Source: Halorubrum aethiopicum (GTDB taxonomy: Archaea; Halobacteriota; Halobacteria; Halobacteriales; Haloferacaceae). From it: DNA of 64,000 bases. The first letter of the stretch is position 1; every line of letters starts with the position of its first letter. The stretch is taken from positions 620,001-684,000 of the forward strand of contig NZ_LOAJ01000001.1 in assembly GCF_001542905.1 (NCBI RefSeq), written 5' to 3'. The position numbers and the translations under genes were made by a program. The notes beneath the pieces are model-generated. The model was not told the origin of the DNA, made no database searches, and saw only the letters and a program-made list of their open reading frames with translations. This document shows positions 1 to 64,000 of the stretch, one piece after another.

Positions 1-110
1 GCGAGGACCCCTCGATGGACGGGATCGACGCGGACCGGTCCGCCTCGGCGGCGGCGACGGCCGGGAGCGGCGACGACGAGGGACAGGCCAGCCTGGGTGA
101 CTTCCGATGA
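1..110 (+). CDS. C-terminal end of an upstream gene, probably a Hel308-type helicase (partial)
   Basis: Only the last 36 or so codons are inside the window; the frame closes with GQASLGDFR and a TGA at 108-110. The visible tail is an acidic Gly/Ser/Asp-rich linker and carries no catalytic motif. I infer a Hel308/Ski2-like DNA helicase because haloarchaeal Hel308 proteins, as I recall them, have this type of tail and sit directly before cgi121. The stop overlaps the next start (ATGA), so the two are translationally coupled. The family assignment rests on context and is tentative. Confidence 0.45.
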   Translation, partial: EDPSMDGIDADRSASAAATAGSGDDEGQASLGDFR

Positions 111-781
111 CCGGCTCCGGCGATCCGGTCGGTTCCGGCGATCCGGCCGGCTCCGGGGGCTCGACCCGCGCCGTCGACCCCACGACGACGGAGCACTCGC
201 GTCCGAACCCCGAAACCCGCCTCGTCGAGGGCGTTCTCGCCGTTGACGACCTCGACGCGTTCCTCGCCGACCTCGAGGCGATCCGCGAGGAGACGGGCGC
301 GGTCGTCCAGGCGTTCGACGCCGACCGCGTCGTCGACGCCGCACACCTCCGGCTCGCGACCCGGCTCGCCGCCCGGTCGGTCGCGCGCGGCGAGGCGGTC
401 GCACGCGACCCCGCGGTCGAGATACTGCTGTACGCCGCGGGCCGTCGACAGATCGACCGCGCGCTCGACCTCGGCGTCTCGCCGGGCGAGCGACGGGCCG
501 CGCTCGTCGTCGCCGACTTCGGTGACATCGTCGACGCCGGCGCGGACGTCGGGGGGGACACGGATATCGAGGGGGACGCCCGCCGGACCGCGGACCTCGA
601 GACGGCCGTCGCGGCGGTCGAGGACCTGCTCGCGGCGGGGCCGGAGCCGACGCTCGGCGAGTTCGACGACGAGGCTGTTCGCGACTACTACGGGGTCACC
701 GACCGCGAACTCGACGCGACCGTCGGCGACCTCGCCGACGTCGTCCGCGAGCGGGTCGCCCTGCTCGACGTCGAGAAGTGA
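107..781 (+). CDS. cgi121: KEOPS complex subunit Cgi121
   Basis: This 224-residue protein is recognised as the haloarchaeal Cgi121 subunit of KEOPS, the complex that adds threonylcarbamoyl to A37 of ANN-decoding tRNAs. After a low-complexity N-terminus of about 35 residues rich in Gly, Ser and Asp come the family stretches VEGVLAVDDLDAF and, near residue 105, the conserved EILLYAAGRRQIDRAL helix. In the family this helical protein binds Bud32 and tRNA. Its ATG lies inside the stop of the preceding gene, so it is probably the second gene of an operon. The Kae1-Bud32 fusion of the same complex is encoded about 36 kb away at 36747-38513. The repeated GSGDP N-terminal extension is probably a disordered halophilic addition. 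Confidence 0.8.
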   Translation: MTGSGDPVGSGDPAGSGGSTRAVDPTTTEHSRPNPETRLVEGVLAVDDLDAFLADLEAIREETGAVVQAFDADRVVDAAHLRLATRLAARSVARGEAVARDPAVEILLYAAGRRQIDRALDLGVSPGERRAALVVADFGDIVDAGADVGGDTDIEGDARRTADLETAVAAVEDLLAAGPEPTLGEFDDEAVRDYYGVTDRELDATVGDLADVVRERVALLDVEK

Positions 782-1006
782 TCGGAGAGCGACGACGACT
801 CGACGGTCCCGCGGTCGCGTCGAGTTCGCGGTCGCCACGCCGTCACACACCCCCTCTCTTCAGTTGGAAACCGCAAGACAGAGACGGGATATCGTTCCAG
901 TAGAAGCAGGAGAAACGGAGGAACGGGAGAAGCGAAAAGCGGCGAGAAACGGGGGATAACCGAGGACGCGGGGAACGGCGCGTGAAGCGGCCGCGGAGAA
1001 GACGGA

Positions 1007-1079
1007 TAGTCCATCCTGGATTCGAACCAGGGTCGAAGCCCCCAGAAGGCTTCAGGATTGGCCACTACCCCAATGGACT
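1007..1079 (-). tRNA. tRNA-Gln (anticodon CTG)
   Basis: Read on the minus strand, the 73 nt fold as a tRNA. The acceptor arms AGTCCAT and ATGGACT pair, the anticodon stem AAGCC/GGCTT encloses the loop TTCTGGG with anticodon CTG, and the T arm CCTGG/CCAGG encloses TTCGAAT. The discriminator base is A and the CCA end is not encoded. No intron is seen. Apart from this tRNA, I see nothing but a weak promoter region in the 475 bp between cgi121 and purO. Confidence 0.93.
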
Positions 1080-1223
1080 GTGCGCACCGTCGCTACTCCA
1101 CGCGTGTTTGTAAGCGTTGCGCGTCGCGTTCTCCCTGTCACGCGCTCGCACACGATTCGGGCCGAGTCGCCGACCGGTCCGCCCGATCACCCCGACGCTG
1201 TCGCCGGACGTGGATCGATCGAC

Positions 1224-1233
1224 GTGTTTTAAC
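1224..1233 (+). promoter_or_regulatory. TATA box of purO
   Basis: The sequence GTGTTTTAAC is centred about 28 bp before the ATG at 1257. That is the spacing expected for a leaderless haloarchaeal transcript, and it supports the chosen purO start. Confidence 0.6.
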
Positions 1234-1256
1234 CGAGAGAATACCCACGGCCGTGT

Positions 1257-1847
1257 ATGTACATCGGACGGTTCGTCGTCGTCGGTCCCGGAATCGGCGC
1301 GTATCGGGTCTCCTCGCGGTCGTTCCCGAACCGGCGGGTGATCGATCGGGGAGACACGCTGACGGTCGGACCCACGCCGGACGCGCCCGAGACGGAGAAC
1401 CCGTACGTCTCGTACAACTGCGCGCGCCGCGTCCGGACGCCGACCGACGAGCCGCTGGCGGTTCTCGGGAACGGTTCGCACGTCGACCCGATAGCGGAGA
1501 AGCTCGAGTTCGGCTACCCCGCCCGCGACGCGCTCGCGACGCCGCTCCTCGCGCTCGACTTCGAGAAGGACGACTACGACACGCCGCGGGTCGCCGGCGT
1601 GGTCGGCGCGGAGACCGCGACGATCGGCACCGTCCGGCGCGACGCGCTGCTCGTCGAGTCCGTCGACGCGCCGACGCTCGTGGCGACCTACGAGCGGGAC
1701 GCGCCCGGAGCCTACGACCTCGCGGCCGCGGACGCCGGCGCCGCCGCGAGCGAGGTCCTCGAGGCCGACTTCGAGCACCCGGTGTGTGCCGCCGGCGCGA
1801 CCGTCGACGGCGACGGCGTCTCGCTGGCGTTCGACAACGGGGAGTGA
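1257..1847 (+). CDS. purO: IMP cyclohydrolase, archaeal PurO type
   Basis: PurO closes the ring of FAICAR to give IMP, the last step of purine synthesis in archaea that lack the PurH cyclohydrolase domain. The 196-residue product has the family signature throughout: [10 protein letters not shown] at the N-terminus, [30 protein letters not shown] and a central [16 protein letters not shown] block. Length matches the single-domain NTN-hydrolase-like family. It stands alone between a tRNA gene on the other strand and a peptidase gene, with its own TATA box placed for a leaderless message. I see no frameshift or unusual composition. Confidence 0.95.
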
Positions 1848-1931
1848 CCCCGCGGCCGAGGCGTCGGTTCGAACCGCTCCCGCCGCTTCCGGCTCCCGAC
1901 GGCTTTTGAGCGGACGGGCCGACGGTCGGGT

Positions 1932-4097
1932 ATGGAGCGAGTCACGGCCGCGACGTATCACGACATCGCGACGCCGGCGGACCCCCGGATCTCCCCGGAC
2001 GGCGACCGGGTCGCCTTCCTCCGACGGCAGCCAAAGGGCGACGAGGAGCGCGAGTCGACGGTGTATCTCGTCGACGCCGACGGCGGCGAGCCGCGGCGCT
2101 TCACCCTCGCCGAGGGGGCGGACGCGGAGCCGCGCTGGAGCCCCTCCGGCGACCGGATCGCGTTCACCTCGACGCGCGGGGACGACGACGACCGCCGACA
2201 GCTGTGGGTCCTCCCGGTTCACGGAGGCGAGGCCCGTCGAGTCACCGACGTCGTCGGCGGCGTCACGGAGATCGCCTGGTCGCCCGACGGCGAGCGGATC
2301 GCGTTCGTTCAGTCGGTCACCGCCGAGGACCGGGAGGCGGGACGCGACCTGTCCGTCCCCGACGAGTACGAGCCCGACGATCATCCCGACCCGCGGGTGG
2401 TCGACCGAACGGTGTTCCGCTCGGGAGCGGAGTACTTCGACGGGCGGCGGTCGGGGATCTACGTCGTCGACGCGGAGGCGGTCGCGGACGGAGTCGCGGG
2501 CGACCGGTCGCGTGCCGACGACTCGGCCGTCGAGCGGGTCACCGGCCGCGACGCCGACTTCGCCGCGCCGGAGTGGGGCGACGCCGACACGCTCTACTAC
2601 GCCGAGTCGGTCGGCGAGGACCCCGACGACTCCGCCGAGATCGCGATCCACGCCCACGACCTCGCGGCCGACGCGGTCGAACGGGTCCACACCACGACGG
2701 GGTGGGCGTCGCCGATCGCGGCGACCGCGGACGGCCGGGTCGCGTTCACCCGCACCGACCCCGACCGAATGTCGCTCCGACAGACGGACCTCCACGTCCT
2801 CGACCGGGCGGACGGCTCGGTGACGTCGCTCACCGCCGACCTCGACCGCGACCTCGACGACGACGTGACCCCGCAGTGGGGGCCCGACGGCGAGACGCTC
2901 TACTTCGCCACGCCCGACGAGGGCGAGACCGCGCTGTGGCACGTCCCCGCCGACGGGAGCGCCGACCCCCGGCGGCTCCTCCGGGAGGGCACCGTCTCCG
3001 GCGCGACGGTCGGCGGCGACGGGACTGGGTCAGACGGGGGCGGGCCCGGCGCGGTCCGCGTCGCGCTCGCGCGCAGCGAGTGGGACCACCCGGGCGACGT
3101 GTTCCGTCACGACGCCGCGGAAGGGACGACGACCCGGCTGACCGAACTCAACGCCGACCTCCTCGCCGAGCGCCACGTCGGCGAGCCCGAGGAGATCCGG
3201 TTCGACTCCGACGGCGTCGAGATCCAGGGATGGGTGCTCACGCCGCCCGAGTTCGACCCCGACTCGGGGGATCGGTACCCGCTCGCCGTCGAGATCCACG
3301 GCGGCCCGCACGCGATGTGGTCGACATCGGGGACGATGTGGCACGAGTTCCAGACGCTCGCCGCCCGCGGCTACGTCGTCTTCTGGTCGAACCCGCGCGG
3401 TTCGGCGGGGTACGGCGAGGCGTTCATGCGCGCGATCGAGCGCGACTGGGGCGACGTGACCTTCGCCGACGTGACCGCCGGCGTCGACGAGACGGTCGCG
3501 CGGTACCCGATCGACGAGTCGAACGTCTTCGTCACCGGCGGCTCCTTCGGCGGGTTCATGACCGCGTGGGCGGTCGGCCGGAGCGACCGGTTCCGCGCCG
3601 CGGTCGCCCAGCGCGGCGTGTACGACCTCACCGGCTTCTACGGCTCGACGGACGGCGCGTACCGGCTGCTCGAGGGCGACTTCGACGCCGTCCCCTCCGA
3701 GGAGCCCGCGTGGCTGTGGGAGCAGTCCCCGACCGGGCACGCCGACGCGGTCGACACCCCGACCCTCCTGATCCACGCCGAGGACGACACCCGCACCCCG
3801 ATCTGTACGGCGGAACTGTTCCACCGGATCCTCCGGAAGAACCGCGTCGACACCCGGTTCGTCCGCTACCCGCGGGAGGGCCACGAGCTCTCCCGCTCGG
3901 GCGAGCCCGGCCACGTCGTCGACCGGATCGAGCGGATCGTCCGCTGGTTCGACGGCTACTCCGACCACCACGACGCGCCGCGCGCGCTCGACCGACCGGA
4001 AGGAGCGGGGTTGACGGCGAACGACGGGGAGTCGGCGGGGGACGACGGGAAGTCGGCGGGAGACGACGGGAAATCGGCGGCGGGCGAGGACGCGTGA
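1932..4097 (+). CDS. S9 family serine peptidase (acylaminoacyl-peptidase / dipeptidyl-peptidase type)
   Basis: This 721-residue cytoplasmic peptidase probably removes acyl-amino acids or dipeptides from short peptides. Residues 1 to about 400 are a TolB/WD40-like beta-propeller with repeated W-S-P-D-G-x-R-I-A-F motifs. The C-terminal alpha/beta-hydrolase domain carries the triad: Ser538 in GGSFGGF, Asp619 in EDDTRTP and His651 in EGHELS. No signal peptide is seen. The last 25 residues are a tandem low-complexity tail (about three copies of S-A-G-D-D-G-K), encoded by imperfect 21 bp repeats near 4024-4085, which look like a recent expansion. The exact substrate class (acyl-peptide hydrolase versus DPP) cannot be told from sequence. 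Confidence 0.92.
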   Translation: MERVTAATYHDIATPADPRISPDGDRVAFLRRQPKGDEERESTVYLVDADGGEPRRFTLAEGADAEPRWSPSGDRIAFTSTRGDDDDRRQLWVLPVHGGEARRVTDVVGGVTEIAWSPDGERIAFVQSVTAEDREAGRDLSVPDEYEPDDHPDPRVVDRTVFRSGAEYFDGRRSGIYVVDAEAVADGVAGDRSRADDSAVERVTGRDADFAAPEWGDADTLYYAESVGEDPDDSAEIAIHAHDLAADAVERVHTTTGWASPIAATADGRVAFTRTDPDRMSLRQTDLHVLDRADGSVTSLTADLDRDLDDDVTPQWGPDGETLYFATPDEGETALWHVPADGSADPRRLLREGTVSGATVGGDGTGSDGGGPGAVRVALARSEWDHPGDVFRHDAAEGTTTRLTELNADLLAERHVGEPEEIRFDSDGVEIQGWVLTPPEFDPDSGDRYPLAVEIHGGPHAMWSTSGTMWHEFQTLAARGYVVFWSNPRGSAGYGEAFMRAIERDWGDVTFADVTAGVDETVARYPIDESNVFVTGGSFGGFMTAWAVGRSDRFRAAVAQRGVYDLTGFYGSTDGAYRLLEGDFDAVPSEEPAWLWEQSPTGHADAVDTPTLLIHAEDDTRTPICTAELFHRILRKNRVDTRFVRYPREGHELSRSGEPGHVVDRIERIVRWFDGYSDHHDAPRALDRPEGAGLTANDGESAGDDGKSAGDDGKSAAGEDA

Positions 4098-4116
4098 CCG
4101 GGCGTTCCCCGACGAC

Positions 4117-4491
4117 CTACGCCTCCTCGGGGTCGAACGCGTCGATCGACTCGTGGACGCCGGCGACCCACTCGTCGAGCGCGTCGTGGAGGAGCCGCTT
4201 CGCCTCCGGGACGGGGATCGCGGTGTACTGGTAGACGTACCCGCCCGAGTCCAGCAGACGGCGGCGGCGCTCGACGAGCCCCTTCTCGCGGAGCGTCGAC
4301 AGCGAGCGGTTCACGTTCGAGCGGTCGCGGTCGAGCGCGTCCGCCAGCTCGGCGACGGTGCTGCCCCGGTACTCGATCAGCGTCAGATACGTCCTGCTCT
4401 CGTGGTCTCGGATGCCGAAGACGCACGAGAGCACGTGCTCGAACGACGGGGAGACGTCGCCGACGAGGTCCTCGATCTCTGCTTCGGCCAT
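4117..4491 (-). CDS. TrmB-family winged-helix regulator, OxsR-like
   Basis: This small (124-residue) DNA-binding protein has a winged helix at about residues 30-85 (STVAELADALDRDRSNVNRSLSTLREKGLVERR) and no sugar-sensing domain. It resembles the short TrmB-type proteins widespread in haloarchaea. It contains one cysteine, Cys23, in SPSFEHVLSCVFGIRDHE. From memory, the Haloferax redox regulator OxsR belongs to this short TrmB group and has a conserved N-terminal cysteine at nearly the same place, so a thiol-redox role is plausible but inferred. The gene converges on the S9 peptidase with 19 bp between their ends and lies upstream of a small haloarchaeal gene on the same strand. Confidence 0.75.
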   Translation of the reverse strand: MAEAEIEDLVGDVSPSFEHVLSCVFGIRDHESRTYLTLIEYRGSTVAELADALDRDRSNVNRSLSTLREKGLVERRRRLLDSGGYVYQYTAIPVPEAKRLLHDALDEWVAGVHESIDAFDPEEA

Positions 4492-4522
4492 GGTGACGTG
4501 TCGTCCGCGAGCGGATTAAAGA

Positions 4523-4762
4523 TCAGTCTTCCGCTGCGTACCCCATGCGGTCGAGGCAGGCGCGCATCTCCGCCTCCTCGGTGTGCCTGTGGAGGCTCGT
4601 CGGGGTGTCACAGTGGTACGTCTCGCCGTCGTACCGGAGCACCACCTCGTGGGCGCTTCCGGCCACCTCGACGTCGAGGACGACCCGCCGTCCCTCCCGC
4701 AACGCGGCGATGATCTCGTCTGCGGGGCGCTCCCCGGGCTCGATCCGGAGCGGAGGCGTCAT
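4523..4762 (-). CDS. small conserved haloarchaeal protein
   Basis: The product has 79 residues and I assign no function. It starts at the ATG MTPPLRIEPGERPADEI; longer upstream reading in the same frame is the antisense shadow of the neighbouring gene. The sequence alternates short strands and helices (RRVVLDVEVAGSAHEVVLRYDGETYHCDTPTSLHRH) and ends in a helix with one cysteine. There is no signal peptide or membrane segment. It sits between the TrmB-type regulator and a DUF5828-type gene, all on the minus strand, with gaps large enough for separate promoters. Confidence 0.65.
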   Translation of the reverse strand: MTPPLRIEPGERPADEIIAALREGRRVVLDVEVAGSAHEVVLRYDGETYHCDTPTSLHRHTEEAEMRACLDRMGYAAED

Positions 4763-4857
4763 GGACGCGGTTTCGGGGGGTCGATGGATAAAGCTCCCGT
4801 GCCGCGTCGGACCCGTCGCCGCCCCCGGCCGTCGCCGAGTCAGGTCATTCGGTCGAG

Positions 4858-5544
4858 TCAGGTCATCGTCGACTCGGGACCGCCCTCCTCCTCGGGCGGC
4901 TCGACGCCCTCCGCGGCCGCGACGTCCTCGGTCCGCTTCTCGGTCTCGACGTGCCAGCGGTCGATCTCCGACTCGTACTCCGCGAGGATGTCGCTCACCT
5001 CGGATTTCAACTCGTCGTCGTTGACGTTCACCTCGAACTCGAACGTCTCGCCGTCGTCGCCGCGGGCGACCTCGGTGACGTTGGCGCTGATGAGTTCGTT
5101 GTCGAAGTAGTACGGGGCCATCTGGGTCATCACCTTCCGGTACACCGTGTCCTCGACCTTCCGGATCGCCTTCCGGCCCGCCGAGTCGGCGGCGCGGGCG
5201 ACGTGGTTTATCGACTCGCCCCAGCGCTCCACCGCGCCCTCCGTGTCGTCCTCCTCGACCTTCTCGTAGGACTCGGTGAGCTTCTCGCCCGCCGTCTGGA
5301 GGTCGTCGCCCGGCGTCTTGCCGGCCTTCTCGCCGTCGCCCTCGCTCACCGACGCCTGCTTCGCGGTCTTCTCCGAGACGTCCTCGTCTATCCGCTCGTG
5401 GGCCTTCGGTCGCCAGTCGTCGAACTCGTGGAAGGCGTCGCCGTCGACGCCGGCCTCCCGGAGCGCGAGCGTGATCCGCTCGCCGTGCTCGACGACGTCG
5501 CCCCAGTCCCCGCGTTGTTTGAACCCGGAGATGCTCTCTTCCAT
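4858..5544 (-). CDS. DUF5828-type haloarchaeal protein
   Basis: This is a 228-residue acidic, soluble, largely helical protein. I recognise it as the haloarchaeal family annotated DUF5828. Motifs visible are the N-terminal MEESISGFKQRGDWGDVVEHGERIT, a central alpha-helical region that looks coiled-coil-like (residues about 65-125), and the more conserved block VYRKVMTQMAPYYFDNELISANV around residues 130-155. The C-terminus is a disordered Glu/Pro-rich tail. No enzymatic motif is seen, and function is unknown. Downstream on the same strand are the small gene at 4523-4762 and the TrmB-type regulator. Confidence 0.7.
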   Translation of the reverse strand: MEESISGFKQRGDWGDVVEHGERITLALREAGVDGDAFHEFDDWRPKAHERIDEDVSEKTAKQASVSEGDGEKAGKTPGDDLQTAGEKLTESYEKVEEDDTEGAVERWGESINHVARAADSAGRKAIRKVEDTVYRKVMTQMAPYYFDNELISANVTEVARGDDGETFEFEVNVNDDELKSEVSDILAEYESEIDRWHVETEKRTEDVAAAEGVEPPEEEGGPESTMT

Positions 5545-5663
5545 TGGTTACCACAACCGACGTGTCGGACGAGTATAAGTCTCCCCGTCGGCGTCTCGGC
5601 GCTGATAACCGACGTGTGACTTTCCGACGGCGCTTCCCCCGTCGATGCCGCGCACGCGGCGGG

Positions 5664-5903
5664 CTACTTCCCGTAGGCGATCCGGCGCGCGACCTCGTCG
5701 AGCCGCGACTTGAGGTCGCCGAGGAATCCGGCGGGCGACACCCGGCGGATCGCGGACTCGTCGACCTCGATCCGGTCGCCGGCGAACGGGTCCCGCTCGG
5801 CGCGGTCCTCCGGCGACTCGTCGCCGTTCACCGCGTCGACGACGGTCGACATCGAACACCGGCCGCACGCCTCGGTCCGTTTCGCGTTCGCTTCGTCGGT
5901 CAT
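5664..5903 (-). CDS. small conserved haloarchaeal protein with a CxxC motif
   Basis: The product has 79 residues starting at MTDEANAKRTEACGRC. A longer upstream reading exists but its Arg-rich translation is unlike a haloarchaeal protein, so I use the internal ATG. The visible features are a single C-G-R-C pair at residues 13-16, which could bind metal in a dimer, and the C-terminal block RRVSPAGFLGDLKSRLDEVA. Function is unknown. The neighbouring cupin gene is divergent, about 145 bp away. Confidence 0.6.
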   Translation of the reverse strand: MTDEANAKRTEACGRCSMSTVVDAVNGDESPEDRAERDPFAGDRIEVDESAIRRVSPAGFLGDLKSRLDEVARRIAYGK

Positions 5904-6048
5904 GGCGCTTTCTGTCACGATCGTGTGTGCGAGTTCACTAAACCGTGTCGGCGGTGCGGCACGCACGACCGGTTTCGGGCGTTCGAGGGGTTGCGATCGT
6001 CGTCGCGTCGCCCGACGCGCTTTTATGGGGCGTCTGGTATGGCCACGC

Positions 6049-6462
6049 ATGGGATACCGCGTCGTCGACACGGAGTCGGTCGAGCCGGAGCCGGACCGCC
6101 CCTGCGAGTGCCGGAAGCTGACGGGGCCGGCCGGACTCGACGAGGTCGCGCTGAACCGCTTCCGCGCCGCGCCGGGCGAGCAGGTCCCGCTCGCGTATCA
6201 CTACCACGAGACCCAGGAGGAGGCTTTCTACGTCCTCTCCGGCACGCTCGCGGTCGAGACGCCCGACCGGACCTACGAGGTGGACGCCGGTGAACTGTTC
6301 GCGGTCGACCCCGGGAGCCCTCAGCGGGCGCACAACCCCGCCGACGCCGACGGGCCGGTCGAGATCCTCGCGATCGGCGCGCCCCCGGTCGACGGCGACG
6401 CGGTCGCGTACGATCCGACGGCGGACGCGGACGCCGGCGACGACGCGGGAACCGACGCGTGA
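6049..6462 (+). CDS. cupin-domain protein
   Basis: The 137-residue product is a single conserved cupin barrel. Motif 1 is AYHYHETQEEAFYVLSG, giving the H-x-H...E ligand set, and motif 2 ends at PQRAHNP with the fourth histidine; together they make a typical divalent-metal site. The catalysed reaction, if any, cannot be deduced. Its C-terminus is an Asp/Ala-rich tail. The start is fixed by a TATA-like CTTTTATG about 25 bp upstream, which suits a leaderless message. The following gene begins 2 bp after its stop, so the two form an operon. Confidence 0.8.
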   Translation: MGYRVVDTESVEPEPDRPCECRKLTGPAGLDEVALNRFRAAPGEQVPLAYHYHETQEEAFYVLSGTLAVETPDRTYEVDAGELFAVDPGSPQRAHNPADADGPVEILAIGAPPVDGDAVAYDPTADADAGDDAGTDA

Positions 6463-6464
6463 CG

Positions 6465-7121
6465 ATGTCCGACCGCGACGCGGCCGACGACGCGGCGGAG
6501 TCGAAGCCGGGGGACGGCCCGCGTCACGACTCCGAGGAGCTCCCGCCGGAGATCCGCGAGCGCGTCCCCGACTACGACGACGAGTACCTCGACCGGGTCT
6601 CCGACCGGCTGATGTACAGCTACGACCTCGAGACCGACTACGCCGTCCGCGGCGAGCGGTTCGAGCTGTACGCCGAGATGCGGATGCGCAACCAGAAGCA
6701 GTTCCTCCACCCCGCGTTGAGCTACGCGGACCACGAGACGAAGGAGTACCTGTTCGCCCGGCGGGTGTCGACCCCGACGGTCGGGGAGCTGGAGCGGCTC
6801 GTCGACCTCGGCCACGAGGTCGCCGACGAGCGCGTCGAGGGCGACGAACAGCACTACGGCACCGACGTGACCTTCGTGCTCGTCGGCGACCACCTCCCCG
6901 ACGACGTCGCCGACTTCGTCGACGGCTTCCGCGACCGCACCCTGTTGAAGTTCGGCTACTACGGCCACTACGAGGTGAACCTGGTCGTCGTCGCCCCCGA
7001 GACGGAGTCGATCGTCGAAAGCGAGGCGGCGGGCATCGCCGGCGCCTTCCGGCTCTGGGAGCCGGTCGAGGAGCCCGACGAGGGGTTCCTCTCGCGGTTC
7101 GCCAAGCGGTTCTGGCGGTAG
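6465..7121 (+). CDS. conserved haloarchaeal protein of unknown function
   Basis: The 218-residue product is soluble and acidic. Its start is placed at the ATG 2 bp after the cupin stop; a GTG six bases earlier is also possible. Recognisable but unassigned stretches are YDLETDYAVRGERFELYAEMRMRNQKQF, VTFVLVGDHLPDDVADFVDGFRDRTLLKFG and a Trp/Phe-rich basic C-terminus (FLSRFAKRFWR) that may touch the membrane. There are no enzyme motifs. It looks like one of the haloarchaea-specific DUF families and is probably co-transcribed with the cupin gene. Confidence 0.65.
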   Translation: MSDRDAADDAAESKPGDGPRHDSEELPPEIRERVPDYDDEYLDRVSDRLMYSYDLETDYAVRGERFELYAEMRMRNQKQFLHPALSYADHETKEYLFARRVSTPTVGELERLVDLGHEVADERVEGDEQHYGTDVTFVLVGDHLPDDVADFVDGFRDRTLLKFGYYGHYEVNLVVVAPETESIVESEAAGIAGAFRLWEPVEEPDEGFLSRFAKRFWR

Positions 7122-7123
7122 CG

Positions 7124-7162
7124 GTTCGGTCGAAGGAGTTCGGTCGAAGGAGTTCGGTCGAA
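7124..7162. repeat. 14-bp tandem repeat after the cupin operon
   Basis: The unit GTTCGGTCGAAGGA occurs almost three times in a row directly behind the stop at 7121 and ends in a run of six A. It lies between convergent genes. It could be part of a terminator for the leftward cstA transcript (T-run on that strand), but no stable hairpin is obvious. Confidence 0.7.
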
Positions 7163-7240
7163 AAAACGGGTCCCGCGGACCGGTCCGCGAGCGGTCGCCC
7201 GTCGCGGGCGGTCGGCGTCCGCGATCCGGTCGTCGACGAC

Positions 7241-9094
7241 TCAGTCGTCGCCCGGCTCGGCGGTCGGCTGGCTACCGCCCCGGACCGACTTCAGGTTGCC
7301 GTATCCGAGCCGGACGAGCGACAGCGCGAGCCCGATCAACACGAGCGCGAGGATTATCTGGACGACCGAGGAGATCTGCGCGCCGATCGTTCCGGCACCG
7401 CCCTGGATGAGGTTGAGATAGAGGTTCTGGAACACCGCCAGCCAGAGCAGCCCGAGCACGGTGATCGTCACCATCACCGCCATCGGGACGCCGGTGGAGA
7501 CGAGCTGTTTGGAGTCGTCCCAGTTGGCGATCCAGACGGTGGCGGTCAGAAGCGCCAGCGCGGCGAGCAGCTGGTTCGCGCCGCCGAACAGCGCCCACAG
7601 CGTCGCCCACTGTCCGGAGATCACGAGGAGGTAGCCGAGCCCGATCTGGATCAGCGGATTGGTGTACCGGCCGCGGGCGAACGAGCCGATGCCGCCCGAG
7701 AGCCCGCTGACGGTCATGCCGTCGTCCATCCCGACGATCTCCTCCATCATGTACCGCCCCAGCCGGACCGCGGTGTCCGTCGAGGTGAGGAGGAAGCTCA
7801 CCAGGACGAGCGCCATGAACACCGAGCCGATCGTCTGGGGGACGCCGAAGCTCGTGAGGATCATCCCCCCGCCGGTCGCGAAGTTCGGGAGCGCACCGCC
7901 GATCCCGCCCGCCGCCGCGTCGCCGGCGAACCCGGCGACCGCGAGCGTCGACAGCGCCAGCGCGGCGAGCATTCCCTCGCCGAGCATGCCGCCGTAGCCG
8001 ATGAGCCGGGCGTCGCTCTCCTTGTTCAGCTGTTTCGCCGTCGTCCCCGAGGAGACGAGCGAGTGGAACCCGCTTATCGTTCCGCAGGCGATGGTGATGA
8101 AAAGCAGCGGGAACAGCGGGTACAGCCCCGCGGCCTCGACGCCCCAGAAGCCCTGGAACGGCGCGATCGACGAGTCGATGACGAGCGGTTCCGCGGACGT
8201 CGCGAACAGCGTGCCGGCGATGATCGCGAGCACGCCGCCGCCGACCCCGGTGTACAGCAGGAACGACGAGAGGTAGTCGCGCGGCTGGAGCAGCACCCAC
8301 ACCGGGAGCGCGCTCGCTATCGCGCCGTACACCATGATCACGGGCACCCACGCGGCGGTGTTGCCGCCGAGCGCGGCCGCGCCCGGAACCCACGAGCCAG
8401 TGCCGCTGAACAGCACGAACGTGCCGGCGGGGTGGCTGGCGTCGCCGGCCAGCTCGAACAGCGCGAACGGGAACTGGATGCCGACCCAGACGCCGGCGAA
8501 GACGCCGGCGACGAAGAGCACGGTTCCCGGAACGAACGGCCCGTTGAGCTGGTAGAGGTACACCCCGAAACCGAGCGCGAGCAGCACGTACACGAAGCTC
8601 GCGGTCGTCACCTGCGGGAACGCGTTGAACACGATGCCCACTACGAGCGCGAACACCGCCACGACGAGGATGATCGTGAGGAACGCGAACCACAACAGGA
8701 GGTCCTTCCCCCGTTCGCCGACGTACTGGCCGACGATGTACCCGATCGACCGCCCCTCGTGACGGACCGACCCGGAAAGGGAGATGAAGTCGTGGACCGC
8801 GCCCATCAGCGGGTTGCCGATGGCGACCCACAGCAGCGCCGGGACCCATCCCCAGATGGCCCCCGCGGTGATCGGGCCGACGATCGGCGCGCCGCCCGCG
8901 ATGCTCGAGAAGTGATGCCCCAGTAGCACCGGCTTCTTCGCCGGTACGTACTCCTGTCCGTCCTCGTACTTGTGTGCCGGCGTCTCCCGGTCGTCGTCGA
9001 GATCGACGAATCGCGAGAGGTACCGCGAGTACCCCATGTACCCGACGGTGAACGTGGCCAGCACCGCGACGACGATCCAGATTACGTTTGTCAT
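7241..9094 (-). CDS. cstA: CstA-family carrier (carbon-starvation protein)
   Basis: The 617-residue polytopic membrane protein belongs to the CstA family, whose characterised bacterial members take up peptides or pyruvate. About 15-16 hydrophobic segments run through the chain. Family motifs are present: HKYEDGQEYVPAKKPVLLGHHFSSIAGGAPIVGP near residues 40-80, NPLMGAVHDF near 95, and the FHSLVSSGTTAKQLNKESDARLIGYGGMLGE block near residue 360. The C-terminus is a short polar tail. The gene is monocistronic; its 5' region (9095-9160) is AT-rich compared with its surroundings and presumably holds the promoter. Substrate is inferred only at family level. Confidence 0.92.
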   Translation of the reverse strand: MTNVIWIVVAVLATFTVGYMGYSRYLSRFVDLDDDRETPAHKYEDGQEYVPAKKPVLLGHHFSSIAGGAPIVGPITAGAIWGWVPALLWVAIGNPLMGAVHDFISLSGSVRHEGRSIGYIVGQYVGERGKDLLLWFAFLTIILVVAVFALVVGIVFNAFPQVTTASFVYVLLALGFGVYLYQLNGPFVPGTVLFVAGVFAGVWVGIQFPFALFELAGDASHPAGTFVLFSGTGSWVPGAAALGGNTAAWVPVIMVYGAIASALPVWVLLQPRDYLSSFLLYTGVGGGVLAIIAGTLFATSAEPLVIDSSIAPFQGFWGVEAAGLYPLFPLLFITIACGTISGFHSLVSSGTTAKQLNKESDARLIGYGGMLGEGMLAALALSTLAVAGFAGDAAAGGIGGALPNFATGGGMILTSFGVPQTIGSVFMALVLVSFLLTSTDTAVRLGRYMMEEIVGMDDGMTVSGLSGGIGSFARGRYTNPLIQIGLGYLLVISGQWATLWALFGGANQLLAALALLTATVWIANWDDSKQLVSTGVPMAVMVTITVLGLLWLAVFQNLYLNLIQGGAGTIGAQISSVVQIILALVLIGLALSLVRLGYGNLKSVRGGSQPTAEPGDD

Positions 9095-9259
9095 TGGGTA
9101 ACTGCCTCGTGCTACGAATTTTCGAAGTACGTGTTAAATATTCCCATCATCCGTGATAGTTACGGGAACGACGACCGCGTAATCGGGTTACCGGACGGCG
9201 TCTCCAATTGTTTTCTTATCTCGAAAAGTTGGTTTTTCGATCGGAGTTGAGGATACCAA

Positions 9260-10231
9260 TCACGCGCGCTCGGGCGGAGCGGGATCGACGTCGAGCTCGG
9301 TGGCGACCTCCTCGAGGAGGTCGCCGCGGACCTCGCGTGTGCGCGACTCGATGGCCGCGAGCAGCGGCGGGTCGAACCCCTCCTCGACCTGTCCGATCCG
9401 CTCGCGCTCGGTGGCGACCTTCTCGCGCAGGTACCGGGCACCCCTCCCCTCCTCGTCGTCGTCGGGTTCGGGCGTGAGCTTGTTCGCGACGAGCCCGCGC
9501 ACCGCGAGGTCGCGGTCGGCGAACGCCTCGATCGCCCGCTCGGTCTCGTTGACGGACAGCTGGTCGGGGTTCAACACGAGGAAGAAGGCTGCGTCCTCCC
9601 GAAGCGCCTCCCCGGCGAACTCGAAGAACTCCTTTCGGTCCTCCAGTCGCGCCAGAACCGGGTCACCCTCCATCATTCGTCTGGCCTCCATGTCGCCGAT
9701 CGCCGCCTTCTCGAAGAGGTCGATCGACTGCTTCCGCTTGTACATCAGCCGGTCGATCCAGTCGCCGAGGAACTCCGGAAGCCCGAGCAGTCGGAGCGTC
9801 GAGCCCGTGGGTGCCGTGTCGAAGACGACCCGGTCGTACGGCTCGCCCTCCTCGCGCATCACGCCGACGAACGCGTCGAAGAGCGCGGCCTCGTACGCGC
9901 CGGGGGTCCCGTGGGACATCTCCAGCTGGCGGTTGATCTCGTTGACCATCGCGGCCGAGACCTGTTCGGAGAGCCCCTCGCGGATCTCCGAGAGGTGTCG
10001 TTGGACCTCGTCGTCCGGGTCGATCTCCATCGCGTCGAGTCCGTCGACGCCCTCGACGGGGGCGGGGTCGTCGCCGAACGACTGGTCGAAGACGTCGGAC
10101 ACCGAGTGGGCGGGGTCCGTCGAGACGACGAGCGTCCGGAGCCCGGCGTTGGCACACTTGTAGCCGTACGCACACGAGACGGTCGTCTTGCCGACGCCGC
10201 CCTTCCCGCCGAAGAAGACGAACTGCTCCAT
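9260..10231 (-). CDS. arsA: ArsA/Get3-family ATPase
   Basis: The 323-residue single-copy ATPase has the deviant Walker A GGKGGVGKTT at residues 8-17, STDPAHSVSDVFDQ (switch-like), VVFDTAPTGSTLRLLGLP and a C-terminal VANKLTPE motif. It is half the size of bacterial ArsA and so resembles eukaryotic Get3 and archaeal homologues that dimerise. I see no arsenite-specific ars genes nearby, so a Get3-like chaperone role for tail-anchored proteins is as likely as arsenite transport. The gene overlaps the end of a small upstream gene by one base, which suggests the two products function together. Confidence 0.9.
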   Translation of the reverse strand: MEQFVFFGGKGGVGKTTVSCAYGYKCANAGLRTLVVSTDPAHSVSDVFDQSFGDDPAPVEGVDGLDAMEIDPDDEVQRHLSEIREGLSEQVSAAMVNEINRQLEMSHGTPGAYEAALFDAFVGVMREEGEPYDRVVFDTAPTGSTLRLLGLPEFLGDWIDRLMYKRKQSIDLFEKAAIGDMEARRMMEGDPVLARLEDRKEFFEFAGEALREDAAFFLVLNPDQLSVNETERAIEAFADRDLAVRGLVANKLTPEPDDDEEGRGARYLREKVATERERIGQVEEGFDPPLLAAIESRTREVRGDLLEEVATELDVDPAPPERA

Positions 10232-10527
10232 CAGAAGTGGTACTGCTGGCCCTTGCGCTCGATCAGGCTGTCACGGTCCCACAGCCGGCGCTCCCACGCC
10301 TCGAACTCGTCTTCGAGGTACGGCAACAGCTCGGCGGTGTAGTAGGAGACGGGCGAGGGGATCCCGAAGGCGTCGGGGAAACACGCCAGCATGAACGCGT
10401 CCTCGGCGTCCTCGGCCTCCTTCTCGATCTTCTCGTAGGCCGGATGGGTGATCATCCCGTGGTAGAGACCGCGGAGCCACTCCTCGAGGGCGGCGCGGAA
10501 CGCCGCGATCCGGTCTGCGACTGTCAT
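10231..10527 (-). CDS. small haloarchaeal protein coupled to the ArsA-type ATPase
   Basis: The 98-residue helical protein has no recognisable catalytic motif. Notable stretches are WLRGLYHGMITHPAYEKIEKEAEDAEDAFMLACFPDAFGIPSPVSYYTAELLPYLEDEFEAWERR. Its stop overlaps the start of the ATPase gene, an arrangement that normally signals translational coupling. A helical partner or adaptor for the ATPase is an inference from this overlap alone. Confidence 0.65.
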   Translation of the reverse strand: MTVADRIAAFRAALEEWLRGLYHGMITHPAYEKIEKEAEDAEDAFMLACFPDAFGIPSPVSYYTAELLPYLEDEFEAWERRLWDRDSLIERKGQQYHF

Positions 10528-10622
10528 CGTCGTTCATGGCCGGGCGACCGCCGTAAACCTGTCGCGGTCGTGAGACTGACGCACGGAAAAGACGGGAGCG
10601 GCAGGCGGGCGACCGCGTCGTC

Positions 10623-10823
10623 TCAGGCCGAGGTGCCGTCAGTGACCTCGGGCTGGCTCTCCTCGCCGTCGCCGTCGTCGAGCTCCGGGCGGTCGCCGTC
10701 GTCCGGGCTCGGCGCGTGGGTCTCGTCGCCCATCGAGAGCCAGACCAGGTACAGCATGGCGAAGACCATCGATACCGTCGCGACGACCGCGGCGATCCCG
10801 GTGATGGGAACGAGACCGTTCAT
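10623..10823 (-). CDS. small single-span membrane protein
   Basis: The 66-residue product has an N-terminal hydrophobic segment (residues about 5-32, ITGIAAVVATVSMVFAMLYLVWL) followed by an acidic cytoplasmic or periplasmic tail rich in Asp, Pro and Glu. It is too short for any domain call. The gene stands alone 95 bp beyond the start of the ArsA-linked gene and diverges from the G3E GTPase. Function is unknown. Confidence 0.55.
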   Translation of the reverse strand: MNGLVPITGIAAVVATVSMVFAMLYLVWLSMGDETHAPSPDDGDRPELDDGDGEESQPEVTDGTSA

Positions 10824-10958
10824 GCCCGGCACTCGGTGGGGGCGGCGTATCAACGTATCGGCTTTCGTTGAGACCGAGCGACGGCCCCGAGCGGTCGATC
10901 GACTCGCGATATCCCCGGCTCCGGGGAGTTGAAGGGCCGGCGGGTCGGATTCGCCCCC

Positions 10959-12242
10959 ATGAGCGACCGGATCCCGGTGACCGTGCTGTCGGGCAGCCTC
11001 GGGGCGGGCAAGACGACCCTCCTCAACCACCTGCTCTCGAACGCGGGCGACCGCGAGATCGCCGTGCTCGTCAACGACATGGGCGACGTGAACGTCGACG
11101 CGGAGCTGATCGCGGAGGGGTCCGAACTCGACGTCGACGACGGGGTCACGGAGCTGTCGAACGGCTGTATCTGCTGTGAGCTCCAGGACGACCTCGAGAC
11201 CGCCGTGGTGCGGCTCGCGAACGAGCGCTCCTTCGACCACCTCGTCGTCGAGTCGTCGGGGATCTCCGAACCCGCGCCGGTCGCCCGGCTGTTCACGACC
11301 GAGTCGCGGGCGGCCGCCCGCTATCGCGTGGACGCGCTCGTGACCGTGCTCGACACCCGGCTGTTCCTCGACTCCTTCTCCGACGCCGAGGACCTCGAGC
11401 GCCGCGGCACCGACGCGGAGGGTCGTCCCCTCTCCGATCTCCTCGTCGAGCAGGTCGAGGTCTCGAACGTCGTCCTCCTCAACAAGGCCGACCTGTGTAC
11501 CGACGCGGAGCTCGAGCGCGCCGAGGAGCTCGTGGCCGCGCTCCAGCCGGACGCGGAGACGATCCGCACCGAGTTCTCCGCCGTCGACCCCGACCGACTG
11601 CTCGCCGTCGACCTCTTCGACGAGCGGGCGGTGTCGACGCTCCCCGGCTGGAAGCGCGCGCTGGAGGACGAGGGACACGGGGGTCACGGGACGCGAGACG
11701 CCGACGATGACGATACCGGCGACGATGCCCACGATGACGACGACCATGCCCACGGCGACGACGACCACGGACACCGCCACCCCGACGAGGTGTACGGCGT
11801 CACCTCGTTCACGTATCGCCGCCGTCGCCCGTTCCACCCCGAGCGGATCGCGGCGGTCCTCCGGGACCTCCCCGAGGGCGTCGTTCGTTCGAAGGGAACC
11901 CTCTGGATCGCGGGCAACGAGGTCCGTCAGCAGGTTGGCCAGGCCGGACCGTCGGTCCGGGTGACCGCGCCGGGGCCGTGGATCGCGAGCCGGCCGCCGG
12001 TCGAACGCGACATGCTCCGGTCGAACCGTCCCGACCTCGAGTGGCACGAGGACCACGGCGACCGCGAGACGGCCTACGTCGTCATCGGGACCGAGTTCGA
12101 CGAGGCGGACCTCCGCGGTCGGCTCGACGACGCGCTCGTCACCGACGAGGAGTGGGCGCGGGTCGAGGCCGGCGAGGACTTCGACGCGGCCGACCCGTTC
12201 CCGACCGAGGGCGGCGAGGAGGTCGTCCTCCGGGAGCCGTAG
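10959..12242 (+). CDS. G3E-family (CobW/ZNG1-type) metallochaperone GTPase with His-rich insert
   Basis: The 427-residue GTPase has Walker A GSLGAGKT at residues 12-19, the metal-binding motif GCICC at 69-73, an ESSG switch-like motif and the guanine-specificity element NKAD. A histidine/aspartate-rich loop at about residues 235-275 (nt 11670-11790) contains some eight His residues and is followed by the CobW C-terminal domain. Such loops usually chelate Zn, Ni or Co. COG0523 proteins deliver metal to target enzymes by GTP-driven transfer; the target here is unknown, and no cobalamin, urease or hydrogenase genes are adjacent. I start at MSDRIPVT, since the upstream in-frame extension has no good start context. 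Confidence 0.88.
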   Translation: MSDRIPVTVLSGSLGAGKTTLLNHLLSNAGDREIAVLVNDMGDVNVDAELIAEGSELDVDDGVTELSNGCICCELQDDLETAVVRLANERSFDHLVVESSGISEPAPVARLFTTESRAAARYRVDALVTVLDTRLFLDSFSDAEDLERRGTDAEGRPLSDLLVEQVEVSNVVLLNKADLCTDAELERAEELVAALQPDAETIRTEFSAVDPDRLLAVDLFDERAVSTLPGWKRALEDEGHGGHGTRDADDDDTGDDAHDDDDHAHGDDDHGHRHPDEVYGVTSFTYRRRRPFHPERIAAVLRDLPEGVVRSKGTLWIAGNEVRQQVGQAGPSVRVTAPGPWIASRPPVERDMLRSNRPDLEWHEDHGDRETAYVVIGTEFDEADLRGRLDDALVTDEEWARVEAGEDFDAADPFPTEGGEEVVLREP

Positions 12243-12296
12243 CGGCGTGGATCCCGAGCGGCCGGTTTATCTCGCTCGACGGCGTATCCCGGTCGC

Positions 12297-12803
12297 ATGA
12301 ACGCGCTCTCCGCGGTGGCCTCGTCGCCGCTGGACCCGGTTCCCGGCCTCGACGTCACCGTCGGGCAGGGAGTCGCGGGCGGAGCGGTCGGGGCCTTCCT
12401 CACGACGCTGGCGGTCGCCGCGATCCTCGTCGCGGTCCGCCCGGCGTACGTCGAACGGATGGCCGAGGTCGTCCTCGATCGGCCGGGGTCGGCGTTCCTC
12501 TACGGGCTCTTTCTGCTCGTCGCGCTGTTCGTCTCGGTGCTCGCGCTCGCGATCACGGGGATCGGCCTCCTCGTCGCGATCCCGCTGCTCGTCGCGGCGT
12601 ACGTGGTGTGGGCGGTGGGCGCGGCGGTGGCGTACCTCGCGGTCGCCGACCGGCTGGTGGGCCACGGCGACGGCTGGACGAAGGCGGTGCTCGTCGCCGC
12701 GGCGCTGAACGGGGCGCTCGCCGCGATCGGGGTCGGCGCGCTGGTCGCGCTCGTGGTCGGTGCCGTCGGCTTCGGCGCGGTGCTCGGCGACTGGTTCGAG
12801 TGA
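12297..12803 (+). CDS. haloarchaeal integral membrane protein
   Basis: The 168-residue product is strongly hydrophobic, with four likely membrane segments at about residues 26-46, 65-95 (a long or paired stretch), 98-118 and 130-162. Short charged loops separate them and the protein ends in DWFE. It is made mostly of Ala, Val, Gly and Leu and shows no catalytic motif. It follows the G3E GTPase gene by 54 bp on the same strand and could be part of the same transcript. Function is unknown. Confidence 0.65.
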   Translation: MNALSAVASSPLDPVPGLDVTVGQGVAGGAVGAFLTTLAVAAILVAVRPAYVERMAEVVLDRPGSAFLYGLFLLVALFVSVLALAITGIGLLVAIPLLVAAYVVWAVGAAVAYLAVADRLVGHGDGWTKAVLVAAALNGALAAIGVGALVALVVGAVGFGAVLGDWFE

Positions 12804-12850
12804 CCGGGAGCGACGGGGACGCTCGCCGTCCTCTCGCCTCCGGCCCGTCC

Positions 12851-13090
12851 TCAACAGGCGCAGCCGGAGTCGCTCGCGCGCTCGAACCGCATCGCCTCCC
12901 CGCAGTCGGGACAGAGCGGGGTACCCTCCGCGTCGCGGTCGAGTCCCTCGGCGTCGACCTCGACGTCGCGAACGCGGGTCGCACAGTCGTCACACCAGTA
13001 CGCCCCCTCCGAGCCGTCGTCGCCGCCGTCGCCCGGCGCGCGCTGCGTCGACGACGCGAGCGTCTCCGTGACGGTGTCGAGGATTCCCAT
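12851..13090 (-). CDS. small zinc-ribbon protein
   Basis: The 79-residue product has two CxxC pairs (W-C-D-D-C and L-C-P-D-C) spaced as a zinc ribbon and ends in a further C-A-C motif, so it may bind more than one metal or be redox-active. The N-terminus MGILDTVTETLASST is a possible amphipathic helix. It converges with the membrane-protein gene. This resembles common haloarchaeal small zinc-finger proteins, whose functions are largely unknown. Confidence 0.65.
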   Translation of the reverse strand: MGILDTVTETLASSTQRAPGDGGDDGSEGAYWCDDCATRVRDVEVDAEGLDRDAEGTPLCPDCGEAMRFERASDSGCAC

Positions 13091-13261
13091 GCCCGCCGAT
13101 CCGAACTCGACGCGCCTTATCCTGTTGGTGCTGTGTGAACGTTGCGCACAGCCGATCGGCGACCGAGGGATCTCCGCGGTCGCGCCGACGGAGGTCGGGT
13201 GACGAGGTCACGGGAGCTAACGGTGACCGATCGTGGAGACGGTAACGGGGCGCGCGGACGC

Positions 13262-13597
13262 TCACAACAGCGGGAGCGTCAGCCCCGCGAGGACCACGCC
13301 GAACGCGAGCGCAGCGTACAACAGCCGCTCGAACCGGGGCGCGGTCGGGAGCGGTCCGGCGTCGACGGCGGGCGCGCCCCTGACGAACTGGGCGTACGCG
13401 ACGGCCGCGATGCCGGCGAAGGCGAGCCCCGACGCCGCCAGCGACATCGACAGCGAGACGCCGTAGGCGAGCCCGTATATCGGCCCGATCGAGAAGGCGA
13501 GCATGAACGCGAGGCCGACGCTCACGAGGAACGGCACCGGGTCGACCGGCTCGCCCCGTCGGTTTCGCGCGAATCTCGGCCGATCCGGCCGACTCAT
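13262..13597 (-). CDS. haloarchaeal membrane protein
   Basis: The 111-residue product has a basic N-terminus (MSRPDRPRFARNRRG) followed by three probable membrane segments at about residues 22-40, 44-70 and 90-110, ending in LTLPLL. An upstream in-frame start would add six residues, but MSRPDRP is the typical start. No motif points to a function. Confidence 0.55.
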   Translation of the reverse strand: MSRPDRPRFARNRRGEPVDPVPFLVSVGLAFMLAFSIGPIYGLAYGVSLSMSLAASGLAFAGIAAVAYAQFVRGAPAVDAGPLPTAPRFERLLYAALAFGVVLAGLTLPLL

Positions 13598-13680
13598 ACT
13601 CCCACATGGGTCCACACGACCAAAAACGGGTGGTACGCGGCGGATCGAACGGGTGAGCTTCAGTCCGATCCTCTGGGTAG

Positions 13681-14035
13681 CCGTTATATTTCGAGTGTTG
13701 TAGAACGGGTGTTTCGTGAATTCTAGAAGTAATAAAAAAAGAGATCGCTGCTGGCGGGGTGAACTCTTTCAAAGCCCCAGCCGGCTCCGGTTGAGGGCCT
13801 CGCTGTGCTCCTCGTCGCTCGCGTTGCTCGCTCCTGCGGTGCTTGCGTCGGCCGTCTTCCCGGAGCCGGCTGCCCCTTTGAGTCCCGCCCAACCGCCCAG
13901 CACCGCACCTCACACCTCCCCAGCCTCGCGGCTCGCTCCGCTCGCCGCGTCCCTCGCGGTCGGGTTCGTGCCCTCCGGGCACTCACCGGCGCGCCACCGC
14001 TCCGGCGATCGCTCACTCCTTCGCCTGTACTGAGC
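13681..14035. repeat. structured dispersed repeat, family 1, copy A
   Basis: This 355 bp block is repeated in inverted orientation at 18308-18680. Shared anchors are CCGTTATATTTCGAG at the left end, CAAAGCCCCAGCC, GGCTGCCCCTTTGAGTCCC, an ACCGC-C-ACCGCACCTCAC stretch and CACTCCTTCGCCTGTACTGAGC at the right end. The central arms (13771-13790 and 13861-13878) form a long stem, and the matching arms of copy B also pair although their bases differ. No protein with haloarchaeal composition is encoded; the conserved GCPFES reading frame is Arg-rich and not credible. The block fills most of the gene-free stretch 13598-14203 together with a family-2 element. Confidence 0.8.
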
Positions 14036-14171
14036 ATCCGCGAGCGAAGCGATCGGTTCACCACCGGCGAGGTGAACGCCGAGCCGGCGGCTTTTTCCCT
14101 CCAAGTTTTTCGAGGAGTGGTCCCCGAAGCGAACGCAGTGAGCGAGGGGATCCGACGAGAAAAAGGTGGAA
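14026..14171 (+). repeat. structured dispersed repeat, family 2, copy A
   Basis: This 146 bp block matches 43828-43975 in the same orientation. Fixed parts are TGTACTGAGCATCCGCGAGC, GCTTTTTCCCTCCA, GTTTTTCGAGGAG and CCGACGAGAAAAAGGTGGAA. Between them lie two stems whose sequences differ between copies yet still pair. The first stem followed by TTTTT looks like an intrinsic terminator for rightward transcription. Both copies end 30-40 bp before the start codon of a gene on the same strand. Confidence 0.8.
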
Positions 14172-14203
14172 GACCTAAGTGTCGGTCGCTCCCGTCTCCA
14201 CGT

Positions 14204-14419
14204 ATGAGCGAGGAGCGGAAGGGGCTCTCGGACGGCGTCGAGGAGTCGCGCGGCGACCCGCGGGTGCTGCTCGCGATGAACGCCGTCCTATCGCTGTGGC
14301 TGGGGTGGACGGTCGTCTGGGGGCTCGACATCCTCGAGGTGCTGGAGTACGGGATGGGCACCGTCGCGGGCGTCTCGCTCGCGATCTTCGCGTTGACGTA
14401 CGTCGTCGTGTTACAGTGA
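14204..14419 (+). CDS. small two-span membrane protein
   Basis: The 71-residue product has a charged N-terminus (MSEERKGLSDGVEESRGDPR) and two hydrophobic segments at about residues 21-45 and 50-70, ending in VVVLQ. It is the only credible coding part of a longer open frame that runs through the repeats. It lies 82 bp before upp in the same direction, an arrangement I associate with haloarchaeal genomes. Function is unknown. Confidence 0.6.
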   Translation: MSEERKGLSDGVEESRGDPRVLLAMNAVLSLWLGWTVVWGLDILEVLEYGMGTVAGVSLAIFALTYVVVLQ

Positions 14420-14470
14420 TGGCCCGCCCGCCGACCCACCGACCCGCCGACCCGACCTCGCGTGACAACC

Positions 14471-14477
14471 TTTTAAA
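14471..14477 (+). promoter_or_regulatory. TATA box of upp
   Basis: TTTTAAA lies 25-31 bp before the upp ATG at 14502, the classic leaderless haloarchaeal arrangement. Confidence 0.7.
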
Positions 14478-14501
14478 CCGAACGCCACGACTGGCCGGGT
14501 A

Positions 14502-15179
14502 ATGACCATCGAGGACCGCGACAACGCGTACCTCATCACCCACGCGCTGGCGAAGGACACCCTCTCGCGGCTCCGGGACGTCGAGACCGAGCAGGTCGCC
14601 TTCCGGAAGGGACTGGTGAAGCTCGGCCGGATCTGCGGCTACGAGGTCATCGACGGCGCGATGGGAACCGAGTACGTGCCCGTCGAGACCCCGCTCGCGG
14701 AGACGACCGGCGAGCGCGTGAAGGGGCTCGACGACGTGGTGATAATCAACGTGCTCCGGGCGGCGACCCCCTTCGTCGAGGGACTTCTGAAGGCGTTCCC
14801 GCGGGCGAAACAGGGGATCATCTCCGCCGGGCGCGACGAGACCGCCGGCATGAACGAGGACGGCGAGTTCCCGATCACGATCGACTACGTGAAGCTGCCG
14901 GAGATCGGCGCGGACGACACCGTGATCGTCGCCGACCCGATGCTCGCGACCGGCTCGACGATGTGTGCCGTCCTCGAGCACATCCTCGCGGAGGCCGACG
15001 ACTTCGAGGACCTGTTCGTGCTCTCGGCGGTCTCCGCGCCCGACGGGCTGGTCCGCGTCGGGAAGACCTTCCCCGAGGCGGACCTCCTGACGGTCGCCAT
15101 CGACGACCGCCTCGACGACGACGGCTTCATCGTCCCCGGCCTCGGCGACGCCGGCGACCGCGCGTTCCGGACGACGTGA
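14502..15179 (+). CDS. upp: uracil phosphoribosyltransferase
   Basis: Upp converts uracil and PRPP to UMP in pyrimidine salvage. The 225-residue product shows the PRPP-binding signature [13 protein letters not shown] at residues 141-153, the conserved [21 protein letters not shown] block and a C-terminal uracil-binding loop with [12 protein letters not shown]. It contains the RDETAG motif typical of the family. Length is normal and the start is supported by a well-placed TATA box. It is soluble and cytoplasmic. Confidence 0.96.
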
Positions 15180-15237
15180 CCCGCTCGTCTCGCCGCCCGT
15201 GACGAGTTTTTAAGGGCTCGCGCCGCGAGCGGCCCGT

Positions 15238-15456
15238 ATGAGCGACGCGCCGACGACCGAACCCTGCGACGCCTGCGGGGAGCCGACGACGGACGCGCTC
15301 GCCCGGACGGTTCGACTCAGCGTCGACCGGGCGAACATCGACACCCAGCGGCTCTGCCCCGAGTGTTTCGCCGACTGGATCCAGCGGTACCAGGCGGAGA
15401 TGGGCGACGGCGGCGACTCGACGGACGGGTCCGACTCCGAGATCATCGTCGACTGA
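15238..15456 (+). CDS. small haloarchaeal zinc-finger protein (DUF7569-like)
   Basis: The 72-residue product has C-D-A-C and C-P-E-C pairs about 32 residues apart, flanking a short strand-helix region that ends in FADWIQRYQ, so it should bind one zinc ion. The C-terminus is an acidic Ser/Asp tail. I recall the family as DUF7569, with unknown function. A TTTTTAA box at 15207-15213 lies 25 bp before the ATG and supports the start. Confidence 0.7.
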   Translation: MSDAPTTEPCDACGEPTTDALARTVRLSVDRANIDTQRLCPECFADWIQRYQAEMGDGGDSTDGSDSEIIVD

Positions 15457-15600
15457 CCGGAGAGCGCATCCGACGCCGGTCTCACCCGTCCCGACCGCTT
15501 CACTCGTCTCGCCCGCCTCGCCCGTCCCGCCCGTCTACTCTCCCGGCACCGTCGGTCCCCACCGGCCGGCTTAAGGCACGGCGGGACGGACGGTGACTCA

Positions 15601-16884
15601 ATGAGCCTCGCCATCGACGCCGCGACTCCCGACGCGCCCGACTGTGCGGACGACGGGACCTGGCTCGCCTGTATCGCCTGCGGCGAGACGTTCGCCCCGT
15701 TCGAGGAGGTCCGGTACACCTGCGACGACTGCGACGGCCTGCTCGAGGTCCGCTACGCCGACCCGCCGACGTTCGACGAGTTCGGCGCGGGCGCATCCAC
15801 GGACGGCCCCGACCGTGGCGTGTGGCGCTACCGCGAGGGACTCCCCTTCGACCTGGGCGTCACGCTCCCCGAGGGCGACACCCCGCTCCACCGCGTCCCC
15901 CGGATCGAGGAGTCGGTGGGCGTCGACGCGCTCCGGATCAAACACGAGGGGATGAACCCCACCGGATCGTTCAAGGACCGCGGGATGACGGTCGGCGTCC
16001 GGGTCGCGGAGGAGCTCGGCGTCGGCGCGCTCGCCTGCGCCTCCACCGGCAACACCTCGGCCGCGCTCGCGGCCTACGGCGGCCGCGGCGGGATGGAGAC
16101 GCTCGTGTTGCTCCCGCAGGGGAAGGTCGCCGCCGGCAAGGTCGCGCAGGCGAGCCTCCACGGCGCGCGCATCCTCGAGGTCGACGGCAACTTCGACGCC
16201 TGCCTCGACATCGTCCAGGCGCTCGCCGCCCGCGGCGAGGCGTACCTGCTCAACTCGCTGAACCCGTTCCGCCTGGAGGGCCAGAAGACGATCGGCTTCG
16301 AGATCTTAGAGGAGTTCTACGCCGACTACGGGACGTTCCCCGACCGGATCGTCCTCCCCGTCGGCAACGCGGGCAACACCTCGGCGCTGTACAAGGGGTT
16401 CCGAGAGCTGGTCCAGTCCAGCGCGCTCTCGGTGGAGGAGGTGCCCAAACTGACGGGCGTTCAGGCCGAGGGGGCCGCGCCGATGGTCGAGGCGATCGAG
16501 GAGGGCAACGACGAGGTCCGCCGCTGGGAGGAGGTCGAGACGCGCGCGACCGCGATCCGCATCGGCAACCCGGTCAACGCGCCGAAGGCCATCCCCGGCA
16601 TCCGAAACACCGGCGGCACCGCCGTCGCCGTGAGCGACGACGAGATCACCGAGGCGCAGCGCCAGCTCGCGGGCGAGGGCGTCGGCGTCGAGCCCGCCTC
16701 CGCGGCGAGTCTCGCCGGGTTGAAGAAGCTCCGCCGCGAGGGCGTCGTCGACGCCGACGAGCGGGTGGTCTGTCTCACGACCGGCCACCTGCTGAAGGAC
16801 CCGGACGCCGCCTACGAGGCCGGCGGCGACCCCGAGCCCGTCCCCAACGACGTCGACGCGGTGGTCGAGCACCTGGACGGGTAG
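15601..16884 (+). CDS. thrC: threonine synthase
   Basis: ThrC is a PLP enzyme that turns O-phosphohomoserine into threonine. The 427-residue protein carries an N-terminal zinc-ribbon-like module (CIACGETFAPFEEVRYTCDDCDG, about residues 20-45), the PLP lysine Lys125 in NPTGSFKDRGM, the phosphate-binding VGNAGNTSALYKG loop and a C-terminal CLTTGHLLKD. Length is typical. It converges with the aspartate kinase gene 25 bp away, and homoserine kinase (thrB) is at 61957, so three enzymes of the threonine branch lie in this window but in separate transcripts. Confidence 0.96.
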   Translation: MSLAIDAATPDAPDCADDGTWLACIACGETFAPFEEVRYTCDDCDGLLEVRYADPPTFDEFGAGASTDGPDRGVWRYREGLPFDLGVTLPEGDTPLHRVPRIEESVGVDALRIKHEGMNPTGSFKDRGMTVGVRVAEELGVGALACASTGNTSAALAAYGGRGGMETLVLLPQGKVAAGKVAQASLHGARILEVDGNFDACLDIVQALAARGEAYLLNSLNPFRLEGQKTIGFEILEEFYADYGTFPDRIVLPVGNAGNTSALYKGFRELVQSSALSVEEVPKLTGVQAEGAAPMVEAIEEGNDEVRRWEEVETRATAIRIGNPVNAPKAIPGIRNTGGTAVAVSDDEITEAQRQLAGEGVGVEPASAASLAGLKKLRREGVVDADERVVCLTTGHLLKDPDAAYEAGGDPEPVPNDVDAVVEHLDG

Positions 16885-16909
16885 TTCGCGCGGAACGGAA
16901 CCGAGCGGC

Positions 16910-18091
16910 TCAGTCGAAACAGGACTGGACGATCTCCAGGGCCGCCTCGCGGTCGTCCCAGGCGACGAACACCGCGACGGAGGTCGCGCTCGTGATGAGG
17001 TCGATGATGTTGATCCCCTCCTCGGCGAGCGGCCCGATGATCTCCTGGATGACGCCCGACTGGTTCGGGAGCTCGCCGCCGGTCACGCGGATGACCGCGA
17101 TCGGGTCGTCGACGGTCACCGACGAGAGCGTCTCGTCCTCGACGACCGTCTCGTGTAACACCGCCTCGGCGTGCTCGGCGACCTCGACGTCGACGTAGAA
17201 GGTGACCGAGTCCATCCCGGAGGCGACCGCGTCGATGTTGATCTCCTCGCGCTGGAGGCCGTCCGAGAGATTCGAGAGGATCCCCGGTCGGTTGCGGATC
17301 GCCCTGCCGGCGACGGTGAGACACGCGAGCGGCGTCTCGCGCATGTCGATGAGGTTCTCGAACTGCCCCTCGATCCGCGTGCCGCCCCTGAGCAGGTCGC
17401 CGTGTTGGTAGTGGACGACGCGGACCGCGAGCTCCTCGCTCTTGTACGACAGCGCGGACGGGGCGACGACCTCGGCACCGCGGAACGAGAGGTTCCGGAG
17501 CTCGTCGACGGTGATCCGGCCGACGTTTCGGGCCCCCTCGACGACCCGCGGGTCGCCCGTCATCACGCCCTCGACGTCGGTGACGATGACGACCTCGTCG
17601 GCGTTCATGTAGTTGCCGAGCATGACCGCCGTGGTGTCCGATCCCCCGCGGCCGAGGGTGGTGACGTTGCCGTCGTGGTCCTCGGCGAGGAAGCCCGTGA
17701 TGATCGGGACGACGCCGTCGAGCCGTTCGGCGAGCGCCTCGGCGCGCCGGCGCGTCTCCTCGACGTCGACCTCGCCGAGCTCGTTCGTGATCACCGGCCA
17801 GTCGGGGTGGCCGGGCTCGAGGAAGACCGCGTCGATGTCGCGGACCGAGAGGGCGGCCTTCAGCATGCGGACGCTGGTCCGCTCGCCCATCGAGACGATC
17901 TCCGCGCGGTCCGCGTCGTTGGTGTCGAAGGTGATGTCGTCGAGGAGGTCGTCGGTGGTCGATCCCATCGCGCTCGCGACGACGGCGATCTCGTGGCCGG
18001 CCTCGACCGCGTTGGCGACCGAGTCGGCGGCGCGGTCGATCCGGTCGCCGCTCCCGAGGCTCGTCCCGCCGAACTTCGCGACTACGCGCAT
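16910..18091 (-). CDS. lysC: aspartate kinase
   Basis: This enzyme phosphorylates aspartate, the committed step toward threonine, methionine, isoleucine and lysine. The 393-residue product begins with the kinase motif VVAKFGGTSLGSGDR, contains TLGRGGSDTTAVMLG (substrate binding) and VTDVEGVMTGDPR, and ends in two ACT-type regulatory domains (about residues 245-320 and 325-390), suggesting feedback inhibition by an end-product amino acid. The start MRVVAKFGG is standard. The gene converges with thrC. Confidence 0.95.
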   Translation of the reverse strand: MRVVAKFGGTSLGSGDRIDRAADSVANAVEAGHEIAVVASAMGSTTDDLLDDITFDTNDADRAEIVSMGERTSVRMLKAALSVRDIDAVFLEPGHPDWPVITNELGEVDVEETRRRAEALAERLDGVVPIITGFLAEDHDGNVTTLGRGGSDTTAVMLGNYMNADEVVIVTDVEGVMTGDPRVVEGARNVGRITVDELRNLSFRGAEVVAPSALSYKSEELAVRVVHYQHGDLLRGGTRIEGQFENLIDMRETPLACLTVAGRAIRNRPGILSNLSDGLQREEINIDAVASGMDSVTFYVDVEVAEHAEAVLHETVVEDETLSSVTVDDPIAVIRVTGGELPNQSGVIQEIIGPLAEEGINIIDLITSATSVAVFVAWDDREAALEIVQSCFD

Positions 18092-18307
18092 TCGAGACCC
18101 CCGAGCCCGTCGATCCCGCCGAACCCGTCTTTCGATCGTCGTCGAGCGTGCGGCGCGGCCGGAGAGCCCCCGAAGTCCCCCGGGCGGGGGCTCGAAACAG
18201 CGTGGCTGTCACTAAACATGCGACCCCGTAACGGAGGGGACCGGATAACTGTGTCCACTTCGACAAGGGTCGCCCCAAGCCGTCCAGCGACGAGCACGGT
18301 CCGATAC

Positions 18308-18680
18308 GCTCGGTACAGGTGAAGGAACGAACGATCGCCCGAGCGGTGGCGCGCCTCCGAGTGCCCCGGAGAGGCGCGAGGAGCCCGCGAGGGAGTCGCT
18401 GGCGCGGAACCGCGCCAGCGACGAGGCTGGTGAGGTGCGGTTGCGGGGCGGTCGGGTGGGACTCAAAGGGGCAGCCACGAGGGCGAAGACGTGCGACGTA
18501 AGGACCGCAGCGAAGGAGCGTAGCGACTGAGCGAGGACCGCAACGAGCGCATCGAGTCGTCGTGGCTGGGGCTTTGGACGTGTTCGTCGTAGTCGCGTTC
18601 ACCGCGACAGCAACGATCTCTTTCTATCCATCCAATTTCCCACCGAAACACCCGTACAACTAGCACTCGAAATATAACGG
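18308..18680. repeat. structured dispersed repeat, family 1, copy B (inverted)
   Basis: This 373 bp block is the inverted partner of 13681-14035. Read on the minus strand it starts CCGTTATATTTCGAG and ends CACCTGTACCGAGC. Its central stem arms (CAGCCACGA and TCGTGGCTG) differ from copy A but still pair, and it has an extra perfect hairpin with 13 bp arms GTCGCTGGCGCGG / CCGCGCCAGCGAC, where copy A has a shorter one (GCGGC / GCCGC). It occupies most of the 676 bp gap between lysC and the arvC stop. I see no coding sequence in the rest of that gap. Confidence 0.8.
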
Positions 18681-18767
18681 CCGTTTCATACGGGAACCCG
18701 CCGAAAGAGGAGCGTCGATCGGAGTCGTCCGTCCGCGACGAACCGGCCAGTCCGCCGATTCTCCCAC

Positions 18768-19523
18768 CTACTCGTCCGTGACGCCCCAGGCGTCCGGCAT
18801 CTCGATGACGTACCGGCCGTCCTCCTGTAAGGAGATGATGTACTCCTGGCGGTCGTACAGCTCCATCAGGTTGAGCTCGTACTGGCCCGGGCTCACGATC
18901 TTGATGCTCTCGAACTGCTCGTTGAGCTCGTCGCGGAGCTCGTCGACGCCGGGCTGTGACGCCGGCGGCTCCATCGACTCGGCGTCGCCCTCGGCGGGAT
19001 CGCGAGCCGCGCTCGAGGAACCTTCCCGAGCCGCGCGGTCGAGTTCGTCCGGCGTGACGACGTCGGAGCGGGCGCTGGCCTGCGCGGTGTCCTCCGCCTG
19101 CTCGTCGTCGATTCGCTCGGCGTCGCCCTCGACGGGGTCCGTCGTGTCCGGGCCTCGCGCGTTCGGGCCTCCAGTGTCCGGATCCGCCGTGTCCGATCCG
19201 ACCGGGTCCGACCGCGACGATGGACCCTCGGGGTCGGCTTCTGGGCTCGAGTCGAGACCGGGAGCCGGTTCGGAACTCGGAGTCGGATCGGAACTCGGAG
19301 TCGGATCGGAACTCGGAGTCGGATCGGAACTCGGAGTCGGATCGGAACTCGGAGTCGGATCGGAACCCGCGGTCGCCCCCGAGTCGGCGGCGGGCTCCGG
19401 GGAGTCGGTCGCGCCGCCGGGCTTGAACTGGAACTTGTTGCCCCCGCAGTCGGGACACCCCGACAGCATCTCCTTGGAGCCGTCGGGGAACGTCCGGCCG
19501 CACTCGATACACTGGTGGGGCAT
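18768..19523 (-). CDS. arvC: OapC/ArvC zinc-ribbon protein
   Basis: The 251-residue product starts with a zinc ribbon (Cys5, Cys8, Cys23, Cys26 in MPHQCIECGR...GCPDCGG). A long acidic, Ser/Pro/Asp-rich disordered linker follows (residues about 35-160). The folded C-terminal domain (about 165-251) contains LRDELNEQFESIKIVSPGQYELNLMELYDRQEYIISLQEDGRYVIEMP. It is the third gene of the arvABC (oapABC) operon, with its ATG overlapping the stop of arvB. In Haloferax these proteins were identified near the replication origin and linked to extracellular-vesicle production. The linker carries a fivefold repeat described separately. Confidence 0.85.
   Translation of the reverse strand: MPHQCIECGRTFPDGSKEMLSGCPDCGGNKFQFKPGGATDSPEPAADSGATAGSDPTPSSDPTPSSDPTPSSDPTPSSDPTPSSEPAPGLDSSPEADPEGPSSRSDPVGSDTADPDTGGPNARGPDTTDPVEGDAERIDDEQAEDTAQASARSDVVTPDELDRAAREGSSSAARDPAEGDAESMEPPASQPGVDELRDELNEQFESIKIVSPGQYELNLMELYDRQEYIISLQEDGRYVIEMPDAWGVTDE
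19272..19361 (-). repeat. 18-bp in-frame tandem repeat in arvC
   Basis: Five near-perfect copies of GGAACTCGGAGTCGGATC (as read on the plus strand) lie head to tail and encode a PSSDPT hexapeptide array in the disordered linker of ArvC. The identity between units suggests recent slippage, so copy number probably varies among strains. Confidence 0.9.
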
Positions 19524-19930
19524 TATTTCCTGGAGACGAGCGTGCTGATCAGGTTCTCGTCCTTGTGAAGCGTCTCGATCCGGTTGGCCGGGCCGATGAC
19601 GGTGAGTTTCTGTGTCGACTCGCGTCCCATCAGCCTGTCGAGGAAGCTCTGGCTCCCGGAGTCCGGTTTGGGGTACGTCTCGATCTCGATGCCGGTGAAG
19701 TCGTCCGGGCTGATCTCGGTCATCGTCACCTCGATGAGCTTCGACTCCTCGTCGGGCGAGAGCCCCTCCTCGAGGATGACGATGTTGCCCTCGCGGACCC
19801 CGTCGAGGATGAGCCGGATCTTCTCCATGCTCGTGAGCCCCTCCATCCGGGCCCCGCTTATCATGTCGATGCGGACGCCGTCGTCGGCGGGGTCGTCGCC
19901 GCCGTCGACGTCCGGAGTGGCACCCGGCAT
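19523..19930 (-). CDS. arvB: OapB/ArvB protein (DUF2073)
   Basis: The 135-residue product is recognised as the archaeal DUF2073 family, called OapB or ArvB in Haloferax. After an acidic N-terminus come VRIDMISGARMEGLTSMEKIRLILDGVREGNIVILEEGLSPDEESKLIEVTM, then a conserved ETYP and a C-terminal NRIETLHKDENLISTLVSRK. It overlaps arvA and arvC by a base or more on either side, which implies coupled translation of the three proteins. It probably partners the ArvA GTPase; the biochemical role is not known. Confidence 0.88.
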   Translation of the reverse strand: MPGATPDVDGGDDPADDGVRIDMISGARMEGLTSMEKIRLILDGVREGNIVILEEGLSPDEESKLIEVTMTEISPDDFTGIEIETYPKPDSGSQSFLDRLMGRESTQKLTVIGPANRIETLHKDENLISTLVSRK

Positions 19931-20571
19931 TATCCGAAGTACTCCGCGATCTTCGTGTACACTTCGTCCATGTTCTCGCCCTCCAACGCCGACAGCGGGA
20001 TGGTCTCGTGTTGGGGGAACGCGTTGGCGATCTGCTGGACGTCCGACTCGGGGAGGTCCGTCTTGTTCGCGAGGATGAGCGCCGGGAGGTCCTGTGACTC
20101 GATGATCCCGATGAGCATCGTGTTCACCTGCGTGAACGGGTCCGTCGTGGAGTCGAGCACGTAGATGACGCCGTCGACGTCCTCGCGGAGCCAGTGCATC
20201 GCCTCCGCGACGCCCTCGGTCGCCTCGCGGGACCGGCGGACGGCGTCCTCCTTGTCCATGTCGTGGTCGAGGAACTCCTTGTAGTCCACCTTCGTCGTCA
20301 CGCCCGGCGTGTCGACGATGTCGATCGTGACCTTCCGGCCGTTCCGTTCGATCTCGACGTTCTCCTTCCGTCGGGCCCGCCTGGTTTCGTGTGGAATGTG
20401 GCTCTCGGGGCCGACGGCGTCGCCGGTCCAGTCGCGTGCGATACGGTTCGCGAGGGTCGTCTTTCCGGCGTTCGGCGGTCCGTAGATCCCGATTCGCTTG
20501 GGCTCGTCGGCCGCGAACAGTCCGTCCGTGACCCGTGATATGCTGTCTTTGAGGCTCGTTAACAATCCCAT
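19930..20571 (-). CDS. arvA: Era-like small GTPase OapA/ArvA
   Basis: The 213-residue GTPase has G1 GPPNAGKTT at residues 31-39, G3 DTPG, G4 NKTD and G5 SAL, preceded by a short N-terminal helix (MGLLTSLKDSISRVTDGLF) that could be amphipathic. It is the haloarchaeal ArvA/OapA. In Haloferax this GTPase was reported as essential for extracellular-vesicle formation and it was earlier named for proximity to the origin. It is first in the arvABC operon; a TATA-like CTTAAG lies about 110 bp upstream, so the message probably has a leader. Its position 12 kb from the origin found here fits the origin-associated name. Confidence 0.9.
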   Translation of the reverse strand: MGLLTSLKDSISRVTDGLFAADEPKRIGIYGPPNAGKTTLANRIARDWTGDAVGPESHIPHETRRARRKENVEIERNGRKVTIDIVDTPGVTTKVDYKEFLDHDMDKEDAVRRSREATEGVAEAMHWLREDVDGVIYVLDSTTDPFTQVNTMLIGIIESQDLPALILANKTDLPESDVQQIANAFPQHETIPLSALEGENMDEVYTKIAEYFG

Positions 20572-20833
20572 TCTGACCCTTGGTCCTGTGTTCTCTCCCG
20601 AACGCTGTGTGCGATCCGATGCCGCCAGCCCGAGCGTCCGACGCCCGTCCGGGGAATTACGGTAGCATCCACGCCGCTCTCACTTAAGAACTGCGTCAGA
20701 CGCCGTCGATCGGAGGCGTCGGCACCGAACGGCGGCGAAATCGGGGACCCGAACGCGGATCGGGGACGGGAGTCGACCGGAAGCGGAAGTCGACCGGAAG
20801 CGACCACGGGAATCGACCGGGATCGGAGCCGCG

Positions 20834-21253
20834 TCACTCCTCGTCGCGGTCGCTCGCGGCGTCGAGGAAGACGAAGGCGGCACCGAGCAGCGCGAGGTTC
20901 TTCAGGAAGTTGATCTTGTTGCCCTGACGCTCCTTCCCCTCCATGTTCCAGAAGTCGTGGATGGCGGGCGTCGTCCCCAGAAAGAAGACGACCAGCGCAC
21001 CCGCGGCCGCCCGGGGAAGCCGCCAGAGGAGGATCCCGAGGTTGGCGACGAACAGCATGCCGGTGACGAAGGGAACGAGCAGATCCGGCACCGGGACGCC
21101 CTTCTCTTCGGCGATCGCGACGCGCTTGTCGTTGTTCCGGAAGCCGTCGACGGCCATGTACGCGAGGACGCCGCCGTACAGCGACCGGCCGAGAAGCGAG
21201 GGGAGGTCGCGACGCTCCGCGGGATCCGCCGCCGGGTCGCTCTCGTCACCCAT
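20834..21253 (-). CDS. DoxX-like membrane protein
   Basis: The 139-residue product has four likely transmembrane segments (about residues 25-45, 58-78, 82-102, 116-134) separated by short charged loops, as in the DoxX/DoxD superfamily. A cytoplasmic charged segment VDGFRNNDKRVAIAEEKGVPVPDL follows the first span. Members of this superfamily are often membrane partners in redox or quinone-linked processes, but no specific role can be inferred. It immediately follows the BNR-repeat gene with no gap, so the two are in one operon. About 60 bp of 20-bp-scale degenerate repeats (gtcgaccggaagc) lie just beyond its end. Confidence 0.75.
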   Translation of the reverse strand: MGDESDPAADPAERRDLPSLLGRSLYGGVLAYMAVDGFRNNDKRVAIAEEKGVPVPDLLVPFVTGMLFVANLGILLWRLPRAAAGALVVFFLGTTPAIHDFWNMEGKERQGNKINFLKNLALLGAAFVFLDAASDRDEE

Positions 21254-22324
21254 TCAGACCACCTCGATCCGGCTGACGTTCGCGTCGACGCGACCGACCG
21301 TCTCGTAGGTCGGGCCGTCGTCCGTCCCGTCGCCGCCGCCGGCGACGCGGCGCATGATCCGCCCCTCGACGTCGTCGCGCTGGTCGGGCACGTCGAAGAG
21401 GCCGGAGCCGCAGACCACGTCGCCGTCGTGGACGGCCCACGTCTCGATCACCTCGTGGGGTTCCCCGGGGAATGGAACCCGCTCGAAGTCGCGGCCGAAG
21501 TTCGTCGACTCGAACAGCGCGACCCCGTGGTCGTCGTTCACCCAGGCGGGGGGTGCCTCCTCGCCGCCGCAGAAGATCACCCGGCCGTCGTGGACGAACA
21601 CGCGCCGGACGTACGAGAAGTCGTTGCCGGCGTCGATCCGGGTCCAGGACTCGCCGGCGTCGGTCGTCCGCCAGAGGCCGCCCTCGCCGACCGCGTGACC
21701 GAGCCCGAGGTTCTCGAGGTCGTGGTCGAGGTAGCCGGTCGCCGCCAGCCAGACGTCCTCCGAGATCGGGAGGACCTGGTGGACGTCGTCGACGATGGCG
21801 TCCCGGTGGTCGGACCAGGTGCGGCCGCCGTCGCGGCTGACGTGGATCCCGCCGGCCTCGACGCCCGCGATCAGGTGGTCCGGGCGGCCGGGGACCGTTT
21901 CCAGTGCGCGCAGGCGCGCGTAGTGCGGGTCGATCGGCGACTCCCAGTGGCCCCGAGAGGGGAGCTCGCGGAACCCCTTCTGTTCGGTCCACGTCTCGCC
22001 GCCGTCGACCGAGCGGAAGAGGTAGGGGTCGTTGGTGCCGGCGTACAGCGCGCCGTCCGCGGTCGCGAGGATCGCCCACACCTCGCTCTGCCCGGCGTGC
22101 CAGAAGCGGTCGCCGAGCGGGACCTCCAGGTCCGTCCACGTCTCGCCGCCGTCGACCGAGCGGTACGCGCCCGTCGAGGACGCGACGAACACCCCCGCGG
22201 TGTGGTCCCACGACTTCACGGCGGTGACCACGCCGCAGTCGAGAACGAGTTCGAGGTCGTCGCGGTCGAACGGTACGTCGTCGGCTCGGTACAGGCCCTC
22301 GTCTGTCCCGATCAAAAGTGTCAT
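21254..22324 (-). CDS. sialidase/BNR-repeat beta-propeller protein
   Basis: The 356-residue product contains several Asp-box (BNR) motifs of the S-x-D-G-G-x-T-W type (SVDGGETWTDL, SVDGGETWTEQ, SRDGGRTWSDH, TTDAGESWTRI, and a degenerate one), so it folds as a six- or seven-bladed beta-propeller. No signal peptide is seen, so it is probably cytoplasmic, unlike secreted sialidases. No catalytic sialidase residues are recognisable. It shares a short divergent promoter region, with a palindrome, with the TatD-like hydrolase gene, and is followed directly by the DoxX-like gene. A sensor or lactonase-like enzyme role is possible but unsupported. Confidence 0.75.
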   Translation of the reverse strand: MTLLIGTDEGLYRADDVPFDRDDLELVLDCGVVTAVKSWDHTAGVFVASSTGAYRSVDGGETWTDLEVPLGDRFWHAGQSEVWAILATADGALYAGTNDPYLFRSVDGGETWTEQKGFRELPSRGHWESPIDPHYARLRALETVPGRPDHLIAGVEAGGIHVSRDGGRTWSDHRDAIVDDVHQVLPISEDVWLAATGYLDHDLENLGLGHAVGEGGLWRTTDAGESWTRIDAGNDFSYVRRVFVHDGRVIFCGGEEAPPAWVNDDHGVALFESTNFGRDFERVPFPGEPHEVIETWAVHDGDVVCGSGLFDVPDQRDDVEGRIMRRVAGGGDGTDDGPTYETVGRVDANVSRIEVV

Positions 22325-22357
22325 ACGTCGGTACGTGAGTCCGACGCATACTAAAGT

Positions 22358-22373
22358 TTTACCAAGCCGTAAA
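22358..22373. promoter_or_regulatory. palindromic operator between divergent genes
   Basis: TTTAC-CAAGCC-GTAAA is a perfect palindrome, extendable by two bases on each side (GT...AC). It sits 34-49 bp before the start of the TatD-like gene and 34-49 bp before the sialidase-like gene, overlapping the TATA region of the former. The same architecture recurs at 30050-30131 and 32337-32352, near a TetR-family gene. Confidence 0.7.
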
Positions 22374-22406
22374 ACGCTAAGTGGACGGGGTCACAACGGG
22401 AAACTC

Positions 22407-23456
22407 ATGCCCGCGTCCGACCCCCCCACGTCCAGTCCGACGAGGCGACCGACCGACGCCGCGTACCTCGCCGAGCGGTCGCCCGAGACGACCGACGGCG
22501 GATCGCTGCCGGACCTCCCGTCCGAACTGCTGAATCTGCCGTGGATCGACCCGCACAACCACGCGCAGACGCTCTCGTGGTCGGACCGCGAGCGGTACGC
22601 GCTCTCCGGCTGTCGGTCGATGCTGATGGTGTCGTCGGGGTACCACTGGACCCCGTACAAGCCCGTCGAGGCGAGCGACGTTCGGTTCCTGTGGGACGAC
22701 GCGATCAACCGGAGACGGGCCATCGAGCGCAACCACTTCTTCGAGGCGAAACTGGGGCTCGGCGTCCACACGGGCGTCCGGATCGAGGACCCCGACGAAG
22801 TCCTGGCGGCGATGGACGACTACTGCGCGCTCGAGGAGGTCGTCGCCGTCGGCGAGACGGGCGTGACGCCGAGCCAGCACGTCGAGCGCTGGGACGTCGA
22901 CGAACAGCAGGCGGTCGTCGAAGCGCAGATGGAACTCGCCGCCGAGCACGACCTCCCCGTCCTCCTCCACACGCCGAACACGTCGGGCGAATCGAAACGC
23001 GAGTACCGCGACGACCTCGGCGTCACGCCCGGCTACGAGAAGAACGCGGGGCTCGGCGCGGAGCCAGTCCTCGACGGCGAGAACCCGGCGCTGGAGGCCG
23101 TAAAGCGAGACCTCGAGGCGGCCCGCGACGCCGGGCTCGACGAGGAGCGGATCGTCGCCTCGCACGCGGACGCGAACAACGTCGACTACCTCATGGCGGA
23201 GACGGACTGCTACCTGAGTTTCACCATCGGCCACTCGTGGCTGATCGGCGTCGACGCCGCGGACGTCGCGAACGCCATCGACGAGTACGGCCCCGAGCGG
23301 ATCACCGTCGACACCGACTGCGCGAACGTGCTCCGGACCGACCCGTACGCGGTGAAGCGGGCCGTCTTCGAGCTGTACCGCTACGGGATCGACGTCGACG
23401 ACATCCGCACCGTCGTGTACGAGAACCCGCGGGACGTGTTCGGGCTGGCGGAGTAG
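22407..23456 (+). CDS. TatD-like metal-dependent hydrolase
   Basis: The 349-residue product is an amidohydrolase-superfamily TIM-barrel enzyme. The metal ligands are visible: D-P-H-N-H at about residue 51, GETG (Glu), a His in LLHTP, the His in VASHAD and the Asp in TVDTDC. The N-terminal 40 residues are a polar extension. In composition and motif order it resembles TatD/hydrolase family members whose substrates (DNA ends, organophosphates, lactones) vary, so no substrate is called. I start at MPASDPP; the earlier in-frame starts read through the promoter region and the sialidase-like gene. Its promoter overlaps the palindromic operator. Confidence 0.8.
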   Translation: MPASDPPTSSPTRRPTDAAYLAERSPETTDGGSLPDLPSELLNLPWIDPHNHAQTLSWSDRERYALSGCRSMLMVSSGYHWTPYKPVEASDVRFLWDDAINRRRAIERNHFFEAKLGLGVHTGVRIEDPDEVLAAMDDYCALEEVVAVGETGVTPSQHVERWDVDEQQAVVEAQMELAAEHDLPVLLHTPNTSGESKREYRDDLGVTPGYEKNAGLGAEPVLDGENPALEAVKRDLEAARDAGLDEERIVASHADANNVDYLMAETDCYLSFTIGHSWLIGVDAADVANAIDEYGPERITVDTDCANVLRTDPYAVKRAVFELYRYGIDVDDIRTVVYENPRDVFGLAE

Positions 23457-23592
23457 TCCCGTCGAGGAGAGCCCGGGATCGAACGGAGACGAGAGTCCGG
23501 CCGACGCCGGGAGGAACCGAAGCGGTCGGATCCAGGGATCGTCGCCGGGAGCGTCACGACGCTTAATTGTCCGCGACGCGTATTTCACCGCC

Positions 23593-24270
23593 ATGACCGT
23601 CAGAACGGAATTTCGGCTTCGTTCGGCCGCGCTCCCGCTCGTCAGCATCCCGGCGACCCTCCCGCCCGAGGAGATCGAGTGTACCCACGCGCTCTGTCTC
23701 GAGCCGGACGCGCGGGTGTTTCACGTCGAGATCGACGCCGAACACGACGTTTCCGAGGCGGAACTCGACGCGCTCGAGGAGGTCGTCACGGTGACGCCGC
23801 TCGGAGAGCGGCGGGAGCGATCGGCGTTCAAGCTCACGGTCGAACTCGACGACGCGATCGCGCCGGCGTTCGACCCCGAGCGATTCGACGGTGCGAAGAT
23901 GAAGTCCACGACCATCACCGCGGACGGGTGGCGCGAGACGAAGGAGTTCAGAGACTACGAGACGTTCCACGACTTCCACACTACCTTCGAGAACCACGGG
24001 ATATCGGTCGATCTGATCTCGATCACGTCCGACCAGTTCCCGCCCAACGACGCGGCGAGGGACGGGCTGACGGACCGACAGCGGGAGGCGCTGGAGCTCG
24101 CGGTCTCTCGCGGCTACTACGAGAGCCCGCGACAGGTCACGGCCGCGGAGCTCGCCGAGGAGCTGGACATCTCCCAGCCGTCCCTGTCGAGTCTGCTTCG
24201 GCGTGGCGAGCGTCGGCTCCTCACCGCCTCGCTCGAGGGACGAGCGCCCGACATCGCCGAGTCCTCCTGA
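23593..24270 (+). CDS. Bat-type HTH transcriptional regulator
   Basis: The 225-residue protein ends with the HTH_10 domain of bacterio-opsin-activator-like regulators (residues about 150-210: LTDRQREALELAVSRGYYESPRQVTAAELAEELDISQPSLSSLLRRGERRLL). The first 140 residues form the usual HTH10-associated sensor-like region, and no PAS or GAF domain is obvious. Because this family is amplified in haloarchaea, its target cannot be named. The gene is flanked by the TatD-like hydrolase (upstream, same direction) and sod (downstream), making regulation of one of them possible. Confidence 0.88.
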   Translation: MTVRTEFRLRSAALPLVSIPATLPPEEIECTHALCLEPDARVFHVEIDAEHDVSEAELDALEEVVTVTPLGERRERSAFKLTVELDDAIAPAFDPERFDGAKMKSTTITADGWRETKEFRDYETFHDFHTTFENHGISVDLISITSDQFPPNDAARDGLTDRQREALELAVSRGYYESPRQVTAAELAEELDISQPSLSSLLRRGERRLLTASLEGRAPDIAESS

Positions 24271-24449
24271 CCGAGCCGAACCGATCGGTCGCGGCGCGGA
24301 TCATCGGCAACGCGCCGCGCTCGGAGAGAGCTTTCGTGGCCTCGAAGCCGAGCCCGCCGTTCGCGTCCCAGACATGACACATCAGCTACCATAACGAGAT
24401 ACAGAAAACGCTCATGTCTCTCTCCCCCGTGATCGATACTGGCGATAGC

Positions 24450-25052
24450 ATGGCAGACTACGAACTCGATCCGCTTCCGTACGAGTACGACGCGCTGGAA
24501 CCGCACATCTCCGAGCAGGTGCTCGAATGGCACCACGACACCCACCACCAGGGGTACGTAAACGGGTGGAACTCGGCCGAGGAGACGCTCGAGGCCAACC
24601 GCGAGGAGGGTGACTTCTCCTCGTCGGGCGGCGCGATCCGCAACGTGACCCACAACTCCTCGGGGCACATCCTCCACGACCTGTTCTGGCAGAACATGTC
24701 GCCGGAGGGCGGCGACGAGCCCACCGGGGCGCTCGCCGACCGCATCGAGGAGGACTTCGGCTCCTACGAGGCCTGGAAGGGCGAGTTCGAGGCGGCGGCC
24801 TCCGCGGCGGGCGGCTGGGCGCTGTTAGTCTACGACACGTTCTCGAACCAACTCCGCAACGTCGTGGTCGACAAACACGACCAGGGCGCGATCTGGGGCG
24901 GTCACCCGATCCTCGCGCTCGACGTCTGGGAACACTCCTACTACCACGACTACGGCCCGGCCCGCGGCGAGTTCGTCGACAACTTCTTCGAGGTCGTCGA
25001 CTGGGAGGAGCCGGCCGCCCGCTACGAACAGGCCGTCGAACTGTTCGAATAG
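24450..25052 (+). CDS. sod: superoxide dismutase, Mn/Fe type
   Basis: The 200-residue protein is a haloarchaeal Mn/Fe-superoxide dismutase, which detoxifies superoxide to peroxide and oxygen in the cytoplasm. Metal ligands are His19, His76 (SSGHILHDLFW), Asp158 and His162 (ALDVWEHSYYHDYG). The start at MADYELDPLPY is the family start; an in-frame ATG 12 codons upstream has no support. It is followed by a strong hairpin with a T-run at 25149-25175. No regulator site could be identified. Confidence 0.96.
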   Translation: MADYELDPLPYEYDALEPHISEQVLEWHHDTHHQGYVNGWNSAEETLEANREEGDFSSSGGAIRNVTHNSSGHILHDLFWQNMSPEGGDEPTGALADRIEEDFGSYEAWKGEFEAAASAAGGWALLVYDTFSNQLRNVVVDKHDQGAIWGGHPILALDVWEHSYYHDYGPARGEFVDNFFEVVDWEEPAARYEQAVELFE

Positions 25053-25148
25053 CTGTACAGCGACGGATAGCACTTCGTCCTCCACCGTGGGCATCATCGG
25101 TGGGCGTATCGGCCGGTTTCGTCGGTAGGCGTCATCGGCCGATTTCGT

Positions 25149-25175
25149 CGGCCGGCTGATGAAGCCGGCCGTTTT
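25149..25175 (+). terminator. hairpin terminator-like element after sod
   Basis: The 8-bp arms CGGCCGGC and GCCGGCCG enclose the loop TGATGAA and are followed by TTTT, an intrinsic-terminator-like structure between the convergent sod and regulator genes. A degenerate copy of the flanking sequence (ATCGGCCG-TTTCGTCGG) precedes it at about 25104-25140, and a 21-bp direct repeat (GTGGAACCGCTCGGTTCAGT) follows at 25190-25240, the second copy of which forms the end of the regulator gene. Confidence 0.7.
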
Positions 25176-25233
25176 CGACGTCAAACACGAGCCGTGGAAC
25201 CGCTCGGTTCAGTGAGTCGTGGAACCGCTCGGT

Positions 25234-26211
25234 TCAGTACGAGAGCCGTTCGTGTCGTGCCGTTTCGATCACTGAGAGGGAATCGTCAAGCACGATACGG
25301 AGTTCGTCGCCGTCACACTGGATGTTGATGCGTAGACGTAGCGGGTCCTCCGACACCACCGTCGTATGCTCATCGCTCACACACCACTCGAAGTGCCAGA
25401 ACGGTTCCGTGCTCAGGTCGATACCGCGTTCGGAGTGGAACATGAGTACCTCGGCGTTATCGAGCAGATTCACGCCCACGCTGGACTGGAGATCGTATCC
25501 ACATCGCTGGCAGGTGTGCTCGACGATCACGTCGAGGCGTCCGTCTCGTGCCGGTTCGTAGACGAGTTCGGTGTCGACCGACCCGGTACACTCGGGGCAG
25601 ACGCCGTCCGCGGCCATACAGTAGTGGTGGCGAACGTAGTGATGGAACGCCTGGAGGAGCTCCGCGGGCGTTCGCTCGTCGATCCCGCCGGGAGGAAACG
25701 GATACCTCACGAGAACCGTCGCGCAATCGACGCAGGCGATCGTGAGAACCTCGTCGACGTACCACCCGTGTAGGTCCCCCTCACAGCGGTGACAGTCCCC
25801 GTCGACCGGAAAGAACCCGAGTTGAGTGCGGTCGGTGAGCGTCCCGGCAAAGATCGAGCTGACCACCTTTCGACCGGGATGACGGAACTCGTAGCCGTCC
25901 TCGCTCCGTTTGATGAAGTGGCCAGTGAGCTTCTGGAGGTGATAGTTGAAGTTGGCGCTGTCCTCGATGTCGACCCGTTCGAACAACTCGGTGAAGCCCA
26001 CCGGCGACGCGTCGGCGTTCGCCGCCGACATCGCCTGGAGGATCTCGATACGGGTGTCGCTCCCGAGCAGCGAGAACGCCTCCGCGGGAAGCATCCCCTC
26101 GTCGGTGAACTCCGTTCCGAGGTGTCCCTCCTCCGGGAGGGACTGCGAGTTTTCCTCGATATCGTCGTCGATCTCGCTCTCGGAGTCCACCTCGTGGCCG
26201 AACCGGCTCAT
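25234..26211 (-). CDS. ArsR-like winged-helix regulator with zinc-ribbon C-terminus (DUF7351-like)
   Basis: The 325-residue protein has an acidic N-terminus of about 45 residues, a winged-helix domain (residues about 45-115, with [15 protein letters not shown]...FTELFERV...[16 protein letters not shown]) and a C-terminal region with zinc-ribbon-like Cys pairs (C-H-R-C, C-V-D-C, C-P-E-C, C-Q-R-C). This fits the haloarchaeal regulators annotated as ArsR-type HTH with a DUF7351 domain. A metal or thiol signal is possible from the cysteines but inferred. It is convergent with sod and divergent from the cupin gene at 26352, which it may control. Confidence 0.82.
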
Positions 26212-26288
26212 ATCTGATGTCGCGCTGGCTTCCCGGTAAACCTATTGGTGATCGTTCGCAAGGGCCGTCCTCGCGTTCGGTCGGCTCA

Positions 26289-26311
26289 CTTAACCACCCT
26301 TTCTGTATAGG
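26289..26311 (+). promoter_or_regulatory. shared promoter element, copy 1 (before the cupin gene)
   Basis: A TTAAC box is followed by CCCTTTCTGTATAGG. The same TATA-to-motif spacing and the block CTTTC-[TA]-GTATAGG are found before the SDR gene at 26827-26850, with the remaining sequence different. This suggests a common activator or repressor site rather than chance. Confidence 0.55.
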
Positions 26312-26351
26312 ATCGCAGCCAAGGCGCGCGACGTTCAAACGACGGATCGAC

Positions 26352-26756
26352 ATGGACGTCATCGAAATCGGCTCACGGCCCTCCGTCGACGGTCCCGACG
26401 AGTACTTCACGGGCGACACGCGGATCGATCCGCTGTTCGACGCACACGACGATGCTAACGCGACGGCGGCGAACGTCACGTTCGAGCCGGGCGCTCGGAC
26501 CGCGTGGCACACCCATCCGCTCGGACAGCGGCTGATCGTGACGAGCGGCTGTGGGCTGGTCCAGCGCGACGGCGGAGCGATCGAGCGGATCCGAGCGGGC
26601 GACGTGGTCTGGTTCCCCCCGGACGAGAAACACTGGCACGGTGCGACGCCGGACAACGCGATGACGCACATCGCCGTTCAGGAGGAACGGGATGGGGAGG
26701 CCGTGACCTGGCTGGAACACGTCACCGACGAGGAGTACCCGGATTCGGAGGGGTAA
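26352..26756 (+). CDS. cupin-domain enzyme or binding protein
   Basis: The 134-residue product is a cupin of the group related to carboxymuconolactone-decarboxylase-like or hydroxynitrile-lyase-like cupins. Motif 1 is [19 protein letters not shown] and motif 2 [17 protein letters not shown], giving His, His, Gln and His as candidate metal ligands. In this subgroup metal-binding His-rich cupins catalyse cyanohydrin or lactone chemistry, but the substrate here is unknown. It is divergent from the zinc-ribbon regulator and shares a promoter motif with the downstream SDR gene. Confidence 0.78.
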
Positions 26757-26826
26757 CCCGACCGCCGCGACCGGGTCCACGGTCCGGTCCGTCGCGACGG
26801 CGACGTGTTCTCCGCGCGCCGACGGC

Positions 26827-26850
26827 ATTTAAAGGTGCTTTCAGTATAGG
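26827..26850 (+). promoter_or_regulatory. shared promoter element, copy 2 (before the SDR gene)
   Basis: TTTAAA followed by TGCTTTCAGTATAGG lies 38 bp before the SDR ATG at 26888. It matches copy 1 at 26289-26311 in spacing and in the CTTTC-N-GTATAGG core, implying parallel control of the cupin and SDR genes. Confidence 0.55.
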
Positions 26851-26887
26851 GGAACGGGGAAGCCTCCGAGCGGCGTCCCTTCGATCG

Positions 26888-27652
26888 ATGACAACGGAGT
26901 TCGGTTCGGAACTGGACGGACAGGTCGCGGTGGTCACCGGCGCTTCCTCCGGCATCGGCAGTGCGACCGCCGAGTCGCTCGCGACCCGAGGCGCGAGCGT
27001 CGTCCTCGCCGCTCGACGGAGGGACGAACTCGAGGCGCTCGCCGATCGTATCGAGGAAGGCGACGGCGAGGCGCTCGTCGTCCCGACGGACGTCACCGAC
27101 GACGACGACATCGACGAGTTGGTCGAGGCGACGCTCGACGAGTACGGTCGAATCGATATCCTCGTGAACAACGCCGGCGTGATGCCGCTCGCACACATCG
27201 CGGAGGCGGACCGCGAGACGCTTCAGACGACCATCGACGTGAACCTCAGCGGGCTCATCACGCTCACACACGCCGTCGTTCCGACGATGATGGAACAGGG
27301 GAGCGGCCACGTCGTCAACCTCTCCTCCGTCGTCGGGCGGTTCCTCCAGGAGAACAGCGCCCACTACAACGCGGCGAAGGCGGGCGTGAAGACGTTCGGC
27401 GACTCGCTCCGCCTCGACATCGCGGACGCGGGCATCCGCGTCGCCACTATCGAGCCGGGCGCGGTCGACACCGAACTCCTCGACCACATTCCCGACGAGG
27501 AGCTCCAGGCGGGCGTCAAGGAGTACGTCGGGTCGATGGACGCGCTCGCGCCGGAGGACATCGCCCGGACCATCACCTTCGTCGTCACGCAACCGGAGCG
27601 CGTCGACATCAACGAAGTCCTGATCCGCCCGCTCGATCAGGTCCAGCCCTGA
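26888..27652 (+). CDS. short-chain dehydrogenase/reductase
   Basis: The 254-residue classical SDR has the cofactor loop TGASSGIG (residues about 18-25), the NNAG motif, the catalytic serine in NLSSVVG and the YNAAK pair. The acidic or basic character after strand 2 (AARRRDELEAL) suggests NADP preference. The closest-looking relatives are YdfG/serine-dehydrogenase-type SDRs, but the substrate is not predictable. It starts at MTTEFGSELDG after the shared promoter element, and its stop is 85 bp from the convergent FAH-family gene. Confidence 0.88.
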   Translation: MTTEFGSELDGQVAVVTGASSGIGSATAESLATRGASVVLAARRRDELEALADRIEEGDGEALVVPTDVTDDDDIDELVEATLDEYGRIDILVNNAGVMPLAHIAEADRETLQTTIDVNLSGLITLTHAVVPTMMEQGSGHVVNLSSVVGRFLQENSAHYNAAKAGVKTFGDSLRLDIADAGIRVATIEPGAVDTELLDHIPDEELQAGVKEYVGSMDALAPEDIARTITFVVTQPERVDINEVLIRPLDQVQP

Positions 27653-27737
27653 TCCCGTTCCGACGGCGCTCGATCCATCGGAACCGTCGGGTGCCGGTGG
27701 TCCTCGCGAGCGTGCGGGCTCGCGTCGAGCCGCCGGC

Positions 27738-28625
27738 TCACTCCGTCTCGAACGAGTTCGTCAGTTCGCCGACGCCCTCGACGCCGATGGTCACCGTATC
27801 GCCGTCGCCGAGCAGGACCGGCGGCTCGCGGTAGACGCCGACGCCGGGCGGCGTACCTGTGAAGACGAGGTCGCCGGGCTCGAGCGTGAACGCTCGGCTA
27901 CAGAACGATATCAGCTCGTCGACGCCGAAGATGAGGTTCGCGGTCGACGACTCCTGGAGGCGCTCGCCGTTGATCTCGGCGAAGATCTCGAGGTCGTGCG
28001 GGTCGTCGATCTCGTCGGTCGTGACGAGGTCGGGACCGGTCGGCGCGAAGGTGTCGAGGCTCTTGCCGCGGACCCACTGGCCGTCGCCGTGCTGGAGGTC
28101 GCGCGCGGAGACGTCGTTGCCGACGGTGAACCCCGCCACGTGGTCCATGGCTTCCTCGGGGTCGACCCGGCGGGCGCGCTCGCCGATCACGGCGACGAGT
28201 TCCGCCTCGTAGTCGACCTTCTCGGTGTAGTCGGGGTCCCACCGGACCGGGTCGTCAGGGCCGACGACCGAGGTGGGGAACTTCGAGAAAAGGACCGGCT
28301 CGTCCGGGATGGGATTGTCCCCCTCCTCGGCGTGGTCGCGGTAGTTCAGCCCGACGCAGACGACCTTCTGCGGGTCGTCGACGGGGGCGGCGCGATCGAG
28401 GTCGGCCGGGTCGCGGGTTCCGACGCCGGTCTCCGCGGCGTACTCGACCGCGAGGTCGACCTTCCGTCGCCACTCCCAGTCGGCGAGGAGGTCGCTCGTT
28501 CGGGCGGGGATGTCGATCCCGGCGGCCTCCCCAGCCTCGGCGAGGTCGACGACCGCGCCGTCGTCAGTTCTGATGCCGCTCCAGGGGGTCTCCGCGTCCG
28601 TCGTTCGGTATTGTCCGATTCGCAT
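27738..28625 (-). CDS. FAH-family hydrolase/decarboxylase
   Basis: The 295-residue protein belongs to the fumarylacetoacetate-hydrolase superfamily, which includes fumarylpyruvate hydrolase, 2-oxopent-4-enoate hydratase and oxaloacetate decarboxylases. Conserved blocks are VGLNYRDHAEE, PVLFSKFPTSVVGPDDPVRW, KVDYEAELVAVIGE (Glu ligands), FTVGNDVSARDLQ, KSLDTFAPTGPDLVT and LEPGDLVFTGTPPGVG. The N-terminal domain of about 75 residues is standard. It follows the amidohydrolase gene by 53 bp in the same direction and was probably acquired as part of one catabolic operon. Confidence 0.88.
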   Translation of the reverse strand: MRIGQYRTTDAETPWSGIRTDDGAVVDLAEAGEAAGIDIPARTSDLLADWEWRRKVDLAVEYAAETGVGTRDPADLDRAAPVDDPQKVVCVGLNYRDHAEEGDNPIPDEPVLFSKFPTSVVGPDDPVRWDPDYTEKVDYEAELVAVIGERARRVDPEEAMDHVAGFTVGNDVSARDLQHGDGQWVRGKSLDTFAPTGPDLVTTDEIDDPHDLEIFAEINGERLQESSTANLIFGVDELISFCSRAFTLEPGDLVFTGTPPGVGVYREPPVLLGDGDTVTIGVEGVGELTNSFETE

Positions 28626-28678
28626 GAGTTTGGGTAATGATACCGTGGTGGAGGTAGTGAAACGTTGGGATCCGGCAG

Positions 28679-30034
28679 TTACAGATCGATCCCGGCCTCC
28701 TCGATCAGGCGCTCGCCGGAGGCGACGAACCGGTCGAACTCCTCGTGAACCTTCGGGTTCGTCAGCTCGCCGTCGCGTTTGACGACCTCGCCGTCGACGA
28801 GGACGGTGTCGATGTGGGAGGGGTCCGACTGGAACACGACCGTCTGGACCGGCGAGTGCGAGGGCGCGGTCATGAAGTCGGAGGCGTCGAAGCAGACGAG
28901 GTCGGCGCGCTTGCCGGGCGTGATGGTGCCGATCTCGTCGTCCATGCCGAGCGCCTTCGCGCCCTCGATGGTGGCCATCTCGAGGGTGTCGCGCGCGGTG
29001 ATGCTCACCCCGGTGACCTCCTCGTCGCCCTCCAGGACGGCCTGGTTGTCGAACATCCGCTGGAGCTGCATGCCGATCCGCATCTGGCTGCCCATGTCGC
29101 CGCTGACGTTCGAGCAGACGTCAACGCCCCACGTCGGGCGGCCGCCCGCCTCGAGCACCTTCCCGGTGACGGGGATGCCGTGACCCATCTGCATCTCGAC
29201 CTCCGGCGTCGACGAGAAGGAGACCCCCTGCTCGACGGCGTGATCGACCTCCTCCTGGGCGAAGTGGTTCCCGTGGGCGACGTTGACGTCGGGACCGAGG
29301 AGGTCCTCGAGACAGCCGAAGCCCTGGTAGTCCCCGCCGTAGACGGAGGAGGGCCACAACGCCGCGCCCATGTGGATCGTCGCGAGCGCGTCGAGGTCTC
29401 GGGCCAGTTCCAGGTCGCCGCGGGCGGTCTCGTCGGTACAGAAGTCCGGGCCGCGGAGTCCGATCCCCAGGTCGAGTAGGTCGTCGTCGCGGATCTTCTC
29501 CTCGTCGAGGTCGCGGATCTTCGCTTCGGGGAGGCCGACGTCGCTCTCGTACCACCACTTCGCCGCGTCGTCGCCCGGCGGACCGTAGGTGTACACCGCG
29601 CGCAGTCCGGCGTCCTTCAGCGCGTCGACGGCGCGTTCGCCGTGTTCGAGCGTGTTGGGGTACGACCAGTCCAGGGCCGTGGTCGTCCCCGTGTGGAGTT
29701 TCTCGAAGGCACCGAAGAGGCCGCCGAGGTACATGTCCTCGGGTCGGTACAGCCCGGTGATGTTGCCGAGCATGTGGTCGAAGTACTCGCCCATGAGCGA
29801 CCAGTCTCCGGCGATGCCCCTGACCTGCGTCTGTGCGAGGTGGATGTGCGAGTCGACGAAGCCGGGGACGACGACGTGGTCGCTGGCGTCGATCTCCTCG
29901 GCGTTCGACGCCGAGAGTCCGGGACCCACCTCGACGATCTCGCCGTCCTCGATCAGGACGTCGGCCTCGTCGAAGTCGCCCACCTCGGGGTCGAGCGAGA
30001 CGACCGTCCCGTTCCGCACGATCGTTTGTGTCAT
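28679..30034 (-). CDS. amidohydrolase of the AtzA/TrzA/SsnA group
   Basis: The 451-residue enzyme is a metal-dependent deaminase or dechlorinase-type amidohydrolase. His63 and His65 lie in DSHIHLAQTQ, further ligands in TIHMGAALW, AHGNHFAQEE and GVDVCSN. The N- and C-terminal beta domains are recognised by VVVPGFVDSH and TPGKRADLVCFD. The group deaminates guanine, cytosine, S-adenosylhomocysteine or s-triazines; the substrate here is unknown. Three palindromes of the TTTAC-N6-GTAAA type lie in its 5' region, so it is probably the first gene of a TetR-controlled operon with the FAH-family gene. Confidence 0.88.
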   Translation of the reverse strand: MTQTIVRNGTVVSLDPEVGDFDEADVLIEDGEIVEVGPGLSASNAEEIDASDHVVVPGFVDSHIHLAQTQVRGIAGDWSLMGEYFDHMLGNITGLYRPEDMYLGGLFGAFEKLHTGTTTALDWSYPNTLEHGERAVDALKDAGLRAVYTYGPPGDDAAKWWYESDVGLPEAKIRDLDEEKIRDDDLLDLGIGLRGPDFCTDETARGDLELARDLDALATIHMGAALWPSSVYGGDYQGFGCLEDLLGPDVNVAHGNHFAQEEVDHAVEQGVSFSSTPEVEMQMGHGIPVTGKVLEAGGRPTWGVDVCSNVSGDMGSQMRIGMQLQRMFDNQAVLEGDEEVTGVSITARDTLEMATIEGAKALGMDDEIGTITPGKRADLVCFDASDFMTAPSHSPVQTVVFQSDPSHIDTVLVDGEVVKRDGELTNPKVHEEFDRFVASGERLIEEAGIDL

Positions 30035-30049
30035 GTTCGATGATAAGGT

Positions 30050-30131
30050 TTGACCAAGAGGTTAAAAGTTTACCGGGCGGTAAAGAGAGCGGTATCGCGG
30101 GCGCGGATGAGGTTGTTTGCCGGGCGGTGAA
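30050..30131. promoter_or_regulatory. three palindromic operator sites between amidohydrolase and tetR
   Basis: Sites are at 30050-30065 (TTGAC-CAAGAG-GTTAA), 30069-30084 (TTTAC-CGGGCG-GTAAA, perfect) and 30116-30131 (TTTGC-CGGGCG-GTGAA). The first two abut and cover the TATA (CTTTTAA, minus strand) and start region of the amidohydrolase promoter; the third lies about 20 bp before the probable tetR TATA box (ATTATG). Confidence 0.7.
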
Positions 30132-30183
30132 GGGAGTGCGATCGGAGCAATCGTATTATGTACGTCACACGTAGAGTATCGGT

Positions 30184-30876
30184 ATGAGCGAATCATCGAG
30201 CGGATCGGCGAACGAGTCCGTCGAATCCGCCGAATCCGCCTCCGAGGGGTCCTCTTCCGAGGAGTCCACCGCGGACGACGCGGTCTCCTCGAAGGACACG
30301 AAGGAGGTGATCATGGAGGCGACCTTCCGCGCGCTGAGCAAGCACGGCTACAAGGACCTCCGGATGCGCGACATCGGCGAGGAGATGGACCTCACGCGGC
30401 AGGTGATCCACTACCACTTCGACGGGAAGTACGACCTCATGTCCTCGTTTCTCGAACACATCATCGACCAGTACGAGGGCAGCGTGGTCGTCGAACACGA
30501 CGCCGACCCGCGGACCGAGCTCCGCGCGCGCGTCGACCAGTGTCTCTTCGGTCCCGAGTTCGAGGAGTTCGGCCACTGGGACCGGATGAAGGTGTACCAC
30601 GAGCTGTACACGCAGGCGCAAAACGACGGGGAGCACCGCGAGGTGTTCAACGAACACTACGAGCGCATCCGTGGCAGCATCGTCGAGGTCGTCGAGGAGG
30701 GGATCGAGGAGGGCGTCTTCCGCGACGTCGACGCCGAACGGATGGGTCAGCTGATCACCGACGTGATCCACGCCGCCCGCGGCCGCCGGATCTCGCTCGG
30801 CCACGAGGACGCCCCCGAGGAGGCGCGAGAGGCGATGGACGAGTTCATTCTGGAGTCGCTAGAGCGGACCGAGTAG
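30184..30876 (+). CDS. TetR-family transcriptional regulator
   Basis: The 230-residue protein has an acidic Ser/Glu-rich N-terminus of about 40 residues and a TetR helix-turn-helix at about residues 40-85 (EATFRALSKHGYKDLRMRDIGEEMDLTRQVIHYHFDGKYDLMSSFLEHIID). A helical ligand-binding domain fills the rest. It is transcribed divergently from the amidohydrolase/FAH operon and convergently toward the CoA-transferase gene. Palindromes in its own promoter and in three neighbouring promoters make it the natural candidate for their binding protein. The inducer is unknown, probably a CoA- or aromatic-type intermediate (inference). Confidence 0.9.
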   Translation: MSESSSGSANESVESAESASEGSSSEESTADDAVSSKDTKEVIMEATFRALSKHGYKDLRMRDIGEEMDLTRQVIHYHFDGKYDLMSSFLEHIIDQYEGSVVVEHDADPRTELRARVDQCLFGPEFEEFGHWDRMKVYHELYTQAQNDGEHREVFNEHYERIRGSIVEVVEEGIEEGVFRDVDAERMGQLITDVIHAARGRRISLGHEDAPEEAREAMDEFILESLERTE

Positions 30877-30958
30877 CCGAAACGGTCGTCATCGGCGTGG
30901 GTCTTCAATCGTCAACGGCGTGCGTCTTCAAGTGTGTCCCTCGCCGCAGACACACGCG

Positions 30959-32248
30959 TCAGGACTCGCTGTCAGTGGAGTCGTCGTCGACGTCGGTGGA
31001 GTCGTCGTCGACGGGGTTCTCCGGGTCGTCGCCGAACACGCCGAGTTCGGCGAGGCGGTCGATTTCCGTCTCGGAGTAGCCGTGTTCGCGGAACACCTCG
31101 CGGTTGTGCTCGCCGAGCAACGGCGGCGGGAGCTCGAAGCCGCTGTCGGCGTTGCGGAACTTGAGCGGGTGTTCGATCACGGGGACCTCGCCGAGTTCGG
31201 GATGGTCGATCTCGGTGATCGTTCCTCTGGCTTCGATCTGTGGGCTCTCGAGCGCCTCCTCGACGCTGTAGACGGGACCGGCCGGCACGCCGGCGTCCTC
31301 GGCGATGACCTCGATCCACTCGTCGGTGGTCTTGTCGGCGAGGGTGGCTTCGATCTCCGCCTCCAGTTCGTCGAGGTGCTCGACGCGGTCGGCGTTCATC
31401 TCGAAGCGCTCGTCCTCCGGGAGGTCGGGACGGTCGAGCGCCTCGCAGAGTTCTCCCCAGAGCTTCTCGTTGAGGATACAGATGTTGATGAAGCCGTCCT
31501 TCGTCTCGAACGTCTGGTAGGGGGCGAGGACGGGGTCCTTCGTCCCCATCCGCTTCGTCTCCTCGCCCGCGAACACCATCCCCGCCTGCTTGGTGAGCCA
31601 CGGGAGGGTCGCCTCCAGCATGCCGAGGTCGATGTACTCGCCCTCCCCCGTCCGTTCCCGGCGATAGAGGGCGGTCGTCGCGCCGAACGCGGCCCACATC
31701 GCCGTGATCAGGTCCGTCATCGGCAATCCGACCTTCACCGGCTGGCGGTCCGGCTCGCCGGTGACGCTCATGATCCCGCTCATCCCCTGGATGAGGAGGT
31801 CGTAGCCGGAGCGTTCGCGCCACGGTCCCGTCTGTCCGAACGCCGAGATCGCGAGGTAGATCAGATTCTCGTTGTGGTCGGAGAGGGTGTCGTAGTCGAC
31901 GTCGAGACGTTCGGCGGTGCCGGGTCGAAAGTTCTGGATGAAGACGTCCGCCTCCTCGACGAGTTCGTACAGCGCCTCCTTCGCCTCCGGGTTCTTCAGG
32001 TCGAGCTCGAGACTCTTCTTTCCGTAGCTCAACGTCCAGTAGTACGGCGATTCGCCTTTGATGAACGGCGGACCGGAATGCCGGACGGCGTCGCCGTATC
32101 CCGGTTGCTCGATCTTGACGACCTCCGCGCCCTGGTTCGCCAACATCGCCGAGCAGAACCCGCCGGTGACGAACGTCGAGAGGTCGAGGACGGTGACCCC
32201 CTCGAGGATCTTGCCGGACCGGGCAGCATCCCCGTCGTGGGCGGTCAT
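30959..32248 (-). CDS. family III CoA-transferase (CaiB/BaiF)
   Basis: The 429-residue enzyme shows family-III CoA-transferase features: LEGVTVLDLSTFVTGGFCSAMLANQGAEVVKIEQPG, ESPYYWTLSYGKKSLELDLK, a long middle domain, and the catalytic aspartate in YIDLGMLEATLPW. It ends in an acidic DDDSTD tail. The reaction is transfer of CoA between carboxylic acids, for example formyl-, succinyl- or carnitine-type donors; the acceptor is unknown. A palindrome TTGAT-CGGACG-GTAAA lies 90 bp upstream at 32337-32352. The alternative start upstream is in another frame, so this ATG is kept. Confidence 0.9.
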   Translation of the reverse strand: MTAHDGDAARSGKILEGVTVLDLSTFVTGGFCSAMLANQGAEVVKIEQPGYGDAVRHSGPPFIKGESPYYWTLSYGKKSLELDLKNPEAKEALYELVEEADVFIQNFRPGTAERLDVDYDTLSDHNENLIYLAISAFGQTGPWRERSGYDLLIQGMSGIMSVTGEPDRQPVKVGLPMTDLITAMWAAFGATTALYRRERTGEGEYIDLGMLEATLPWLTKQAGMVFAGEETKRMGTKDPVLAPYQTFETKDGFINICILNEKLWGELCEALDRPDLPEDERFEMNADRVEHLDELEAEIEATLADKTTDEWIEVIAEDAGVPAGPVYSVEEALESPQIEARGTITEIDHPELGEVPVIEHPLKFRNADSGFELPPPLLGEHNREVFREHGYSETEIDRLAELGVFGDDPENPVDDDSTDVDDDSTDSES

Positions 32249-32336
32249 CGCTTTCGCGCCCCCATCGTGGTCGTCGGGATCGTCAGGATCGTCGTGGACC
32301 CGTGTGGATCTGTACTCATGTGCGTCCTACCGTTTG

Positions 32337-32352
32337 TTGATCGGACGGTAAA
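32337..32352. promoter_or_regulatory. palindromic operator before the CoA-transferase gene
   Basis: TTGAT-CGGACG-GTAAA follows the same TTTAC-N6-GTAAA pattern as the sites at 22358 and 30050-30131. It overlaps a minus-strand TATA-like AGTTTTACC. It is the weakest of the set, with two half-site mismatches. Confidence 0.6.
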
Positions 32353-32406
32353 ACTATCGACGACGACCGTGACAGGTATCGAATCGTCTTCGCTCGGGCC
32401 GGCAGA

Positions 32407-32540
32407 TCCCTTCTCTTCTCCACCCATTCTTCCCTCCACTCGTTTCCCTCCCTTTTCCTCCTTCCTCCCTTTTCCTCCCTTTTCCTCCCTTTTCCTCCAT
32501 CCGTTTCTCCTTCTTCTCTCCACTCGTCCCCTCCCCCACC
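32407..32540. repeat. pyrimidine-rich tract beside the origin
   Basis: Some 130 bp are almost pure C and T on the plus strand and include several head-to-tail copies of the 10-bp unit CCCTTTTCCT around 32450-32498. It borders the left ORB element. Polypurine/polypyrimidine tracts of this length can form triplex DNA, and this one may help unwinding or be a barrier; neither is shown. Confidence 0.7.
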
Positions 32541-33316
32541 CCTTCGTTTCGAGTGGAACGAGGCACGGGAGTGGAGGGGTGGCGGAGATCCTGGCGGTGG
32601 TGGCGTCACGATCTGCTCGGAGAGGATTATATCTCCCTCAACAAAGCAAAAACAACAACTGAAACAACAATAATATCTTTTGTGTATTATCGAGGGTACT
32701 GTTTCGGTCATTATAACATAAATCCACCGATATCAGAAACCCATCTCACACCCCACCCCCACCTCAACGCGTTCCACCCGAAACGAAGGGGTGGGGGGTT
32801 GGGTGACGTGTCGGATACACGAACCGACGAGATGGAGTGGTGAAACGACGCGGTGATACGAACGGATGACGGTGATACGAACGGATGGAAAGGATCGACC
32901 GCACGGACGAGCTGACGACCTCGGATCGGCGACGAGTCGACGGGAGATCGGTCCAGGACGCCGGCGGGATCGGTTCGAGAGATCAGTGATCGGTCGGTGA
33001 CCGATCGAGATAGTCGACTTCGAACGTCGATCGCTCCACACCGGAAGCCGACCGCCGCGAAACTGACGGGCCGCGAGTCGTGGACGTGGTTCCAGTATCG
33101 GTAGACGCGATCCGTGTGAGTTCCTCGATCGAGCCGGTCCGCGAGAGGGGACCGTTTCAACTCCAGAGAGGAACATTTTTGTACCTACTCTTCGTGCGGT
33201 TCGAGTGTATCAACTGGACGTGGTCGACGCCGAACCCGACCACGAATTCACGTTTCAGACCGGAGACGGCCTAAACCCGCACTTGCGATCATCGTCTCCA
33301 CTTGAAACAAGGGGGT
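32533..33316. other. putative chromosomal replication origin (oriC, Orc1-type)
   Basis: This gene-free stretch (gap 32249-33320) has the layout of haloarchaeal Orc1 origins. ORB-L at 32533-32559 (minus) and ORB-R at 32771-32797 (plus) match over 26 of 27 bases, core GTTCCAC-YCG-AAACGAAGGG plus a G-run, and point outward from an AT-rich region (about 32625-32735, including TTATAT, ATAATATC and ATTATAACATAA) that should unwind. A third ORB lies at 33294-33316 (TCTCCACTTGAAACAAGGGG), ending 5 bp before the orc1 start. Weaker ORB-like words occur near 33150 and 33250. A 19-bp direct repeat (32851-32888) and a perfect palindrome (32988-33006, GATCGGTC/GACCGATC) lie between. Confidence 0.9.
32988..33006. 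repeat. perfect palindrome in the origin region
   Basis: GATCGGTC and GACCGATC arms flank the loop GGT. It lies about 190 bp right of ORB-R. Possibly a protein-binding site; nothing else supports a role. Confidence 0.5.
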
Positions 33317-33320
33317 TCAC

Positions 33321-35180
33321 ATGGACGAAGGCGAGCACACATCGGGGGTCGACGGCGACATCACACCGGCCGACAGCGAGGAGTCGGACGGCGAGGAATC
33401 CGACGATAGCGACGGCTCGACCGGATCCTCGTCTCCGCAGCCATCCCCATCGTCGTTGGACCGAACGGGGGCAGATCGAGTGGAATCGGACGCCGACACG
33501 GATCGAGTGAAATCGGACGCCGACACGTTCGACGGAAACGGCTCCGGTTCCGGATCCGATATCGAATCCGATCCCGGTGACGACGTCGATGTAGTCGGCG
33601 AGGTCGACGTGGACGCCGTCGCGTCCGACGACTCCGGCCGAACTCCGGAGACCGGACCCGAAGCGTCGGGGCTCGGAAACGGCGGCCGCGACCGCTCGTC
33701 ACCCGACGTCGACTTCGACGGCGTCGTCCTCGACAACGACGATGACGACGACAATCAGGGGCTGTTCGACGACCTCCTCTCCGGCGAGCCGATATTCGAG
33801 AACAAGGAGGTTCTCCGACCGTCGTACACCCCCCACGAGCTTCCCCACCGAAACGATCAGATCAACCGGATGGCGACGATCCTCGTCTCCGCGCTCCGTG
33901 GTGAGACCCCCTCCAACATCCTCATCTACGGGAAGACGGGGACCGGAAAGACCGCCTCGGCGAAGTTCGTCTCCCAGGAGCTCGAATCGACCTCACAGAA
34001 GTACGACGTGCCGTGCGAGGTCGAGTACATCAACTGCGAGGTGACCGACACGCAGTACCGGGTCCTCGCCCAGCTCGCGAACACGTTCATCGAGGAGAAC
34101 CAGACGGTCATCGCCGACCGGCTCGCCCGGCTCGAGGAGCTTCGGGCGGACGCGACGGAAGCCACGCCGGACGCGACAGTCGACGCCACGGACGCGACCC
34201 GCGACAGCGCCGCCGCGCTCGCCGACACCGAGTTCGACTCGGTCGACGAACTGGACGATCGCATCGAGACGCTCGAGGCCGACGCCGACGAGATGGAGGA
34301 GGTCCCGATGACGGGGTGGCCGACCGACCGCGTCTACTCGACGTTCTTCGAGGCGGTCGACTACCACGAGCGCGTGGTCGTGATCATGCTCGACGAGATC
34401 GACAAGCTCGTCGAGAAGAGCGGCGACGACACCCTGTATAACCTCTCGCGGATGAACTCCGAGCTCGACAACTCCCGCATCTCGATCATGGGGATCTCGA
34501 ACGACCTGAAGTTCACCGACTTCCTCGACCCGCGGGTCAAATCCAGCCTCGGCGAGGAGGAGATCGTCTTCCCGCCGTACGACGCGAACCAGCTCCGTGA
34601 CATCCTCCAGCACCGCGCCGACATCGCGTTCAAGGGTGACGCGCTCACCGACGACGTGATCCCGCTGTGTGCGGCGTTCGCCGCCCAGGAACACGGGGAC
34701 GCGCGCCGCGCGCTCGACCTCCTCCGGACCGCCGGCGAGCTCGCGGAGCGCTCCCAGGCGGAGATCGTCGCCGAGAAGCACGTCCGACAGGCCCAAGACA
34801 AGATCGAGCTCGACCGCGTCGTCGAGGTCGTCCGGACTCTACCGACCCAGAGCAAGATCGTCCTGTTCGCCGTGATCCTCCTCGAGAAGAACGGCGTCCA
34901 CAACATCAACACCGGCGAGGTGTTCAACATCTACAAGCGGCTCTGCGAGGAGATCGACGCCGACGTGCTCACCCAGCGCCGCGTCACCGACCTCATCAGC
35001 GAGCTCGACATGCTGGGGATCGTCAACGCGGTCGTCGTCTCGAAGGGGCGGTACGGCCGAACCAAGGAGATGGGGCTCTCAGTGCCAGTCGAGGAGACCG
35101 AGGCGGTCCTCCTGTCCGACTCGCGGCTCGGCGACATCGAGAACGCGCAGCCGTTCGTTCAGGCTCGCTTCGACAACTGA
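33321..35180 (+). CDS. orc1: Orc1/Cdc6 replication initiator
   Basis: The 619-residue AAA+ protein binds ORB elements and starts replication. Walker A GKTGTGKT is at residues 204-211, Walker B IMLDEID ends at Asp361, and a C-terminal winged helix (about 530-615, KRLCEEIDADVLTQRRVTDLISELDMLGIV) follows. Two features exceed a typical Orc1. The N-terminus has about 150 acidic, low-complexity residues, and an extra helical insert (about residues 270-335, LARLEELRADATEA...) follows the Walker A half. The gene is directly right of the origin with an ORB just before its ATG, so autoregulation is likely. It matches the first Orc1 of Haloferax in its neighbourhood (a signal-peptidase gene follows it). 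Confidence 0.95.
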   Translation: MDEGEHTSGVDGDITPADSEESDGEESDDSDGSTGSSSPQPSPSSLDRTGADRVESDADTDRVKSDADTFDGNGSGSGSDIESDPGDDVDVVGEVDVDAVASDDSGRTPETGPEASGLGNGGRDRSSPDVDFDGVVLDNDDDDDNQGLFDDLLSGEPIFENKEVLRPSYTPHELPHRNDQINRMATILVSALRGETPSNILIYGKTGTGKTASAKFVSQELESTSQKYDVPCEVEYINCEVTDTQYRVLAQLANTFIEENQTVIADRLARLEELRADATEATPDATVDATDATRDSAAALADTEFDSVDELDDRIETLEADADEMEEVPMTGWPTDRVYSTFFEAVDYHERVVVIMLDEIDKLVEKSGDDTLYNLSRMNSELDNSRISIMGISNDLKFTDFLDPRVKSSLGEEEIVFPPYDANQLRDILQHRADIAFKGDALTDDVIPLCAAFAAQEHGDARRALDLLRTAGELAERSQAEIVAEKHVRQAQDKIELDRVVEVVRTLPTQSKIVLFAVILLEKNGVHNINTGEVFNIYKRLCEEIDADVLTQRRVTDLISELDMLGIVNAVVVSKGRYGRTKEMGLSVPVEETEAVLLSDSRLGDIENAQPFVQARFDN

Positions 35181-35208
35181 CTCCGGCGACCGAAGCCCGG
35201 ACCCCGGC

Positions 35209-36204
35209 TCACGCGGCGACGGAATCGATCGCTGGCGACGTGACGGCACCGCCTCCCGGCGACGCGCCGGTACTGCCTCCCGAGAACGCGACGATGCCGC
35301 CCCCCGGCGACACGACGACCGCGCCGAGCACGTCGCTCACTTCCGCCTGTCCGGTCGTGATCAGCCGGACGTATCCGAGGTACGGCACCCGGAGTCTGGC
35401 GACCCCCGTCACCCACTCGGCGGCGACGGGTTCGGCGAGGCCGTTGGCCTGGTCGTACTGGCGGTTGTTGTCGCCGAGCGTGACGAACCCGGCGTGCGGC
35501 GCGGGGCAGTTCCGGAGTTCACCGCAGTCGTCGGCGTTGTGATATCGGTCGTCGGCCCGATCGTACCAGTTCTCGCCCTCCTCGACGTGAAACATCGCGC
35601 GGTGGATGATCGGCGACGCCTGCCTCCCCGGCGGCTGGTAGATCACGACCGACCCGTAGTCGCCGAAGGTTCGGTACCCGCTCTCCTCGCCGGTCTCGTG
35701 GGTCACGACGCCGAGGTCGTTGTCGGCGGCGTCGGGTGCGAGCCGTCCGGGTTCGGTGACGAACACGAGATCGCCGGTGTTCATGTTGGGCTCCATGCTC
35801 GGCGACTCGACCGCGACCATCGGGGGCCACACCCCGCTGACCGCGAACAGGATGGCTCCGATCAGGAGCACGACCGCGACGCTCGAGAGCATCTCCCGGA
35901 GCCACATGAGCGGCCCCTCCATGTCGTGACGGAACCGGTAGAACAGCCCCGGATCCCCGTCGTCGATCCCGGTTCCCCTCGTCAGTTCGTCGTCGTCGGA
36001 GGAGCCGTCGTCGATCGGATCGATACCGCTCGGATCACGGTCGACCGGCTCGTCGGCGTCGGTCGGGTCGTCGACATCGAACGAGTCGTCGCCGTCGAGC
36101 GAGTCGTCGACGGCGACCGGATCGCCTCCATCCGAGCCGCCGTCGGCCGGATCGTCGTCGAGCGAGTCGTCCCCGCTCGACGCCGGCCGATCTTCGGGGT
36201 CCAT
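35209..36204 (-). CDS. sec11: signal peptidase I (Sec11-type, S26B)
   Basis: This membrane peptidase removes Sec signal peptides. The 331-residue protein has an acidic cytoplasmic N-terminus of about 85 residues, one transmembrane helix (about 107-124), and the catalytic Ser136 in VESPSMEPN. His201 in SPIIHRAMF and Asp245 in VTLGDNNRQYD complete the Ser-His-Asp arrangement of archaeal and ER enzymes, in contrast to the bacterial Ser-Lys dyad. A second hydrophobic segment near the C-terminus (LGAVVVSPGGGIVAF) may be membrane-associated. The gene converges with orc1, 29 bp apart. Confidence 0.9.
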   Translation of the reverse strand: MDPEDRPASSGDDSLDDDPADGGSDGGDPVAVDDSLDGDDSFDVDDPTDADEPVDRDPSGIDPIDDGSSDDDELTRGTGIDDGDPGLFYRFRHDMEGPLMWLREMLSSVAVVLLIGAILFAVSGVWPPMVAVESPSMEPNMNTGDLVFVTEPGRLAPDAADNDLGVVTHETGEESGYRTFGDYGSVVIYQPPGRQASPIIHRAMFHVEEGENWYDRADDRYHNADDCGELRNCPAPHAGFVTLGDNNRQYDQANGLAEPVAAEWVTGVARLRVPYLGYVRLITTGQAEVSDVLGAVVVSPGGGIVAFSGGSTGASPGGGAVTSPAIDSVAA

Positions 36205-36375
36205 CGTTCCGGGTTTGGCGGTTTCCGGTCATAAGCTTCCGGGTCATCGCTCGAGCGGTCCGCCCACGGCTTCCGAGGCGTCGACCGTCATCGACCGCGG
36301 TAGAAAAGCGCGCGGAACGCCGACGTTCTCCCGTGGCGTCGGTTCTCGTTCGAGACGCCGGTTCCCGGCGGAGCC

Positions 36376-36675
36376 TCAGTCGTCGTCGACGATCACTTCG
36401 ACGGGACCGGAGTCCTCGTCGTCGGACTCGCTCGGGGTCCCTCCCGATCCGGCCGTCTCCGACCCCTTCTGTTGCCAGTAGAGACCGCCCGCGACCGCGA
36501 GGACGACCCACGAACGCCAGTTCGCGAGGTTCAGCGTGTAGCCGATCCCGAACGGCTTCTCGACCAACATTCCCTTCTCCGGCTGCCAGTACGACGAGAG
36601 GAGCCGACCGAGGCTCGGTCGATCGAAGTTGTACGGGATCCCGAGTATCTCTCCCGACGACGGTTTGTCTGCCAT
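36376..36675 (-). CDS. small haloarchaeal membrane protein (DUF5808-like)
   Basis: The 99-residue protein contains SGEILGIPYNFDRPSLGRLLSSYWQPEKGMLVEKPFGIGYTLNLANWRSWVVLAVAGGLYWQQKG, with one probable membrane segment at the end of this block (residues about 54-70), followed by an acidic C-terminal tail. I recognise it as the family annotated DUF5808 that lies next to orc1 and the signal peptidase in haloarchaea. No enzymatic motif is seen. Between this gene and kae1 (36676-36746) no gene is apparent. Confidence 0.75.
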   Translation of the reverse strand: MADKPSSGEILGIPYNFDRPSLGRLLSSYWQPEKGMLVEKPFGIGYTLNLANWRSWVVLAVAGGLYWQQKGSETAGSGGTPSESDDEDSGPVEVIVDDD

Positions 36676-36746
36676 ACGCGTACTTCACGCGCCGGGGATA
36701 AAAATCGTGTCGGCGGCGGACCGTTCGGCGGTACGGTTCCGACCCC

Positions 36747-38513
36747 TCAGCGGTACCGACCCCGACGCCGAACCTCGCGGAGTCGGTCGAGGACCGCCTC
36801 CTCTCCTTCCTCCTCGTATCCCTCCTCGAAGGCGTCCACGAGCCGATCGGACCCCGTCGCCGTCGCGGTCACGGACCCCTCGAACACGTGGAGGTCCATC
36901 GCGTGGTCCTCGACGTGTCCGGTGTGGTATCCCAGACCGAAGTCGATGAGGTACGTCGGAGCGTGGGAGCTCCCGGAGTCGGATCCGTCGTTCCCGATCC
37001 TGACGTTTCGCGTCGTGGGGTCGCCGTGAACGAACCCCGCGCGGTGGAGCCGCGCGAGGTGTCGACCCACGGACCGGACAGCCCGAACCGTCCGCGTCGC
37101 CGAACTCTCCTGGTCTCTCTCCTCGTCGTCGCGGAGATCCGCCGCGAGGTCGCGGTCCCCGACGTACTGGAGGGTCAGCGTCGCCTCCGGTACGTCGACG
37201 TCGTACACGAGCGGCGTCGGCACGCCGGCCCGACGCGCCTCGCTCGTCAGCCGAGCCTCGGCGACCGTCCGATCCCGCCGGAGCGAACGGTCCAACCCCG
37301 GATGTCGGTACTCCTTCGGGATCCGGCGCTTCCGAACGATCGCTCCGTCGACGATCCCCTCGACGAGTCCGGCGTCGTCGGCGTCGACGACCTCGACGAT
37401 CGCCTCGGCCCCTCGGCCGTCGAGGTCGTTCCCGCGGTCGCGTCCACGGTCGCTTCCGACCCGAGCGACCGACGACTCGTCGTCCCGCCACGTCACCGGC
37501 ACCTGATCCGGCCGGAAGTTCGGGTCGATGCGCGACTCGCGGACCGCGAGGGTGTCGCCCGCCGCCGCCATCTGCGCGCCGAGCACCGCGATCATTCCGG
37601 CGTTGTCGCGGAGGTACCGGGGATCGGGCGCGTGAAACGCCGCGCCGCGGGCCGCGCACATCTCCGCGAGCATCTCGCGGAGCCGGTCGTTCTGGCCGAC
37701 GCCCCCGCCCAACACGAGCTCGTCGGCCCCGGTCAGCGAGAGCGCCCGCTCGGAGACCTCCGTGAGCATGGCGAAGACGTGCTCTTGAAGCGAGAAACAG
37801 ATCTCCTCGACCGGCTCGCCGGCGTCGTACGCGTCGTTCGCCGCAGAGCTGATCCCCGAAAACGAGAAGTCCATTCCCTTGACGACGTACGGCAGCTCGA
37901 GGAGGTCGGTCGCACTCGATGAGTCGCTTCCCTCGGTTGCGGCGTCACCTCCCGACGCCTCCGCGGCGGCGGCCTCGACCTTCGGTCCGCCGGGATGGGT
38001 CCACCCGACGTGGCGAGTGAACTTGTCGATCGCGTTGCCGACGCCCGCGTCCATGGTCTCGCCGAGGACGCGGTATCGGCCGTCGTGATACCCCAGAAGG
38101 TGGGCGTTCGCGCCCGAGGCGTTCAGACACACCGGGTTCGAGAAGCCCGACTCGTGGCGGCCGATCTCGAGGTGAGCGACCATGTGGTTGACGCCGACGA
38201 GCGGCACGTCGAGCGCGCCCGCGAGCGAGCGCGCGGCGGTCCCGACCGTCCGCAGACACGGCCCGAGTCCGGGCCCGCGCGAGAAGGCGACGGCGTCTAT
38301 CGCGTCCGGGCCGTACTCGGCCTCCGCGTGGTCGAGGACCGTCTCGACGACCTCCGGGATGGCCTCGGACATGTGTTCCGCGGCCTCGCGCGGGTGAATG
38401 CCGCCGCTATCGGGTTCGTACGGATCGGATTCGATGAAAGTCGCGTCGGTCCCGGCGTCGTGGAGGGCGGCGCTCGCGCACCACGCCGTCCCTTCGATGC
38501 CGAGGACCCGCAT
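36747..38513 (-). CDS. kae1-bud32: bifunctional Kae1-Bud32 fusion of the KEOPS complex
   Basis: The 588-residue fusion joins the tRNA threonylcarbamoyl transferase Kae1/TsaD (residues 1 to about 325) with the small kinase Bud32 (about 370-588). Kae1 has MRVLGIEGTAWCASAALHD, GVNHMVAHLEIGRHE (metal histidines), VNASGANAHLLGYHDGR and VLGGGVGQNDRLR. Bud32 shows RKRRIPKEYRHPGLDRSLRRDRTVAEARL, the HRAGFVHGDPTTRNVRIG catalytic loop and DFGLGYH. This fused form is normal in many euryarchaea. It is the last gene of the leftward cluster, 12 bp after the S24e gene; Cgi121 of the same complex is encoded at 107-781. Confidence 0.95.
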   Translation of the reverse strand: MRVLGIEGTAWCASAALHDAGTDATFIESDPYEPDSGGIHPREAAEHMSEAIPEVVETVLDHAEAEYGPDAIDAVAFSRGPGLGPCLRTVGTAARSLAGALDVPLVGVNHMVAHLEIGRHESGFSNPVCLNASGANAHLLGYHDGRYRVLGETMDAGVGNAIDKFTRHVGWTHPGGPKVEAAAAEASGGDAATEGSDSSSATDLLELPYVVKGMDFSFSGISSAANDAYDAGEPVEEICFSLQEHVFAMLTEVSERALSLTGADELVLGGGVGQNDRLREMLAEMCAARGAAFHAPDPRYLRDNAGMIAVLGAQMAAAGDTLAVRESRIDPNFRPDQVPVTWRDDESSVARVGSDRGRDRGNDLDGRGAEAIVEVVDADDAGLVEGIVDGAIVRKRRIPKEYRHPGLDRSLRRDRTVAEARLTSEARRAGVPTPLVYDVDVPEATLTLQYVGDRDLAADLRDDEERDQESSATRTVRAVRSVGRHLARLHRAGFVHGDPTTRNVRIGNDGSDSGSSHAPTYLIDFGLGYHTGHVEDHAMDLHVFEGSVTATATGSDRLVDAFEEGYEEEGEEAVLDRLREVRRRGRYR

Positions 38514-38525
38514 TCGGTCGTCGTC

Positions 38526-38831
38526 TCAGGCCTCTTCGCCGTCGTCGCCGTCGGCACCGATCTTGTTCCGTTCGAGCATGTATTCCTGCTCGACGTCGAG
38601 CGCGTCCGCCGCGGAGTCGTACACCTTCGCGTAGCCGACGGTCTTGCGCATCCCGAACTTCGTGTCGAGCTCGTGGACGACGACCTCCTCGGAGGCCTTG
38701 TCGAGTTTGGCGGCGAGCGAGTCGCGGACCGAGAGGCGGGAGGGGGTCGCCTCGTCGTGAACCGTCTCGAAGCGGATGTCCGTCCGGTGCAACATGGGGT
38801 TTTCTTCCTCGGAAATGATGTCGACGTCCAT
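38526..38831 (-). CDS. rps24e: 30S ribosomal protein S24e
   Basis: The 101-residue protein is the archaeal S24e of the small ribosomal subunit. It has MDVDIISEEENPMLHRTDIRFETVHDEATPSRLSVRDSLAAKLDKASEEVVVHELDTKFGMRKTVGYAKVYDSAADAL. The C-terminal DVEQEYMLERNKIG segment is standard, and the acidic end is a halophilic feature. The gene is immediately before kae1-bud32. In other archaea, including Haloferax as I recall it, rps27ae follows rps24e; here only 12 bp separate S24e from kae1, so that gene is absent from this place. Confidence 0.93.
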   Translation of the reverse strand: MDVDIISEEENPMLHRTDIRFETVHDEATPSRLSVRDSLAAKLDKASEEVVVHELDTKFGMRKTVGYAKVYDSAADALDVEQEYMLERNKIGADGDDGEEA

Positions 38832-39146
38832 GGTTCAGTTACGTGTACTACCCTCCGAACGCTGTAAAAGGATTTCGAAGCGGGTGGAGGGCCGTCCGCA
38901 CGGGTCTGCCGCCGGTTCGGCCGAGGTCTATCGCCGGTTCGGTCGTTCGGTTCGCGTCCCGTCGCTCGAACCCCTTGTCTTCCACTGGAACTCCCGAGGG
39001 TGACCGGGTACGAACCGCCTCGGTACGGCGATCCTCGACCCGACGAGCTCCTCTCCGATCCGGGACGAACACTTTCGCTCCGGACCGTCTCGGTCGCGCG
39101 GATCGCTACTGGAGGTCGCGGGCCGCCGAACCCGACCGGATCGCGT
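38832..39146. other. gene-free gap with an ORB-like word
   Basis: This 315 bp gap between rps24e and the DUF359 gene has no credible gene or tRNA. At 38971-38991 it contains CCCCTTGTCTTCCACTGGAAC, close to a haloarchaeal ORB except for one extra or changed base. A lone site near an operon may be a genuine Orc1 contact or chance; the rest is GC-rich sequence without visible structure. Confidence 0.45.
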
Positions 39147-39725
39147 TCATTCCGTCAGCCCGAGCGCATCGACCGCGGCGTCGACGTCGCCGTCGAGCCT
39201 CTCGAACAGTTCGCGTCCCTCCCGCCGGCTCTCCGGGGTGACCGCGACCCGGACCATCCCCTCGCCGGGCTGTCCGTACACGACGCTCGCGCCGTCGGGA
39301 GCGGCGAGGATCGCCGGCAGCGCGGCCAGATCCTCCTCGCCGTCGACCTCGATCGTGACGGGATCCGGGTCCGCGAGGGCGTCGACGAGCGCCTCGAGGA
39401 GCGCGACGGAAAGCGTCGCGGCGGGGTTCTCGACGCGCACGCGTCTCTCGTCGCCCGCCGCGAGCGCGTCCGAGACCGCCGCCCGGACCGCCTCCCGCTT
39501 GGTCTTCCCGTCGACGAGCGCGACGTCCGGAACGCGACCGGCCTCCCGGAGGTGGTAGGTGACCACGTCGCCGACGGCGACGATCGGCGCGTCGGGAGCG
39601 TCGTGCTCCTCGCGACTCTCCGCCGCGGCCGCGAGCAGCGCGTCGGCGTCGGTCGTCACCGGGCCCATCGGCTCCTTGAACGCGTCTCGAAGCGAGTCCG
39701 GAAGGGTCACGATCGGGGTCGACAT
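39147..39725 (-). CDS. GTP-dependent dephospho-CoA kinase (DUF359)
   Basis: The 192-residue protein is the archaeal DUF359 family, shown in Thermococcus to be a GTP-dependent dephospho-CoA kinase that completes coenzyme A synthesis. Visible blocks are PIVAVGDVVTYHLREAGRVPDVALVDGKTKREAV and VDGEEDLAALPAILAAPDGASVVYGQPGEGMVRVAV. It lacks a P-loop, as expected for this family. Located between Spt4 and S24e, it belongs to the conserved cluster aIF2-gamma, PIN, RpoE, Spt4, DUF359. Start at MSTPIVTLPDSL is standard. Confidence 0.85.
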   Translation of the reverse strand: MSTPIVTLPDSLRDAFKEPMGPVTTDADALLAAAAESREEHDAPDAPIVAVGDVVTYHLREAGRVPDVALVDGKTKREAVRAAVSDALAAGDERRVRVENPAATLSVALLEALVDALADPDPVTIEVDGEEDLAALPAILAAPDGASVVYGQPGEGMVRVAVTPESRREGRELFERLDGDVDAAVDALGLTE

Positions 39726-39864
39726 GGCGAGTCGTACGGCGGCGGCGTATGAAGAGTGGTGTGATCGTTCGGGGGCGCTCTGTGACCGTTCGGGGACGCT
39801 CCGACGAACCGCGCGGACGAGCGGGTCGGCGGCTATGGGTGCCGGCGGCTATCGGAGTCGGCGG

Positions 39865-40062
39865 CTACCGGACCTTCAGCGCGTACGATCCCGGCTTCGA
39901 GACGTTCATCTCCTCCGCGATCTGGCTCTCCTCGGGGTTCGTGACGATGACGTAGCCGGCCCAGTCCTCCGTCAGCGAGGAGGAGCCGCAGAGCTCACAG
40001 GTCTGTGCGTCCGGGTCGTTGACGTAGTGACACTCCCGACAGGCGAGCCGATCCTCCGCCAT
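39865..40062 (-). CDS. spt4: transcription elongation factor Spt4 (RpoE2)
   Basis: The 65-residue protein has the small zinc-ribbon fold (C-R-E-C and C-E-L-C in MAEDRLACRECHYVNDPDAQTCELCGS) of Spt4, which binds Spt5 to aid RNA polymerase processivity. The remaining residues (GYVIVTNPEESQIAEEMNVSKPGSYALKVR) match the family. Its start overlaps the stop of rpoE. A longer in-frame start is an artefact reading back into rpoE. Confidence 0.93.
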   Translation of the reverse strand: MAEDRLACRECHYVNDPDAQTCELCGSSSLTEDWAGYVIVTNPEESQIAEEMNVSKPGSYALKVR

Positions 40063-40643
40063 CAGTCGTCCTCCCCGGTCGTGCCGGCCTCGGCCCGCCG
40101 GCGGCGGTCGCTCTCGAGCCACTCGTGTTTGCCGAGCCCCGGCTGCTTGGCGGTGAGCCCGATCTTCGAGTCGCGCGGGTTCCGCTCGTCGACGCTCTTC
40201 GTGACGACCCGCACGCGCACCGCGTCGTCGACGCCGAGGCTCTTATCGGAGTCCGAGGAGGCGAGCTGCTGGTTCGCCCCGTCGAAGGTGAGGTACTCGT
40301 CGGTGATCTGCGAGACGTGGAGCAGGCCGTCGACCGGGCCGATCCCGACGAACGCGCCGAACTCGACCGTCTCGACGACCGTCCCGTCGACGACCTCCTG
40401 CATGTCGGGGTCGAAGGTGAGCGCGTCGAACTCGGCCTCGTAGTAGACGCCGGGGCGGTTGTGGAGGACCGCCCCTTCGCCGATGTCGTGGACCTCGATG
40501 ACGCTCACGACGCTGCCGACCTCCTCGTCCATTCGTCCTTCCAGCTTGTCCTGGAGCAGGGCCTTCACCCGCTCGTCGGTGACGTCCGCCAGGTGCTCCG
40601 GCGGGACCTCGACCGTGTCCTTGAGTCGAACTCGTTTGTACAT
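40062..40643 (-). CDS. rpoE: DNA-directed RNA polymerase subunit E' (RpoE1)
   Basis: The 193-residue protein is archaeal RNA polymerase subunit E' (Rpb7-like), part of the stalk. It shows MYKRVRLKDTVEVPPEHLADVTDERVKALLQDKLEGRMDEEVG (tip domain) followed by an S1 RNA-binding barrel (about residues 80-160, with VVETVEFGAFVGIGPVDGLLHVSQITDE). A basic tail (RRRAEAGT) ends it. Its stop overlaps the spt4 start by one base, so the two are coupled; the gap to the PIN gene is 113 bp and contains two imperfect GATCGCGYGTGTCGTC repeats. Confidence 0.94.
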   Translation of the reverse strand: MYKRVRLKDTVEVPPEHLADVTDERVKALLQDKLEGRMDEEVGSVVSVIEVHDIGEGAVLHNRPGVYYEAEFDALTFDPDMQEVVDGTVVETVEFGAFVGIGPVDGLLHVSQITDEYLTFDGANQQLASSDSDKSLGVDDAVRVRVVTKSVDERNPRDSKIGLTAKQPGLGKHEWLESDRRRRAEAGTTGEDD

Positions 40644-40756
40644 GTGCGTGGGTTGTGTCTGTGATCGCGTGTGTCGTCCGATCGCGCGTGTCGTCTCCGT
40701 CGTTCCTCCGCCGGTACCTCTCCGAGCCGCCGCGGTGGCCGTTCAGCCCGCCTCCG

Positions 40757-41230
40757 CTACGGGTCCGTTACCGTGAGTGTGTTCCGCCCCCGTAAACAGA
40801 TTACCGGTGTGTCCGCGTCCAGTACCCGTTCCACGAGCGGCCTGTCGAGCGTGACCACGTACGCGGCCCGGCCCGACCGAGCCAGGTCGACGAGGGCGTC
40901 GTCCCCGTACGCGCCCTCGACGTCGACCGTCCGGGCCCGGTCCGCCAGGTCCGCCCCGACGCTCGCGGCGGTCGCCGCCTTCCCGGCGCCCGATCCGAGG
41001 TCGGCGAGCTCCTCGACGACCGCCGACGGCACGACCGGATCGTAGCTCCCGAGGAGCCGGTCGAGCTCCTCGAACAGCCGGACGTTCGCCTCGACCGGGG
41101 CCATCAGCGCGCTCGCGTCGAGCGCGACGACGGGGCGGTCGTCGGCGTCCGCGGGGTGGTCGCCGGCATCCGCAGGGCGATCGTCGCCGCCGGCCGGACG
41201 GTCGTCGCCGCCGGGGGTCGCGTCGGACAC
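40757..41230 (-). CDS. PIN-domain endonuclease of the Fcf1/UPF0129 type
   Basis: The 157-residue protein has a PIN domain (residues about 35-157) with catalytic acidic residues in VVALDASALM, ELAD, YGDDALVDLA and YVVTLDRPL. It resembles archaeal relatives of the Fcf1/Utp24 pre-rRNA nucleases found in the cluster with aIF2-gamma. The first 34 residues are repeated GGDDRPA / ADAGDHPA motifs, a low-complexity addition. The gene is 1 bp from the aIF2-gamma stop, so it is co-transcribed. Confidence 0.88.
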   Translation of the reverse strand: MSDATPGGDDRPAGGDDRPADAGDHPADADDRPVVALDASALMAPVEANVRLFEELDRLLGSYDPVVPSAVVEELADLGSGAGKAATAASVGADLADRARTVDVEGAYGDDALVDLARSGRAAYVVTLDRPLVERVLDADTPVICLRGRNTLTVTDP

Positions 41231-41231
41231 G

Positions 41232-42476
41232 CTACGACAGCGTCCCGACGCCGATCAGCCGCCACCGCGCGCCGACGCGGCGGTTGATCGCGATCTGTGC
41301 GCCCTCCTCGGCGCACACCGGGCGCTTGAGGCTGACCTCGCACTCGCCGTCGCGCGCGCTCGTCACGGCTCCGACGGTGGTCGCGGTGCCGACGGTCAAC
41401 ATGAGCGGCTCGCCGGTCGAGATCTCCTCGATGTCGCTCTCGCCGCTCTCGTCGTCCTCCTTGCCGACGACGCGGTCGAGGAGGTCGACCTGCATCTCGA
41501 ACTCGTGTCGGGTCGGCGGGAGCGTTCCGGGCTCGCCGGCGACCTGGCCGGCGAGCGCGTCGCCCTTCGTCAGGCTGGGGTCGAGCCCCGTTCCGACGCC
41601 CAGCAGGCCGCCGGGCTTCGCGGAGTCGACGTTCCGCGTGCCCGCCTGGAGCGACCGGATCGAGGTCTCGAGCGGCCGCCACTCCGTCTGGCCCTCCTCC
41701 TCGACCTCGCGGCCGGGACGGATCTCGAGGCCGTCGCCGACCGACAGCTCGCCCTGGACGAGCGAGCCGCCGACGACGCCGCCCTTCAGCTCCTCGGCGG
41801 TCGCGCCCGGCCGGTTGATGTCGAACGACCGGGCCGCGAACATCCGGGCGTCCTCGTCGGGGTCGCGCTCGGGGGTCGGGATCTCCGACTCGATCGCCTG
41901 GATGAGCAGATCGAGGTTGACCTCCTGGCCCGCCGAGACGGGGACGATCGGCGCGCCCTCCGCGACGGTGCCCTCGACGAACTCGCGGATCTGCTCGTAG
42001 TTGTCGACGGCGCGGTCGCGGTCGACGAGGTCGACCTTGTTCTGGGCGATGACGATGTTCTCGATCCCGATGAGATCGAGCGCCATCAGGTGTTCCTCGG
42101 TCTGTGCCTGCGGGACGTCCTCGGTCGCGCTCACGACGAGGACGGCCCCGTCCATGATCGACGCGCCCGAGAGCATCGTCGCCATCAGCGTCTCGTGGCC
42201 GGGCGCGTCCACGAACGAGACGGTCCGGATCGGCTCGCTCTCGGAGCCGTCGGGGCACTCCTCGTCGGTCGTGTAACACTCGGGCTCGTCGACGCCGGGA
42301 CAGCGGCGGAACGTCGCGTCCGCGTACCCGAGCCGGATCGAGATCCCGCGTTTCATCTCCTCGCTGTGCTGGTCGGTCCACGAGCCGGACAACGCCTGTA
42401 CGAGCGTCGTCTTCCCGTGGTCGACGTGACCGACGAGACCGATGTTCACCTCCGGTTGTGTGTTGGCTTGGGTCAC
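41232..42476 (-). CDS. eif2g: translation initiation factor aIF2 subunit gamma
   Basis: The 414-residue GTPase delivers Met-tRNAi to the small ribosomal subunit. G1 GHVDHGKTT is at residues 16-24, followed by the switch region and the zinc-knuckle-like cysteines in [23 protein letters not shown]3 [12 protein letters not shown]4 AQNKVDLVD and the domain II/III sequences [14 protein letters not shown] and [26 protein letters not shown] complete the protein. It heads the leftward cluster; an upstream gap of 224 bp to 42700 holds its promoter but no gene. Confidence 0.96.
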
Positions 42477-42700
42477 TGTGTTCCCTCCTAACGGAGCAGT
42501 CTTACCCGGATTTTCGCCCCGTGCGAGTGATAAAGTTGCTGTTATAGCGGCGTCAGGACTCCCCGTCTCCCCCGTTTCGAGTCGATCCGTGTCCTCCGGC
42601 GTCGGTCGGGATCGACGCCGGGTGCGAACCCGAACCGGACCGATGCCGTCCCCGCGGTTCCGACGCCGATATACGGCTCACGCCCGTAGCCGGGGCCACG

Positions 42701-43180
42701 ATGGGATACGCGTGTCCGGTGTGTGCGACCCCGCAGCGCGACGGCGAGCACCTGGCGCACCACCTCGCGTTCACGGCGATGCTCCACGGCGACGACCACG
42801 AGGCGTGGCTCGACGAGCACGCCCCGGAGTGGGCCGCGGCCGAGCCGGCGGCGCTGGCGGAGGAGGTCGTCGAGCACGCGGAGCCCGCGGAGTACCACGA
42901 GGTGTTCGAGGACACGACCGACCGCGGCCGGCCGGCGGTGGACGCCGGGATGAGCGAGGGCGGCGGACACACACACAGCCACGCCCACGACCACTCGGGC
43001 CACGCCCGCGGTCACGGCGGCTCCGGCGGGATGGACCCCGAGACGGCGGCCGCCGTCGAGGAGGCGCGCGAACTGACGCGCGAGATGTACGAGGAGGGCG
43101 CGGGAGCGACCGATGCTGACGACGGGGACCACGCCGACGGTGAGAGTCGCGCCGAGGGCGGGGACGGCGACGGCAACTGA
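42701..43180 (+). CDS. haloarchaeal zinc-finger protein (DUF5810-like)
   Basis: The 159-residue protein opens with a C-P-V-C motif and histidines in GEHLAHHLAFTAMLHGDDHEAWLDEHAPEWA, a probable C2H2-like zinc site. Its middle contains a His-rich segment GGGHTHSHAHDHSGHARGHGG (about residues 87-107) likely to bind transition metals. The C-terminus is acidic and disordered. I recognise it as the DUF5810 family, which is usually adjacent to the DUF5809 gene; here an insertion separates the pair (see 43329-43975). Confidence 0.78.
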   Translation: MGYACPVCATPQRDGEHLAHHLAFTAMLHGDDHEAWLDEHAPEWAAAEPAALAEEVVEHAEPAEYHEVFEDTTDRGRPAVDAGMSEGGGHTHSHAHDHSGHARGHGGSGGMDPETAAAVEEARELTREMYEEGAGATDADDGDHADGESRAEGGDGDGN

Positions 43181-43328
43181 TATCGACGAGTTCGTTCGTC
43201 CGACGGTGATTCCTCCCGGATCGTTTCAGCTCGTCAGTCGGCGATCCTCCCGCTCGATCGATCGTGCGAGTGTACCAGAGGCAAGACGTATATTCCACTG
43301 AACTACAGGTGGTTACGGTAGAGTAGAA

Positions 43329-43754
43329 TCACCGTTCATCTGGGTTGAGCGACAAACCCAACTGGTCGCACACGTCTTCGAGCAGGGAAACGAGAGTGTC
43401 GGTTTGAGCAGATTCCGAACCCAGGTCCCAGCTCAAAGGCCCCAGTCCGGTTGCGCCGCCGCCTGCGATCACCGTTACAGACGCCTGATTCGTGTCTTTC
43501 TGCTCGATCACAATCGTCGCCTGGAGATCCGAGTTCGTCCGCAAGTAGTACTGTTCGGCTACGATGACATCAAATCCATCGCCTGAATGTCTCACTACGG
43601 ATCTCCCGTCGCTCTGATCTGAACTCCCGTACAGTGACCCACCCAGCTGTACCGTTTTCTCTTCTTCCTCGTCGGTCTCGTGGAGGACGTTGTACAGTGA
43701 CCCCGGCAGCTCCGCTACTGCTGTCCCCCGTACTTCCGCCACCTTTCGTTCCAT
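43329..43754 (-). CDS. hypothetical protein of lower GC content
   Basis: The 141-residue protein is encoded in a region visibly poorer in GC than its neighbours and its codon use is correspondingly different. The start is MERKVAEVRGTAVAELPGSLYNVLHETDEEEEKTVQLGGSLYG. Further sequence (VIVAEQYYLRTNSDLQATIVIEQKDTNQASVTVIAGGGATGLGPLSWDLGSESAQTDTLVSLLEDVCDQL) suggests a small beta-rich domain, possibly related to DUF6054, but this is a weak call. There is no membrane or metal motif. With the family-2 repeat just upstream, it forms an insertion between the DUF5810 and DUF5809 genes and may have been transferred. Confidence 0.55.
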   Translation of the reverse strand: MERKVAEVRGTAVAELPGSLYNVLHETDEEEEKTVQLGGSLYGSSDQSDGRSVVRHSGDGFDVIVAEQYYLRTNSDLQATIVIEQKDTNQASVTVIAGGGATGLGPLSWDLGSESAQTDTLVSLLEDVCDQLGLSLNPDER

Positions 43755-43827
43755 TATCGCTACTGTGTAATCTGTGACACATAAAACCACCATCCCACCG
43801 TCGGTATGGATCGATCCGTAGATGGAC

Positions 43828-43975
43828 TGTACTGAGCATCCGCGAGCGAAGCGAGCGGTTCACCGACGGAGCCGTCGAAGACGGCGGAGTCGGCTTTTTC
43901 CCTCCAGGTTTTTCGAGGAGCGGTTCCCGAAGCGAACGGAGTGAGCGCAGGGAACCCGACGAGAAAAAGGTGGAA
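43828..43975 (+). repeat. structured dispersed repeat, family 2, copy B
   Basis: This 148 bp element matches 14026-14171 in the same orientation. The stem CCGAC...GTCGG replaces CCGGC...GCCGG, and GGTTCCC...GGGAACC replaces GGTCCCC...GGGGATCC, with flanking fixed words unchanged. It ends 37 bp before the DUF5809-type start, mirroring copy A which ends 32 bp before its neighbour. Confidence 0.8.
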
Positions 43976-44012
43976 TCGAACGCCCTTTTCCCCTCGACGG
44001 CAACGACCCCGT

Positions 44013-44525
44013 ATGGAAACGAGGGGCGTGTTCGCGCCGGCGACCCGCGAGGAGGCGAGGGAGCGCTACGAGGAGATCGGTCCGGCCGCGCAGGTGATCG
44101 TCCGGGAGACGGCGAAGGCGATGGAGTTCGACGCCGACGAGTACGCCGATCGCGTCACCTCGGCGGTCGTCGAGACCGCCCGCGACGCGACCTTCGCCGA
44201 ACTGCTCGTCGTCCACCTCGCCGGCCGCGAGGAGTTCGACGCGTGGCTGGCGGACGCCGAGTTCGACCCCGACGACGTCGTCGAACTCGGCTCCGAACAC
44301 GTCGACCGGGTCGCGTGGCACCCCGTCCCCTTCGCCGGCGTCGTGGTCGCGACTACCTTCCAGGACGGCCCCGACGCGGCCGCGAGCACTCTCCGCCGCA
44401 ACGCGTTCGGCCGGGTGTATCGCGACGTCTTCGCCGACGACGCCGACGGAGAGGGCGCCGGGTCCGACGCTGGCGGGTCCGACGCCGACGGGGCGGATGT
44501 CGACGGATCCGACGCCGACGAATAG
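44013..44525 (+). CDS. haloarchaeal protein of the DUF5809 type
   Basis: The 170-residue soluble protein has the conserved part METRGVFAPATREEARERYEEIGPAAQVIVRETAKAMEFDADEYADRVTSAVVETARDATFAELLVVHLAGREEFDAWL and VAWHPVPFAGVVVATTFQDGPDAAASTLRRNAFGRVYRDVF. The C-terminus is a repetitive Gly/Ser/Asp tail. It is recognised as the DUF5809 family. Function is unknown; it is conserved beside DUF5810 in other haloarchaea, which implies a joint role. A longer in-frame start exists only inside the repeat and is discarded. Confidence 0.75.
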   Translation: METRGVFAPATREEARERYEEIGPAAQVIVRETAKAMEFDADEYADRVTSAVVETARDATFAELLVVHLAGREEFDAWLADAEFDPDDVVELGSEHVDRVAWHPVPFAGVVVATTFQDGPDAAASTLRRNAFGRVYRDVFADDADGEGAGSDAGGSDADGADVDGSDADE

Positions 44526-44595
44526 CTCCGCTTCGCGGTCGTTCGCGACGCGGATCCGACACGTACCTTAGGTGGCTGTGGGCCGTAGGCGGTCC

Positions 44596-45699
44596 ATGCC
44601 CAACCGATCGACCCCGGTCGCCCTCCTCGCGGCGGTCGCGTCCCTGATCGCGATCGCCGCCCGGCCGGTCGCCGCCCACGTCGACTACGTCACCGAGAAC
44701 TCCGGCGACCCGGTGGACGCGGTCGCGTTTCTGGTCGATGTGCTCTCGGAGCCGTTCAACGCCGCCGTGTTCGCCGGCTCCGGACTCGTCGTCGTCGCCG
44801 GGATCGCGGCGTACCTGTGGGTGCGGCCGACGATCCGCGACGTCGTCGTGCTCCGCGAGAAGCTCGCCGGCTACGGCGACCTGGTCCCGTGGATGCTGCG
44901 GCTCTCGATCGGGCTCCCGCTCGTCGGGGCGGGCTTCCAGGGGTACCTGTTCGCGCCGACGCTGACGTTCGAGCCCGCCTCGAGCCCCGTCCTCCGGGTA
45001 CTCTTCATCGGGATCGGCTTCTGTGTCCTCTTCGGGCTCGCGACCCGGATCGTCTCCGCGGTCGGCCTCCTGACCTTCGCGTGGGTCCTCCTCGCCGTCG
45101 ATCCGGGCGTCGTCATCGCGATGGAGTACGTCTCCGTCCTCCTCGCGCTGCTCGTCCTCGGCGGCGGCCGGCCGAGCGCGGACGACATGCTCTTAGAGGT
45201 CGCGAGCACGCCCGGCACCTACTACGGCCGGGTCGACCCGGTCCACCACCTGAAGGCGTTCCTCGACGAGTCGACGGCCCCGCTCCGCGAGTACGTCCCG
45301 ACGCTGCTCCGGGTCGGCATGGGCGTCACGTTCGTCTACCTCGGGCTGATCCAGAAGCTGGCGGACCCCGCGAGCGGCCTGCTCGTCGTCGAGAAGTACG
45401 ACCTGACCGCGGTCGTCCCCGTCGACCCCGGGCTCTGGGTCGTCGGCGCGGGCGTGACCGAGATCGCGGTCGGCCTGGCGCTTATCGCGGGCTTCTTCAC
45501 CCGCGGCGCGGCCGCGGTCTCGTTCGTCCTCTTCACGACCACGCTGTTCGGACTCCCCGACGACCCCGTGTTGGCCCACGTCGCGCTGTTCGGGCTGGCG
45601 TCGGCCGTCTTCACGCTCGGGTCCGGGCCGCTCTCGTTCGACCGCTGGTTCGGCCGACCCGCCCTCGACGACGGCGAGCCGGCGATCCCCGCGGACTGA
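44596..45699 (+). CDS. DoxX-family multi-pass membrane protein
   Basis: The 367-residue protein begins with a hydrophobic signal-like helix (LLAAVASLIAIAARPVAAHVDY) and then about eight further membrane segments. Two halves show DoxX-like repeats, with LPLVGAGFQGYLFAP (about 115) and LGLIQKLADPASGLLVV (about 250). The DoxX family carries redox partners or quinone-linked functions in some archaea, but nothing in this locus specifies one. The start is the ATG at MPNRST rather than a GTG eight codons earlier. Confidence 0.7.
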   Translation: MPNRSTPVALLAAVASLIAIAARPVAAHVDYVTENSGDPVDAVAFLVDVLSEPFNAAVFAGSGLVVVAGIAAYLWVRPTIRDVVVLREKLAGYGDLVPWMLRLSIGLPLVGAGFQGYLFAPTLTFEPASSPVLRVLFIGIGFCVLFGLATRIVSAVGLLTFAWVLLAVDPGVVIAMEYVSVLLALLVLGGGRPSADDMLLEVASTPGTYYGRVDPVHHLKAFLDESTAPLREYVPTLLRVGMGVTFVYLGLIQKLADPASGLLVVEKYDLTAVVPVDPGLWVVGAGVTEIAVGLALIAGFFTRGAAAVSFVLFTTTLFGLPDDPVLAHVALFGLASAVFTLGSGPLSFDRWFGRPALDDGEPAIPAD

Positions 45700-45809
45700 G
45701 CCGCTCGGAAGCGGTCGACCTCACGTCCCATCGCCGTCGACGTCCACTCCTCCGACGCCCGCGACCCCCGTCGGCCCACGCTTATGACCCGGCGGGCCGT
45801 GCCCCGCGT

Positions 45810-47096
45810 ATGGACGTAGACATCGGCAACGCCCTGAAGGCCCAGCCGGGGCTCACGGAGGGGACGCTCGACCGGCTCGACGGCCGGGTCGCGGCCGCCC
45901 ACGACCGGATCGCGCGCGGAATGGCCGCCGACGAGTTCGGCTACGCCTCCCTGAACCTGCCCGAAACCGCCGACCCGGTGGCGATCCGCGCCGCGGTCGA
46001 GCCGTTCGACGAGCCGGCGGCGGTCCTCACGGTCGGGATCGGCGGGAGCGCGCTCGGCGCGGCGACGCTCGCGGACGCGCTCGAGAGCGACGTGGACGCG
46101 TACTTCCTCGACAACGTCGACCCCGACGCGGTCGACGCGCTGCTCGCCGACCTTCCGCTCGCCGACACGGTCGTCAACGTGGTCTCGCGGTCGGGGACCA
46201 CGGCGGAGACGCTCGCGAACTTCCTCGTCGTCCGCGAGGCGATGGACGCGGCGGGCGTCGACTGGACCGATCGCACCCTCGTCACGACCGGCGAGGCGGG
46301 GAACCTCCGGCGGCTCGCGGAGGCGCACGACCTGCCCGCGCTCGACGTGCCGGAGGGGGTGCCCGGCCGGTTCTCCGTCCTCTCGACGGTCGGGCTCGCG
46401 GTCGCGGCGATCCAGGGCCACGACGTCGAGGCGGTGCTCGCGGGCGGGCGAGACGGGATGGACGCGCTCGCGGGGTCGCTTTACGAGTCGCCGGCGTACG
46501 CCTACGGCGCGACGGCGTACGCGCTCGCGGAGCGGGGCGCGCTCACCAACGCCTTCATGCCGTACGCGGAGTCGCTGGAGACGTTCGCGGAGTGGTTCGC
46601 CCAGCTGTGGGCCGAGAGCCTCGGGAAGGACGGGCTCGGCCAGACGCCCGCCCGCGCGCTCGGCGCGACGGACCAGCACTCCCAGCTCCAGCTGTACCGC
46701 GCCGGGCCGGCGGACAAGCTCGTGACGCTCGTGCGCCCGACCGAGCGCGCCGACGCGCCGATCCCCGAGACGGATCTGGAGGGGCTCTCCTACCTCGGCG
46801 GCTCCTCGCTCGGCGACCTGCTGGACGCGGAGTTCGCGGCGACGGAGGCGAGCCTCGCGGCCGCCGACGTGCCCAACGTCCGGATCGAGATCGACCGCGT
46901 CGACGAGCGGAGCCTCGGTGAGCTGCTGTTCGGGATGGAAGCGGCCTGCGTGCTCTACGGCGAGCTCGCGAGCGTCTCGACGTTCACCCAGCCGGCCGTC
47001 GAGTGGGGCAAGAAGGCGGCCCGCGGCCTGCTCGGCGGCGGCGACTTCCCCGAGGCGGAGGCGGTCGCCGACAAACGCGAGTTCCGGATCGACTAA
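45810..47096 (+). CDS. pgi: glucose-6-phosphate isomerase
   Basis: This enzyme interconverts glucose-6-phosphate and fructose-6-phosphate. The 428-residue protein has LTVGIGGSALGAATLADALES (phosphate site), VVSRSGTTAETLANF, GVPGRFSVLSTVGL, SLGKDGLGQTPARALGATDQHSQLQLY and a C-terminal TQPAVEWGKKAARGLL region with the catalytic Lys. It belongs to the classical PGI fold, not the cupin-type archaeal isomerase. Start MDVDIGNALKAQPG follows an AT-poor upstream; the gap of 110 bp to the DoxX gene has no obvious promoter. Confidence 0.93.
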   Translation: MDVDIGNALKAQPGLTEGTLDRLDGRVAAAHDRIARGMAADEFGYASLNLPETADPVAIRAAVEPFDEPAAVLTVGIGGSALGAATLADALESDVDAYFLDNVDPDAVDALLADLPLADTVVNVVSRSGTTAETLANFLVVREAMDAAGVDWTDRTLVTTGEAGNLRRLAEAHDLPALDVPEGVPGRFSVLSTVGLAVAAIQGHDVEAVLAGGRDGMDALAGSLYESPAYAYGATAYALAERGALTNAFMPYAESLETFAEWFAQLWAESLGKDGLGQTPARALGATDQHSQLQLYRAGPADKLVTLVRPTERADAPIPETDLEGLSYLGGSSLGDLLDAEFAATEASLAAADVPNVRIEIDRVDERSLGELLFGMEAACVLYGELASVSTFTQPAVEWGKKAARGLLGGGDFPEAEAVADKREFRID

Positions 47097-47121
47097 CACT
47101 GCGGGTCGCGTACGTCCGGCG

Positions 47122-47850
47122 ATGACGGAGGAACTACCTCCCGTGCTGGATCGGGCGGTCCGCGTCGCGAGCGCGGCCTTCGCGATCGTGTTCGCGCTCG
47201 TCGTCGCGAGCGCGGTCGCCACGCCGGTCGCGGACCTGGCGGTCCGGCTCGGCCTCGTCGCCGACGGCGGAAACGGGTGGCAGCTGCTCCGGACGCTGGG
47301 CCAGTTCGCGGGGTTCCTCGTCGCCGCCGCCGGGTACCTCGCGATCACCGACCAGCGGGACCTCCTCCGGATCGCGCGGCCGTCGCTCCGGGAGGTCGGG
47401 ATCGTCGTCGGCGCGGGGATCGCCCTCCTGGCGCTCCAGTACGGATCCCTCTTCGTCCTCCGGGAGGTCGGACTCTCCACCGGACAGAACCGGGCGGTCG
47501 TCCCCGCCGGCGACCCGGTCGGGTACTACGCCGCGATGGTCGCCGTCTCGCTTCTCGTCGTCGGCCCGGTCGAGGAGGTGTTGTTCCGCGGCGTCGTCCA
47601 GGGCGGGCTCCGCCGGGCGTTCGACGCCGCCCCGGCGATCCTGCTCGCGAGCCTCCTGTTCGGGCTGATTCACTTCTCGGGTATAACGGGGACGCCCGCC
47701 GAGCGATGGGCGTACGTCGGGGTCGTCGTCGTGTTGGGCTGCGTGCTCGGGCTCCTCTACGAGCGGACCGAGAACGTTCTGGTCCCCGGGCTCGCTCACG
47801 GCGTGTACAACGCCGCGATCTACGCGGTGTTGCTCGCGAACGCGCTCTGA
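47122..47850 (+). CDS. CPBP-family intramembrane glutamic protease
   Basis: The 242-residue membrane protein has the CPBP/Abi motif set: EEVLFRGVVQGGLRR (catalytic Glu-Glu plus Arg), LLFGLIHFSG and GLAHGVYNAAIY. At least seven hydrophobic segments are visible. Family members process prenylated or membrane-bound substrates. It follows pgi by 25 bp and is probably co-transcribed, with no evident functional link. Its end is 62 bp from the convergent MscS gene. Confidence 0.88.
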   Translation: MTEELPPVLDRAVRVASAAFAIVFALVVASAVATPVADLAVRLGLVADGGNGWQLLRTLGQFAGFLVAAAGYLAITDQRDLLRIARPSLREVGIVVGAGIALLALQYGSLFVLREVGLSTGQNRAVVPAGDPVGYYAAMVAVSLLVVGPVEEVLFRGVVQGGLRRAFDAAPAILLASLLFGLIHFSGITGTPAERWAYVGVVVVLGCVLGLLYERTENVLVPGLAHGVYNAAIYAVLLANAL

Positions 47851-47911
47851 GGTCGAGGTCGAGGTCGGACCGACGGATCGGGTTCCTCCGTCCGTCGCTT
47901 CCGGCGGCGGG

Positions 47912-48802
47912 TCACGTCTCGCCGTTCGAACGCTCCGTCACGGCGATCTCGCCCGAGAGCGACTGCGCCGACGGGGGCGCGATCGTGATCCCCTCCTCGT
48001 CGAACCGCCGTTTCACCTCCCGACGGAAGTCCGACCGGAGCGTCGCGACGTCCCTGTCGCCGGGGTCGTCGATCCACAGCTCCGCCTGTACCGTGATCGC
48101 GTTCTCCCCGAGCTCGAGGACGCGCGCGTTCGGTGCCGGTTCCTCGAGGATCGGCTCCCGGTCGGTCGCGACCGCCCGAAGCTCCATCAGGGCCCGCTCG
48201 ACGTCCTCGCCGTAGGCGACGTACACCGTCTCCGTGATCCGGTAGGTGTCCCGGCCGTAGGGCCGGGTGAGCGCGTTGCTCGTGAGTTCGGTGTTCGGCA
48301 CGGCGATCGTCTCGTTGTTCGGCGTCCGGACCCGCGTCACCCGGAAGTCGACCGCCTCGACGGTGCCCTCCCCGCCCGGCCACGCGATCCAGTCGCCGAC
48401 GTTGAAGTCGGGGTCGGCCACGAGGAAGATCCCGCTGATGAGCGACCCGAACACCTGCTGGCCGGCGATGCCGAAGACGAACGTGATGGCCGCGATGACG
48501 ATCGCCGAGTCGGTGAGCACGCTCCCGTAGCCGGCGGCGATCACGCCCGTCAGCGTCGCGAACCCGATCAGCGCCACCCGGAGGTACGTCTTCACCGCGG
48601 ACTCGATCGTGGGGTTGTTGCGGTTTCGCGCCCGCACGACTCGGATCACGGACGGGACGACGACGACCTGGCCGACGAGGTAGACGACCGCGAGCGCGAG
48701 GAGGAACCAGAACAGCTCCGAGAACACCCGATCGTACGCCGATACGAGCTCCGTCATCCACCTCGGCAGCGCCGTCCCGCCGGTCGCGCTCTGGCCGATC
48801 AT
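47912..48802 (-). CDS. mscS: small-conductance mechanosensitive channel (MscS)
   Basis: The 296-residue protein has three or four N-terminal membrane helices (about residues 22-45, 67-88, 93-115) and the MscS signature LTGVIAAGYG...AITFVFGIAGQQVFGSLISGIFLVADPDFNVGDWI near residues 75-145. The C-terminal beta domain and amphipathic segment are standard. MscS opens in response to membrane tension on hypo-osmotic shock, a plausible need in a halophile. It stands alone, between CPBP protease and NurA. Confidence 0.92.
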   Translation of the reverse strand: MIGQSATGGTALPRWMTELVSAYDRVFSELFWFLLALAVVYLVGQVVVVPSVIRVVRARNRNNPTIESAVKTYLRVALIGFATLTGVIAAGYGSVLTDSAIVIAAITFVFGIAGQQVFGSLISGIFLVADPDFNVGDWIAWPGGEGTVEAVDFRVTRVRTPNNETIAVPNTELTSNALTRPYGRDTYRITETVYVAYGEDVERALMELRAVATDREPILEEPAPNARVLELGENAITVQAELWIDDPGDRDVATLRSDFRREVKRRFDEEGITIAPPSAQSLSGEIAVTERSNGET

Positions 48803-48862
48803 ACCGACGCGTCGCGTCGCACCGACAAAAAGCCCGGATCGGCGGGGGCCGACCCCGCTCGG

Positions 48863-50188
48863 TCAGTACCGGTCTTTCCCCCACCGATGGTCGTCGTAGG
48901 TCGCCTGCCGGTCGCTGTCGAACCGCTCCTCGAACTTCCGGCGCAGGGCGGCCTTCTCCGTGGCGTCGATCCGCGCGAGCGCGTCCGCCTTCCCGACCGC
49001 CGCGGGCGGTCCTCTGGTGGTCGCCACGTCCGCGAGCACCTGCCGGGTCAGCCGGTCGCGCGTCTCCTCCTCGCGGGTGAACGCGTAGGGTGCCTCCAGC
49101 TTGTAGGTCACGTCGGTCCGCGGGTCGTACAGCACCATGAACGTCGGCTCGTACAGTTCGGGGTCGAGGTCGCGGTCGATCCCGAGCGCGTCGGCGTCGG
49201 CCGCCATCGTCCCGTCCGCGCCCCCGCGGCTGTGGAACCAGGTCGTGAACGTGAGCTCGTCGTCGAGGCGGGCGTCGCTTCCCCATCCGTCGGTGCTCCC
49301 GCCGCCACCGTTGCTCCCGTTCCCGCCGTTTCTCCCGCTTCCGTCGCCTGCGTCCCTCCCCTCCTCCCGCCGCTCCAGGAGTCGGGTGAAGAGCGCGGTG
49401 TCGTCGGGCCAGGGCGGCTCGAACCCCTTGCGGGCGAGCGTCCGGACGATCGTCCGGCTCGAGGGGTTCTTCACGAAGCCGGCGAGGGGCACGTCGCGCT
49501 CGACGAACCGCTCGACGAGCCGGACGTACTTCTCGACGACCGCGCGGGGTTTCGCCTCCCGCGCGAGCTCGCCGAGCTCCGGGTCGCGGTCCTCCCAGGT
49601 GAAGAGCTCCTTGGGGTAGATCGGGCCGTCGAGCACGAGGAGTTCTCCCACCTCGTCGGCGTGGTCGAGCGCGTGGGTCCCCTCCGCGAGGTAGAGCGCG
49701 AGCGCGTGGACGACCCCCTCGGCGTACCGGTTCACCCGCGGCGCGTGGAGCACGCGCTGGCGGGTGTGGCCGTCGTCGCGTCTCGTCCACTCCCCGTCGA
49801 AGTCGGCGGTCGAGTCGCCCGCGTGGACGGTCGCGACGATGGTGCGGTCGCGGTGGAGGTCGAGGTCGGTCGGCTCCGCGGCCATCGCCGCGTGCGCCAC
49901 GTCGACGACCAGCCCGTTCTTGAACGTCGTCGGGTTGATCGTCCCGGAGTCGAGCCCGTGGACCGTCCCGAAGGGGCGTTCCGCGAGCGCCACGTCGTCG
50001 ATGGGCGCTCGCCGGCGCTCGTGGCCGGCGACGGGCTCGATCACGACTCGGCCGTCACGCCGGAGCCCGGTCAGCCAGTCGTCCCACACCCGCCCCGCGA
50101 GGTCCTCGTGGTCCGTCGTGTCCACGTCGCCCGCGATCCCGTACGCGAGCCGCGCGATGTTCTCGACGTGGATCGGATCGAGGGTCAC
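48863..50188 (-). CDS. nurA: DNA double-strand-break repair nuclease NurA
   Basis: The 441-residue nuclease is recognised from VHGLDSGTINPTTFKNGLVVDVAHAAMA (first catalytic acidic residues), ELLVLDGPIYPKELF, VKNPSSRTIVRTLARKGF and a C-terminal RRKFEERFDSDRQATYDDHRWGKD. In archaea NurA works with HerA, Mre11 and Rad50 in end resection, but herA is not in this window. Residues about 275-305 form a Gly/Asn-rich low-complexity insert (RNGGNGSNGGGGS) not typical of the family core. The start MTLDPIHVENIARL is leaderless-like. Confidence 0.88.
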   Translation of the reverse strand: MTLDPIHVENIARLAYGIAGDVDTTDHEDLAGRVWDDWLTGLRRDGRVVIEPVAGHERRRAPIDDVALAERPFGTVHGLDSGTINPTTFKNGLVVDVAHAAMAAEPTDLDLHRDRTIVATVHAGDSTADFDGEWTRRDDGHTRQRVLHAPRVNRYAEGVVHALALYLAEGTHALDHADEVGELLVLDGPIYPKELFTWEDRDPELGELAREAKPRAVVEKYVRLVERFVERDVPLAGFVKNPSSRTIVRTLARKGFEPPWPDDTALFTRLLERREEGRDAGDGSGRNGGNGSNGGGGSTDGWGSDARLDDELTFTTWFHSRGGADGTMAADADALGIDRDLDPELYEPTFMVLYDPRTDVTYKLEAPYAFTREEETRDRLTRQVLADVATTRGPPAAVGKADALARIDATEKAALRRKFEERFDSDRQATYDDHRWGKDRY

Positions 50189-50460
50189 GCCCGTACTGCG
50201 ACCCGGATCCGTATAAATGGCGTCGCCCGCGCGGCCGGTGGTCGGCGGTCGGCGATCGGCGGAACCGACGAGCCCGACCGCGTTCGGCGATCCCGGTCGA
50301 GTTCGACTCCCGTCGAGAGATCGGCGAAGACCTCCCCTCGAACGCGGTCCGGCGTGTTCCCTGATAACTGTCGGTACGGGAGCCGTCGTCCCGGATCCGG
50401 GAGTATCAGCGATAATATTCGGAGCCGGGGGTATTTGGTCCGGTACGACGATCGACGTTC

Positions 50461-52407
50461 ATGGCTGAATCAACGGTCGGATCGTCGACGGGGGACCGCG
50501 GTCCGTCGGGCGGGGCGGACGGTGGCGTCGCCGGGCCGCTCGGCGGACTCAGAGAGGTTCTCGCGTACGTGCCGGACGGCACCTCGATGCCCGAGGAGAT
50601 GTGGCGGCCGCGCCACCGAAACATCCTGATCGCCATCGCGGCGCAGATCCCGATTCTCGTCGCGTTGGGCGTGTACTCGGGCACCGAACCGTTCACCGGC
50701 GCGGAGATCCCGAACACGCCGACGTGGATGCTCGGCGGGATGCTCGCGGTCATCCTCGGCACCGGACTGCTCGCGACGTGGTCGGGGTTCGACCGCCGGA
50801 CCCGGACCGTGCTCGCGACGTTCAGCGGGCTCACCATCTCGATGGCGCTCGTGAAGCTGTCGGGCGGCTACATCGAGGCGCACTTCCACTTCTTCGTGTT
50901 CATCGCGGTGGTCGCGGTGTACGAGGACTGGCTCCCCTTCGGACTCGGGATGGCGTACGTCGCGGCCGGCCACGGGGTGTTCGGCCTGATCGACGCGAGC
51001 TTGGTGTACAACCACCCCGCCGCGATCGCCAACCCCGTCGTCTGGGGCGGGATCCACGCGGTGTTCGTCACGGCGCTCGCGGGCGCGCTCGTCGTCAACT
51101 GGTACTCGATCGAGAAGTCCCGCGAGGAGGCCCGCCGACAGCTCGAACTGGTCGAGAGTCAGAAGGCCGAGATACAGGACGTCGAGGCGGCCAAAGCCGA
51201 GGCCGAGGAGCGCCGTGCGGAGGTCGAACGGCTCAACCAACACCTCGAGACGAAGGCGGACGACTACCGCGCGACCATGGCCGAGGCGGCCGACGGCGAC
51301 CTCACGGTCCGGCTCGACGCCGAGAGCGAGAGCGAGCCGATGGAGCGGATCGCCGTCGCCTTCAACGGGATGATAGACGACCTCGAGTCCACCGTACGGG
51401 AGGTCCAGTCGTTCGCCGACGAGGTGTCGGAGGCGAGCGAGAAGACGATGGCCGGGGTCGACGCCGCCGAGGAGCTGAGCGCGGACGTGGGTCGATCGAT
51501 CGCGGAGATCGCGGCCGGCGCGGACGAGCAGCGCGAGATGCTCGAGGAGGTCTCGAGCGAGATGAACGACCTCTCGGCGGCGATAGAGGAGGTCGCCGCC
51601 TCGACCGAGACGGTCGCGGACGCCGCCCAGCGGACGGCGTCGATCGCCGACGAGGGCGAGGACACCGCGAGCGAGGCGATAGCGAGCGTCCGGGAGTCGC
51701 GCGACGCACTCGACTCGACCGCGGAGACGGTCAGGGACCTCGACGAGCGGATGACCGACATCGGCGACATCGTCGACCTGATCGGCGACATCGCCGACCA
51801 GACGAACCTGCTCGCGCTCAACGCCAACATCGAGGCCGCCCGCGCGGGCGGCGGGGGCGGTTCCGGATCGAGCGACGGCTTCGCCGTCGTCGCCGACGAG
51901 GTCAAACAGCTCGCCGAGGAGACGAAGGAGGCCGCGGGCGACATCGAGGAGCTCATCGCCGGGACGCAGGCCCGGACCGAGGCGGCCGTCGACGAGGTCC
52001 GGACCGCCGAGGAACACATGGAGACCGGTGCCGAGGCCGTCCGCGACGCCGGCGACGCCTTCGCGCGGGTGGCCGAGAACGCGGAGGAGACCGACGACGG
52101 GATCCGCGAGATCGGCCAGGCGACCGACGACCAGGCGGCGAGCACGGAGGAGGCGGTGGCGATGGCCGAGGAGGTCGCGGAGATCAGCCGGTCGACCGCA
52201 ACGGAGACGGACGACGCCTCCGCCGCCGCCGACGAACAGCTCTCGGCGATGACGACGGCCGCGACGGAGGCCGGAACGCTCACCGACCGCGCCGAGCGAC
52301 TCCGGCGGCTCCTCCGGAAGTTCGAGGTCGCGGGCGAGTCGACCGCGGACGGCCGGCCGTCGTCGGGGACTCCCTCGGTCGCGATGGGCGACGGCGGGAC
52401 GGAGTGA
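50461..52407 (+). CDS. haloarchaeal methyl-accepting transducer (Htr family)
   Basis: The 648-residue protein has about six membrane segments (residues about 57-200), with no extracellular PAS-like domain. A HAMP-like region (about 270-330) follows, and a signalling helix hairpin is centred on [51 protein letters not shown]. Compared with canonical transducers, the loop [15 protein letters not shown] carries a short Gly/Ser insertion. Methylation-type Glu/Gln pairs occur on both flanks. It might respond to membrane potential or an internal signal. The N-terminus is low-complexity. Confidence 0.85.
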
Positions 52408-52422
52408 CCGTCGGGTTCGACC

Positions 52423-52878
52423 TCACTCCGGACCGCTCCCCGCGACCGCCTCCAGCGCCGACGACACCCGTTTCACGTCCGCGCCGTCCTCGAGGAACAC
52501 GAGCGTCCGCGGCGGGCGAACCGCCTTCGGCCTGACGCGCAACCCCGCCTCGCCGGCGGCGTCGGCGACCGCCTCGGGCGCGCGGCGGAACTCGATCCGG
52601 ACGCGCTCCGGCTGGACGAACACGTCCGCGACGGCGGTCCCTTCGCTCGCCTCGACGTCGTCGTCGATCACCTCCGCGTCGTCGTCGTCGCGGCCTTCGC
52701 GCTCGCCGCCGGCCCCGACGTCGACGAGCCGGAACGCCAGCGCGCCGTCGGCGGTCGGCTCGACGTCGGGGTCGGCGTCGGTCACGTCGATATCGCGGAG
52801 GCGGCCGCGGTCGCCGGTCACCTCGGAGGCGAAGAGCTGGGCGATCCGGACCCCGTCGGTCAGTCGGTCCTCGACCAT
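52423..52878 (-). CDS. haloarchaeal protein coupled to DUF2240
   Basis: The 151-residue acidic protein shows VEDRLTDGVRIAQLFASEVTGDRGRLRDIDVTDADPDVEPTADGALAFRLVD and, later, VRIEFRRAPEAVADAAGEAGLRVRPKAVRPPRTLVFLEDGADVKRVSSAL. Its central segment is a hydrophilic acidic stretch (GGEREGRDDDDAEVIDDDVEASEG). No enzyme motif is visible. Its ATG overlaps the stop of the upstream DUF2240 gene by one base, so the pair is translated together. Function is unknown. Longer in-frame starts are rejected because they read through the neighbouring gene. Confidence 0.65.
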   Translation of the reverse strand: MVEDRLTDGVRIAQLFASEVTGDRGRLRDIDVTDADPDVEPTADGALAFRLVDVGAGGEREGRDDDDAEVIDDDVEASEGTAVADVFVQPERVRIEFRRAPEAVADAAGEAGLRVRPKAVRPPRTLVFLEDGADVKRVSSALEAVAGSGPE

Positions 52879-53330
52879 CACTCGCCCCCCGAAAGCTCCG
52901 CGCGGACGTCCTCGACGAGGTGGTCGACGCGCGCCCCCTGCTCTTTCGCGTAGAGGACGGCGGCCGCCTCGATCGTCACCGCGAGCGCGCGCTGGCGCTC
53001 GTTGATCCCGGCGACCGCCCGTTGCTTCTCGACGCCCGCGGCGACGACCGCGTCGAGGGCGGTCTCGAAGGTGGACTGCTCGCGCAACACGTCCTCGTCC
53101 GGCCGGAAGTCTTCCGGGACGGCGACCTCGTCGGGGTCGAAGCGCGCGACGAGTTCGCCGTCCTCCTCGTCGACGAGCCCGCGCCCCACGGCCACGTCGA
53201 CGAGCCGCTTCGCCTGATCCGGCGAGAACCACTCGCGCTCCAGCGAGAGCGCGACGACGAACTCGCCCTCGCCCAGCCGCTCGGCGGCGTGTCGCTTGAA
53301 CGGGGCGGCGACGGTGGCTTCGAGGCTCAT
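52878..53330 (-). CDS. DUF2240-type archaeal protein
   Basis: The 150-residue protein matches the archaeal DUF2240 family: MSLEATVAAPFKRHAAERLGEGEFVVALSLEREWFSPDQAKRLVDVAVGRGLVDEEDGELVARFDPDEVAVPEDFRPDEDVL. The first 75 residues look like a winged helix. The C-terminal part (LDAVVAAGVEKQRAVAGINERQRALAVTIEAAAVLYAKEQGARVDHL) is helical. The biochemical role of DUF2240 is not known to me. It is first in a two-gene operon with the coupled gene at 52423. Confidence 0.8.
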   Translation of the reverse strand: MSLEATVAAPFKRHAAERLGEGEFVVALSLEREWFSPDQAKRLVDVAVGRGLVDEEDGELVARFDPDEVAVPEDFRPDEDVLREQSTFETALDAVVAAGVEKQRAVAGINERQRALAVTIEAAAVLYAKEQGARVDHLVEDVRAELSGGE

Positions 53331-53384
53331 GTCCCACCCGCGGCCGGCGACCGGCGTAAACGTACCGGGTCGGCTCGTCGGTTC

Positions 53385-53432
53385 TCGGTTGGCTGATTGG
53401 CTGGTTGGCTAGTTGGCCGGTTGGCCGGTCGG
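53385..53432. repeat. imperfect 8-9 bp tandem repeat
   Basis: About five degenerate copies of GGTTGGCTN / GGTTGGCCG lie between DUF2240 and the ModE-like gene. They are low-complexity and show no coding or hairpin potential. Confidence 0.6.
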
Positions 53433-53439
53433 CGTCAGA

Positions 53440-54222
53440 TCACTCGTCGCCGTCGACTCGCTCGGTGGCATCGTCGCGGTCGGCGGCGTCGACGCCCGCG
53501 ACCAGCCGCGTCGCGGTCGCCTTCCAGGCGATCCACACGTCCCGTCCCGGCCGAATGTCGAGCCGCTCCGCGCTCCCGTCGGTGACGAGCGCCCGGATCG
53601 CGTGGACCGCCTCGCCGCCGCCGGCTCCCTCGCTGCCGGTCCCCTCGACGTCAACCCGGACCGCGTGAACCGTCTCGCCGCGGTCGACCCCCTCCACCCG
53701 TCCGCGCCGCCGGTTCCGCTCGCTCGTCGCGGCCGGCTCGCGGTCGTCCCCGGCCGTTCGGACGGTCACGGCGTCCGCGCCGATCCGCACCTGGACGCGG
53801 TCGTCGACCGCGAGGCCGTCGTGGAGCCCCCACACCCTCCCGATCGGCGTCTCCACCGCGGCCAGCTCCCCCTCGACCGTCTCGACCGCTCCCGCGAGGA
53901 CCGTCTCGGGCACGCCGGCGGTCGCCTCGATCGCCGCCGACAGCCGATCGTAGCGGCCGAGGACCCGGCTCCCGCGCTCGGTCAGCCGGCTCCCGCCGCC
54001 GCCGCTCCCGCCCCGGCTGCGCTCCACGAGGTCGCCGAAGGCGGCCTCCAGCGCGTCGATGCGTGAGAGCGCGCGCGCTCGCGAGCGCCCCAGATCGGCG
54101 GATGCCCGCGCGACCGACCCCGTTCGGGCTATCGCGCGGAGCAGGCTCGCGTCGCGTCCGTCGAACTCGACGTCGCCCTCGACGAGCGTCGCGCGCCCCC
54201 TCCCGGTCGCGTCGTCCATCAC
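53440..54222 (-). CDS. ModE-like regulator with TOBE domains
   Basis: The 260-residue protein has a LysR/ModE-like winged helix (residues about 20-90: LVEGDVEFDGRDASLLRAIARTGSVARASADLGRSRARALSRIDALEAAFGDLVERSRGG) and two TOBE-like beta domains (about 110-170 and 180-250; AVETVEGELAAVETPIGRVWGLHDGLAV, RALVTDGSAERLDIRPGRDVWIAWKATATRLVAG). TOBE domains bind oxyanions such as molybdate or tungstate, so it probably senses the transporter's cargo. It lies 41 bp downstream of the ABC-transporter ATPase gene, same direction, and likely regulates that operon. Its middle carries Gly-rich low-complexity segments. Confidence 0.82.
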   Translation of the reverse strand: MMDDATGRGRATLVEGDVEFDGRDASLLRAIARTGSVARASADLGRSRARALSRIDALEAAFGDLVERSRGGSGGGGSRLTERGSRVLGRYDRLSAAIEATAGVPETVLAGAVETVEGELAAVETPIGRVWGLHDGLAVDDRVQVRIGADAVTVRTAGDDREPAATSERNRRRGRVEGVDRGETVHAVRVDVEGTGSEGAGGGEAVHAIRALVTDGSAERLDIRPGRDVWIAWKATATRLVAGVDAADRDDATERVDGDE

Positions 54223-54263
54223 TCGGGAGTACCCGCGGCCGGCGGGTTAATCCCTCCGGCGGA

Positions 54264-55028
54264 TCAGTACACCAACTCGCCGTCGATGAACCGTCTGGTC
54301 CGGGGGTCCCGCGGGTCGTCGAACACCCGCTCGGTCGGGCCGATCTCGGATATCCCCCCGTCGAGCAGCACCGCGACGCGGTCCGCGACCCGCTCGGCCT
54401 GGTGCATGTCGTGGGTCGCGACGACGACGCCGATGTCCCGGTCTCGCGCCTCGGCGATCGCGTCCTCGATGACCGCGGTGTTCCGCGGGTCCAGGTCCGA
54501 GGTCGGCTCGTCGAGCAGCAGGACGTCCGGGTCGTACGCGAGCGCGCGAGCGAACGACACCCGCTGGGCCTCGCCGCCCGAGAGCGACGCCGCGTGCTGG
54601 CCCGTCTTCCCCGTCAGCCCGACGACCTCGAGCGCCTCGGTGACGGCCTCGTGGGTACCGTTCGTCCCCACGAGCGCACGCAGCTCGTCGCGGAGCCGCT
54701 CGCCCCACGACCGGCGGACGCGTAGCCCGTACTCGACGTTGCGGGCGACCGGCGCGTCGAAGAGGCTCGCCTCCTGGAACACCATCCCGATCCGCCGTCG
54801 CAGGGCGAGCCGTTTCGCCTCGTCGACGCCCCACGCGTCCGTGCCGTCGAAGGTCACCGTGCCCTCGTCGGGCTCGAGCGAGAGCGCGAGCATCCGGAGC
54901 AGGGTCGTCTTTCCGACGCCCGAGGGGCCGATGACCGCGACCACCTCCCCGGTCTCGACGTCGATCGCGAGGTCCTCGAACACGCGGTCGCCCCCGTACG
55001 ACTGGGAGACGTCGGTCGCGCGGAGCAT
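54264..55028 (-). CDS. tupC: tungstate-type ABC transporter, ATP-binding subunit
   Basis: The 254-residue ATPase has Walker A GPSGVGKTT, signature ASLSGGEAQRVSFARALAYDPDVLLLDEPTSDLDP (with Walker B), and the H-loop VVATHDMHQAERVADRVAVLLDGGI. A ModC-like regulatory C-terminal domain is absent, in line with TupC. It shares its first base with the stop of tupB, and belongs with tupB and tupA. The assignment of tungstate rather than molybdate or other oxyanion is inferred from the tup-type gene set and the permease sequence. Confidence 0.88.
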   Translation of the reverse strand: MLRATDVSQSYGGDRVFEDLAIDVETGEVVAVIGPSGVGKTTLLRMLALSLEPDEGTVTFDGTDAWGVDEAKRLALRRRIGMVFQEASLFDAPVARNVEYGLRVRRSWGERLRDELRALVGTNGTHEAVTEALEVVGLTGKTGQHAASLSGGEAQRVSFARALAYDPDVLLLDEPTSDLDPRNTAVIEDAIAEARDRDIGVVVATHDMHQAERVADRVAVLLDGGISEIGPTERVFDDPRDPRTRRFIDGELVY

Positions 55029-55744
55029 CAGCGGTTCACCCCCTGGTCGCCGAACCGGACGACCACGGCGTTGACCGCCAACACGAGCGCGACGAGTACC
55101 GCGCCGAGCACCATCGCCGTCTCGTACTGGCCCTGGCGGGCCTCGAGCTGGATGGCGGTCGTCAGCGTCCGCGTCTTCGAGATCCCGTCCGCGCTGGTGA
55201 TGTTGCCGCCGACGATGAGCACGGAGCCGACCTCGCTGATGGCGCGGCCGAACCCCGCCAGAACCGCCGTCGCGATCCCGTAGCGCGCCTCCTTGAGGAC
55301 GACGAGCGCCGCGTCGAGGCGGGTCCCGCCGAGGACGCGCGCGGCGTCGCGGACGTCGTCGTCCACGCCGGTGATCGCCGCGAGGCTGATGGCGGTGATC
55401 GGCGGCGTCGCGAGCACGAACTGCGACATGATCATCGCCTCCTTCGTGAATATCAGCTCCAGCGACCCGAGCGGTCCCTGGTTGGAGACGGCGAACAACA
55501 CGATCAGTCCGACGACCACGCTCGGAAACCCCATCCCCGTGTTGATCACCGACTTGACGAGCCCCTTTCCGGGGAAGTCGGTGAAGCCAAGGAAGATGGC
55601 CACCGGGACGCTGAACAGCGTGCTCAGGGTCACGGCGATGAGGCTCACGTACAGCGAGACGTAGACGATACTCGAGACGTACCCCTCCCTGAACGGGAGG
55701 TCGACGAGCGTCGGCACCAGCTGTGCGACCGGTTCGATCGGCAC
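55028..55744 (-). CDS. tupB: tungstate-type ABC transporter, permease subunit
   Basis: The 238-residue permease has five or six membrane segments and the EAA loop motif ([54 protein letters not shown]), typical of the TupB/WtpB type. Its stop and the tupC start overlap by one base, and tupA ends 2 bp upstream of its start, so the three form one tightly packed operon. Confidence 0.88.
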
Positions 55745-55746
55745 GC

Positions 55747-56679
55747 TTACGCGTCGGAGGAGTCGCTACTCCAGCCTTCCGGAACGTACTGCTGGAAGTC
55801 GGGGTCCTCCGAGACGGCCTCGGGGAAGAACAGCTGTTCCCCGTTCATCTGGTAGTTCGCGATCGCCTCCTGAGCGGCGGGGCTCGTGATCCAGCCGATG
55901 TACGCCATCGCGAGGTCGTAGTTGGCGTTCTCGTGGACGCCGGGGTTGACCGCCATGATCCCGTAGGGGTTCGAGAGGATCTCGGGACCGCCCTCGATCG
56001 GTCCCTGAACGAGGATGGTGAGATCGATCTCCGAGCGCTGGGAGATGAACGTCCCGCGGTCCGAGAGCGTGTACGCGCCCTGCTGGTTGGCGATGTTCAG
56101 CGCCTCGCCCATGCCGGTCCCGGTCTCCTGGTACCAGTCGCCGCCCGGCTCGGTGCCGGCGGCCTCCCAGAGGTTGAGCTCCTTCGTGTGGGTCCCGGAG
56201 TTGTCCCCCCGGGAGACGAACGGCGCGCCCGCGTCGGCGATGGCGGTCAGCGCCTCGGTCGCCGACCCCGTCCCCGAGATCCCCGCCGGGTCGTCCTCGG
56301 GACCGACGATGACGAAGTCGTTGAACATGAGGTCGCGGCGGTTGACCCCGTAGCCGTTGCGCATGAACTCGTCCTCGAGCCCGCGGGCGTGGACCATCAC
56401 CACGTCCGAGTCGCCGTTGCGCGCCGACTCGAGCGCCGCGCCGGTCCCCTGGGCGACCGCGTCGACGCTCACGCCGTACATCTCCTCGAAGCTCCCGTGG
56501 ATCTCGTCGAGCAGCCCGGTGTCGTAGGTGCTCGTCGTCGTGGTCAGCGTGAGCGTCTCGCCCGTCACGCCCGCCGAGGCTTCCTCCTCGCCGCCGCCGC
56601 CCATCCCCGAACAGCCGGCGAGCCCGGCGAGCGTTCCCGTCCCCAGCGCGGTGAGTACCTCTCGTCGTTGTATCGGCAT
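55747..56679 (-). CDS. tupA: tungstate-type ABC transporter, substrate-binding lipoprotein
   Basis: The 310-residue binding protein carries an N-terminal Tat-like motif (RRE) and a lipobox ending at Cys23 (GLAGCSG), so it is probably a Tat-exported lipoprotein facing the medium. Family motifs include [60 protein letters not shown] and [22 protein letters not shown]. It is first in the tupABC operon and 162 bp from the divergent Nog1-type gene. Tungstate (or molybdate) is inferred. Confidence 0.9.
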
Positions 56680-56841
56680 GGAAACATCGACGACGGCGAC
56701 ACGAAAATAGGTTGTGGTCGCGGCGGCGGTCGGGCGCGTCCGGCGGGTCGCCCGTCGCCCCGGCCGACCCGGGCGTGTCCCGCGGTGTCGTGGAGTCCCG
56801 AAACGGACGCGCTTATACGCCTCGGCGGGGAATACCGGGAC

Positions 56842-57828
56842 ATGATATTCGAGGGCCTCCCGACGACCCCCCGTTCGGAGGAGCTCGTCGACAAGGCGTT
56901 CTCGCGGGCGGCCCGCGCCGGTCGCGCCAAGCGCGGCCACGAGGCCCAGGAGTCGATGCTGCGGACGGCCGGCAACGTGCTCTCCGACAACCTCGAGAAC
57001 GTGGTCGTCTCCTGGCCCGACTTCGGCTTCGACGTCGACCCGTTCTACTACGAGCTCGCCGACGCCATCGTCGACGTCGACCGCCTCCGGCAGGCGCTCG
57101 CCCAGGTGATGTGGGCGAGCCGGCAGATCGAGTCGCTCCGCGACGAGTACACGACGAAGATCCGCAACTCCGACGTCGACGGCGCGCGGAAACACCGGAA
57201 GCAGGCGTTCGCCCGCATGGCGGACGTGATGGACCAGATCGAAGAGGACCTCCGGTACATCGGCGACTCCCGCGACGACCTCCGCGACCTCCCTGACATC
57301 CGGCCCGACGAGCCCGCGATCGTCGTCGCCGGCTACCCCAACGTCGGCAAGTCGTCGTTCGTCAACCGGGTCACCCGCGCGTCGAACGAGATCGCGGAGT
57401 ACCCGTTCACGACCCGCGGCGTCCAGGTCGGTCACTTCGAGCGCGACCGCGTCCGCTACCAGATCGTCGACACGCCGGGGCTGCTCGACCGACCCGAGGA
57501 CGAGCGCAACGACATCGAGCGGCAGGCGGTGAGCGCGCTCGAACACCTCGCCGACGTGGTCCTCTTCGTGCTCGACCCCTCCGGCGACTGCGGCTACCCC
57601 CTCGACGTCCAGCTCGAGCTCCGCGAGGAGGTCAGAGCGCTCTTCGACGAGTCGATCCCGATGCTCACCGTCGCGAACAAACACGACCGCTTCGACGCGG
57701 TCCGCGCGGAAGCCGTCGACGCGACGATGAGCGTGACCGAAGGGGAGAACGTCGATCGGGTCCTCGACATGGTCGTCGAGGCCGCCGCCTTCGAGCCGGA
57801 CCTCCCGACCCGCGACCGCGAGGAGTAG
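56842..57828 (+). CDS. Nog1-type GTPase
   Basis: The 328-residue GTPase resembles the archaeal Nog1/OBG-HflX-like group linked to large-subunit ribosome maturation. An N-terminal helical region of about 160 residues precedes the G domain, with G1 GYPNVGKSS at residues 164-172, G3 DTPG and G4 NKHD. The block [36 protein letters not shown] is characteristic. Start [23 protein letters not shown] is the conserved start of this family. It is divergent from tupABC. Confidence 0.88.
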
Positions 57829-57888
57829 TCGCGTCTCGGATCGACGTCGATTTCGCGGCGTCCCCGGCGGCGTCGCCGTCGGCGTCGG

Positions 57889-60078
57889 TCACCGCGCGCT
57901 CGTCTCGTCGTTCTCGCCGCCGTCGTCGCCACTCTCCCCACTCTCGTCGTCCCCTCCGTCCTCGTCGGGGTCGTCGTGATCCGTGATCACTGCCGGCTCG
58001 GGCGGCTCGTCGTCGTCCTCGTCCCCTTCGTCCTCGTCGGGGTCGTCGTGGTCGGTGACGACCGCCGGCTCGGGCGGCTCGTCGTCGTCACCCTCCTCGT
58101 CTTCCGCACCGTCCTCCCCGTCCGGGCGGTCGTCTGCCTCGCCGGGAGCGCCCGCGTCGGCGTCGGGCTCGTCGTCCCGCCTTCTGCGGACGTCCGTCCC
58201 GCTCGACTCCTCCGGGTCGCGCTCGACGCCCCCGTTCGGCGGGCCGGCCTCCCGGCGTCCGGAGCCGAACAGCCGCTCGCGGATCGAGCGACGGCTCGGG
58301 CGTTCGGCGAGCAGCACCGAGCAGTCCACGTCGTGGATCACGTCGAGGTGGAGCGAGTTGGAGACGAGCCGGGAGAGCAGTCCCTTCTCCGTCGCGCCGA
58401 TGACGACGAGGGTGTGGTCTCTCGCCTCCCGGACGATCGCGGCCTCGACGTCCCCGCCGTCGTCGACGATCCGCTCGGCGTCGTCCACGTCGTTCTCCTC
58501 GGCCCACGCCGCGAGGAAGTTCTCGCCCTCCTCGCGGTCCGCGGGGCCGTCGACGACGTGTAACAGCGTCACCTCGGAGCCGGCGGTCCGCGAGAGCACG
58601 CTCGCCACCTCCGCGCCCAGCCGGGAGTCGGGGCCGCCGGAGGTGGGCAGCAGGACCCGCGAGGTGTCGAGATCCGTCTCGCTCAGGATGAGGAAGTCAC
58701 ACGGGAGCTGGTTCGTGAGCTCGTCTATCGGGCGCTCCGCACGGGCGGCGTTCCACAGCTGGTCCTCGCCCCATCCCATCAGCACCGCCTCGGGGCGCGT
58801 CCGGCGGGCCATGTTGAACACCTCCTCGAAGGAGCGGTGGGTGACGACCGTCGAGGTGGAGACGTCGACGTCGTACCCCTCGGCGGTCTCGCGAAGCCCC
58901 GCCATCCCCTCCTCGGAGACGTCCGCGATCCGGCCCGCGCCCGCCGACAGCGACATGCGCTCCGGCGCTTGGACGACGTGGACGATGTGGACGAGCCCGT
59001 CCTCGTGGTCGCTCGCGAGCCGGCTCGCGAGCTCGACTATCGGCCCGTCCGTCCGCGGGTTCGTGATGGGCACCATGATCCGGTGGCCCTCGCTCGCGAA
59101 CAGCGTCGCCTCCGTGGCGTCGAGGATGGGGACGTACGACCGGCCCGCCGCCCGGCCGAAGACCCACTCCGGCAGCGTGAGCCGGCGGTTCACGCCCTCG
59201 AAGCGCGCCTCCTCCAAGCGCTCCTCGCTCGTCTGGAAGTAGTTCACCAGGGTGACGAGCACCACGCCGCCGATCGTGTTGCCGAGGAGCACGGGGAGCA
59301 CGAACCCGAACAGCCCGTCGTAGAGGGTTATCCCCTCGCCGTAGAGGCCGATCGCGCCGACGAACAGCAGGTACAGCACCTCGGTGAAGGAGACGACGAC
59401 GTGGTAGAGGTCCCCGAGCGGGATCGCGAGGAAGGCGAGGTAGACGACGAGCAGCCGGGTGACGGAGTTGGTGGAGGCGAAGCCGACCCAGACGACGCCG
59501 GCGACGATCAGTCCCGCCACGGCGGCCTTGAAGAAGAGCGGCCAGAAGCCGACCGAGAACCCGCCGCTCGAGACGTAGATCGCGGCGTCGACGGCGTCGC
59601 CGGAGAAGACGCCCCCGTACGAGAGGACGAGCGCGCCGATCGCGCCGCCGGTGAAGTTGCCGGCGAGCACGATCCCCCAGTGGCGCAGGAGCGTCGGGAC
59701 GCTGGCGAGCCGCTCCAAGGTCAGCGCCACCGGCGGCAGCGTGTTCTCCGTGTACAGCTGGTAGCCGCCGATGATGATGTAGATGAACCCCAGCGGGTAC
59801 AACGCGACGCTCAGGATCGGGTGGCCGCCGGTCGCGGCGGTCAGCGAGACGTACAACAGGAAGGTGATCGTGATCGCCAACCCGGCGGCGACGCCGCTGA
59901 AGAACAGCTCGCGTCGCCCCGAGGTCACCTCCTCGTCGGCCGCGGCGACGATCCGCTGGAACACCTCGTCCGAGGAGAAGCGGTCCCGGACCGCTTCGCC
60001 GACGGCGGGCGCGCCGCTTCTGGATCGCTCGACAACCTCTCGCATCGAGTCGTCGTCGGGATCCGTGGGGTCCGTCAC
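57889..60078 (-). CDS. formate/nitrite-transporter-like protein fused to two UspA domains
   Basis: This 729-residue protein joins an FNT-type channel (residues about 40-300, six membrane segments, with GFIYIIIGGYQLYTENTLPP and WGIVLAGNFTGGAIGALVLSYGG) to two universal-stress-protein domains (about 330-465 and 470-600, with VLLPTSGGPDSRLGAEVASVL and VVIGATEKGLLSRLVSNSLHLDVIHDVDCSVLLAERPSRRS). The last 100 residues are an acidic low-complexity tail with a duplicated DDEPPEPAV[VI]TDHDDPDED block. FNT carriers move formate, nitrite or hydrosulfide; the fusion to Usp suggests nucleotide-regulated transport, which is an inference. The gene stands alone. Confidence 0.85.
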   Translation of the reverse strand: MTDPTDPDDDSMREVVERSRSGAPAVGEAVRDRFSSDEVFQRIVAAADEEVTSGRRELFFSGVAAGLAITITFLLYVSLTAATGGHPILSVALYPLGFIYIIIGGYQLYTENTLPPVALTLERLASVPTLLRHWGIVLAGNFTGGAIGALVLSYGGVFSGDAVDAAIYVSSGGFSVGFWPLFFKAAVAGLIVAGVVWVGFASTNSVTRLLVVYLAFLAIPLGDLYHVVVSFTEVLYLLFVGAIGLYGEGITLYDGLFGFVLPVLLGNTIGGVVLVTLVNYFQTSEERLEEARFEGVNRRLTLPEWVFGRAAGRSYVPILDATEATLFASEGHRIMVPITNPRTDGPIVELASRLASDHEDGLVHIVHVVQAPERMSLSAGAGRIADVSEEGMAGLRETAEGYDVDVSTSTVVTHRSFEEVFNMARRTRPEAVLMGWGEDQLWNAARAERPIDELTNQLPCDFLILSETDLDTSRVLLPTSGGPDSRLGAEVASVLSRTAGSEVTLLHVVDGPADREEGENFLAAWAEENDVDDAERIVDDGGDVEAAIVREARDHTLVVIGATEKGLLSRLVSNSLHLDVIHDVDCSVLLAERPSRRSIRERLFGSGRREAGPPNGGVERDPEESSGTDVRRRRDDEPDADAGAPGEADDRPDGEDGAEDEEGDDDEPPEPAVVTDHDDPDEDEGDEDDDEPPEPAVITDHDDPDEDGGDDESGESGDDGGENDETSAR

Positions 60079-60148
60079 TGCCCTACACAGAGTGTCGCCC
60101 GTAGAAAGTAGTTGCTCTTCCCGCCGACCGGGCGGTTCCCAGGGTGAC

Positions 60149-61440
60149 TCACGACCGGTCGACGGTCACCAGCCGGACCTCGACGTCGGGGTTCGCCCCC
60201 GTCACCCGTTCGATCCGCGCCTCGAGCGTCGTCGCCATCCCGTCGACCGAGACGTCGGGCGGCGCGCCGACGGTGACGACCACGCGGTCGGTCTCCCGCG
60301 GGGGAACGTGCCGACCCGTTCGATCTCCAGCTCGAGCAGCTCGGCGTCCGGATCGAGCGTCGCCAGCTCGTCGCCCACCGCGTTCCGGACGTCGGTCTCC
60401 GTGGTGGAGGCGACGTAACTGTCGTAGGTGACGCCGCCGAGGAACGCGCTCAGTAGCGCTATCGCGGCGACGAGGACGACGACGCGTTTCACGAACGCCG
60501 CCCGCGCGTCGTCCTCGCGGAACCAGCGCTCCGGCCGGTACCCCTCGTACCAGAGCACCACGAGCGCGGAGAGGTTGATCGAGAGCACGTTCACCGCGAC
60601 GATCACCCCCGCGCCGAGCACGAGCCGCGGGATCGCGAAGGCGATCCCGATGCCGACGGCGGCCGCCGGGGGGATCAACGCCACGGCGATCATCACGCCG
60701 ACGAGCGTGGCGGAGACGCCCGTCATGAGCGAGACGATCCCCGCGACGCCGGCCCCGATCGCCACCGCGAGCACGAGCACGTTCGGGGCGAGCCGCTCCG
60801 CGACCTCGGCCAGTTCGAGCGGGTCGAGGCCGGGCGGCACGAGCCCCAGCGACCGGAGCCCCACGGCGAACGCGGTCGCGGCCGCGATCGCGACCGCGAC
60901 CCCGAGCACCTGCATCCGCACGCCCCGCCGGAACATCTCCTCGTCGTCGACGACCGTCCCGATGGCCGCCGACATCGCGGGGCCGATGAGCGGCGCGATC
61001 ACCATGGACCCGACGACGGTCGCCGGCGAGTCGAGGAGCAGCCCGGCCGTCGCGATCACGGCCGAGATCACCGTCATCAGGACGTACGTCCGCATCCCGG
61101 AGGCGAGGTCGTCCGCCTTCGCCTGGAGCTCCTGTCGCGAGATCCGGTCTTCGTCCCGTTCGGACTCCTCGGCGTACTCCGCCTCCAGCTCCTCGAACCG
61201 CCGGGAGATGACGGTCTCGGCCGCGACGATCACCGTGTAGGTCCGCTCGTCGATGCCGGCCTCGCGCAGCCGCTCGAGGACGGGCTCGACGGCCGCCTTC
61301 GGCAGCGGGAACGTCGCCACGCCCGTGTACTCGCGGTTGCTCGTCTCGTCGGTGACGACGTAGTCGACCCCCTCCTCCTCGAGCGCGCGGACGACGGCGG
61401 CGCGCTTTCCGGCCGGGATCATGACCTGTACGAGTCGCAC
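60149..61440 (-). CDS. DUF389 (TIGR00341-like) membrane protein with a likely frameshift near the C-terminus
   Basis: The 412-residue open frame (60202-61440) begins with an N-terminal soluble domain (MRLVQVMIPAGKRAAVVRALEEEGVDYVVTDE) and has about seven membrane segments in residues 115-320, with SMVIAPLIGPAMSAAIGTVVDD and MTGVSATLVGVMIAVALIPPAAAVGIGIA, which identify DUF389. After DPDAELLELEIERVG the frame becomes Arg/Ser-rich nonsense. One base missing in the five-G run at about 60300 would restore TDRVVVTVGAPPDVSVDGMATTLEARIERVTGANPDVEVRLVTVDRS and a stop at 60149-60151. That gives about 430 residues. Function is unknown. Confidence 0.8.
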
Positions 61441-61546
61441 GATCCGTGCTTTCCCGGCCGCGGCTTATAAGCGAGGGGTCGTTGCCCCCGGACGTGCCCG
61501 TAGAAACGGAACTTTAATGCGAGAATCGCTCCCATCTCCCGACGAG

Positions 61547-61798
61547 ATGCTCTCGCCGCTGTTCATCGACACGTTCCTGCTCGATTATCACCTCGGGCAC
61601 GTCCTGTTGCTCGCGTTCGTGGCCTCGCTGCTCGGCGTGCTCCCGCTGAAGTCCCAGAAGGTGATCGCCGCGGTGATCGTCAGCTTCGGGTTGATCTTCT
61701 CGATGTCCCCGTTCACCACCATGCCGGCGACGTACATCCTCCTCGGGATCGGGCTGGTGATCGTCGGGCCGCTCCTGTGGACGACGGCCGACTCGTAG
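61547..61798 (+). CDS. small haloarchaeal membrane protein
   Basis: The 83-residue product has three hydrophobic segments (about residues 12-32, 38-55, 60-80; IDTFLLDYHLGHVLLLAFVASLLGVLPLKSQKVIAAVIVSFGLIFSMSPFTTMPATYILLGIGLVIVGPLLW). I place the start at the ATG at 61547. A TATA-like CTTTAA at 61512-61517 lies 30 bp before it, while the earlier ATG at 61517 overlaps that box. The role is unknown. It is divergent from the DUF389 gene. Confidence 0.6.
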   Translation: MLSPLFIDTFLLDYHLGHVLLLAFVASLLGVLPLKSQKVIAAVIVSFGLIFSMSPFTTMPATYILLGIGLVIVGPLLWTTADS

Positions 61799-61930
61799 CG
61801 CCGCCCCGTTTCTCCGTCTCCCCTCCGCTTCGTTTCTTCGTCTCCCCTCCGCTCCGTCTCCCGTCCGCCCCGTTTCCTCCGTCTCCGTTCTCGTCTCGCG
61901 TTCTCGCGTCGATCGCGATCCCGCTCCTTT
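61799..61930. repeat. pyrimidine-rich low-complexity spacer
   Basis: Between the small membrane protein and thrB, about 120 bp are a degenerate repetition of words such as CCGTCTCC and CGTTTC. No hairpin or gene is seen. A second, longer pyrimidine tract is at 32407-32540 beside the origin. Confidence 0.6.
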
Positions 61931-61956
61931 TTGACGCCCCGGCGTAACGCCTCCGC

Positions 61957-62838
61957 ATGGTAACGGTACGGGCCCCCGCGACCAGCGCGAACCTCGGGAG
62001 CGGCTTCGACGTCTTCGGGGCGGCGCTCTCGCGGCCCGCCGACGTCGTCACGGTCGAGCGGGCCGACCGGACCACCATCGAGGTGACCGGCGTCGGGGCC
62101 CAATACATCCCGGAGGACCCCGAGGGCAACACCGTCGGGGCGGTCGTCGAGGCGCTCGACGCGCCCGCACACATCCACATCGACAAGGGCGTCCGCCCCG
62201 CCTCGGGGCTCGGCTCCTCGGCGGCCAGCGCCGCGGGGGCCGCGGTCGCGTTGAACCGCCTCTACGACCGGGGCTACTCCCGGGAGGAGCTCGTCCCCAT
62301 CGCCGCCGAGGGCGAGGCGGTCGTCTCCGGCGTCGCCCACTCCGACAACGTCGCCCCCTCGCTGCTCGGGGGATTCACGATCTCGACGACCGACGGGACC
62401 AACAGCGTCGACGCGCGCGTCCCGCTCGTGGTGTGTCTCCCCGACGTGGCCGTCTCGACGCGGGACGCCCGCCGGGTCGTCCCCGAGACCGCCTCGATGG
62501 ACGACCTCGTCGAGACCGTCGGCAACGCCGCCACGCTCGCGGTCGGGATGTGTCGCTCGGACCCGGCGCTCGTCGGCGCGGGGATGAGCGACCCGGTCGT
62601 CACCCCGGAGCGCGCCCGGCTCATCACCGGCTACGACGCGGTCCACGACGCCGCGCTCGCGGCCGGCGCGACCGGCGTCACGGTGAGCGGGGCCGGTCCC
62701 GCGGTCGTCGCCGCCTGTCGAGAGAGGGACCGGCAGGCGATCGCGGCCGCCATGCTCGACGCCTTCGCCGACGCCGACATCGACGCCCGCGCCTACCAGA
62801 CCCGGATCGGTCGGGGCGCGACGATCGTCGAGGAGTAA
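61957..62838 (+). CDS. thrB: homoserine kinase
   Basis: This GHMP kinase makes O-phosphohomoserine, the substrate of the threonine synthase found at 15601. The 293-residue product shows VTVRAPATSANLGSGFDVFG at the start, the ATP-binding PASGLGSSAASAAGAA motif, and the C-terminal ATGVTVSGAGPAVVAACRER motif. A TTTTTGA-type box about 25 bp before its ATG supports the start. Length is standard. It is separated from lysC and thrC by more than 40 kb. Confidence 0.95.
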   Translation: MVTVRAPATSANLGSGFDVFGAALSRPADVVTVERADRTTIEVTGVGAQYIPEDPEGNTVGAVVEALDAPAHIHIDKGVRPASGLGSSAASAAGAAVALNRLYDRGYSREELVPIAAEGEAVVSGVAHSDNVAPSLLGGFTISTTDGTNSVDARVPLVVCLPDVAVSTRDARRVVPETASMDDLVETVGNAATLAVGMCRSDPALVGAGMSDPVVTPERARLITGYDAVHDAALAAGATGVTVSGAGPAVVAACRERDRQAIAAAMLDAFADADIDARAYQTRIGRGATIVEE

Positions 62839-62844
62839 GGGGGG

Positions 62845-64000
62845 TTACGCCCGCCGGATCGGCGAGGTCATACAGTGGATCCCGCCGCCGCCGTTCGTGA
62901 GGTGGTGCGGGTCGAGCCCCTCGCCGTCCGGCAGCACGTCGACGCCCTCGCGTTTCAGCCGCTCGATGGTGCGGTTCTTCTCCGGGTCGTACTCGCCGTC
63001 GTCGGTCTCGTAGATGGGGAGGACGGTCCCGTCCGCGACCGTGAGGAAGTTCGTCGCCCACCGCTCCGGGTACGGCGCGTCGATGACCTCGTAGCCGTGG
63101 CGGTCGAGGAGGTCGGCGACCGTCTCCTCGCCGCGGCGCTCGTATCCCTCCCCGACTCGCTCGAACACCTCGACGGTCGCGGCCTCGATCAGGGGTTCAC
63201 GCGCCACGGCGAGCCCCTCGGCGGCGACGTTGAGCCAGCCGTCGAGGTGGAGCAGCCGCGAGGAGGTGCCGTGTTCGGCGGCGAGCCGCTCGTCGGCCGA
63301 CAGCGGCGGGCGGACCAGTCCGACCTCGTCGTAGCCGACCGCGCCCGCCTCAATGAGTTCTTTCCCGCCCTCGTAGGTCGTCCGGAAGACGGTCTCCTCG
63401 CCGTCCTCGAGCGCCGAGACGCCCACGAGCGCGAAGTCGCCGAGTGGGAGAAAGTCGCCGCCCTCGAGGGTCTCTGTCGCGCTCGTCCGGTGGGCGAGCT
63501 CCGCCCCGCGGGCGTGCCACGCCGCCTCGATCAGGGGGCGCTCCCGTCGGCGCGTCGCGGTCCCGAGTCGCGGGAGGATCGGGCCGCGGTCGCCGACGAG
63601 CTGGCAGTCGCGCTGGAAGTAGAGGTTCGTGATCGCCTCCTCGACCCGGACGCTGGTGTCGAGCGTCCCCGAATCGAGCGATCCCGAGTCGCCGTCGTCG
63701 CCCTCGACCTCGGCGGTCCGCCCGACCGTGGGTCCGAGCAGGACGGCCTGGAGCCGCTCGTAGGCGGTCGCGTCGGCGAGGTTCCCGGCCAGATCCGCCC
63801 GCGTCGGCGGCGAGGGTCCGCCGTCGTCGATCCCGATCGCCTCCTCCACGAGCCCGTCGAGGACGCCGCCGTCGGCCAGGTCCTCATGGATATGGCGGAC
63901 CTCGACGCCGGCGTCCTCCAGGACCTCGACCATTCGGTGGTGTTCGCGTTTCGCCTCGCGAACCGAGAAGGGGCGCGCGAAGTGGTTCGGACCGGGATCC
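62845..64000 (-). CDS. arginine-deiminase-family enzyme (partial, cut by window end)
   Basis: On the minus strand the frame runs from the stop at 62845 to the window end without an upstream stop. The visible N-terminal part reads GPNHFARPFSVREAKREHHRMVEVLEDAGVEVRHIH, so the start lies beyond 64000. The ADI-type triad is visible: EGGDF (Glu/Asp), LLHLDGWLN (His) and a C-terminal GGGIHCMTSPI with the active-site Cys. It would deiminate arginine or a related guanidino compound. Identity with ArcA is plausible, but dimethylargininase-like or agmatine-type relatives cannot be excluded. It converges with thrB. Confidence 0.78.
   Translation of the reverse strand, partial: DPGPNHFARPFSVREAKREHHRMVEVLEDAGVEVRHIHEDLADGGVLDGLVEEAIGIDDGGPSPPTRADLAGNLADATAYERLQAVLLGPTVGRTAEVEGDDGDSGSLDSGTLDTSVRVEEAITNLYFQRDCQLVGDRGPILPRLGTATRRRERPLIEAAWHARGAELAHRTSATETLEGGDFLPLGDFALVGVSALEDGEETVFRTTYEGGKELIEAGAVGYDEVGLVRPPLSADERLAAEHGTSSRLLHLDGWLNVAAEGLAVAREPLIEAATVEVFERVGEGYERRGEETVADLLDRHGYEVIDAPYPERWATNFLTVADGTVLPIYETDDGEYDPEKNRTIERLKREGVDVLPDGEGLDPHHLTNGGGGIHCMTSPIRRA

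Follow-up and report, generated by a model that had tools for sequence, protein, structure and literature searches.

Conserved Orc1 recognition boxes at the oriC1 core, at the orc1 start codon and within polD1 of a Halorubrum chromosome

An origin recognition box (ORB) that nearly touches the start codon of an initiator gene raises two questions: whether the locus is a replication origin, and what such a box, and others outside the origin core, might do. The case considered here lies in a stretch of 64,000 nucleotides (the window, C1:620001-684000) of a 3.33 Mb genome in three contigs, which was assigned to Halorubrum by comparison with genomes of the same genus and by the best named matches. 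The overall explanation that we consider best, and quite probable from the comparisons described below, is that of an oriC1 origin whose initiator, Orc1, would repress its own gene through the box at the start codon and would be drawn away by satellite boxes.

Origin core and initiator gene

The oriC1-orc1 locus (32533-35180) is of the haloarchaeal type and contains the following features.

32533..32559, minus strand: ORB-L, left origin recognition box with the halophile G-string, GTTCCACTCGAAACGAAGGGGTGGGGG
32567..32582, plus strand: left arm of an inner G-rich inverted repeat, GGGAGTGGAGGGGTGG, where the oriC1 enhancer sits according to the available text of PMC3936714
32624..32740, no strand: AT-rich region presumed to unwind, 69% AT in 100-mers
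32749..32763, plus strand: matching right arm of the G-rich repeat, seen as C-rich on this strand
32771..32797, plus strand: ORB-R, right origin recognition box with G-string, GTTCCACCCGAAACGAAGGGGTGGGGG
33321..35180, plus strand: orc1, Orc1/Cdc6 initiator of the oriC1 family, 619 aa

ORB-L and ORB-R are identical at 26 of 27 bases. Scored with a weight matrix built from Halorubrum ORBs, they reached 44.3 and 44.1, respectively, while the top score in the control of fifteen simulated 64-kb sequences was 14.6; the near-identical inverted pair described in the initial annotation therefore stands. In the whole genome, only three sites lie within one mismatch of TTCCANNYGAAACNNNGGGGG, ORB-L and ORB-R among them, and the simulation gave none, which rules out a chance origin of the matches. 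The AT-rich region reported between the two boxes was also recovered, as 100-mers with more than 60% AT occur in the window only there (69%), with a maximum of 58% elsewhere. The inner G-rich inverted repeat expected of a haloarchaeal oriC1, overlooked earlier, is present in an imperfect form, with arms at 32533-32581 and 32749-32797 that are 80% complementary. The weaker ORB copies previously placed between the elements were not found: no further ORB with up to one mismatch is present between 32533 and 33320.

Two simple repeats were observed beside the core. ORB-L is adjoined on its left by a pyrimidine tract (32406-32530; 120 nt, 93% pyrimidine, about six TTTTCCTCCC units), which had also been missed and is possibly a simple-sequence expansion able to form an unusual DNA structure. 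As an origin component the tract was rejected, because relatives lack it (median of 47% pyrimidine at that place). Between ORB-R and orc1, positions 32851-32887 are a perfect tandem repeat of 18-19 nt, CGGTGATACGAACGGATGA.

The orc1 product belongs to the NF001625 equivalog (650.8 bits; cut-off 501), is close in identity to the oriC1-type Orc1 of relatives and has solved relatives in the Protein Data Bank (2qby_A and 2v1u_A). The start codon at 33321 is credible, since the frame is closed just upstream and the residues M-D-E are common to close relatives. Compared with 2qby and 2v1u, the protein has a long, acidic and poorly conserved N-terminal extension of about 150 aa (33321-33780) and an insert of about 70 aa between the Walker A and Walker B parts (34083-34300). 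When the conserved neighbours of a haloarchaeal oriC1 (gbp - cdc6 - sec - polymerase) were looked for, a signal peptidase gene was found directly after orc1; the gene of the small subunit of DNA polymerase D is 39 kb off, and a GTP-binding protein-like ORF lies about 12 kb to the left.

A total of 81 loci, the window included, were compared; the other 80 were retrieved by Orc1 protein similarity and not by the ORB, and since all are related by descent, the counts are not independent samples. An inverted ORB pair separated by 179-324 bp is present in 79 of the 81 haloarchaeal loci, and the remaining two are truncated where their contigs stop. All 52 genomes of the genus have one or more matching ORBs. 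Every sequence hallmark of a haloarchaeal oriC1 was found, with a like layout at the orthologous position in essentially all relatives, in agreement with the earlier assignment as an Orc1-type origin of haloarchaea. Because the near-identical inverted ORBs, the AT-rich core, the inner G-rich repeat and the orc1 equivalog occur together, 32533-33320 is, on sequence grounds, almost certainly the oriC1 replication origin of the Halorubrum chromosome. By analogy with the oriC1 family, Orc1 would bind ORB-L and ORB-R with the G-strings pointing outward, help to melt the AT-rich stretch between them and then load MCM.

The origin core is an ordinary further member of the known oriC1 family. The minimal oriC1 of Haloarcula hispanica (PMC3936714) replicates autonomously, requires both ORBs and both G-strings and has the inner repeat as an enhancer. 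The oriC1-cdc6A region described there shares with the present locus the inverted ORBs with the halophile G-string, the inner G-rich inverted repeat, the AT-rich core and the initiator gene downstream, while the inner repeat is imperfect here. Likewise, autonomous replication was shown for oriC1 of Halobacterium NRC-1 (the orc7 ARS; PMC1906834), where a 33-bp inverted repeat around an AT-rich region lies directly 5' of orc7.

In the GC-skew check proposed in the initial annotation, the cumulative GC skew, profiled over 400 kb around the origin, rises slightly up to the origin and falls beyond it, in the inverted sense reported for haloarchaea (PMC2841640); the turn is seen but is weak and on a par with neighbouring noise. 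It is improbable that the origin has decayed or lies dormant in this strain: haloarchaea have several origins, some of them dormant (PMC4595724), and the genome contains further Orc genes that pass the family cut-off, of which three have repeated boxes close by, but ORB-L, ORB-R, the G-strings and the AT-rich core are all intact here and the two ORBs are the best of the genome. Each of the two smaller contigs has an orc gene accompanied by repeated boxes of a distinct family, and these are probable replicon origins.

The box at the orc1 start codon

Two further features lie immediately upstream of orc1.

33270..33276, plus strand: CCTAAAC, a possible TATA element for orc1 that precedes the ORB3 core by 21-27 nt, at a weak AT bump (76 loci)
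33294..33316, plus strand: ORB3, next to the start codon of orc1 and proposed as an operator for autoregulation

The third ORB, previously reported to adjoin the orc1 ATG, was confirmed: the 19-nt core at 33297-33315 matches exactly and is five bases from the ATG, and the element as a whole (33294-33316) is four bases from it. Its matrix score is modest (14.2) because the spacer and the bases past the G-string deviate, and its significance comes from conservation and not from this score. Specifically, 76 of the 81 loci have an ORB with up to one mismatch whose end is 5-25 nt from the orc1 start downstream, and in 64 the core is exact. In an alignment of the 76 loci, the fixed columns of the box hold 1.1-2.05 bits and the flanks mostly less than 0.4. 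Columns outside the search pattern are conserved as well, namely a preceding pyrimidine, a purine spacer and a T after the G-string. The position of ORB3 follows the start codon (5-25 nt), while its spacing to the core pair differs by hundreds of base pairs between loci. The weak AT bump, which lies 21-24 nt ahead of the ORB3 core, hints at a TATA element, and such an element would place the transcription start in or beside ORB3.

A second Orc family on the same chromosome (C1:2497k) has a different box, TTTCACCGGAAACNCGGTGT, which is located at C1:2498430-2498458 and ends 7 nt before the ATG. A search for this box followed by an ATG matched 33 of 119 genomes of the family; the next ATG starts that Orc gene in 23 of 30 loci examined, and the gap is nearly always exactly 7 or 8 nt, although 3-25 nt was allowed. 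Two initiator families that use different boxes in one design argue for a function, most simply autoregulation.

Given its position and conservation, ORB3 is probably an autoregulatory operator of orc1. Orc1 bound to it, between the probable TATA element and the start codon, would block transcription of orc1 and so hold the level of Orc1. The initial annotation had suggested that Orc1 likely controls its own gene, and this suggestion is strengthened by the ORB found at the orc1 start throughout the class and by the like design of the second Orc family.

Two other explanations of ORB3 were weighed. It could be merely a third origin element that aids Orc1/MCM loading and is unrelated to orc1 expression, since its core is that of an ORB, the origin is 0.5 kb away, and additional ORBs also occur between oriC1 and orc1 of Haloferax and others. 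We consider this unlikely, because ORB3 is tied in position to the start codon and not to the core pair, and because the second Orc family likewise has its own box at the start codon. A role as a translation signal, with the G-string as a Shine-Dalgarno-like element 5-14 nt before the orc1 ATG in most loci, is very improbable: TCCA and GAAAC are as strongly conserved as the G-run, the gap between box and ATG ranges from 5 to 25 nt, and the TTTCACCGGAAACNCGGTGT box occupies the same location without such a G-run.

An ORB followed by an ATG was also considered as a feature of the whole phylum and was rejected: the bare pattern matched 103 of 295 genomes, and only one of the 32 non-haloarchaeal ATGs checked starts orc1. 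In non-haloarchaeal members of the phylum, a plus-strand ORB was observed 8-73 nt before the first orc1 ATG, and several of the eleven non-haloarchaeal loci with orc1 have it 45-73 nt upstream instead of abutting the gene. Because of these upstream boxes, the promoter-proximal placement of an ORB may predate the abutting one and may be ancient.

Boxes within polD1 and at other sites

Conserved ORBs were also found outside the origin and its initiator gene. Those referred to below as sites of the present genome are the following.

C1:692300-692318, outside the window: exact ORB core within the coding sequence of polD1 (DNA polymerase D small subunit, DP1)
850..868, minus strand: cgi121 satellite ORB, two mismatches, 69 nt past the cgi121 stop codon and 32 kb left of the origin
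C1:371413-371433: serA satellite ORB-like site, one mismatch, in the promoter region from which serA and a CNNM-family gene diverge, 281 kb from the origin

Beyond 1.5 kb downstream of orc1, a scan of the compared loci gave 77 exact ORB cores, most of them inside the gene of the polymerase D small subunit (NF003116 equivalog). At least one ORB with up to one mismatch is present in 63 of 64 haloarchaeal DP1 genes, in a variable linker. Both a plus and a minus box occur in 29 DP1 loci, and in 23 of these the inverted pair is exactly 57 bp apart. The plus box was found in all 30 further Halorubrum genes (28 exact), and it is kept even where polD1 is 16-45 kb distant from oriC1 or is carried by a separate contig. 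In non-haloarchaeal genes, a DP1 box with up to one mismatch was absent in 29 of 30.

The polD1 box keeps a constant reading frame and its peptide recurs, so that the linker peptide (PVETKG, PSVSTG) rather than a DNA site might be what is conserved. The codons make this scarcely credible. In a test in which the site was located by the peptide motif alone, avoiding circularity, the box codons were CCA at 54 of 56 sites, GAA at 55 of 56 and GGG at 52 of 56, against 7.6%, 27% and 24% elsewhere in these genes, and the inverted partner had GTT in 28 of 28 (7% elsewhere). Exactly where the ORB leaves bases unspecified, the residues vary freely (V/P/R/S/D/G/N/Q/H and K/E/G/R/M). Near-fixed rare codons together with free residues at the unspecified positions indicate that the DNA box is conserved, and not the peptide.

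Ten near-complete genomes have 5-8 exact ORB cores each, and about 0.1 per genome was expected by simulation. In these genomes, 60 of 65 exact cores lie within about 50 kb of oriC1, counting the boxes of the origin itself. An ORB after cgi121 is present at all 26 placed orthologous sites of Halorubrum (16 exact, nine with one mismatch and one with two); the site at 850-868 lies between cgi121 and a tRNA-Gln gene. Another ORB, in the promoter region between a DUF7090 gene and a divergent MgtE-like gene, is found in 14 of 30 Halorubrum and is lost in the present genome. The serA/CNNM box is exact in some relatives, tens of kb from oriC1 there. The array is thus eroded in the present genome, with polD1 moved 39 kb from the origin, two mismatches in the cgi121 box, the DUF7090 box lost and the serA box distant. 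One isolated exact ORB core, at C1:107347-107365, is 545 kb from oriC1 and has no clear gene over the site. In summary, the satellite boxes exist, are conserved at the DNA level and, in relatives, are mostly no farther than about 50 kb from oriC1.

Possible roles of the satellite boxes

The satellites are found inside a gene, past a stop codon and in divergent promoters, and these differing contexts force no single role on them. Our preferred reading, drawn from the sequences, is feedback or titration of Orc1. Taken as a whole, the haloarchaeal constellation of Orc1 boxes around oriC1 (the orc1 start, the polD1 pair and the cgi121, serA and DUF7090 sites) appears, by a modest balance of probability, to be a feedback, titration or regulon system of replication control. 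Titration of Orc1 as the main role of the satellites is proposed by analogy and more tentatively: boxes near the origin would double soon after firing, draw off Orc1 and damp re-initiation.

A regulon role, exemplified by polD1, is nearly as likely as titration, since the box in polD1 moves together with the gene. The satellites would then be operators of an Orc1 regulon, and Orc1 bound within polD1 might hinder elongation or set transcription, coupling the levels of initiator and replicase. In Halorubrum, the box stays with polD1 when the gene is 16-45 kb away from oriC1 or on a different contig, and the boxes of serA and DUF7090 are situated between divergent genes, in their promoter regions. 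Moreover, Orc1-2 of Sulfolobus is a known transcription regulator (PMC9738581), an Orc1 homologue that acts in the response to damage and binds promoters including its own; it differs in being a non-initiator paralogue and in recognizing the motif DDRE, not the ORB (PMC9738581). On the other hand, the polD1 boxes lie a few hundred base pairs into the gene and the cgi121 box past a stop codon, both unusual positions for an operator. We give this alternative less than even odds.

Titration by ORBs, as in the preferred reading, has a precedent in oriC2D of H. hispanica, an ORB cluster that limits oriC2 and is proposed to titrate its cognate initiator (PMC3936714). Both systems have extra boxes outside the origin core. 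According to the same paper, oriC2D is a dense intergenic cluster of 11 boxes beside cdc6E, while the boxes here are single or paired over tens of kb, one of them inside polD1. A similar arrangement, in which boxes for the initiator lie both at its own gene and at remote sites in the neighbourhood of the origin, underlies dnaA autoregulation and datA titration in bacteria. The counterpart of the dnaA design, a conserved initiator box at the start of the initiator gene, was found here (76 of 81 loci, and the second Orc family), and so was that of datA and oriC2D, extra initiator boxes outside but near the origin (60 of 65 exact boxes within about 50 kb). The initiator and box are unrelated to those of bacteria.

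In H. hispanica, Cdc6A is very hard to delete and oriC1 is dispensable, from which the authors infer a vital role outside oriC1 (PMC3936714); this fits a second role of Orc1. The accessible part of that account mentions neither an orc1-start ORB nor intragenic polD boxes, and NRC-1 oriC1 is treated purely as an origin, the box at the orc7 start not being discussed in the portion of PMC1906834 available. In the main texts of open-licence papers, we found no account of the orc1-start ORB as a feature of the class, the polD ORBs or the surrounding array, an absence that is no proof of novelty. A 2012 survey drew its ORBs from the intergenic stretches beside orc genes (PMC3528665), and surveys confined to such regions would miss boxes inside genes.

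These observations bear on how archaea with Orc1/Cdc6 initiators restrict initiation and set the level of the initiator. The boxes at the orc1 start and within polD1 may account for the resistance of cdc6A, but not of oriC1, to deletion (PMC3936714). The conserved orc1-start box and the polD1 boxes supply exact bases for mutational tests of autoregulation, titration and the coupling of initiator and replicase, and the outlying conserved Orc1 boxes would point to an unstudied mode of replication control.
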